Assembly (NCBI GenBank): GCA_031279215.1
Contig: JAITIZ010000239.1
Location: 1-32,380 of the forward strand
Reading direction: 5' to 3'
DNA: 32,380 bases
Origin: Planctomycetaceae bacterium
GTDB lineage: Bacteria; Planctomycetota; Planctomycetia; Pirellulales; Thermoguttaceae
In this document: positions 1 through 32,380 of the stretch, piece after piece
How the letters are laid out: every line of letters starts with the position of its first letter
How positions within the stretch are numbered: the first letter of the stretch is position 1
The notes under the pieces: generated by a model
Seen by the model: only the letters and a program-made list of their open reading frames with translations
Databases searched by the model: none
Told to the model about the DNA's origin: nothing
Translations under genes and position numbers: made by a program

Positions 1-2
1 TA

Positions 3-1355
3 ACTTCCCAACCGGCGGCAAAACCGGCAACGCCCGCTCAACCGGCGGCAAAACCGGCAACGCCCGCTCAACCGGCGGCAAAACCGGCAACACCCGCTCA
101 ACCTGCGGCAAAACCGGCAACACCCGCCCAACCGGCAGCAAAACCGGCAACGCCCGCTCAACCGGCGGCAAAACCGGCAACGCCCGCCCAACCTGCGGCA
201 AAACCGGCAACACCCGCCAAACCGGCAACACCGCCGGTGGAAAAACCGCCCATAACGACTCCTACTGTAGCTGTTGCTGCGATTACTCCCAAAGTTTCTG
301 AAAATGGTAATCAAAACAATATAAATTCACCTTGGGAGCGTTCGACAACCGACAATTATTCACCTTGGACAATGAATTCCCCTGGCCGTTTGGAAGCATC
401 TGCTAATACGGCAGAGAATGTTGCAGTGCCTGTGATTTCCGCAAATCCGGTTTCGCCAACGGCGACCAACCCGACTGTTCCGCAACAACCGCAAGTTCCG
501 CAACCGCAAGTTTCACCGCATCAAACTCCGCAACTTCAAGCAACAGCACCGTTAGTACCGATGATGCCGATTGCTCCCAATCAACCGGAAATAACCACTG
601 GTACGGTTATCAACAATAATAATAATAATAATAATAATAACAATTTTGTTCATACCAATAATACGGTTAATAATACAATTCCTTCTGTTAATGCGGTTCA
701 ACCGGTATTACCTAATTCATCCGGTTCAAGAGATGTTGTTACGTTTTATTCCCAACAAAATATTCCTGTATCTCAGAATTATCTGACCACTTACAGACGT
801 GTTGACGGTTCTCCTGTTCCTGCACCGATGCAGCCAACACCATTGCCGGTTTATCCGCCGCAAACTCATAACGGCAATAACGGCAATGGACAATCAGCAC
901 AAAATCAATACAGACAATCGGGACAAAATCAATATGGACATTATGAACAAATTGTACCGCCTTCGTATCAGGGAATACCCAATAACATGACAACATCGGT
1001 TCCCATGCAACCGGTTGTTCCGATTCAGGGAACAGCCTCGCAACCAATTCCAGCAACAGGAGCAATTCCGCAAGAAACAATTCCAATGGGAGCAATTCCA
1101 ATGGGAATGATTTCACCACAAGGAATGGTACCATCAGCGGGAACAATGCCGATGTCCCAACCAATTCCGTTACAAGCAACAGCACCGATGCCTCAACCGG
1201 CTTATCATTCATCACCTCTAAATTCCTATCCCGCTCCTTCGGTTCATAGTCCCGTTCCCATTCCCGTTGCACCATCCTATTACCCGCCAACTTCGGCAGT
1301 TCCTTACTATTATCAACAAGGTAATACTCCTTCTCCTTATCGACGGTTGTATTAA
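3..1355 (+). CDS. Pro/Gln/Asn-rich repeat protein, 5' end outside window
   Basis: The frame is open from the first bases of the window to the stop at 1355, so the gene starts upstream; a GTG at 237 is an internal Val codon, not a convincing start. Bases 9-218 encode seven tandem copies of a ten-residue unit, QPAAKPATPA, followed by a partial copy. The rest is low complexity: many Pro, Gln, Ala and Asn residues, a run of 11 Asn (bases 612-644, mostly AAT codons), a Met/Pro/Ile-rich stretch (about 1025-1190) and a Tyr/Pro-rich end. No catalytic domain, membrane segment or known fold is visible in the part present. Such composition suits an extracytoplasmic, surface or envelope-spanning protein, but the missing N-terminus would carry any signal peptide. 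The next gene starts 162 bases downstream on the same strand and also has a long disordered Gln/Ser/Thr-rich region, so the two may act together. Function unknown. Confidence 0.75.
   Translation, partial: TSQPAAKPATPAQPAAKPATPAQPAAKPATPAQPAAKPATPAQPAAKPATPAQPAAKPATPAQPAAKPATPAKPATPPVEKPPITTPTVAVAAITPKVSENGNQNNINSPWERSTTDNYSPWTMNSPGRLEASANTAENVAVPVISANPVSPTATNPTVPQQPQVPQPQVSPHQTPQLQATAPLVPMMPIAPNQPEITTGTVINNNNNNNNNNNFVHTNNTVNNTIPSVNAVQPVLPNSSGSRDVVTFYSQQNIPVSQNYLTTYRRVDGSPVPAPMQPTPLPVYPPQTHNGNNGNGQSAQNQYRQSGQNQYGHYEQIVPPSYQGIPNNMTTSVPMQPVVPIQGTASQPIPATGAIPQETIPMGAIPMGMISPQGMVPSAGTMPMSQPIPLQATAPMPQPAYHSSPLNSYPAPSVHSPVPIPVAPSYYPPTSAVPYYYQQGNTPSPYRRLY
9..218 (+). repeat. Seven tandem 30 bp units, coding
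   Basis: Units start at 9, 39, 69, 99, 129, 159 and 189. Each encodes QPAAKPATPA, and differences between units are nearly all synonymous (for example acg/aca, ccg/cct, gct/gcc). The length is a multiple of three, so gain or loss of units keeps the frame. Confidence 0.9.
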
Positions 1356-1517
1356 ATTTTATACGTTCTTTTATTGAAACCGTTATGAGAGGTCGGGGAA
1401 TGATAACAAACCGAAAAAACCGCAAATCATAAATCAATGATGATACTTTGAGTAAGAATAATAAAAATAAAATGGGTTTATTTTAATCTGACTCCTTTCA
1501 CGTTGCAGGTTCTTAAC

Positions 1518-3485
1518 ATGTCCGTTACACCAGAACCGATTAACCGGAATAACGCAGGGCAATCGGATTCGATTATTTCTAATAAAACACAAATACACGA
1601 AGAATCTTTTTTGTTACCTTCTATTCTTCGGAGTGCGGCTTATATTTCGTCTGGAGGAAGAGTTTACCGGCTCTTTTCGGATAACGACGAAGTATCATTC
1701 CCAATGGCATCGTTTGAAAAAACTCTGCAATTAGACCCTTTGCCCGAAATACCGCCGATTGAAGATTTTGTTTCACCATTAGAAAATATTTTGGAAGAAC
1801 CTCTTTCGGAAAAATGTATTAAAGAAACATTTGTTGGTTTATTATCGGATTCTTCGGTTGATTCGGCGGCGAAACCATTCACGTCTTCGTCGGTTCTACA
1901 ATTGCAGCAACAACCTCCCGCCTTATCAATTACAGAACATGACCCGCAAAAACAATTCAAACAACAAAAACAATCTTGCGCACAAAAATTACCGCCAAAA
2001 GGAACATGTTCTTCTAAAAACGGAACCTATAAGATTTTTTCTGAACTTGAACAAGAAGAACAAACTCATACCAATACACCCACTCCGCTTTACCAAATAA
2101 CCCAAGAAAAAACATCACTCAAATTATTTGAGGCATTTCCTGAATTAACTGTTTCCTCTGATCTTCCTCCGGTAACTGTTTCACCTGCGGCAATTCCGGC
2201 AACAATAACAACAACAGCAGCAATAACAACAACACATTCGGAAGAAACAGTAACTTCGCCCGTACTCATTCCAATATCATCTCAATCATCTCAATCATCT
2301 CAATCATCTCAATCATCTCAATCTGTTACCGTAACACCGATTGTCCGAATGATTCGGTTGGAGGTTCCCCTGCGGCCTCGTAAACAAAAACATTGCTTTT
2401 ATCGATTCCCTTTACGCCGTCAACAGAATATTCAACATTCCCCGACGACTCAAGACGACACGCCCAAATCTGTTGTTGATTCGGATGTTACACACGAACC
2501 TAAACACAAGATCACAACCGATAAAAATATTGATCGAATTATTTTGCCGGTTGATACGGAGTCGGCAAACCAGACTGTAACAACAACGTTATTACCTGAA
2601 TCATCCTTACCGAAATCATCACAAACAGAACCCTCACAAACAGAACCGCCAACGACGGAATCATTACAAGCAACGGAATCGTTACAAAAAGCAGAATCAT
2701 TGTTCGTGAAACCGTCATTGCCTGAAAGTGAACCCAATACCTTACTATTTCCGTTCAATAAATCATTGACGGAAGAGACAAAACATTCTCACGAAAATAA
2801 TGCTCATAAAAACGATTCTCATGAAAACGATTTACATGAAAACAACTTGCATAAGAGCGGAGGAACATGGCGTTTGATTTGGCAATCTCATTGGCCCGAC
2901 TATTTGAAATCATTGGAATTAGCGGCATCGGATCAGATTTGTTTTTTGGCGGATCATCTTGAAATCCAAAAAGAACAAAAGCGAAAAGTTATTAGTTTCA
3001 ATAGTTTTCAACCTGGTGATGGTTGTACAACACTTGCGCTTTGTGCTGCACGGGAATTAGCAGAACGCGGTTATCGTCTTCTTTTGGTTGATGCCCATCG
3101 ACAAAATCCTGAATTACCGCAACTGCTCCATTTAAAAACCAATTCTGATTTTTACGAAATTATTACACTTATTCCTGATCGGCTTGAACTTTTACCGTGG
3201 AGCGAAACGTGTATTGAAATCAATTCCAAAGATCATATTACGCAATCATTTTCGGAGATTGTCGGATCATTTCGGGAAGATTATGATTTTATTTTGCTTG
3301 ACAATGGCAGTTTAGTGGAATATCCGTTTAGCGAACATGTTATGCTTTGGCGGCAGATGTGTTCGGACGGAGTTCTGTTGGTGCTTAATATGAAAAGTCC
3401 GCCGTCTGTTAGTGTTCGGGCTATCGCTCAACGTCTTTTTCAAAACCAAATCAATCTGCTTGGTATTGTAGAAAATTACGTTTAA
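1518..3485 (+). CDS. Long disordered protein with C-terminal CpsD/BY-kinase-like P-loop domain
   Basis: 655 residues from the ATG at 1518; a TTG at 1503 in the same frame would add five residues, and neither has a strong ribosome binding site. Residues 1 to about 460 are low complexity, rich in Ser, Thr, Gln, Pro and Glu, with a five-fold SQS repeat (2277-2321), a TES/TEP-rich stretch and a His/Glu/Asn-rich stretch just before the folded domain. The last 170 residues resemble the ATPase domain of bacterial tyrosine kinases and polysaccharide co-polymerases (CpsD/CapB, Wzc C-terminus) or ParA/MinD: a P-loop-like PGDGCTT at 499-505, LLLVDAH (Asp525) as Walker A' and FILLDNG (Asp595) as Walker B. 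The usual Walker A lysine (GEGKT/S) is Cys503, so ATP binding may be altered or lost. There is no Tyr-rich tail as in true BY-kinases. A role in export or regulation of exopolysaccharide is possible but not shown; no polysaccharide genes are in view. Confidence 0.7.
   Translation: MSVTPEPINRNNAGQSDSIISNKTQIHEESFLLPSILRSAAYISSGGRVYRLFSDNDEVSFPMASFEKTLQLDPLPEIPPIEDFVSPLENILEEPLSEKCIKETFVGLLSDSSVDSAAKPFTSSSVLQLQQQPPALSITEHDPQKQFKQQKQSCAQKLPPKGTCSSKNGTYKIFSELEQEEQTHTNTPTPLYQITQEKTSLKLFEAFPELTVSSDLPPVTVSPAAIPATITTTAAITTTHSEETVTSPVLIPISSQSSQSSQSSQSSQSVTVTPIVRMIRLEVPLRPRKQKHCFYRFPLRRQQNIQHSPTTQDDTPKSVVDSDVTHEPKHKITTDKNIDRIILPVDTESANQTVTTTLLPESSLPKSSQTEPSQTEPPTTESLQATESLQKAESLFVKPSLPESEPNTLLFPFNKSLTEETKHSHENNAHKNDSHENDLHENNLHKSGGTWRLIWQSHWPDYLKSLELAASDQICFLADHLEIQKEQKRKVISFNSFQPGDGCTTLALCAARELAERGYRLLLVDAHRQNPELPQLLHLKTNSDFYEIITLIPDRLELLPWSETCIEINSKDHITQSFSEIVGSFREDYDFILLDNGSLVEYPFSEHVMLWRQMCSDGVLLVLNMKSPPSVSVRAIAQRLFQNQINLLGIVENYV
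2277..2321 (+). repeat. Five tandem 9 bp units, coding
   Basis: Five perfect copies of TCATCTCAA encode Ser-Ser-Gln repeats within the disordered part of the P-loop protein. It is a short in-frame microsatellite. Confidence 0.9.
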
Positions 3486-3526
3486 AACCCCCAATTTTTG
3501 TATCTATAATTTGTCTTGTCATCATT

Positions 3527-3673
3527 TATACTCATTGTACTTTAAAATTCTGTTTTATAAGATTAGAATTTTTGTATTCTTTATTTAAAAATCCTGTAAA
3601 TTCTGTTTATTCTGTCAAAATCCGTTGATCTTGTCAAAAAACGAAAACCGAATTGTCAAGTGTGATGAGTATA
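3527..3673. repeat. 147 bp intergenic element, TATACTCAT ends (copy 1)
   Basis: The element begins TATACTCATT and ends with the complementary ATGAGTATA. An inverted copy of the same 147 bp length lies at 11510-11656, with over 90% of positions matching by eye. Inside are repeated words of the type AATCCTGTAAATTCTGTTTAT. There is no ORF. It sits between two convergent genes. Confidence 0.85.
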
Positions 3674-3767
3674 CGAATCTACTCTATCTTGTCATCAATT
3701 GGTTGTTTTTTTGCGTTGCTGCTTCTGTCTATTCCGCAAACGAAAATGGTTGTATTTCGATTTCAAC

Positions 3768-4058
3768 GTAGAGATGCAATGTATTACGTAACTGTCTATT
3801 TTTGACATTTTTGTTTTAATTTTTTTTAACACGAAACACACAAAATGACACGAAACATACGAAAAAATTTTTTGTTATCCTTTTCGTATAATTTTTGTGT
3901 CGTTAGTGAAGTTTCGTGTATTTCGTGTTCAAAATAAACGGATACCTTTTGACGGGATTTTTAAATAAAAGACACAAAAATTCCGTTCTTATAAAACCGA
4001 ATTTTAATACGAGATGAGTATATAATAAAATAGACAGTTACTGTATTACGTCTCTACG
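3768..4058. repeat. 291 bp element with terminal inverted repeats, GTAACTGTCTATTTT family
   Basis: The left end reads GTAGAGA, a short variable stretch and then GTAACTGTCTATTTT (3788-3802). The right end reads AAAATAGACAGTTAC (4027-4041), a variable stretch and then TCTCTAC (to 4058), which is the inverted complement. The interior has AACACGAAACACACAAAA and TTTCGTGTATTTCGTG blocks that face each other. A related copy in opposite orientation lies at 21499-21760. There is no coding potential, so this is probably a MITE-like or structured intergenic element. Confidence 0.75.
3959..4022. repeat. Partial copy of the 147 bp element
   Basis: The segment running from ATAAAAGACACAAAAATTCC through ATAAAACCGAATTTTAA to GATGAGTATA matches one half of the element at 11510-11656 (about 11595-11656), in the same orientation. 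It lies inside the inverted-repeat element at 3768-4058. Confidence 0.65.
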
Positions 4059-4073
4059 TTTATTGTTCATTTA

Positions 4074-5252
4074 TTATTCATTTCCGACAAAGTTAAGCGG
4101 ATTTTCGGGATTGTTACGTTTAATTTGGATAGCGGTTCGTCCATTGATGAGATCGTTCAAAAGCGAACCAACCAATTCCGCCCGCCAACCATCCAGAAGG
4201 CGCGGTTTGATTTCCGGCGGCAATGTTCCAAGTTCAGCAGCAATCAACTCCCGAACATCAACCGGTCCGCCAACCAATTGCGGTGAAATATTATTTTGTT
4301 GACAAATCGAGCAAAGCGCAGCATAAAGAAATTGTGTCATTACGGAATATTGCGGAAAAGTGAAACGGTTAGAGGGGGACGGATATTCGTCTTGCGGAAG
4401 TGCCAGCGCACGGTTTATTGCGGCGGAGATTTCCGGCAATATGCGAGGTGCATCACTTCGTTGCATCCCGCGAACAGCAGCGATTCGTTTTTCATCGCTT
4501 GTTCCGCGACGAGCTAACTCAACCACCAAATCATCACGTAAAATTCGCGAAGACGGCAAATTCCGTTTTTGGGCAATATTTTCCCGCCAAAACCAAATTT
4601 CACGAAGAATTGCTAATTCGCGGGGTTTTAATGCGGAAATTTTGGGAAGGGAACGCCAACGCGGTGTTTCAAAACTATTTTGGAGAAATCGTTTCATCCG
4701 TTCCATTTCATTGGTGTACCAATCAATTCGTTTGTTTTCGGTAAGATATTTTTGGAGAGTTTTTGAAAGTTGTTCCAGATAATGGACATCGCCTAAGGCG
4801 TATTCGATTTGGAGAGTGGTGAGCGGACGTTTATTCCAAACGGTTCGTGATTCGGCTTTGGGGAGTGAGATGTTGAGAAATCGTCCCAAGAGTGTTCCAT
4901 AACCTGCCGGATAATCGTTACTGAGAAATCCGGCGGCCACCTGAACATCAAATAATTTGTTCGGCAAACGGTGTATTGCACGGTAACAAAATTCCATTTC
5001 ACTCCGGCAAGCATGAACAACAATCTCATGCCGATCATCACAAAGCAATTCCCAAAACGCTTTAAGATCCCCCACAGAAAGCGGATCAATCAACGCCTGA
5101 ATCTCGCCGGCTGCAATCTGTATAAGACAAAGTTGCGGATAATAATGGTTTTCAGAGATAAATTCCGTATCGTATGCAATAACCGGAATATCACGGAGTT
5201 GACAAAGTAAATTCTGAAATTCGCTTGCAGTGGAAATATAGCAGTGAGACAT
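4074..5252 (-). CDS. rnd: Ribonuclease D
   Basis: 3'-to-5' exoribonuclease of the DEDDy family that trims tRNA and other stable RNA precursors in the cytoplasm. 392 residues from the ATG at 5252; a TTG at 5276 in the same frame would add eight residues. The exonuclease domain comes first: motif I DTEF (Asp28, Glu30), motif II HACRSEMEF (about 80-88) and motif III YALGD (Tyr151, Asp155). A KPRELAIL...LPSSRILRDD region (about 205-280) is a typical HRDC helical domain, and a second HRDC-like segment follows to the C-terminus, so the length and order match bacterial RNase D. In motif II the position usually held by a catalytic Asp is Glu85. The gene lies 70 bases downstream of the DUF1080 gene on the same strand and may be co-transcribed with it. 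Identification is firm. Confidence 0.93.
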   Translation of the reverse strand: MSHCYISTASEFQNLLCQLRDIPVIAYDTEFISENHYYPQLCLIQIAAGEIQALIDPLSVGDLKAFWELLCDDRHEIVVHACRSEMEFCYRAIHRLPNKLFDVQVAAGFLSNDYPAGYGTLLGRFLNISLPKAESRTVWNKRPLTTLQIEYALGDVHYLEQLSKTLQKYLTENKRIDWYTNEMERMKRFLQNSFETPRWRSLPKISALKPRELAILREIWFWRENIAQKRNLPSSRILRDDLVVELARRGTSDEKRIAAVRGMQRSDAPRILPEISAAINRALALPQDEYPSPSNRFTFPQYSVMTQFLYAALCSICQQNNISPQLVGGPVDVRELIAAELGTLPPEIKPRLLDGWRAELVGSLLNDLINGRTAIQIKRNNPENPLNFVGNE

Positions 5253-5322
5253 AACATCAGGAAAAACACAGACCAATATCGGCAGTTGGCTGAATAAAAT
5301 ATTTTTTGTACGGTAAACATGA

Positions 5323-7482
5323 TTATTTGGCTTTTTCGGAGATCATTTGTTTATCTAAATGTTGTTCTTTTTCACGTTTTTTTCTTGCTTTGGAAAGTTC
5401 TTCCCAAGTTGTTTTTGTCAAATCGTCAAAGGTTTGCGGTTTTTCAAAACGGGAACGAATCGGCATGATCCGAATGTTACGAAATTGTACATTTGTTTCT
5501 GCTTGGGGGGCAAGAAGTTGAATTGTTCCGGGCAGGAGAAAGGGACCGGTTTGGGGATTTTCAAGATTCAAGGGGCGGTTATCCGACATTTCGCAAACCG
5601 GAATACCATTGACCCAAGTTTGAAAATGCCGGTCAACCGCAACAACAGTTAAATAATTCCAGAGGTGGTCTTCAGGGCGAATATAGCGGGCGTTTTTCTT
5701 ACTGCGAAAAGCTCCCGCATCAACCCCAACCGTTTGTTCCCGATCCTGACGTTTTGGAAAATTCTGAATTGATATTTCATAACCGGTTTGTTCTTCGCGC
5801 GGAATTGACCGAAGAAACAATCCGGTTCGTGCTGATGAAAAAATGATATTATATTCGAGTTGCAAAATGAAGTTATCGAAAGACTCTTTGGTTTCAATTA
5901 CTCCGGGTCCGCCGTTCAATTGCATGGCAAGGTCTGAAGTCATACTCAACCGAATAACATCACCGCGATATCGCCAATGTTTTTCGGGATTGATCGGATC
6001 ACAAATTGGTATGGAAGACCCCGGTAACCAACATAGATTACGAAAACGTACTTTTCCTTTTGTTACCAAAAGTCCAATATAACCGTAACCAAGCGGTTTC
6101 ACATCAAACAGAGCGATTGGTTCGTTTTGATCAATTGTAATTTGTAATCTTCCTGTTTCAAACTGGGCTTTTAACCGATGCCAGCGAGTGTTTTCCGAAT
6201 AGGAGTTATTTCGAAGAGTGCGTTCTCGGGATTTTTCTTGCTCTTTCAATTGTTCGGTGCCAAGCTGTTGGCGGCCAAGAACTGTTCCGCGCGGACGAGT
6301 AAAATCGGCGGAGTTAAGCACAATAGTATAACAAGAAGAATGAAGATCTTTGGGATTGGGCGGTGTTCTCAAAAGCAGAAAGGCTTCGGCGTTTTCTTCT
6401 GCCTGAAATTCGAACATAATGGTTGAATCTCCGAATTGGTTTGTTGTATAAAGAAGTCCGGGGTGTTGCGGATCGCTTTGAATTTCATTATTGGAAATAA
6501 TAAAACGTCCACCGCCGTAAGGTCCTTCTTTTTGTGTGCGCCAACCGAAAAAAGTTTGATTATCGAAAAGAAGACACCAACCTTCTTTCAACATTTTTTC
6601 TTTTAAACGCAAGGACGGCGGCAAGTTGAACAATTTTGCTCCGCGTTCTGCGTCTGCTCGTTGCTGAAGCCAACGTTTCCGGTCATTTTCACGTTTTTGT
6701 AATGATTCGAGTTCCCGTTGTTTTTGCTCTGGGTCTTCCAATGCTTCTACTCTTGTTTTTTGAGTTTTTAGTTCCTGTTCAAAAAGTTCATCGGCAGTGA
6801 GGGGTTGTGATTTTGGCGAGACGGAATTGGGAGAATTATCAGAATTGGGGACATGAGGGGTTGGTATTTTTGAGGGGTTGGTTGGGGACATCTGCGAAAC
6901 ATCATCTGGATTTTCAGTCAAATCTTCTGTTAATACATTGGGAAGATAATGTTCGGATTCGTTCAAAAGAGAATAAATTCCACTTCGAATACCTTTTTCT
7001 ACTTCCAATTGCCGTCTCAAACGGCTTTCACGTTCTTGGCGATTATATTCCCTCATTCGTGCTTCTTGTGCCTGCCGCAAGACATATTCTTCTCGTGTCA
7101 TACCGGGTCGAAACCAACTGGAATTATCATAAAAAGGAAAATCATAAGAAGGAATATCGGAAGCTGTTCCTATTGAAAAATCGTTGATGGTGATATTATT
7201 TTTTCCTGTAACAGAACCTTCAAAAGTAGAAGGAAATGTCGGAGAAGAATTGTATGAATTAAAACTTCCTGTTCCGTTTTTTTGTGTATTATCGAGAAGC
7301 GAGTTATAAAACGAGGATGGGTTGTTAATGGTGTTATTTTCTGCTGGACGGATTGATTGCTGCTTGGGATTGGGTTGGATCAAACCGGGCGATGAATCCA
7401 ACAAAATCTGAGCCGGCAGCTCACTTGGTTGGAAAAATGTTATGCAAACAGCCAACAAAGATAAAATGAGAAAAAGTAACAT
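5323..7482 (-). CDS. Secreted protein with two DUF1080 (3-keto-disaccharide hydrolase-like) domains
   Basis: 719 residues with an N-terminal signal peptide (a Leu/Ile-rich core at 2-20 and a probable cleavage site near LPAQ at 22-25). Then come a Ser/Asn-rich linker, an Arg/Glu-rich probable coiled coil (about 125-165), a Pro/Ser/Asn-rich stretch and another charged helix (about 235-290). Two concanavalin-like DUF1080 domains follow at about 300-495 and 505-695. Signs of the fold are LLFDNQTFFGW, RTGLFLRS, WNYLTVVAVD and VNGIPVCEM, with each domain ending in an F-RN-I/L strand. DUF1080 proteins are abundant in planctomycetes and some hydrolyse 3-keto-glycosides or bind sugars, so an extracytoplasmic carbohydrate-related role is likely but the substrate cannot be read here. 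The start is an ATG without a clear Shine-Dalgarno sequence. RNase D follows on the same strand. Confidence 0.85.
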   Translation of the reverse strand: MLLFLILSLLAVCITFFQPSELPAQILLDSSPGLIQPNPKQQSIRPAENNTINNPSSFYNSLLDNTQKNGTGSFNSYNSSPTFPSTFEGSVTGKNNITINDFSIGTASDIPSYDFPFYDNSSWFRPGMTREEYVLRQAQEARMREYNRQERESRLRRQLEVEKGIRSGIYSLLNESEHYLPNVLTEDLTENPDDVSQMSPTNPSKIPTPHVPNSDNSPNSVSPKSQPLTADELFEQELKTQKTRVEALEDPEQKQRELESLQKRENDRKRWLQQRADAERGAKLFNLPPSLRLKEKMLKEGWCLLFDNQTFFGWRTQKEGPYGGGRFIISNNEIQSDPQHPGLLYTTNQFGDSTIMFEFQAEENAEAFLLLRTPPNPKDLHSSCYTIVLNSADFTRPRGTVLGRQQLGTEQLKEQEKSRERTLRNNSYSENTRWHRLKAQFETGRLQITIDQNEPIALFDVKPLGYGYIGLLVTKGKVRFRNLCWLPGSSIPICDPINPEKHWRYRGDVIRLSMTSDLAMQLNGGPGVIETKESFDNFILQLEYNIIFSSARTGLFLRSIPREEQTGYEISIQNFPKRQDREQTVGVDAGAFRSKKNARYIRPEDHLWNYLTVVAVDRHFQTWVNGIPVCEMSDNRPLNLENPQTGPFLLPGTIQLLAPQAETNVQFRNIRIMPIRSRFEKPQTFDDLTKTTWEELSKARKKREKEQHLDKQMISEKAK

Positions 7483-7778
7483 AGATATAAAACTAATAGC
7501 AACAATACCAAATTTATGATTACACCATCAACAACAAAAAAAGGATTCTAACAAATTTTCCAAAAAAGAGCAAGAGTTCTTCTTGAGAAACAGTTTTCAA
7601 AATATTAGGATCAATACTTAAACTATGATTTCTGTGATTAACAGTTCGTGAAAAGTCGTTTTCAAAGTATTATGAGCCGTGAATCATTTTGTAATAATAT
7701 TGCCTAGTGTTCACAGGCTGGTTATTAAAATAGTTAAAAATTTTCGGGTGATTTCGGCATTTTACGGGTTATTGTTTA

Positions 7779-7982
7779 GGGTAACTTCTAAAAACTAATA
7801 TTAGGAGGAACGCAGGCGTCTCGCCTGCCCTGTTTTTTACAAAAAACTCCTAAAAATGCGGTCGAGACGACCGCGTTCCTTCTAAAAACTCATTTTTTTA
7901 GGAACGCAGGCATCTCGCCTGCACTTTTTATAGGCAATGTGCAGTCGAGACGACTGCGTTCCTGATGTTTTTAGAAGTTCCC
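7779..7982. repeat. 204 bp element with terminal inverted repeats and four GCAGGCG-type hairpins
   Basis: The ends are GGGTAACTTCTAAAAAC and GTTTTTAGAAGTTCCC, near-perfect inverted complements. The interior has two tandem halves. Each holds a hairpin of the form AGGAACGCAGGCGTCTCGCC (7-base arms GCAGGCG/CGCCTGC around TCT) and its mirror GCGGTCGAGACGACCGC followed by GTTCCT. No ORF is present. The rest of the gap 7483-8084 is AT-rich and shows nothing else recognisable except the 30 bp repeat at 8043-8072. Confidence 0.8.
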
Positions 7983-8042
7983 AAAACCAACAGCGTACAA
8001 CACAATAACAAACTTAACGGGTGCAAATGGCAATATAAAAAC

Positions 8043-8072
8043 AACCAATTGATAACAGGATTAAGCATATTA
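8043..8072. repeat. 30 bp direct repeat shared with 11435-11464
   Basis: AACCAATTGATAACAGGATT followed by a nearly identical ten bases occurs here and at 11435-11464 in the same orientation. Both copies lie just to the right of a GGAACGC/GGAACAC hairpin element. Confidence 0.75.
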
Positions 8073-8084
8073 AAATTTATTTTT

Positions 8085-9392
8085 TCAGGGTTTTTGATTT
8101 GTTGTAACGGTTCGGACTTCGTCCGGTGTGAGAAAACCGTCTCCATTTTTGTCCAGCCGCCCGAATATCCCTAACGCCGGAACCGAAAGTGTTGGCGCAA
8201 ATTCTTTTAACGAAACCTGACCATCGCCATCCTGATCACGGAGCAAAAACCAAACCGGAACTCCATGAAGCGTCTCCGGTGCCGTATCGTATTTTCTAAC
8301 CGCAGGAGCCAACCGGTTCGCAATAATTTCCGCATAAACCTCGTCATCAATCGGTGTTTCATCCTTTTCCATCGCTTCCTCCGTAAGATCGGTTACAGAA
8401 GGAACCTCCGCCCGATTAACATCTGTTCCGTCTGCTTTTTCCAAATTTGTTGTTACAGGCGGTTCTGGAATCGGCAAAAACGGTTTGAATAACTGAAATT
8501 GCGAAGAAATCAGTTTCGGTTGAAAATACTGTTCAGGAGGTTGGGGATGATAAATTGTTCGTCCTTTTCCGTAAACCGCTATGAAACGAATCAATTCTTC
8601 TATTGTAATTTCACGATCACCATCTAAATCAATTGATTGCGGAGTACCCGGCAGTTTTTTCCATTCCTCCGACTGGAGAATACCATCCATGTTCTGATCG
8701 TAATGTTGTATAAATTGCATTACATAACGAATTATTTTACCGGAAACCGGCGGTACCATTGTGTTTCGTTCCAACAGATCAGGGATATTGTCGTCGTCGA
8801 TTGCCGACACGGAACGCTTTATCTCCCAAAGGGCCGGACTCGTTCCGCCCAATAACGTATCAGCAGCATCGGGAACCGCAGAATTTTCTGTTTTAAAAAT
8901 CTCTTGAGGAAGTTTAGAACGGGAACGGGTTGGATGAATTCCTTTTTTCCGTACCGGACGTTCCTCCAATCCTTTTTCTTTAGAAGTATTCTCGGCTTCC
9001 GAACCTTTTTCTTTGGAAGTATTCTCGGTTTCCGAACCTTTTTCTTTGGGAGTATTCTCGGCTTCTGAACCTTTTTCTTTGGGAGTATTCTCGGCTTCTG
9101 AATCTTTTTCTTTGGGAGTATTCTCGGTTTCTGAATCTTTTTCTTTGGAAGTATTCTCGGCTTCCGAATCTTTTTCTTTGGAAGTATTCTCGGTTTCCGA
9201 ATCTTTTTCTTTGGGAGTATTCTCGGTTTCCGAATCTTTTTCTTTGGGAGTATTCTCGTCTTCCGCAATTGTTACGGTGTTTTCCGGTTTGGGCGGTTCC
9301 TGTTCAGGCGGCAAAAGTTCTTCCGCTTTGATAACCAAAGATAATATCGTATAAAAAAACAGAACCGAAAAAAACAGAATTATTCTTTTCAT
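8085..9392 (-). CDS. Secreted EF-hand protein with nine 11-residue repeats
   Basis: 435 residues. The N-terminus (Lys-Arg followed by a hydrophobic core at 4-21, then KAEE) is a signal peptide. Residues 46-144 are nine tandem copies of an 11-residue unit, ENTPKEKDSET and variants, highly charged and surely disordered. Four calcium-binding EF-hand loops follow: DQNMDGILQSEE (232-243), DLDGDREITIEE (255-266), DQDGDGQVSLKE (386-397) and DKNGDGFLTPDE (414-425). They are arranged as two pairs separated by a Pro-rich linker of about 120 residues. Position 12 is Glu in all four loops, so calcium binding is likely. The protein is probably extracytoplasmic; secreted EF-hand proteins are common in planctomycetes, and their roles are mostly unknown. 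It starts 26 bases after the stop of the diguanylate cyclase gene upstream, so the two probably form an operon. Confidence 0.85.
   Translation of the reverse strand: MKRIILFFSVLFFYTILSLVIKAEELLPPEQEPPKPENTVTIAEDENTPKEKDSETENTPKEKDSETENTSKEKDSEAENTSKEKDSETENTPKEKDSEAENTPKEKGSEAENTPKEKGSETENTSKEKGSEAENTSKEKGLEERPVRKKGIHPTRSRSKLPQEIFKTENSAVPDAADTLLGGTSPALWEIKRSVSAIDDDNIPDLLERNTMVPPVSGKIIRYVMQFIQHYDQNMDGILQSEEWKKLPGTPQSIDLDGDREITIEELIRFIAVYGKGRTIYHPQPPEQYFQPKLISSQFQLFKPFLPIPEPPVTTNLEKADGTDVNRAEVPSVTDLTEEAMEKDETPIDDEVYAEIIANRLAPAVRKYDTAPETLHGVPVWFLLRDQDGDGQVSLKEFAPTLSVPALGIFGRLDKNGDGFLTPDEVRTVTTNQKP
8961..9257 (-). repeat. Nine tandem 33 bp units, coding
   Basis: The repeat region of the EF-hand protein: nine 33 bp units encoding ENTPKEKDSET-type blocks. 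Units vary only at Pro/Ser, Asp/Gly and Thr/Ala positions, which suggests recent duplication or homogenisation. Confidence 0.92.
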
Positions 9393-9418
9393 ACAGAATT
9401 ATCCTTTATTATCCTTTT

Positions 9419-11074
9419 TCATAATGATGTGAATGGAGATAAGTTTTCAGAATCAGGTTCCGAATGGGAAGCACTGTATTTCAGCACCATATCCATAACA
9501 TCCTGACATTGTGAAATCAACGCTACAATATGGTTACGGTTTTTCTCCCAATTTTCGTCGTTATCTTGGTTGGCGATGGTTTCATCCAAAACCGCTAGTT
9601 CTTTCATCAGGACTTCTATAGAATCTTTAAGATTTTGAACCGGAATATCACGAACCGAAATAATCGGAACAATTTCATTAAAATGTCCGCAAAATACCGC
9701 CCAACGATTTCGTAACCAACGGAGTAATGGAGTTCGGTTAATAAATCCAACGGGTGTTTTATCTTGTACGAGTAAAATCTGTCTTGCAGAAATACGGCAA
9801 AGAAAATCGAAAACAGTTTTAAGAGGAGTTTCCACCGGATAACAAATCACATTGGGAGTTACCAGATCTCCAATTGGTTCTTGCCATCGGGAAAGATTGC
9901 CGATTAGCGGAATCAGGTTTTTTTCGGAAACCATTCCGATCAAATGATCGTTCTCGTCAACAACCGGCAATGATTCAATCCGTGTCCGAAGAAAAAAATC
10001 AATCACCGAAGCAACTGTTTCTTTGGGATTGATACTCAATGTAAATGGAACCATTACCTCGCCGGCGGTAACACCCGAAAATAATTCCATGAGATCACTG
10101 GTTCTATGGACATTTTCTGTTTCACTGGCAGTTGTTTCTGAAAATCGAATACAACGGTTTCGCCCTGATTCTTTTGCGAAGAGCAATGCCTGATCGGCAC
10201 GTTCAATTTGTTGATCGAGAAACGCCGTATCTTCCATACGTTCCGCAATTCCAAAACTGACCGTAATACCAATTTCGAAATTACCATGTTTAATGGGATT
10301 AGTTTCAAACTGCCGTCTAATTCGTTCTGCCCAATTCCAGGCAGTTTTTTCATTACAACCCGGCAAAAGTACACAAAACTCTTCACCCCCATAACGGCAA
10401 ATAATATCAGAAGTCCGAGAAAAACTTTTGAGAATAGCCGCCATTTCACGGAGTACTGCATCACCAGCCAAATGACCGTGAATATCGTTAATCCGTTTGA
10501 AAAAATCACAATCAAACATTACCGTAGAAAGCGGAAATTTATTTTTAATTGATCGTTCCCAAATGACTTGTGCCAATTCAAAAAATGTTACGCGATTTAG
10601 GAGTTGTGTTAGGGCGTCGTATTTTGCGGCAAATTCCAGATCGATTTCCAATTTACGAGTTCGAAGAGCTGCTTTGAGTCGGGCTTTAATTTCAATACGA
10701 AGATCGGACAAACTCGAAGTTGATTTTTCAATAAAATCATCAGCACCGGATTCTAGGCCTTCAATAAAAAACTTTTTACCGGATTGGGCGGTTAAGAGAA
10801 GAATGTAAGTGTAATGTGGTAAAACTTTACGATTATGTAGTTGGCGGACACGGCGGCAAAGCTCAATCCCATCCAACTCCGGCATCATCCAATCTGTAAT
10901 CAAAACATCAGGACAATCCTGAAGAATCATTTGAAGACTTTGATTGCCGTCTATTGCTGTCCGAACCCGATGTCCACCCTGCTCCAATAAATGAGTCAGA
11001 AGACGAAGAATAGCCGGATCGTCATCAACAACAAGAATATTAGCAGAAAGGAGTGTGTTTTCTTCCGTTTTCAA
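9419..11074 (-). CDS. Diguanylate cyclase with REC, GGDEF and CBS-pair domains
   Basis: 551 residues. The N-terminal receiver domain (about 11-130) has the acidic pocket VVDDD (17-19), the phospho-acceptor Asp61 in TDWMMPELDG, Thr95 and Lys117. The GGDEF domain (about 150-312) has an intact active site, GGEEF at 229-233, and a product-inhibition I-site RTSD at 220-223, so it should make c-di-GMP from two GTP and be feedback inhibited. Residues 338-457 form two CBS motifs (ESLPVVDENDHLIGMVSEKN and the weaker QILLVQDKTPVGFINRTPLL), which usually sense adenine nucleotides. A helical tail follows. The start is TTG with GAAGG seven bases upstream, and there is no ATG nearby. No histidine kinase gene adjoins. 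The gene leads into the EF-hand protein gene. Domain calls are firm; the order PleD-like module plus CBS pair is less common. Confidence 0.93.
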   Translation of the reverse strand: MKTEENTLLSANILVVDDDPAILRLLTHLLEQGGHRVRTAIDGNQSLQMILQDCPDVLITDWMMPELDGIELCRRVRQLHNRKVLPHYTYILLLTAQSGKKFFIEGLESGADDFIEKSTSSLSDLRIEIKARLKAALRTRKLEIDLEFAAKYDALTQLLNRVTFFELAQVIWERSIKNKFPLSTVMFDCDFFKRINDIHGHLAGDAVLREMAAILKSFSRTSDIICRYGGEEFCVLLPGCNEKTAWNWAERIRRQFETNPIKHGNFEIGITVSFGIAERMEDTAFLDQQIERADQALLFAKESGRNRCIRFSETTASETENVHRTSDLMELFSGVTAGEVMVPFTLSINPKETVASVIDFFLRTRIESLPVVDENDHLIGMVSEKNLIPLIGNLSRWQEPIGDLVTPNVICYPVETPLKTVFDFLCRISARQILLVQDKTPVGFINRTPLLRWLRNRWAVFCGHFNEIVPIISVRDIPVQNLKDSIEVLMKELAVLDETIANQDNDENWEKNRNHIVALISQCQDVMDMVLKYSASHSEPDSENLSPFTSL

Positions 11075-11365
11075 AACAATACCTTCGATAAAAAAGAATA
11101 GACAGCATCACGTTAATCAGTGATTTTCAAGTTACCGGTTTTCTCAAAAAATGTTTTAGTATGGAAAAACCAACCCAACAATTCAACCCGATAAAAACAA
11201 AATACCAGTGTATTATAATTAAAGCCAAATAGAAAATCAATAACACTTTAATACAGTGTTACTGTCGATGTTACTGTCGATAGATATATCACAGAGTTAT
11301 GATTACGTTATTTGTGAGAGTTGTTATACTGTATCTTGTAATATGTAATAATTGGTTCTTTTAGT

Positions 11366-11429
11366 AGGAACACGGGCGTCTCGCCCGCAATAATGGTAAT
11401 TTCGTGCAGGCGGGAACACCGGCGTTCCT
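11366..11429. repeat. GGGCG-TCT-CGCCC hairpin element
   Basis: AGGAACACGGGCGTCTCGCC and a mirrored end GGCGTTCCT enclose about 20 bases. It is related to the hairpin units of the element at 7779-7982. Confidence 0.65.
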
Positions 11430-11434
11430 AAAGT

Positions 11435-11464
11435 AACCAATTGATAACAGGATTGAGTATATTA
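11435..11464. repeat. 30 bp direct repeat shared with 8043-8072
   Basis: Same word as at 8043-8072 (AACCAATTGATAACAGGATT and on), differing at about two or three positions. Confidence 0.75.
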
Positions 11465-11509
11465 TTGAACTGTTCCTAAGAATCAAAAGGCAGATATACT
11501 CAATCCTGT

Positions 11510-11656
11510 TATACTCATCACACTTGATAATTCGGTTTTCGTTTTTTGACAAGATCAACAGATTGGGACAGGATAAACAGAATTTACAGGATTTGTAAAT
11601 AAAGAATACAAAAATTCTACTCTTATAAAACCGAATTTTAAAGTACAATGAGTATA
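11510..11656. repeat. 147 bp intergenic element, TATACTCAT ends (copy 2)
   Basis: Inverted relative to copy 1 at 3527-3673 and of identical length. It begins TATACTCATC and ends ATGAGTATA. The rest of the gap 11075-11712 is AT-rich and holds the palindrome AACAC...GTGTT (11242-11262), a doubled GTTACTGTCGAT next to it, and the hairpin element at 11366. No gene is evident. Confidence 0.85.
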
Positions 11657-11712
11657 GAGTCCTGAAAAAGTCGGCTCGGACAAGCACGTTGTTTCGTATT
11701 TTCAAAACTTCT

Positions 11713-12426
11713 CTACAGCCGAAATCGATAACCTACTCCTCGTACTGTTTCAATTAGGTTTCGTGCGGAACCAAGTTTACTGCGAAGCGATGTTAAATGA
11801 ACATCAATGGTTCGGTCCGTAACAATAGAGTCATTACCAATCGCTTCATCAATTAATTGGTTACGAGTAAGAACTCGCCCTTTTGAAGCAATCAAAGTAA
11901 GAAGCAAACGATATTCTGTACTGGTTAGCGCAACAGGTTTGTTTTCAACAAAAACATGATAACGGTTTATATCAATACGAAGCGGCCCAAGAAGAATAAA
12001 ATCTTCTGAATTTTCTTTTTTCTCATTGATTACTTTATTTTCTGTTTCCGGTTTGGAACGCCGTAACAAAGCATTCACTCTTGCCATGAGGATTGACATG
12101 CTAAACGGTTTGCTCAAATAATCATCCGCACCGCGCTCAAGACCAACAACTACATCACTTTCCTCACCAAGAGCACTAACAATCAGAATCGGTATTTTGG
12201 CAATATTTTGATTGTTTCGGATTTGTTTTAAAACTTCGAGACCGCTTATTCCGGGAAGCATTAGATCGAGAAGGATTAGGTCAGGTTTATGTTCCGTCAT
12301 CCATCGAAGAGCAAGTTCACCTGATTCCGCTGTGAAAACTTCAAACCCCCGACTTTCCAAACGAAGCCGAACCATTGAAAGAATATCCTTTTCGTCTTCA
12401 ATAACAAGAATTTGTTCTTTGGTCAT
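11713..12426 (-). CDS. OmpR/PhoB-family response regulator (orphan)
   Basis: 237 residues. The receiver domain (1-120) has Glu10/Asp11, phospho-acceptor Asp54 in LLDLMLPG, Ser84 in the Thr/Ser position and Lys106 in SKPF. A linker rich in Glu and Lys leads to a winged-helix DNA-binding domain (about 145-237) with LTSTEYRLLLTL, TDRTIDVHLTSLRSKLG and the terminal GVGYRFRL, all hallmarks of the PhoB/OmpR class. It should bind tandem promoter sites when phosphorylated by a histidine kinase. No kinase gene is adjacent, so partner and regulon are unknown. The ATG at 12426 has AGGA directly before it. The gene is flanked on both sides by intergenic repeat elements and so is probably transcribed alone. 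Confidence 0.93.
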   Translation of the reverse strand: MTKEQILVIEDEKDILSMVRLRLESRGFEVFTAESGELALRWMTEHKPDLILLDLMLPGISGLEVLKQIRNNQNIAKIPILIVSALGEESDVVVGLERGADDYLSKPFSMSILMARVNALLRRSKPETENKVINEKKENSEDFILLGPLRIDINRYHVFVENKPVALTSTEYRLLLTLIASKGRVLTRNQLIDEAIGNDSIVTDRTIDVHLTSLRSKLGSARNLIETVRGVGYRFRL

Positions 12427-12452
12427 TCCTAAAATGAAAGGTTAATTTTCTG

Positions 12453-12871
12453 GTAATATATCAGTGAAATAATTTTTTTGGTCCTATTTTCGCGGTATTT
12501 CCTTAATCTCTTATGTTTTCTTAGTCCCGCAGGGACGAGATGTGCATAACCGTAGGTGTAGCGAAGCGCAACCTACGGATCAGAACCTCATCTCCTTTCA
12601 AAGCCCCGCACGGGGCGAAATAATAGTTGATAGTTGAGAGTTGATAGTGGATAGTGTCGCAAGCGGATTACTACTTAAACGACAATAATTCCGCATGCGA
12701 CACTATCAACTATCCACTATCAACTCTTAACTATTATCTCGCCCTTGCAGGGCTTTTGGAAAATGGGGGAGTTCCTACTCCGGCGGTTGCGCTTCGCTTC
12801 ACCGCCGGTTATGCAGTTCACACCCCTAGCGGGGTTAAGAGCGAAAAATAAAAATTCCACTGATATATTAC
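12453..12871. repeat. 419 bp intergenic element, chain of hairpins with GTAATATATCAGTG ends (copy A)
   Basis: The left end GTAATATATCAGTGAAAT and right end ATTCCACTGATATATTAC are inverted complements. Between them is a series of stem-loops: GTCCCGCAGGGAC (12524-12536), CCGTAGGT...ACCTACGG (12550-12578), GCCCCGCACGGGGC (12603-12616), a long hairpin at 12621-12736 built from GTTGATAGT-type words around TGTCGCAAGCGGA, then GCCCTTGCAGGGC, CCGGCGG...CCGCCGG and CCCCTAGCGGGG. A 421 bp copy lies at 27356-27776 in the same orientation. Short frames inside are not believable genes. The remainder of the gap 12427-13020 is AT-rich with a TTTCGTGTATTTCGTGT stretch near 12950. Confidence 0.88.
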
Positions 12872-13020
12872 ATTTTCTGTAATTTTTTTGGTAATATTTC
12901 ATCGGAATATTACAAAAATTCCTTTCTCTCAATTTTCGCATATTCCGCATATTTCGTGTATTTCGTGTATTCTGTGTTTAAAATAACTATTCTACTAAAT
13001 AGTTACAAAATTATATATAG

Positions 13021-13467
13021 TTATGTTTTAAGCGGAGTTGATTGGGGCGGTTGTTCTTTTTTTTTCGGCAAAATGATTTTGAGGGAAATCCAAACAACAA
13101 GGAAAACCGGTAAAAACAAAAGAAGTCCTAACAAAAACATTCCAAGAACAACAGTATTGTCAAGCATTGTCCAGGGAACGACCGGAATACTGTACAAAAT
13201 TCCAATAACTTGCTGTCCCTGCGCCGAAACCAAAATTTCACGCCCAACTTGGTCTGCCAATGGATAAAGCCATGGCGCAAAAAAGGAAATCACCAATGTT
13301 GTCAAAATACCAATAACAATATTAGCATGAGACAAAAAAAAGAAAATCGCAAACACCACAAATAAAAGATTTGTTTTTGGAAGAAGTCCAAGTAAAACTC
13401 CAAATGTGATTCCGAGAGCAATTTCGCGAGGTCCAAAACGTCCTATGAATGTGTCCATGTGTTTCAT
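13021..13467 (-). CDS. Small integral membrane protein, DUF2062/TIGR03546-like
   Basis: 148 residues with an N-terminal GPREIALGITFGVLLGLLPK segment, which resembles the start of DUF2062/TIGR03546 family proteins (Pro, Ala-hydrophobic-Gly, then LP), followed by about four hydrophobic segments (about 14-30, 33-62, 85-103, 106-130) and a basic, Pro-rich cytoplasmic tail. It is therefore an inner-membrane protein with a very small soluble part. No catalytic residues stand out and the family has no firm function. The start could be the first ATG (13467) or the second (13458). It lies 20 bases downstream of the dnaA stop on the same strand and is probably co-transcribed with it. The family call is by eye and moderate. 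Confidence 0.7.
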   Translation of the reverse strand: MKHMDTFIGRFGPREIALGITFGVLLGLLPKTNLLFVVFAIFFFLSHANIVIGILTTLVISFFAPWLYPLADQVGREILVSAQGQQVIGILYSIPVVPWTMLDNTVVLGMFLLGLLLFLPVFLVVWISLKIILPKKKEQPPQSTPLKT

Positions 13468-13487
13468 GTATTCAATTTTAACTTGAA

Positions 13488-14996
13488 TTAACCTGATTGG
13501 AGAATTTGTTCGATTTTTTGAATCATTTCGGTAATATTGAGATGTTCGGCATGAATGGGGTGATTTTTATCGACCCATTGATCTACTTTTTTCTGGGCTG
13601 TAACAACGGTGCTGTGCGAGCGGTCGCCGAAATACTTACCGATCTCGGAGAGAGCAGACCGAGTATATTTTCGGGCGAGCCACATCGCCAGCATTCGTGG
13701 AGCCGTAATTTGTTTCGCCCGACTTTTGGATTGAAGGGCTTGCTCCGAAAGTCCAAATGTTTCACAAACAATCTTTTCAATATCTTGAAGCCGAACATCA
13801 CGCCGCTGAATACGAATCAAATCACCCAAAGTTTCTTCTGCAATTTCCAATGTAATCGGTTCATTTCTTGTCAGGTAAACAGCGTGAAGCTGGTTCAATG
13901 CTCCAGAAAGTTGCCGAGCGTGAACCCCAAGACGCGAAGTTACCATACGGCAAACATCGTGTCCAATAGGCAATTGACGTTGAGCAACCATGTTCTGAAA
14001 AATACGGAAGGACATTTCGCGTTCCGGTAATTCTATACCGCAAACCATTCCCGATTCAAGACGACAAATAATTTCATTTCTTAAACCGGTTAGTTCTTTG
14101 AGCGGACGGTTTCCCGTAAAAACCATCTGTACTCCCTGATTCCGAAGTGTATCAATCATATTAAGAAATTCTGATTGGGTTGCGTCTTTTCGGGAAAGAT
14201 ATTGAATATCGTCAATCAACAGAATGGATATTCCTAAAAATTTGTTACGAAATCCTAACATACCGTTTCGTGACGAACCGGGTTGGATATTTTCCAGGAA
14301 CGACGATATAAACTGCTCTGAAGTCATATACAAAGGCGGTTTACGTCCTTGCAGCCGGTGAATTGCCGACCAAATACCTTCTAAAAGATGTGTTTTTCCA
14401 ACACTTGTGGGACCGTAAATATAAATCGGATTGATTTGACCGGGGTGTTCCACGGCAAGTGTTGCTGCACGGCATGCCAGACGGTTTGAAAGCCCCTCAA
14501 TAAAAGTGTGAAAGGTTGCAAAACGTCGCGGAATATTATTTTGACGCGAAACTTTTTCGTTTTTATTTGTAATATCTTCGTTTTTACGCACCGCGTCGGG
14601 AGTTTGAAGGGGACAGTGCGGACGAGGAATGGAAGGTACTACCACCGGTTTGGGCTGTTTTTTCGAATCTTTGGCTTGGGCTGTTTCCGACGAAATAATT
14701 GAAAAATCAATAGGGAATGTTTTACCAAAAACCTTCAGTAAGGCTTGTTCTATTTCCTGCTGAAAATTCGACCGTATCCAGTCAATCGCAAAAGGATTCT
14801 TAACTCTAAAAACAATTTTGGCTTCTTCAAAATAAATTGACGATTCCTGACCAAACCAGAGATTAAAACGTTGTAAATTGAGTTGTTCTACCAGAACTTC
14901 GCGCAAGCGTTGTAGTTCTTTGACGATGTTATTTTCGTGAACATCCACATTGTGAATATCGACGGTTTTTTCAACGTACTCCGTTACTTGGGACAT
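13488..14996 (-). CDS. dnaA: Chromosomal replication initiator DnaA (divergent)
   Basis: 502 residues; the AAA+ protein that binds DnaA boxes and melts the origin. Domain I (about 28-100) has QLNLQRFNLWF, domain II is a short basic linker (about 105-160), and domain III carries Walker A GPTSVGKT (195-202) and Walker B LLIDDIQYL (259-267). Sensor II is ARQLSGALNQL (360-370). Domain IV ends with the DNA-binding signature in the form GDRSHSTV (457-464). Two departures from the usual family stand out: the box VII arginine finger (normally RLxSRF) reads RLESGM, with Gly316 in the Arg place, and the Asp of RDHSTV is Ser460. Walker motifs are intact. The start is ATG with no Shine-Dalgarno sequence. 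Neither dnaN nor gyrB follows, as in many planctomycetes. Family identity is certain from overall order and motifs. Confidence 0.95.
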   Translation of the reverse strand: MSQVTEYVEKTVDIHNVDVHENNIVKELQRLREVLVEQLNLQRFNLWFGQESSIYFEEAKIVFRVKNPFAIDWIRSNFQQEIEQALLKVFGKTFPIDFSIISSETAQAKDSKKQPKPVVVPSIPRPHCPLQTPDAVRKNEDITNKNEKVSRQNNIPRRFATFHTFIEGLSNRLACRAATLAVEHPGQINPIYIYGPTSVGKTHLLEGIWSAIHRLQGRKPPLYMTSEQFISSFLENIQPGSSRNGMLGFRNKFLGISILLIDDIQYLSRKDATQSEFLNMIDTLRNQGVQMVFTGNRPLKELTGLRNEIICRLESGMVCGIELPEREMSFRIFQNMVAQRQLPIGHDVCRMVTSRLGVHARQLSGALNQLHAVYLTRNEPITLEIAEETLGDLIRIQRRDVRLQDIEKIVCETFGLSEQALQSKSRAKQITAPRMLAMWLARKYTRSALSEIGKYFGDRSHSTVVTAQKKVDQWVDKNHPIHAEHLNITEMIQKIEQILQSG

Positions 14997-15055
14997 AGTA
15001 TATTACAAGGGGAACAATGAAAAATCAAAAATAAAGAAAATAAAAAACAATCCAA

Positions 15056-15084
15056 TTTGAAAATCTTTCAAACCGATTTTCAAA
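15056..15084. promoter_or_regulatory. Perfect 10 bp inverted repeat upstream of dnaA
   Basis: TTTGAAAATC and GATTTTCAAA are separated by nine bases and lie 60-88 bases upstream of the dnaA start. It could be an operator or an RNA hairpin in the leader. The rest of the gap up to 15490 is AT-rich; no TTATNCACA box was found there, and a 68-codon frame at 15312-15518 on the minus strand is not convincing. Confidence 0.45.
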
Positions 15085-15492
15085 TCGCATGCACGATTGT
15101 ATTCATTGACGATTCGTTGTCAAATGCCCAAAGAACAACCGGACAATTTTTTTGAAAGAATGATTGCTATAAGAACCGTAATCTCCTGATATTCGGAATG
15201 TCTTTTTAATTTAGAAGTTTTTTTATTTTCTTAAAGATGTGATTGGGAAAAAAAGGGAAAACCTGTTGTTCCACAGTTATACGATTATCGGCAAAAAAAA
15301 TAATCCTCATCTTAAAAGAACATAACATTATAAATTGCCGAAAGATATAATAAAAAGTAAGCCGCTAAGGAATCATTCGTTGGGGATGATCGGTCAATAG
15401 GATCAATAAAAAAAACTTTTATAAAAAAAAAGTGTACAAAAAAATATCCGGCTTCTCCGTATTCTCCAAAATTCTCCAAAGAAAAAGAATTG

Positions 15493-15733
15493 GTAATTAT
15501 GTCAGTAGTTGTTTTCATTTTTCCTTCTTAACCCCGTTAGGAGCAACATCGTAGTGGAGAGTTGAGAGTAGATAGTGTCGCAAGCGGAATTATTGCCGTT
15601 TAGGTCGTAATCCGCTTGCGGCACTCTCCACTATCAACTATCATCTCGTCCCTGCGGGATTTAAGAAAACATAAGAGATTAAGGAAATGCCGCGAAAATA
15701 GAACCAAAAAAAATTATTCCACTGATATATTAC
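15493..15733. repeat. Shortened, inverted copy of the hairpin-chain element (copy C)
   Basis: The right end ATTCCACTGATATATTAC (15716-15733) and the sequence before it (GGAAATGCCGCGAAAATAG, TTAAGAAAACATAAGAG, CGTCCCTGCGGGA) are the complement of the left part of copy A. The long hairpin with TGTCGCAAGCGGA is present, but the stretch holding the CCGTAGG, GCCCCGCACGGGGC and CCGGCGG hairpins is missing; the other edge keeps TTAACCCCGTTAGG. A degenerate end GTAATTATGTCAGTAG at 15493 may be the second terminus. Confidence 0.72.
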
Positions 15734-15828
15734 TTTTCAAAAAACTTTTTAAAATAATCTGCGTAATCTGCGGACGAAAATAGGTAATTGCTAAATGGAG
15801 TTCTCCATTGGGCGATATTAAAAGTTTT

Positions 15829-16118
15829 GTAATCTATCAGTGGAATTATTGTTTAAGTTTAAAAAGGTCTTCGCCCTGAATTAGTTGATAGTTGAGAGTT
15901 GATAGTGGAAAGTTGAGAGTGGAAAGTGGAAAGTGTTGCAAGCGGATTTTAAGCGGAATACTTGTAAATCGCTTGCGACACTCTCCACTATCAACTCTCA
16001 ACTCTCAACTAATTCAGGGCGTAGGAAAAAGATCATGGCAGAGTAAATCCCTCCGTTAACGACGGGGTTTACCCCGTGAGAGTGATCACAAAATAAAAAT
16101 TCTACAAATATATTACCA
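15829..16118. repeat. 290 bp variant of the hairpin-chain element (copy D)
   Basis: It starts GTAATCTATCAGTGGAAT and ends ATTCTACAAATATATTAC. The core 15873-16020 is one very long imperfect hairpin: GCCCTGAATTAGTTGATAG at one side and its complement ending CTAATTCAGGGC at the other, with TTGCAAGCGGA near the tip. An ACGGGGTTTACCCCGT hairpin follows. It lies just upstream of cca. Between copies C and D (15734-15828) is an AT-rich stretch with AATCTGCGTAATCTGCGGAC. Confidence 0.75.
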
Positions 16119-16166
16119 TCAATTTCATTTCAAAAGAACAAAAAAATTAGAACAAAAAGAGGTACA

Positions 16167-17555
16167 ATGCTGCATACATTATTCCAACCAACACCGAAAG
16201 TTCGGCGTATTATTGAGTTATTGTTTGAAGGCGGGGCGAGTGATTGTTTTTTAGTCGGCGGTTATGTCCGTGATATTTTTCTTGGAAGGACTTCAAAGGA
16301 TATTGAAATTGATATTGAGGTTTACGGTTTAACTTACAAAAAAATTCTTAAAATATTAAGACCTTTTTTCCATGTCAATCTTGTTGGTCAGAGTTTTGGA
16401 ACAGTCAAAATTGACAATGAAATTGATTTGAGTATTCCGCGTACCGAATCAAAATGGGGTGTTGGACATAAAGGATTTGCAATATCTTCTGATCCGAATC
16501 TCGATCCTTATACAGCATTCTCACGTCGGGATTTCACAATTAACGCCATTGGATTACGTCCAGATGGTTCTATTTATGATCCCTTTGACGGAATGAGCGA
16601 TTTGAAACGGAAAATTCTTCGGGCTCCCACGCAAGCGTTTTGCGAAGACCCATTGCGTGTTCTGCGCGGAATGCAATTCGTATCACGTTTTGGTTTTGAG
16701 ATGGAACCGCGAACTATTGAATTTTGCCGAAGTATTCTTTCCGAATTTACAACCCTTTCCGCAGAACGTGTCGGAGGAGAATGGAAAAAATGGGCCATTA
16801 AAGGACGGTTTCCAAGTAAAGGTCTGGAGTTGCTCAAAACAACCGGTTGGATCTCCTGTTTTCCTGAACTTGCAGCATTGGTCAACATTCCGCAAAATCC
16901 GGTTTACCATCCCGAAGGCGATGCATTGACGCATACGGCAATGACCTGCGATGCCGCAGCAACGATTGCAGAGGAACAAAATTTCGAGGAGGCAGACCGA
17001 ATGATTTTACTTTTTGCGGCACTTTGTCATGATTTCGGCAAACCGGCAACAACAATTTTGAATAATCATGGTGTTTGGGTATCTCCCAATCATGCTTTTG
17101 AGGGAGTTGAACCGGCAACACAATTTCTTGAGCGAATACGTTTACCCAATCGGGTTGTGGAACATGTCCGGTGTTTAGTTCGGGAACACCTCGCTCATAC
17201 GGTAATTCCGGTGAATGAAAAACCGGATTTTAGCAGTGTCCGGCGGCTTGCCAACCGTTTGGAACCAACCAATATTCGGATGTGGTCCGCTTTATGCCGT
17301 GCGGATTCATTGGGCTGCGGAACCGGACAACCTCGCCACCAAATTGAAACGTGGGAAGAAATTGCAGAAAAACTCGAAATCCGTGATAAAAAACCAATTC
17401 CAATTTTACAAGGTCGTGATTTGTTACCGCTTGGTATTCTGCCGGGACCCAAAATGGGAAAACTACTCCACGAAGCCTACGAATCTCAACTCGACGGCTC
17501 GTTTGCAAACCACGACGAAGCATTGAACTGGATAAAAAAACGTGTCCAATCATAA
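16167..17555 (+). CDS. cca: CCA-adding enzyme / poly(A) polymerase family tRNA nucleotidyltransferase
   Basis: 462 residues. Class II nucleotidyltransferase that adds CCA (or part of it) to tRNA 3' ends. The head domain has LVGGYVRD (29-36), an acidic motif KDIEIDIEVYG (44-54), RRDFTINAIGL (120-130) and the DPLRVLRG motif (161-168), followed by FVSRFGF. A C-terminal HD domain (LTHTAMTCD with His256, LCHDFGKP with His288-Asp289) suggests added phosphohydrolase activity. The family usually reads KDIDIEV at the metal site, so two extra residues (Glu-Ile) seem to be inserted here. Whether it adds the full CCA or only part cannot be told, because some bacteria split C- and A-adding activity. ATG start with AGAGG five bases upstream. 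It ends 8 bases from the end of trmB, which runs the other way. Confidence 0.93.
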   Translation: MLHTLFQPTPKVRRIIELLFEGGASDCFLVGGYVRDIFLGRTSKDIEIDIEVYGLTYKKILKILRPFFHVNLVGQSFGTVKIDNEIDLSIPRTESKWGVGHKGFAISSDPNLDPYTAFSRRDFTINAIGLRPDGSIYDPFDGMSDLKRKILRAPTQAFCEDPLRVLRGMQFVSRFGFEMEPRTIEFCRSILSEFTTLSAERVGGEWKKWAIKGRFPSKGLELLKTTGWISCFPELAALVNIPQNPVYHPEGDALTHTAMTCDAAATIAEEQNFEEADRMILLFAALCHDFGKPATTILNNHGVWVSPNHAFEGVEPATQFLERIRLPNRVVEHVRCLVREHLAHTVIPVNEKPDFSSVRRLANRLEPTNIRMWSALCRADSLGCGTGQPRHQIETWEEIAEKLEIRDKKPIPILQGRDLLPLGILPGPKMGKLLHEAYESQLDGSFANHDEALNWIKKRVQS

Positions 17556-17563
17556 TTATTTTG

Positions 17564-18220
17564 TCAACAATCTCTTATCAATGGTTTTCGGAACATCACC
17601 CGATACACTTTTTCACCGTGTAAACGTGTTCGGCGTTCAAAATGGGTTCTGTAATCAAAATTGTGTTCCGCTTCTTTTTCGGGAACATCAAAAGGTCCTA
17701 TAAGTGAAGAGTTGGCTGTGATGAGTTTTAGTGTTGAGAGAAAATACTCTTCAACATCTGTCCAAAAATGAAATGTTCCATTGGGTTGAAGACGCCGCTC
17801 AATCAGCAGAAGAACCTCACTCCGAAGAATACGGCGTTTACGATGAGCCCGTTTCCACCAAGGATCCGGAAAATAAACATGAACCGCCGACAATAAATTA
17901 TCAGGAATTTGATCATGTAGAACCTTCGCTGCATCACCGCAAACAATTATTGCGTTGCGGTTTTTCCGGTTATAAAGCCGTGCAGCAGAAAACCGTGCGT
18001 ATTTCTGACCAATCTCAATACCAATAAAATTATGTTCGGGAAATTGATCGGCAGCTTGACGGAGAAAAAGTCCTTTACCTGAACCAATTTCGAGTTCTAA
18101 TGGAGCCTGACGTTCAAAAATTGTCTCCGAACTCCATTGCGCAGGAAGTTCTTCGGGTTTTTTGAGAATTTGTGAAAGATCAAGGTTTTGATTTATCGTC
18201 TTAACAGCCCGTCGCGACAT
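17564..18220 (-). CDS. trmB: tRNA (guanine-N7-)-methyltransferase
   Basis: 218 residues. SAM-dependent Rossmann methyltransferase that makes m7G46 in the tRNA variable loop. It shows the SAM-binding motif LEIGSGKGLFL (43-53), the acidic strand-2 end FIGIEI (65-70), GDAAKVL and the family signature FPDPWWKRAHRKRR (117-130), with a Glu/Tyr-rich C-terminal part ending in an Arg-rich TRLHGEKVYRVMFR. Length is normal for bacterial TrmB. ATG start. FabZ-like and small basic protein genes lie upstream on the same strand, and cca is convergent at its 3' end, so two tRNA-maturation genes meet tail to tail. Confidence 0.95.
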   Translation of the reverse strand: MSRRAVKTINQNLDLSQILKKPEELPAQWSSETIFERQAPLELEIGSGKGLFLRQAADQFPEHNFIGIEIGQKYARFSAARLYNRKNRNAIIVCGDAAKVLHDQIPDNLLSAVHVYFPDPWWKRAHRKRRILRSEVLLLIERRLQPNGTFHFWTDVEEYFLSTLKLITANSSLIGPFDVPEKEAEHNFDYRTHFERRTRLHGEKVYRVMFRKPLIRDC

Positions 18221-18233
18221 AAGATTTTGTTCT

Positions 18234-18311
18234 GTAACTCATTACACTTTAACTCATTATACTTTCAAATTCGGCTTTATAAAAACAGAATTTTTGTGCC
18301 TTTTATTGTAA
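18234..18311. repeat. Degenerate partial copy of the 147 bp element
   Basis: ACTCATTATACTTTCAAATT, then TATAAAAACAGAATTTTTGTG and TTTTATT parallel the first half of the element at 3527-3673 (ACTCATTGTACTTTAAAATT and on) with several differences. It fills the gap between trmB and the FabZ-like gene. Confidence 0.5.
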
Positions 18312-18815
18312 TTATTTCTCAATCGGCTCTTTATTAGCAATAGGAACCCCCTTAACAATTCCTTCGCAAACAAGATTACATCCGACTAACCCAACAAATT
18401 CTGCGGTAATTAGAATTTTTTTACTGTGAACCAGTTTTGCCTGAACAACAAAACGATCACCAGGCCGAACAATACCGCGAAAACGAACTGATTCAAAACC
18501 GCCAAGACCAATAATACAATCGGGCATTAACTTGTATTTGTTGGCGAAAAAACTTGTCAATTGCGCTGCCGATTCACACATAATCACTCCCGGCATTAAC
18601 GGAAAATCCGGCATGTGACCGCGTACCCAGAAACTGTTATCAGAAGTATCAAGATAACCAACCGCCGTTTTTTCATCGAAATTCTCGTATAAAATTCCTG
18701 TGAGCTGTTCCATTTCGAACCGATGCGTATTGAATTGACGTATCTCTTCAATATCCGCAATAGGTTGGTTCTCATCATAAAACGAAGGATCAACTATCAA
18801 TTTACGACGCGGCAT
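18312..18815 (-). CDS. fabZ: 3-hydroxyacyl-ACP dehydratase, FabZ-like
   Basis: 167 residues with a hotdog fold. The active-site helix reads GHMPDFPLMPGVIMCESAAQ (66-85): His67 and Glu81 match the catalytic pair of FabZ, and PLMPGV matches the family pattern PxxPGV. Downstream strands GLGGFESVRFRGIVRPGDR are also typical. The enzyme would remove water from 3-hydroxyacyl-ACP in type II fatty acid synthesis. It is longer than E. coli FabZ (151) because of an N-terminal extension of about 15 residues (PRRKLIVDPSFYDENQ). The usual lpxD/lpxA neighbours are absent, so it may be one of several paralogues. ATG start with a strong GGAGG six bases upstream. Confidence 0.87.
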   Translation of the reverse strand: MPRRKLIVDPSFYDENQPIADIEEIRQFNTHRFEMEQLTGILYENFDEKTAVGYLDTSDNSFWVRGHMPDFPLMPGVIMCESAAQLTSFFANKYKLMPDCIIGLGGFESVRFRGIVRPGDRFVVQAKLVHSKKILITAEFVGLVGCNLVCEGIVKGVPIANKEPIEK

Positions 18816-18902
18816 AGTAACCTCCGAACAATACTTGCCCTCTCACAACGGATTGTTACACCAAAATCATGCAACAAAAACATATTCAGACAACCGGATG
18901 TA

Positions 18903-19001
18903 TTAGGTTTTGACTTTTTGACGTTTTGATTTACGAAGTTTTGAATTAGCAGGGCGTTTACCGTGATTAGCTTTCTTTTTGGTGTGTTGTGGTTTGGACA
19001 T
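18903..19001 (-). CDS. 32-residue highly basic protein, possibly a ribosomal protein
   Basis: A short complete frame from ATG at 19001 to TAA at 18903. The 32 residues begin MSKPQHTKKKANHGKRPANS and continue with a Lys/Arg-rich tail ending QKVKT; about 40% are Lys or Arg, with no acidic residue. The sequence is not low complexity by chance: it has Asn-His-Gly-Lys-Arg-Pro in the middle and regular Lys/Arg spacing, much like tiny rRNA-binding proteins (bL37, bTHX, bL36 types). I recall similar short basic proteins in planctomycetes, but I cannot name the family with certainty. No Shine-Dalgarno sequence precedes it. It lies 87 bases upstream of the FabZ-like gene on the same strand. Alternative: a chance frame, which the composition argues against. 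Confidence 0.6.
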   Translation of the reverse strand: MSKPQHTKKKANHGKRPANSKLRKSKRQKVKT

Positions 19002-19135
19002 ATTTTTAATAAGTAAACTGTTATAGTATCGGAAAAAATAAAACGATTGTCCTATTGTATCTTAAAACAAACCCATGAAAAGGCGGGGTAGATGAGTAAA
19101 ACTGTTGCGCTGTTACCGGTAAAAAAATAATCCCT

Positions 19136-19252
19136 AAAAATCAGCGAATCCCTGTGAATCCCTGTGAATCCCTGCGAATCTCTGTGAATCTTTGCGAAAA
19201 TCCGAGAAAATCTACAGACGAAAAATCGACCAATATTCCACTGATATATTAC
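19136..19252. repeat. Tandem 10 bp words followed by a solo GTAATATATCAGTG end
   Basis: About seven copies of a 10-base word (AATCCCTGTG and variants) run from 19139 to about 19215. They are followed by ATTCCACTGATATATTAC at 19235-19252, the terminal sequence of the hairpin-chain element, with no left end in sight. The rest of the gap 19002-19307 shows nothing recognisable. Confidence 0.65.
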
Positions 19253-19307
19253 GCCAATTCATTATTTGCCGGAACATTGTTGTTGGAGAGAATTTCTCTT
19301 TTTGTAA

Positions 19308-20348
19308 TTACTCAATAGAATTTTCGTTAAGAATAATTTCCTCCGCAAAACGTTTCATACTTTGCAAGACATTTCGTTCCAGCGAGGAATGAATGACGAT
19401 TTTTGCGCCGGTTGTTTCGGTAATTGCCTGAGACGGAGCCTGATTAAATTCCGGTTGTACAAAAATAACCGGAATATTTTTACCGTTACGGATTTCTGTT
19501 ATCAATGCGGTCAGTTGTTTTGGTTTCGGCGATTTTCCTTCAAATTCAATTGCCCGTTGGCGCAATCCCAATTCGTCGCAAAAATATCCGTAAGAAGGAT
19601 GAAACACAAAAACCGTCTTTCCCTTCAATGGAGCAAGACGTTTCGCCAAATCTATCCGCAATACCTCAATCTCCTCAAGAAACTGTTCAGCATTGTTTCG
19701 ATATTGAACCGCTCCTTCCGGATCAATCTCCAAAAGTGTTTGCAAAATAGTTTGTACCTCCGTTTTCAAAATAGTCGGAGCAAACCAAATATGAGGATCA
19801 AATTCATGATGAGAACTATCAATTGTTGCGGAATGATGATTATGATTATGATGTTTTGTAACAGAATCATGGTTGTCATGCTCATGGAGTTCTGTTTCCG
19901 GCTGATGATCGTGAAGTTCAAGAGGACGAAGAGCAATTCCCTTACGAAGATCAACGATTTTCAAATTGCTGTTAATCGCTTTTAATTTGGGAATCAACAC
20001 GTTTTCAAACGGCATTCCGGTTCGGAAAAGCACTTTTGTTTGTGATAATACTGCAATTTTATCCGGGGTTGCCTGATAATGTTCCGGTTCTTTGCCGGTC
20101 GGAACAAGAACTTCAATCCGTAACCGCTCTCCGCCAATCCGTTCCAATAAAAATGCGTGCGGCTCCACAGAAACAGCAATTTTCAACCGATTGTCCGGCA
20201 ACTTTTTACCTTGTTGCCCCAAACAACCGCTCAAAATACAAAAAATAAAAAAGAGTAATACCGTAAAGTATAAAGAAAATACCGAACTAATTGCCGGATT
20301 ATTTAAACGGATCATCCTCTGATTCTTCATCTTCTTTCTTATTTTCAT
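19308..20348 (-). CDS. znuA: Zinc ABC transporter substrate-binding lipoprotein (ZnuA-like)
   Basis: 346 residues. The N-terminus is a lipoprotein signal with lipobox LSGC (Cys42 in this numbering). The cluster A-I binding protein fold follows: IAVSVEPHAFLLERIGG (His63), EPEHYQATPD (His89), then a His/Asp/Glu-rich loop (about 143-182, with about 15 His), FDPHIWFAP, and VFHPSYGYFCDELG in the second lobe. The pattern of His ligands plus the His-rich loop points to zinc rather than manganese. The permease and ATPase partners (znuB, znuC) are not next to it. The ATG at 20348 overlaps the upstream gene by 50 bases; in-frame ATGs at 20330 and 20315 (the last with AGAGG before it) give a more usual signal length and may be the true start. 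Confidence 0.88.
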   Translation of the reverse strand: MKIRKKMKNQRMIRLNNPAISSVFSLYFTVLLFFIFCILSGCLGQQGKKLPDNRLKIAVSVEPHAFLLERIGGERLRIEVLVPTGKEPEHYQATPDKIAVLSQTKVLFRTGMPFENVLIPKLKAINSNLKIVDLRKGIALRPLELHDHQPETELHEHDNHDSVTKHHNHNHHSATIDSSHHEFDPHIWFAPTILKTEVQTILQTLLEIDPEGAVQYRNNAEQFLEEIEVLRIDLAKRLAPLKGKTVFVFHPSYGYFCDELGLRQRAIEFEGKSPKPKQLTALITEIRNGKNIPVIFVQPEFNQAPSQAITETTGAKIVIHSSLERNVLQSMKRFAEEIILNENSIE

Positions 20349-21102
20349 CTTCCTTACTATTATTGTCCGAATGATCAGAAGTCGTCATATTATTTGTATC
20401 AGATTTTGTGTCGTCGGATTTTGTGTCGTCGGATTCTGTATCGTCAGATTTTGTATCGTCGGAACTATTTGATGGCGTGGTCTCCTCCGCCGGCAGTAAT
20501 TCTTTTTTCGGTTTGGAACTTGAATCCTCTAATATCTGAACTTCAATTTTTTTACCTGTTCCCAAAGGATCAATAGACTGAGCACCAAATGGAGCCGCAA
20601 CAACCGGATGTTTTGCCATTTCCGTTAAAATTCTTTTTTCATTGTTTTTTTCGTTGGCGTATAAAATATCGCGTTTTCGTTTTTCTGCGTGTTGCCAATC
20701 TAATTTGGCTTGATGGCGATAACGCTCAACATGCAACCGTTCATTACCTTGAATCCGGCGAAGAGCCCCTGAAACATCATAATCACGTGCAGATTGTCCT
20801 TCCCATTCAAACCGTGCTGCTTTTTTGAAATAATTATCAGCTTTATCGTTCTGTTTGAGCCGAAAATGGGAAAGAGCAAGGAAATAATAAGGTCTTGGGT
20901 CTTCACTGCCAAGTTGTTCCGCTTGTGTCAACAAACAGATTGCTCCCTCATAATCTTTATCAAAGAAAGCATGAACTCCTTTACCGTAAAGACTTTCCGA
21001 ACGGCTAACCTTAAATTCGGTAACACCAAACAAGGAAACAATATTACAACAGGTAAAAAGTACGAAAGATAGAGTTGTTGCCCAAAAATAATTCCCGCTC
21101 AT
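20299..21102 (-). CDS. Secreted TPR protein with acidic repeat tail
   Basis: 267 residues. The hydrophobic N-terminus (8-27) is a signal peptide or anchor. Residues 38-105 form two or three tetratricopeptide-like helical pairs (ALSHFRLKQNDKADNYFKKA, with FFDKDYEGAICLLTQAEQLG before it). A basic helical stretch (about 115-160) follows, and the tail (about 205-267) is Asp/Ser/Thr/Glu-rich with four DDTKS/DDTES repeats of 15 bp each. TPRs mediate protein contacts; no enzyme motif is seen. ATG start with GGAGGG four bases upstream. Its 3' end overlaps the znuA-like gene, so the two are probably co-translated; whether that implies shared function is unknown. Confidence 0.78.
   Translation of the reverse strand: MSGNYFWATTLSFVLFTCCNIVSLFGVTEFKVSRSESLYGKGVHAFFDKDYEGAICLLTQAEQLGSEDPRPYYFLALSHFRLKQNDKADNYFKKAARFEWEGQSARDYDVSGALRRIQGNERLHVERYRHQAKLDWQHAEKRKRDILYANEKNNEKRILTEMAKHPVVAAPFGAQSIDPLGTGKKIEVQILEDSSSKPKKELLPAEETTPSNSSDDTKSDDTESDDTKSDDTKSDTNNMTTSDHSDNNSKEDENKKEDEESEDDPFK
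20402..20461 (-). repeat. Four tandem 15 bp units, coding
   Basis: About four copies of a 15 bp unit (TCGTCGGATTTTGTG on the plus strand) encode the DDTKS repeats in the tail of the TPR protein. Confidence 0.85.
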
Positions 21103-21292
21103 CTTCCCTCCAAAGAACTAATTTGTGAATCCGATTTCAAAAATAGTACCATTCTAAAACAGAAACCACTCAAAAATAGGTAGATATGCCAATTCAATTG
21201 AAATATCACAGAATAATCTAAAAAAAATCTGTGTTAAAAACAAGACACTATCTCTATTTATCGGAAAAATATTTGAAAAAAATAAAAAAAGA

Positions 21293-21784
21293 GTAATATT
21301 TCAGTAGAATTTCCTTAATCTCTTATGTTTTATTAGTTCTGCAGGGACGATATGTACCTAACCGGCGGTCAAACGAAGCGCAACCGCCAATAGCAATTAC
21401 TTAATAAGCAATTACTTAATACGTATCTCTCTTGCAATAAACAGACAATTTCACTAATATTAAGTGTTGAGAAATGGGACAGGCTATAGTACAGGCTATA
21501 GTAATTGTCTATTTTTGTCCGCAGATTGCGCAGATTTTCGCAGAGATTCGATCTTCGTGGATTTTCAAAGATTATTTTTTGAGAGTACGAAAGCACGACA
21601 CAAACAAGGGAAGAATAGACAAAAAATTATTTTCAAAAAAGTTTTAAACACGAAATACACGAAAGTTATCTTAAAAAAAACCTTTCGTGTTTTTCGTGTA
21701 ATTTTGTGTGTTTCGTGTTAAAAAAAAATTAAAACAAAAATGTCCAAAATAGACTGTTACGAAAAAAATCCACTGATATATTAC
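21293..21784. repeat. Hairpin-chain element interrupted by a second element (copy E)
   Basis: The left end GTAATATTTCAGTAGAAT and the following CCTTAATCTCTTATGTTTT, CTGCAGGGACGATATGT and GGCGGT...ACCGCC match the left part of copy A. The right end is CCACTGATATATTAC (21770-21784). The right-hand hairpins are missing, and 21499-21760 instead matches the GTAACTGTCTATTTT element. The flanks within the gap 21103-21905 are AT-rich; 21785-21831 repeats AATCTGCG words as after copy C. Confidence 0.72.
21499..21760. repeat. Second copy of the GTAACTGTCTATTTT element, nested
   Basis: It begins GTAATTGTCTATTTTTGTCC and ends GTCCAAAATAGACTGTTAC. The right-hand half (AACACGAAATACACGAAAG, TTTCGTGTTTTTCGTGTAA, TTTCGTGTTAAAAAAAAATT) is the reverse complement of 3788-3945. 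A third terminal word AAAATAGACTGTTAC occurs at 21853-21867. Confidence 0.72.
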
Positions 21785-21905
21785 AAATTTTTTAAAATAA
21801 TCTGCGAAAATCTGCGTAATCTGCGGACGATTTAAATTATGTGGTTGTTAAGAAAATAGACTGTTACTGGTTATACTCTTGTTACTCTAATAAACTCTGG
21901 AAAGA

Positions 21906-23873
21906 ATGTTCATGACGGGTTCAAAGATGCCCCGGCACAAAAGAAATCGTTTGAAAACAATCCTCGAAATTATTGGGGTTTTCGCGGTTTTTTATATTTT
22001 TGGTGCGTGGACGGTTCCTGATTCGAATGAACCGTATTATATTGGCAAGGCGATTCATTTTTGGAATCCTGATTGGATTCCGAATGATTCTTTTTTGGAA
22101 AGCAAAGATTCACATTGGACATTTTATGTTGTTTTTGGTTGGTTATCCTTTTTTCTTTCACCGGCCGCAATGGCATGGGCGGGACGTTTTCTGACTTGGG
22201 GATTACTTGCTTGGAGTTGGCAACGGCTTAGTTTTACGTTGGTTCCGGTTCGTTGGGCGGCAATTCCTACTGCTTTGGCATTAGCTTATTATGTTGATTC
22301 GTTTCATGCTGCCGGAGAATGGATTCTTGGCGGTGTTGAGGGAAAATCATTTGCTTTTCCGTTTGTCTTTCTCGGGCTCGAATCAATGCTTCGCGGACGT
22401 TGGCATCGAACCTGGATTTTTCTCGGAACAGCTTCGGCATTCCATGTTCTGGTTGGCGGCTGGTCTGTTTTGGCTGCCGGATTTGTCTGGTTCGCCGATT
22501 ACCGCAACACAATTTTTTCACGCCGTTTCGTTATTCCGTGGGGATTTTTTATTGGGGGATTTTTGTCCTTATTCGGATTGATTCCGGCGTTGCTGCTCGA
22601 TTACGGAATTTCACCGGAAACAGTTCGGGAAGCTCATCGGATTTACGTTTTTGAACGGTTGTATCATCATTTGCTGCCGTATCAATTCCCTTGGACTTCT
22701 CTTGTTCGTTTTGTGTTACTGGCAACAGTCTGGGTTACGATTTGCCGTTTCGGTCAGCACAAAAACCAACGGCAACAACGTTTCGACTCTTTCATTTGGG
22801 GAACTTTAATTCTGTTCCTGATCGGAATTTTAACCGCCTACGGACTTCAGAACAACCAGATTCTGACTGCGGAAATCCTTCGATTTTATTGGTTTCGGCT
22901 TTCTGATATTTTTGTTCCGGCTGGAATTGCGGTTGGTGCTCTTCGGCATTTTTTAACAACATTGCAAAAACTCCGAAAAATTCAAGCGGTTCAAAGTGTT
23001 CCGTGTGTTCAAAATATTCAAAGCGTTCAAAGTGTTCAAAGTATTCAAAACGTTCAAAGTATTCAAAACGTTCAAAGTGTTCAAAAATTCCAGAGTAAGA
23101 AATACGGAGTTTATTTTCTACCGATTTCCGGTTGGTTGATTTTGTTTGGGGTTCCGTTTTGTGTTTATCTATTTTTCGATACACTCATTTTCGGTTACCG
23201 AATTTATTTTTCCAATACGGTTGCCGAATCCGGGATTCCTTGGGCGTTGACTCTGTTGGTTTGTTGGGGATTGCTTGTGTTTGCGAAAAGATTTTTGCGT
23301 AACAGGACAAATTTCGAAACATTTCAGGTTTGGGGATTGCTTGGACTTTATGCGGTTATTTTGTTTTACGCTCCGCTCGATTCCCTCAAAACACTGGGCG
23401 ATGCTCGAACTTACAAGGCTTATTCACGAATTGAGCCGGGACGTCCTTATATTGCTTATCATTGGATTGATGCTTGCCGATGGATTGCCGATCCGCAAAA
23501 TACTCCCCGAACCGCAAAATTTTGGATTCCCCGCGAAGGAACTACTTTCAAATGGCATGCGCGGCGAAGTGATATTGGAACATGGAAAAATATTCCCCAA
23601 GACGCCGAAGGAATTGTCCGCTGGCAACAGATGATGCACGACCTTTTTTATTACCGCAACGAAAAAGGGCAGCTTTGTGATGACCGATCATTAACGATTT
23701 TACTTTGGTGGAAAACAGACGAAGAGATAGAACAATTACGGCTTCGATACGGATTTGAATATATTCTTTGTTCCGCTTACCCTGAATTATCGCATCATAA
23801 AACATTTCAGGTTGTTTACGCCAATGAATTTTATAAAGTTTACCGGATTTTGCCGTTCCATGAAGTGAAATAG
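21906..23873 (+). CDS. Polytopic membrane protein, DUF6798-like
   Basis: 655 residues with about 11-12 hydrophobic segments spread from residue 20 to about 490, then a soluble C-terminal domain of about 160 residues (from RIEPGRPYIAYHWIDACRWI to the end). The first extracytoplasmic loop (PDSNEPYYIGKAIHFWNPDW) with its Asp, Asn and Glu residues, followed by many membrane spans and a late soluble domain, recalls GT-C-type lipid-linked sugar transferases and planctomycetal DUF6798 proteins. That match is from memory and moderate. A short Val-Gln-Ser/Ile-Gln-Asn repeat (22981-23090, 9 bp units) lies in a cytoplasmic or periplasmic loop near residue 375. Start ATG at 21906 with GGAAAG before it; ATGs at 21912 and 21927 are alternatives. 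Neighbours do not reveal its role. Confidence 0.75.
   Translation: MFMTGSKMPRHKRNRLKTILEIIGVFAVFYIFGAWTVPDSNEPYYIGKAIHFWNPDWIPNDSFLESKDSHWTFYVVFGWLSFFLSPAAMAWAGRFLTWGLLAWSWQRLSFTLVPVRWAAIPTALALAYYVDSFHAAGEWILGGVEGKSFAFPFVFLGLESMLRGRWHRTWIFLGTASAFHVLVGGWSVLAAGFVWFADYRNTIFSRRFVIPWGFFIGGFLSLFGLIPALLLDYGISPETVREAHRIYVFERLYHHLLPYQFPWTSLVRFVLLATVWVTICRFGQHKNQRQQRFDSFIWGTLILFLIGILTAYGLQNNQILTAEILRFYWFRLSDIFVPAGIAVGALRHFLTTLQKLRKIQAVQSVPCVQNIQSVQSVQSIQNVQSIQNVQSVQKFQSKKYGVYFLPISGWLILFGVPFCVYLFFDTLIFGYRIYFSNTVAESGIPWALTLLVCWGLLVFAKRFLRNRTNFETFQVWGLLGLYAVILFYAPLDSLKTLGDARTYKAYSRIEPGRPYIAYHWIDACRWIADPQNTPRTAKFWIPREGTTFKWHARRSDIGTWKNIPQDAEGIVRWQQMMHDLFYYRNEKGQLCDDRSLTILLWWKTDEEIEQLRLRYGFEYILCSAYPELSHHKTFQVVYANEFYKVYRILPFHEVK
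22981..23090 (+). repeat. Tandem 9 bp words, coding
   Basis: Around ten copies of a nine-base word (TTCAAAGTG/TTCAAAATA types) encode a Val-Gln-Ser/Ile-Gln-Asn loop in the membrane protein. Confidence 0.85.
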
Positions 23874-23968
23874 GACAAATTAAAGATTACTGTTTATATC
23901 GTTAAAATTGGTTATTTCGTCTATAGCATTAAAAAAATTAAAAAAAATTATTTTTTTCTTGTGGTCTA

Positions 23969-23997
23969 TTGAGAAATTTTCAAACATTGCCTATGAT
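23969..23997 (+). promoter_or_regulatory. Probable sigma-70 promoter for the small lipoprotein gene
   Basis: TTGAGA at 23969-23974 and TATGAT at 23992-23997 are separated by 17 bases, close to the housekeeping consensus, about 105 bases upstream of the lipoprotein start. An A/T-rich tract (23930-23960) sits just upstream and could act as an UP element. Confidence 0.6.
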
Positions 23998-24100
23998 ATA
24001 GTGATTGTAATTGGAGTACGGATACTCGTTTTGTTCAAAGGGAATCCGTTACCCGTTTTGTTTCATTTCTCAAAACCAAAAATTTAAGGAAACACTAACC

Positions 24101-24319
24101 ATGAGAAGATTACTTACTTTAAGTCTGATGACCGTTTGTCTCGGATTGTTTACGCTCGGTTGTACGCCGAAGCCTTCAACTCCGACCACTCCGCCAACAC
24201 CTCCATCGGCAACAGAAACAACTCCGGCTGAACAACCGGCAGCTGTTGAAGCCGAACAACCTGCTGCGGAAGTCCCCAAAGCCGAAGAAAAACCCGCCGA
24301 AGAAAAACCGGCGAATTAA
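24101..24319 (+). CDS. Small Pro/Ala/Glu-rich lipoprotein
   Basis: 72 residues from the ATG at 24101, which has AAGGA ten bases before it; the frame is open further upstream but the signal peptide fixes this start. Residues 1-20 are a lipoprotein signal (Arg-Arg, Leu-rich core) with lipobox LGC (Cys21). The mature part of about 50 residues is only Pro, Thr, Ala, Glu, Lys and a few others, with PAEQPA and PAEEKPA repeats, so it is disordered and may span part of the envelope. It is a stand-alone transcript: a good promoter 100 bases upstream and a strong terminator 30 bases downstream. Such short, apparently well-expressed lipoproteins are common in planctomycetes. Function unknown. Confidence 0.85.
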   Translation: MRRLLTLSLMTVCLGLFTLGCTPKPSTPTTPPTPPSATETTPAEQPAAVEAEQPAAEVPKAEEKPAEEKPAN

Positions 24320-24349
24320 AGCTTCGGTATTTGATTCTTGAAACGGTTG

Positions 24350-24382
24350 AGACCCGAATTGTAACAATTCGGGTCTTTTTTT
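24350..24382 (+). terminator. Rho-independent terminator after the lipoprotein gene
   Basis: An 11 bp perfect stem, GACCCGAATTG / CAATTCGGGTC with loop TAA, followed by seven T. The remaining gap up to 24627 holds a 7 bp dyad ACAACAATCTTGTTGT (24520-24535) and nothing else evident. Confidence 0.92.
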
Positions 24383-24627
24383 ATGCTTTCAGTAATCATT
24401 CATTATGCCTAATTTGGCTCTCCGGTTGTTTTTTCGGGATGTTTTGTTATGATTGTTAGTCCTTACTGAAATCTTCATGTTTTATGAACCGTCAGATGTA
24501 GGAAAATTTAAATGATTTTACAACAATCTTGTTGTATTTCCGGCGGAATATTCTAGAAATTTCAAAGTATTTTATTGGGTTTTAAATTGGCAATCGTCAA
24601 AACATTTAGTTTGTCCTTTTTTATTTC

Positions 24628-27255
24628 ATGCGATCACTTCTTCCCGATTCACGCCGTTCGCTTCAGGAACGTAACACATTGTTCCTGATGATTTTGATGG
24701 GTTGTTTGTTTGTTCATCTTTGGTTGACTTCAAATGATCAGCAGCAGCAACAAGAAAGACTTCGCCGGCAGCAACAACAGCAGCAGCAACAAAATCAGCA
24801 GGACATCTTGGATCAATCGTTGATTCCCGAACCCGAAAAAGAAAAAACTCCGGTTGAAATCAATAACGAACAATCCCCAAATATCGAAGCAGCTATCGTA
24901 GAACCCGCTTGGGTAACTCTCGGCTCCCTTGATCCCCAAAGTCCGTATAAAATGCTCGTAACCTTGACCAACCAAGGCGCAGCAATTGCCCGAGTAGAAT
25001 TAAATACAACAAAATATCGTGATGTTCAAGAGTTATCCGGTTATCTTGGTCAAATTGTTGTTGATCCGGTAGAAGCGGAAAAATATGGTGAAGGTGTTAC
25101 GGTTCAAGTTGTGGGGGAAGGAACTCCCGCTCAACTATTCGGCTTAATGCCCGGTGACCGAATCACTCGGTTCGATCTCAAAAATAAAAAAACCAACACC
25201 TTTGAAATAACACAAATCAAAAAATTTAACGATTTACGAAATTGCCTGTTAAAAACAAAACCGGGTGATTACATTGAGTTAACAGTATTACGGCAAGATA
25301 AAACGATTGAGGAATTGGGAATTATTCTTCGTCAATATCCCATGGATGTGATTCGACCGGAATCTGTTCCAAAGGGTTATGAAGAATATCGTCATCTTGG
25401 CGGTTTGCGCGGAGTTGTTTGGGGTGATCGGCTTAACGTTCAATTTAGTAATAAAAACAGTAAAGACAGTACGGCATCCGACCAACTCTCATTTTTAACA
25501 ACACTTCAACAAATTGATGACTATCAACTTGATTTTCCTGCAAGTTTAAAAGCCGGTAATTCTACAATCAAGGGGATTGTTCCGCGTGATTCTTCGCTTG
25601 ATCTGGAACTTCCCGGCGTATTGTTACGGCAGGAATCTTGGGAACTTATTAACGCAACAGAAAACGAAGCTTCATTTCGCCGTGCTATTCCTGCGTGGAA
25701 TCTCGAAATGGTCAAAACATACCGTTTGGAAAAAATCGAACAAATTGAAGGTAAAACACCTTCTATCGGAGCCGGATATGGATTAACGTTTCAGATTAAA
25801 ATCCGCAATCTTGATACCAAAGAACACAAAGTCGCCTATCAACTTGATGGTCCGACCGGTTTGCCGTTGGAAGGCGGTTGGTACGCACAAAAAACAGGTC
25901 CCAGTTGGAGGCAAGCCTACGGAATTCGTGATATTGTTGTTCGCTTTCGCAACAATACCAATCAGTTAATCGCCAACTCCTTCATCGGAAACGATAAAAA
26001 CGATAATCCCTGGATTGATGAACCCTTAGATTATATTGGAGTTGATTCGCTCTATTTTCAGTGTACTCTCAAACCGCAAAATCAAGAGAATGAACTCACA
26101 TGGCATGTTCGATCATTTCCAATCCGCGTCGGAGAAAAAAATACCGAATGGAATAAATTAACCGATATTTCCTTCCGGCTTTGGAGCCGAGAAAAAACGT
26201 TACAACCCGGTGAAGAAATTAAACACAATTATTCTGTTTTTATCGGTCCCAAAGATACTGCCATTCTTGCAGAACATCAACTTAGTGAAACAATTTATTA
26301 TGGCTGGTTTTGGTTTGCCGCACAACCATTGCTTGCAATTTTGCATTTCTTTCATTCACTTGGTATGAGTTACGCAGCGGCGATTATTGCATTGACTATT
26401 TGTGTACGGCTTTTGATGTTTCGGTTAAGTCTCAAGCAAGCATTGGGCGCAATCAAAATGGCAGATATTATGCCGGAGTTAAAAGAAATTAACGAAAAAT
26501 ACAAAGATGATCTACAAGCCCGTTCAAGTGCAATTAAAGCTGTGTACAAAAAACACGGTTATAATCCGTTAAGCGGTTGTTTACCGATTTTTATTCAGTT
26601 ACCGATTTTTATTGGATTGTATAAAGCGTTGTCGATTGATGTCGGGCTTTACGGTACTCCGTTGATCTCGCCAACATTTCGGTGGTGTAGTGATCTTTCT
26701 GCGCCGGATATGCTTTTTGATTGGAGTTCGTTCTGGGCTTCTGTGGGATGGGCAAGTTTCAATACAGGAACCGGAACAAATTTTTTCGCTATTTTTGCAC
26801 TGGGACCATATTTTAATTTGTTACCGTTGTTGACGATTGTCCTATTTCTGATTCAGCAGGCGGTGATGATGCCGCCGCCAACCGATGAACAAACCCGGTT
26901 GCAACGGAAAATGATGCAATATATGATGATCTTTATGGGGTTTTTGTTCTTCAAAATACCAAGCGGTCTTTGTATTTACTTTATTGTTTCAACAACATGG
27001 GGATTACTGGAACGGCGGTTTATTCCCAAAAAACCCGTTGAAGAAACCCCAAAAGTAATCACATTGCCGCCAACAGATATAAAAGATCGGAAAACAACAG
27101 AACTAAAAGATCGGAAAAAACACACAAAAAACAAAACCCCGGCAAAACCAAAAAATGAAGGCTTTTTCGCAAAACTCATTCGAAACGTTACAGAAAAAGC
27201 CGCCGAACAACGAAAACTTGAACGGGTTAATAAAAAAGATAAAAGAAAAAAATAA
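24628..27255 (+). CDS. yidC: Membrane protein insertase YidC with a PDZ domain in the periplasmic part
   Basis: 875 residues, far longer than E. coli YidC (548). An N-terminal transmembrane anchor (18-33) is followed by a Gln-rich stretch (residues 38-58) and a Pro/Glu linker. Residues about 156-236 look like a PDZ domain (VTVQVVGEGTPAQLFGLMPG, DRITRF, KPGDYIELTVLRQDK) set inside the periplasmic region; the rest of that region (about 240-550) resembles the usual YidC P1 beta-sandwich. The conserved insertase core spans about 557-800: YYGWFWFAAQPLL, the TM2 Arg in ALTICVRLLMF, KYKDDLQARSSAIKAVYKKH, NPLSGCLPIFIQLPIFIGLY, and the last helices ending in SGLCIYFIVSTTWGLLER. The C-terminal tail is Lys-rich and may contact ribosomes. 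It is not next to rpmH or rnpA. Core identity is certain; the PDZ call is good. Confidence 0.94.
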   Translation: MRSLLPDSRRSLQERNTLFLMILMGCLFVHLWLTSNDQQQQQERLRRQQQQQQQQNQQDILDQSLIPEPEKEKTPVEINNEQSPNIEAAIVEPAWVTLGSLDPQSPYKMLVTLTNQGAAIARVELNTTKYRDVQELSGYLGQIVVDPVEAEKYGEGVTVQVVGEGTPAQLFGLMPGDRITRFDLKNKKTNTFEITQIKKFNDLRNCLLKTKPGDYIELTVLRQDKTIEELGIILRQYPMDVIRPESVPKGYEEYRHLGGLRGVVWGDRLNVQFSNKNSKDSTASDQLSFLTTLQQIDDYQLDFPASLKAGNSTIKGIVPRDSSLDLELPGVLLRQESWELINATENEASFRRAIPAWNLEMVKTYRLEKIEQIEGKTPSIGAGYGLTFQIKIRNLDTKEHKVAYQLDGPTGLPLEGGWYAQKTGPSWRQAYGIRDIVVRFRNNTNQLIANSFIGNDKNDNPWIDEPLDYIGVDSLYFQCTLKPQNQENELTWHVRSFPIRVGEKNTEWNKLTDISFRLWSREKTLQPGEEIKHNYSVFIGPKDTAILAEHQLSETIYYGWFWFAAQPLLAILHFFHSLGMSYAAAIIALTICVRLLMFRLSLKQALGAIKMADIMPELKEINEKYKDDLQARSSAIKAVYKKHGYNPLSGCLPIFIQLPIFIGLYKALSIDVGLYGTPLISPTFRWCSDLSAPDMLFDWSSFWASVGWASFNTGTGTNFFAIFALGPYFNLLPLLTIVLFLIQQAVMMPPPTDEQTRLQRKMMQYMMIFMGFLFFKIPSGLCIYFIVSTTWGLLERRFIPKKPVEETPKVITLPPTDIKDRKTTELKDRKKHTKNKTPAKPKNEGFFAKLIRNVTEKAAEQRKLERVNKKDKRKK
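24739..24800 (+). repeat. CAG/CAA-rich microsatellite, coding
   Basis: Runs of CAG and CAA codons encode two poly-Gln tracts (five and eight Gln) near the N-terminus of YidC. Confidence 0.85.
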
Positions 27256-27355
27256 TATCTATTTCAGTAACAATTCTATTTGTTTATCATCCGGTATTAT
27301 TCTATGGAATTTTACGGAAAATATTATTTTAACAAAATTCTTAATTGATTAAACG

Positions 27356-27776
27356 GTAATCTATCAGTGGAATTTTTGTTTTTTGGTTCTATTTTCGTGA
27401 AATTTCCTTAAATCTCTTAATGTTTTCTTAGTCCCGCAGGGACGAGATGTGCATAACCGTAGGTTAAGCGTAGCGCAACCTACGGATCAGAACCTCCTCT
27501 CCTTTGTCAAAGCCCCGCACGGGGCGAGATTATTGATAGTTGAGAGTGGAGAGTTGAGAGTGGAGAGTGTCGCAAGCGGAATGATGACCGTTTAGGTAGT
27601 AATCCGCTTGCGAACTATTAACTATTAACTATTCACTATTAACTCGCCCTTGCAGGGCTTTGGGAAAATGGGGGAATTCCTACTCCGGCGGTTGCGCTTC
27701 GCTTCACCGCCGGTTATGCATTTCACCCCCCTAGCGGGGTTAAGAGCAAAAAACAAAAATTTCACTGATGGATTAC
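27356..27776. repeat. 421 bp intergenic element, chain of hairpins with GTAATATATCAGTG ends (copy B)
   Basis: Full-length relative of copy A at 12453-12871, same orientation. The left end is GTAATCTATCAGTGGAAT and the right end TTTCACTGATGGATTAC. All hairpins of copy A are present (GTCCCGCAGGGAC, CCGTAGG/CCTACGG, GCCCCGCACGGGGC, the long GTTGAGAGTGGAGAG hairpin, GCCCTTGCAGGGC, CCGGCGG/CCGCCGG, CCCCTAGCGGGG). Loops and the long stem differ between copies while the stems remain paired. It occupies most of the gap 27256-27839. Confidence 0.88.
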
Positions 27777-27839
27777 ATTAAACGTCAAATGATGAATACA
27801 AAAAATATTACAAATAAATTATTCTCTTAACCGAAGAAT

Positions 27840-29048
27840 TTAACCAAACGGAACAGAAGGGGCTTTTGATGTTTGTTTTGCCTGAAGACGCCATTGACGC
27901 ATTGTCGTACCGGTTTCACGTTTGAAAAATTTACAGAGATTGGTGTCGCTGTCAAACAAACAGTGTTCCGCAATTTCCGCTATCGTCATATTTGTTTCAG
28001 ATAACAAAATTTTAATCTGTGCAATAATTGCCTGATTGATTTTACAAAGAATAGAACAACCGAATTGTTGTTTGAATTTCTTTTCCAACGTATTTTTTGA
28101 AACATCCAATTGACGGCAAAGTTGTTCGACATTGATTCGGCGGGTCGTTTGTGATCGAATGATCTCTAAGGCTTGAACCAATAGCGGATCGTTCAACCGA
28201 TAACAATCTGTCGATTGACGAGCAACAACATGAAGCGGCGGTATGCGGAAACAAATCGGTTCGGTTTGTTTTCCTTTCATTATCTGATCAAGCATCTCCG
28301 CGGCTTTGTAACCTCCCAAAACCGTATCAAATCCAATACTGCTCATGGGTTGGTAACAACAATACTCGCAGATCAATTGATCATTGTCGATTCCGATAAC
28401 AGCAATTTCTTCCGGTACTTTAATTCCCCGTTCAAAACAGACATCAATAATTTGTTTCCCGCGCAGGTCAAAAGCGGCAAGTAATCCAACCGGTTTCGGC
28501 AGTTTTGCCAACCAATTTCCAAGCTGAACACTGTCATCATTCCACGAATACCGACTCTGTTTCGACGGAATATAACATTGACACGAAAATCCTTCTTGAG
28601 TAATTTTGTCGCAAAAACCTTTTTGACGCTGCAACGACCAACTGACATCATTTTTTTCACCAACAAATGCAAACGTTTTGAATTGCAGTTCCAAAAGATG
28701 TTCGGCGCATAACACCGCTGCTTCATACGATTCAACATTGATTTCAGAAAAATGAAAACAAGAACTGGATGGTTGGCGTTGTTCGTCGGTCAACATAACA
28801 CCAACAGTCGGAAGTCCGGCAACTTGTATGGCTTTTTCGACTTGTTTATTTGGAATTCGTGCAATAATTCCATCGCCTCTCCATTTCACCAGACTAAACG
28901 AATCCGTCAATTCATCCATGAGCCAAACATGAAACGCCCAAGGACCATGAAGCCGTGAATAATTGACAATTCCCTGATGCATTCCTCTCCCCAAAAGCCG
29001 TGAGGTTTCCAAAAGAATCGCCACTTTGGGAATAGGTGAAGTCAGCAT
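27840..29048 (-). CDS. XylR-type transcription regulator (sugar-binding domain plus AraC HTH)
   Basis: 402 residues. Residues 7-285 are a LacI/periplasmic-binding-protein-like sensor: VAILLETSRLLGRGMHQGIV at the N-terminus, TFAFVGEKNDVSWSLQRQKGF, and EIAVIGIDNDQLICEYCCYQP near the end of the sensor. Residues about 300-395 are an AraC-type double helix-turn-helix (INVEQLCRQLDVSKNTLEKKF and MTIAEIAEHCLFDSDTNLCKF, with KRETGTTMRQWR). This order is that of XylR from E. coli, which activates xylose genes, and such regulators are greatly expanded in planctomycetes. The ligand is probably a sugar, and no catabolic genes adjoin to name it. ATG start with no Shine-Dalgarno sequence; related words AACGTAAAATGTAAA and ACGTTTACATT lie upstream and may be operators. 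Confidence 0.92.
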   Translation of the reverse strand: MLTSPIPKVAILLETSRLLGRGMHQGIVNYSRLHGPWAFHVWLMDELTDSFSLVKWRGDGIIARIPNKQVEKAIQVAGLPTVGVMLTDEQRQPSSSCFHFSEINVESYEAAVLCAEHLLELQFKTFAFVGEKNDVSWSLQRQKGFCDKITQEGFSCQCYIPSKQSRYSWNDDSVQLGNWLAKLPKPVGLLAAFDLRGKQIIDVCFERGIKVPEEIAVIGIDNDQLICEYCCYQPMSSIGFDTVLGGYKAAEMLDQIMKGKQTEPICFRIPPLHVVARQSTDCYRLNDPLLVQALEIIRSQTTRRINVEQLCRQLDVSKNTLEKKFKQQFGCSILCKINQAIIAQIKILLSETNMTIAEIAEHCLFDSDTNLCKFFKRETGTTMRQWRLQAKQTSKAPSVPFG

Positions 29049-29169
29049 ATATTGAAACGTAAAATGTAAATTAAATCAATTCGGAATTTAATTTAACGTA
29101 CCGAAAACACAAAAATAAACATTGATACTTGTCTTTTTCGCAAAATAAATATTACGTTTACATTAACCG

Positions 29170-31059
29170 TTATTCATTCCAATCCGGCATTGGAATCGCC
29201 AGCATTGCGGCAATTGCCCGAATCAATTCACCTTCACGTTCCGTGATCTGACCATCGTAACGAATACACGTCATTAACGCCGTAAAAATTTGTTTTTTTA
29301 ACTTCGGCGATGTTTCCGCCAGAATCCGAAGTGATTGATCAAATCTCGGAACCGTGCAGTCCGTTTCACGTAACATTGGATCGGTTAAACTAAGTTCCTC
29401 TGACGATATTTCAAAAGATTTTTTCGCAACAGCAACATCCGTATGACCGGAAAAAGCAAGGAATGATAATACTGTAATAATTTGCTGCCGGACGGAATCA
29501 ATCGTGGAATAACGTACATCAATAGGTTTGGCAATACCGAAATGAACATCAAGATCACGCAACAAAATTGCCTTGAGCGTGTATTCCAACAGACTCATCT
29601 TTTGATCTGCGGCAATCAGTTTGTCAACAACATCCGAAAAATGTTTGTATTGCGCCAACGTCAATTGACGAAGGGACGACGTAATCCGTTGCGCAAGCGG
29701 AATTTTAGTATTGTCGGCAAGTCCTTGTAAATTCAGGAAATTCTGTTGCGACTGTTGAACAACAAACGGCGTTTCCGAAATAGAAAGTGTTCCGAATTGT
29801 TGTTGCCGGATTGTTTCGTCTGAATCCAACAAAATCGCATAAAAAATCGCTTTCGCTGTTAGCGGATCACGAGCAGCGTCAGCAATGTTGTCGGGAATAC
29901 TCTGTAACAAACTTCCGGCAACAAGAATTTTTTCAAGATTAATGTTGCCGATATTTTCGATAATATTGCTTAATCTTTCCGGTTTATCTGAAAATTTCGT
30001 TTCGTTATATTTCCGGTTTGCTGATTTGGTTTCATCAAAAAAATTGACCGGTTCAATCCGTTTCGGAAAATGTCCGTCAAAACGCGGATCAATCCGGCGA
30101 ATCCGTGTTGTCAAATCAGGGTGTGTTGCAAAAATATTACCAAGCGAAAACATACTACAAACGTTACCGAAAAAAAGATGACTGGCTTCCGCAGCGTGTT
30201 CATTGGACACCGCACTCCCGACATTCGGACAGCCAATCTTTTTCAACGCTCCCGCAATACCGTCAGGATTCCGCGTAAACTGAACCGCCGACGCATCCGC
30301 TAAAAATTCACGTTGACGTGAAATTGCCGCTTTAATTATTGCACTGAAAAACATTCCGATATAACCAAGAATCATAACGCCCAAACCAATCAACATAATA
30401 ACCGCTGCACCGCCGCCGTTTTTGCTGTTGCGATTATTTCCTGAAACCATTCCAATCCGCATTACGTAATAACCAACAACCGCCAAAATTTGTAACCCAA
30501 ACAAAATTCCGATCAGCCGAAGATTCATTCGCATATCGCCGTTCAAAATGTGCGAAAATTCATGGGCAATCACGCCCTGTAATTCATCCCGTGTGAGCAA
30601 ATCAACCGTTCCGCGATTGACTCCGATAACCGCTTCACGTGACGAAAATCCGGCGGCAAATGCATTGATTCCAGGTTCCTTGTCCATAATGTAAACGGTT
30701 GGAATCGGCACTCCGGCAGCAAGAGCCATCTCTTCAACAATATTGTAAAGACGACGTTCTACTGGTTGATAACTTGCCGAAGAAATGGGGCGTCCGCCAA
30801 GCATTTCGGCAATCGCACGACCGCCGCCCGATGATAATTCCGATATCTTGTAACAACTCCCGCCAAGAACCAATAACAGAACGCCGCCAATTGATCCGAA
30901 TAAAATGACCGGATCAAAAGGATTGCCGCCGCCCTGAACAACACAAAAGGCAGCCAACGCATAAACCGCCGCAACAAGCAATAGAACCGCAAAAACGTAC
31001 AAAAATACAAGTAGTGTTGTCCGTTTTCTCGCTTGTTCCTGATGCTGAAAAAAGTCCAT
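29170..31059 (-). CDS. M48-family zinc metallopeptidase with long C-terminal extension
   Basis: 629 residues. Two N-terminal membrane spans (15-41, 52-69) are followed by the M48 catalytic domain: HEFSH at 166-170 (zinc His166, His170 and catalytic Glu167), then two more membrane segments (182-203, 218-245) and the third zinc ligand in REFLADASA (Glu251, Asp255). This is the layout of HtpX-type quality-control proteases, which cleave misfolded membrane proteins with the active site facing the cytoplasm. HtpX is only about 290 residues; here about 300 extra residues of mostly helical sequence follow. They end in MTCIRYDGQITEREGELIRA, which is TerB-like in pattern. The lemA gene often found next to this type is absent. 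ATG start with no Shine-Dalgarno sequence. The XylR-like gene lies 121 bases downstream. Confidence 0.88.
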   Translation of the reverse strand: MDFFQHQEQARKRTTLLVFLYVFAVLLLVAAVYALAAFCVVQGGGNPFDPVILFGSIGGVLLLVLGGSCYKISELSSGGGRAIAEMLGGRPISSASYQPVERRLYNIVEEMALAAGVPIPTVYIMDKEPGINAFAAGFSSREAVIGVNRGTVDLLTRDELQGVIAHEFSHILNGDMRMNLRLIGILFGLQILAVVGYYVMRIGMVSGNNRNSKNGGGAAVIMLIGLGVMILGYIGMFFSAIIKAAISRQREFLADASAVQFTRNPDGIAGALKKIGCPNVGSAVSNEHAAEASHLFFGNVCSMFSLGNIFATHPDLTTRIRRIDPRFDGHFPKRIEPVNFFDETKSANRKYNETKFSDKPERLSNIIENIGNINLEKILVAGSLLQSIPDNIADAARDPLTAKAIFYAILLDSDETIRQQQFGTLSISETPFVVQQSQQNFLNLQGLADNTKIPLAQRITSSLRQLTLAQYKHFSDVVDKLIAADQKMSLLEYTLKAILLRDLDVHFGIAKPIDVRYSTIDSVRQQIITVLSFLAFSGHTDVAVAKKSFEISSEELSLTDPMLRETDCTVPRFDQSLRILAETSPKLKKQIFTALMTCIRYDGQITEREGELIRAIAAMLAIPMPDWNE

Positions 31060-31191
31060 AATTGTATCAAATTTTTTATTAGATTATTTGTACGTTAATA
31101 ATTTTAGTTTTCGTAATAGTTATTAACAAACACAGAAAAATAGATCAAAACTGATTTATCTGGTTTTCTTTATACTTTCTCAAACGGTAAA

Positions 31192-31671
31192 TTAATATAT
31201 TTGTGTCTCATATTGATTTTTTTCATAAAATATGTTTAAATCTTCTTTGATCTTTATCCAAACGCTTTCAACATTTTCTACCAATGGTTTTAATTTAACA
31301 TTATCTATCGTATAGTTATATGCGTGACGAATAAAATGTCTAAAGGTCAGGTATTCCCTAAGTTCCATCTTAATTTCTTCTCTAAAAATATTTGTTCTGT
31401 TACTGTTTGCCATAAACGCATTGTTAAATAAGGTTGTATGCCATTCCTGCCCATGAGGAATGTTTTCATCAATACTTTTTCCGATGAGCAATAATATATT
31501 TTCAATACCGTTATAAAAGGAATGTAACGTAAGTGATACGGCAGATGCCTCGATAAAATCGGGCGTCTTAACTTTACATAAATCAAACAACGGTTTAGAT
31601 TCACAAAACAATCTTTCGATGTTTTTTATTTCAGCATCAATTTTTTTTTGAAGTTTTTTATCCAATTTCAA
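31192..31671 (-). CDS. hepT: HepT-like RNase toxin of a MntA-HepT system
   Basis: About 159 residues if translation starts at the TTG at 31671, which has GGAGG six bases upstream, inside the 3' end of mntA. A longer frame from 31737 would add a hydrophobic piece that overlaps mntA by 80 bases and is unlikely; ATG 31689 is a second option. The protein is helical and carries the HepT active-site pattern R-x4-H-x-Y as RHFIRHAY (31300-31350 region). HepT is a HEPN-type ribonuclease, and its partner MntA silences it by adding AMP to the Tyr of this motif. The order mntA then hepT with overlapping ends is typical. It is longer than the common HepT (about 140). Confidence 0.82.
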   Translation of the reverse strand: MKLDKKLQKKIDAEIKNIERLFCESKPLFDLCKVKTPDFIEASAVSLTLHSFYNGIENILLLIGKSIDENIPHGQEWHTTLFNNAFMANSNRTNIFREEIKMELREYLTFRHFIRHAYNYTIDNVKLKPLVENVESVWIKIKEDLNIFYEKNQYETQIY

Positions 31672-31957
31672 TGATCTCCTCCAATTCATTAAGAAGTGAA
31701 AAAAAATCTGTATCGAAATCAAAATCAACCAGATCAATGTTCGTACTTAAATTTCCGTACAACTTACTATAAACAGAGAAAAATCTTTCTGCCGGCAAAC
31801 CTTTGATACCAATATCAATGTCGGAATGATCATGAATTTTACCTGTAACCATGGAACCAAAAAGATATACCGACTTACACCCTTCGTTTTTGAGTAAATC
31901 TACCGCCGTTTTAATATCTTTCTGATATCGTTTCGGTATTTTGTTTAAATTGTCCAT
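31658..31957 (-). CDS. mntA: MntA-like minimal nucleotidyltransferase antitoxin
   Basis: 99 residues. Minimal nucleotidyltransferase with the family motif G-S-x10-D-x-D (GSMVTGKIHDHSDID, with LFGS before it) and a third acidic residue in NIDLVDFD. In known systems MntA transfers AMP from ATP to the Tyr of the HepT active site and so blocks its RNase activity. Its stop overlaps the likely hepT start by 14 bases, so translation is coupled. Such modules protect plasmids and, in some hosts, act against phage. Start ATG at 31957 with a weak GGAAAGAG upstream. The 240 bases upstream (31958-32197) show no gene. Confidence 0.88.
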   Translation of the reverse strand: MDNLNKIPKRYQKDIKTAVDLLKNEGCKSVYLFGSMVTGKIHDHSDIDIGIKGLPAERFFSVYSKLYGNLSTNIDLVDFDFDTDFFSLLNELEEIIEIG

Positions 31958-32197
31958 GTTGAAACTCTTTCCGGTTTATCACCATCTAAAACGTAACTTT
32001 TGGGGTTTGATGTTCAAATTCGTTTTTGATTTCAAACGGTGTTACGCTAACAAATTCGAATATTGATGTTGTAATTTGTTTTTGTGAACTGTTACATTAT
32101 TTATATCGTTAGGTTATTCCATAAATTTCGGCTTCGTCGAAATTGCCATTGTCTAAACATTTTTCGTCTGGTGAAAATTGTTGATAAATAAGTCTAT

Positions 32198-32380
32198 CTA
32201 AAATTCTTTTGCTTTGAAGTTCTTGGGATTTTCGATTTTCATGGTGTCGCCGCTTTGCGTGATTACAAAAAAGCCTTCTTGCAACGCCGACTTTATAATG
32301 TGTTTCTGAAAAACCGCTCCCGCCAACGCCCCATAAATCACACGTTTTTCCTTGCCGGGAACTTGATCGCGGTGTTCCCG
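32198..32380 (-). CDS. C-terminal end of an unidentified protein, start outside window
   Basis: Frame open from the right edge of the window to a TAG at 32198, giving the last 60 residues. They include KRVIYGALAGAVF, LQEGFFVITQSGDTMKIENP and a Lys-rich end, which reads like a folded C-terminal domain rather than chance. The pattern YGA-AG...A-EGFFVI-QSG recalls the end of coiled-coil, PD-(D/E)XK-like proteins (DUF3782 type) that spread horizontally, but this is from memory and weak. It lies upstream of the MntA-HepT pair on the same strand. Confidence 0.6.
   Translation of the reverse strand, partial: REHRDQVPGKEKRVIYGALAGAVFQKHIIKSALQEGFFVITQSGDTMKIENPKNFKAKEF

Follow-up and report, generated by a model that had tools for sequence, protein, structure and literature searches.

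A probable IS66-derived MITE family with a modular palindromic interior in a planctomycete genome

Introduction

What is a gene-less run of hairpins about 420 bp long, and why does it stand twice between the genes of one short stretch of bacterial DNA? The stretch concerned (the window) is the 32,380 nucleotides of contig JAITIZ010000239.1 from a Planctomycetaceae bacterium (assembly GCA_031279215.1), a 716-contig draft of 5.46 Mb and 91% completeness in which the window is contig 345. A sequence-only reading had described two copies with common ends and named several candidates, among them a MITE moved in trans and a structured RNA. Here we consider these possibilities against the rest of the genome, other members of the genus and further genomes of the phylum. 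The element is very probably a non-autonomous transposon (MITE) of the IS66 family, with a modular palindromic interior and a heptamer-repeat hairpin, and most likely selfish.

The two window copies

The two hairpin-rich copies of about 420 bp lie at 12453-12871 and 27356-27776 as first described, and the common ends reported for them are present in both with 0-3 substitutions from the proposed consensus. Copy 1 begins with GTAATATATCAGTGAAAT and ends with ATTCCACTGATATATTAC, copy 2 has GTAATCTATCAGTGGAAT and ATTTCACTGATGGATTAC, and the two are 85% identical over their full length. Each copy is bordered by a perfect 8-bp direct duplication, ATTTTCTG for copy 1 and ATTAAACG for copy 2, which the earlier account did not include. 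At least two further copies, more degraded, lie at about 15493-15733 and 15829-16116. Copy 1 is 26 bp upstream of a start codon. The features are as follows.

12445..12452, no strand: left 8-bp target-site duplication of copy 1, ATTTTCTG (sequence reading and script)
12453..12871, + strand: copy 1 of the probable IS66-derived MITE, half types A (left) and B (right)
12453..12470, + strand: left terminal inverted repeat (TIR) of copy 1
12524..12536, + strand: small hairpin h1, GTCCCGCAGGGAC, half A
12550..12578, + strand: larger hairpin h2, CCGTAGG..CCTACGG, half A
12603..12616, + strand: small hairpin h3, GCCCCGCACGGGGC, half A
12617..12740, + strand: central heptamer-repeat hairpin of copy 1, at the apex of the GAGATTAT..ATAATCTC palindrome; TTGATAG/TTGAGAG/TGGATAG-type units in the arms, GCGG..CCGC in the core
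12741..12753, + strand: small hairpin h5, GCCCTTGCAGGGC, half B
12780..12808, + strand: larger hairpin h6, CCGGCGG..CCGCCGG, half B
12823..12834, + strand: small hairpin h7, CCCCTAGCGGGG, half B
12854..12871, - strand: right TIR of copy 1
12872..12879, no strand: right 8-bp target-site duplication of copy 1, ATTTTCTG
15493..15733, + strand: degraded, deleted copy with a degenerate left end and an intact right TIR (15716-15733); heptamer hairpin at 15555-15637, duplication not recognisable
15829..16116, + strand: another half-type combination, C left and D-like right; heptamer hairpin at 15885-16008 between CGCCCTGAA and TTCAGGGCG, without a duplication
27348..27355, no strand: left 8-bp target-site duplication of copy 2, ATTAAACG
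27356..27776, + strand: copy 2 of the probable MITE, A left and B right, central-hairpin loop inverted relative to copy 1
27533..27642, + strand: central heptamer hairpin of copy 2
27777..27784, no strand: right 8-bp target-site duplication of copy 2, ATTAAACG

Each window copy has a much more stable fold than its shuffled versions (z = -18.5 and -12.7). The seven stem-loops in series that had been proposed exist as local hairpins in an alternative fold, while at minimum energy the sequence folds into a single long nested hairpin. The inverted loop of the central hairpin, as judged relative to the element ends, spans 12632-12725 in copy 1 and 27545-27612 in copy 2. Neither element contains an open reading frame of 100 aa or more, and the absence of a transposase noted earlier holds inside them; if the element is a MITE, the enzyme is to be expected outside the window, elsewhere in the genome.

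Genome-wide family and target duplications

Copies no more numerous than chance would have spoken against the element, and the count was far above that: with up to 2 mismatches the 18-bp TIR has 1,095 matches in the 5.46 Mb, about 550 pairs' worth with all interior types pooled, compared with 0 for the reversed pattern used as a control. Sampled stretches comprised selected contigs and three blocks of consecutive contig numbers, chosen irrespective of content. The 60 contigs chosen by number in this way (435 kb) hold 85 ends. Of these ends, 24 lie within 600 bp of a contig edge, which is above expectation, and in 17 of the 24 the element interior faces the edge; the family thus breaks the assembly, and its copy numbers are approximate.

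Where two ends stood no more than 2.5 kb apart they were treated as a pair. Among 109 such pairs, 16 are flanked by an exact 8-bp duplication (0.58 expected from shuffled partners), and the other lengths tested, from 4 to 12, gave 0-2 exact duplications each. Such an excess at 8 bp is the mark left by a transposase whose cuts are staggered by 8 bp. Many elements have no recognisable duplication (59 of 79 with more than one mismatch), for which decay, recombination between copies or mis-assembly of the 716-contig draft could each be the cause. An orthologous empty site for copy 1 was sought in congeners, whose loci are too divergent there for base-for-base alignment; in several of them no intact TIR closely follows the neighbouring dnaA gene.

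Elements in the sample measure 119-560 bp. They are short, gene-less and present in many copies, they have TIRs and a target duplication of fixed length, and they have their ends in common with a candidate autonomous element, since transposase reading frames adjoin the same TIR (see below). On these sequence characters the element is a MITE.

IS66 transposase and shared ends

The search for a transposase gene with the same terminal repeats that had been suggested for this locus located one elsewhere in the genome. Above-cut-off matches to PF03050 (DDE_Tnp_IS66) occur on two contigs, and a protein search found further IS66 transposase fragments. Contigs C241 and C353 of genome G000 and the congeners G015 and G008 have PF03050 reading frames that begin 55-85 bp inward of the same TIR, and on C576 of G000 the same TIR lies just beyond the 3' end of another such frame. 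Frames beside the TIR match the family with E = 2.6e-24 and 2.2e-37. C353 and G015:C197 have TIRs that agree with the MITE end at all 18 positions. The copy on C241 is about 1.55 kb from end to end, with one open reading frame that has a frame break, and with mutated end(s). No intact transposase frame with both matching TIRs was found in the genome, its copies being broken or partial.

The consensus of the MITE TIR, GTAATATATCAGTGGAAT, starts with GTAA like known IS66 ends. ISDge4, a single-ORF member of the ISBst12 group, has the TIR GTAACTGCTCAGCA and an 8-bp repeat (PMC12898284), and ISPa75-type elements start with GTAAGCG (PMC12888890). The GTAA start, the 8-bp duplication and the DDE_Tnp_IS66 frame beside the TIR, outside the window element, all argue for an IS66 origin. 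The suggestion of a MITE moved in trans thus appears to have been right, given the TIRs, the duplications, the hundreds of copies and a same-TIR IS66 transposase that would act on them in trans. No described family had been recognised at first; the ends and the enzyme are of the IS66 kind, whereas the interior bears no resemblance to the IS.

Modular interior

The interior is built of halves. We distinguished 278 half-elements (57 A, 40 B, 32 C, 26 E, 13 D, the rest of smaller types), and the 79 complete elements combine them as A/B, the window type (24), E/E2 (10), C/D (7) and B/B (4), with other mixtures occurring singly. Duplication-bearing members occur in A/B, C/D and E/E2 and as one B/B copy, from which it follows that the mixed forms transpose as units. 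Halves A and B are homologous and inverted relative to each other, and in corresponding stems both arms have changed (CCGTAGG/CCTACGG in A against CCGGCGG/CCGCCGG in B; GTCCC/GGGAC against ACCCC/GGGGT).

Some A/B elements of about 190 bp (L172:5631, L185, L195, L157) have their two large hairpins collapsed into one, which in L157 is a mispaired hybrid; this suggests deletion between paralogous stems. Another palindromic repeat, GGCGAAAGGTCGCC(T)ACCTTG, was seen at L286, L325 and L324 (G014) and in one half-element cluster, and in G014 heptamer hairpins are nested in it.

Heptamer-repeat hairpin

The central heptamer hairpin, in which runs of seven-base units form the arms around a conserved core, is present in 40 of the 79 elements. 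Within the genus, 17 of 21 genomes carry it; G010 is among these and lacks the TIR altogether, and G012, with only 20 TIR ends, has it in abundance. The heptamer hairpin is therefore a separate repeat that also spreads without IS66 ends. Heptamer repeats had been expected to be common in planctomycetes, and none were found in the other 293 genomes of the phylum that were sampled.

How the hairpin is seated can be seen by comparing sites. An unfilled site in G012 reads GCCCCGCAYGGGGC-GAGATTAT(14-nt loop)ATAATCTC-GCCCTTGCAGGGC, with close variants at loci in G017 and G008, and the filled site reads GAGATTATTGATAG...CTATTATCTC, so that the hairpin occupies the loop of a small GAGATTAT...ATAATCTC palindrome. 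For solo hairpins, palindrome-loop targeting was considered as a general rule and set aside, as flank complementarity (mean 3.90, permuted 3.35, sd 0.31) did not significantly exceed permutation; loop seating is thus established for nested copies only.

Solo hairpins mostly start with TAG and end with CTA, and have no TIR and no evident duplication. When frames of about 150 or more codons were scored in the home genome and its congeners, 14 of 31 solo hairpins lay no more than 30 nt after a stop codon (about 10% expected, p about 1e-6). The hairpins bounded by IS66 ends showed no significant enrichment near gene ends (5/26 and 2/7). Either insertion preference or selection could account for the solo placement. 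When one solo locus was compared with its congeners, the genes corresponded as far as the stop codon, after which the congeners have no such hairpin, two of them keeping only a heptamer-like remnant. At L140:9523-9636, L274:522-618 and L224:4910-4990 a solo hairpin overlaps the stop codon of the upstream gene, and in L224, from a congener, the homologue of the window gene at 13021-13467 ends in heptamer-encoded residues. A Y1/RAYT transposase was considered as the mobiliser and rejected: none of the three PF01797 loci is flanked by the hairpins, with heptamers near one of them, about 1 kb off.

Pairing and alternative explanations

Conserved pairing between the two window copies had been taken as a sign of selection on RNA or single-stranded DNA structure, and a covariance analysis was called for. 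Pair counts were taken over 11 A/B copies, all full or nearly so. For the long hairpin they were not above shuffles, and the local hairpins gave a small excess (6 pairs changed on both sides, 3.5 expected), several of them being nearly invariant among A/B copies. In the heptamer stem, variable pairs are mispaired in about half of the copies (columns 204/330: UA 3, GC 1, other 6). Among 47 clean heptamer hairpins the arms correlate for the TTAATAG class only (r = 0.63), and the most variable unit positions give arm-to-arm values of r = 0.12-0.20, inside permutation limits. A crude score for general arm-to-arm matching did beat permutation, on a set that held false cores, and was discarded. The arms stay complementary because a small common stock of units makes up both of them, not through compensated changes; with variable stem positions unpaired about as often as chance gives, the case for selection on structure finds no support within the family.

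A structured RNA or single-stranded DNA signal, with folding under selection and transposition incidental, is accordingly an improbable account of the element. Its fold is extremely stable, several local hairpins hardly vary among A/B copies, and between halves A and B corresponding stems have undergone compensatory changes; descent alone, however, is expected to leave invariant stems among recent copies, and since A and B are two lineages their differences represent very few independent events. Covariation does not rise above shuffles in the long hairpin and is slight in the local ones, the heptamer arms vary independently at their most variable positions, and an Rfam search returned no curated family at gathering score. 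There is more room for the view that the hairpins are kept as bidirectional terminators or stabilisers of mRNA 3' ends, in the manner of REP/BIME sequences, and that this explains their spread; we hold it possible but doubtful. The enrichment of solo hairpins past gene ends and the stop codons inside or just before a hairpin favour it, while the IS66-bounded copies lack a significant enrichment, copy 1 stands ahead of a start codon, and insertion preference or purifying selection could produce the same placement. It is hardly credible that the copies are what is left of a larger mobile element, or a phage or plasmid repeat, amplified by assembly artefacts. The assembly is a draft in which many contigs end inside repeats, and one contig end is palindromic, but the window copies lie well within their 32-kb contig and each has unique flanks and a perfect duplication, the TIRs are abundant across many independent genomes, and phage and plasmid collections gave no match to the element.

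Proposed origin and spread

We therefore return to the IS66-derived MITE. An IS66-type transposase from an IS of about 1.5 kb would recognise the common TIR GTAATATATCAGTGGAAT and, acting in trans, insert the element with an 8-bp duplication. The interior consists of palindromic cassettes, each at the apex of the preceding one. Recombination or template switching where palindromes are shared has probably shuffled the outer half-cassettes A-F, and the heptamer hairpin presumably enters the loop of an older palindrome as DNA. The MITE would be tolerated between genes, most likely as selfish DNA, and its hairpins may incidentally affect transcript ends. It is conceivable, though we would not favour it, that the heptamer hairpin is a separate mobile palindrome that enters palindrome loops and stop-codon sites without TIR or duplication and has IS66 MITEs as vehicles.

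Distribution among planctomycetes

TIR matches number from 3 to 1,216 in 14 of the 20 congeners and are absent from the other six, and 391 other genomes sampled from the phylum never have more than one match each, the level of the control pattern. The IS66-derived MITE family is a high-copy one, essentially limited to one genus. For comparison, a bacterial MITE typically has 10-20 copies (PMC4596501), and the 711 copies of ERIC in Photorhabdus are cited as a high number in a review (PMC10969869).

Other repeats in the window

A further repeat, AGGAACGCAGGCGTCTCGCCTGC, preceded by CTTCTAAAAACT, is dispersed over several intergenic regions, including 7785-7929 and 11345-11395 of the window, and adjoins a solo hairpin in L266. 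Unrelated to the MITE is an inverted repeat of 147 nt whose arms, at 3527-3673 and 11510-11656, are 7.8 kb apart and 95% complementary, with a partial third copy at 3949-4022. At 8906-9329 a ten-fold 33-bp tandem repeat lies within a gene; the encoded protein shows EF-hand-like motifs (TENTPKEKDSEA-type units). At 22976-23092, 9-bp tandem repeats encode QSVQNVQSIQ-like units in a membrane-protein-like reading frame.

Significance and comparison with known systems

The family is real, large, mobile and of a known kind, and its interior is unusual. With it, IS66, which is not mentioned in the review of MITEs PMC10969869, joins the IS families with very large MITE progeny. One MITE end that ranges from none to over a thousand copies between species of a genus is suited to testing how bursts start and stop. 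Nested palindromes, and a hairpin that travels without IS66 ends, make palindrome growth and spread testable through filled and empty loops.

Within IS66, the family resembles the ISBst12 subgroup (e.g. ISDge4) in its GTAA-start TIR with a TCAG block, its 8-bp target duplication and a DDE_Tnp_IS66 transposase that is apparently the sole reading frame beside the same TIR. By contrast, the window elements lack a transposase, their interior shows no relation to the IS, and the autonomous copies here are broken or partial. Chunjie (Geobacter), QMITE (Coxiella), Correia (Neisseria) and ERIC are likewise short, gene-less and intergenic, with TIRs and duplications, and are hairpin-forming, variable in length and sometimes high in copy (ERIC up to 711) (PMC10969869); the window family is set apart from them by IS66-type ends, by several hairpin half-cassettes that can replace one another, and by the heptamer hairpin nested inside. 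The solo heptamer hairpin is, like the REP/BIME sequences associated with RAYT (Y1), a TIR-less palindromic repeat near gene ends, but it is much longer (about 114 bp) and built of heptamers, and the three Y1 genes of the genome are not flanked by it. The BrickBuilt MITE of Porphyromonas gingivalis likewise contains an inner tract of tandem repeats, which forms long stem-loops; it has IS5-type ends, 23-nt direct repeats and about 19 copies (PMC4596501), whereas the window family has IS66-type ends, 7-nt units in inverted arms and hundreds of copies.
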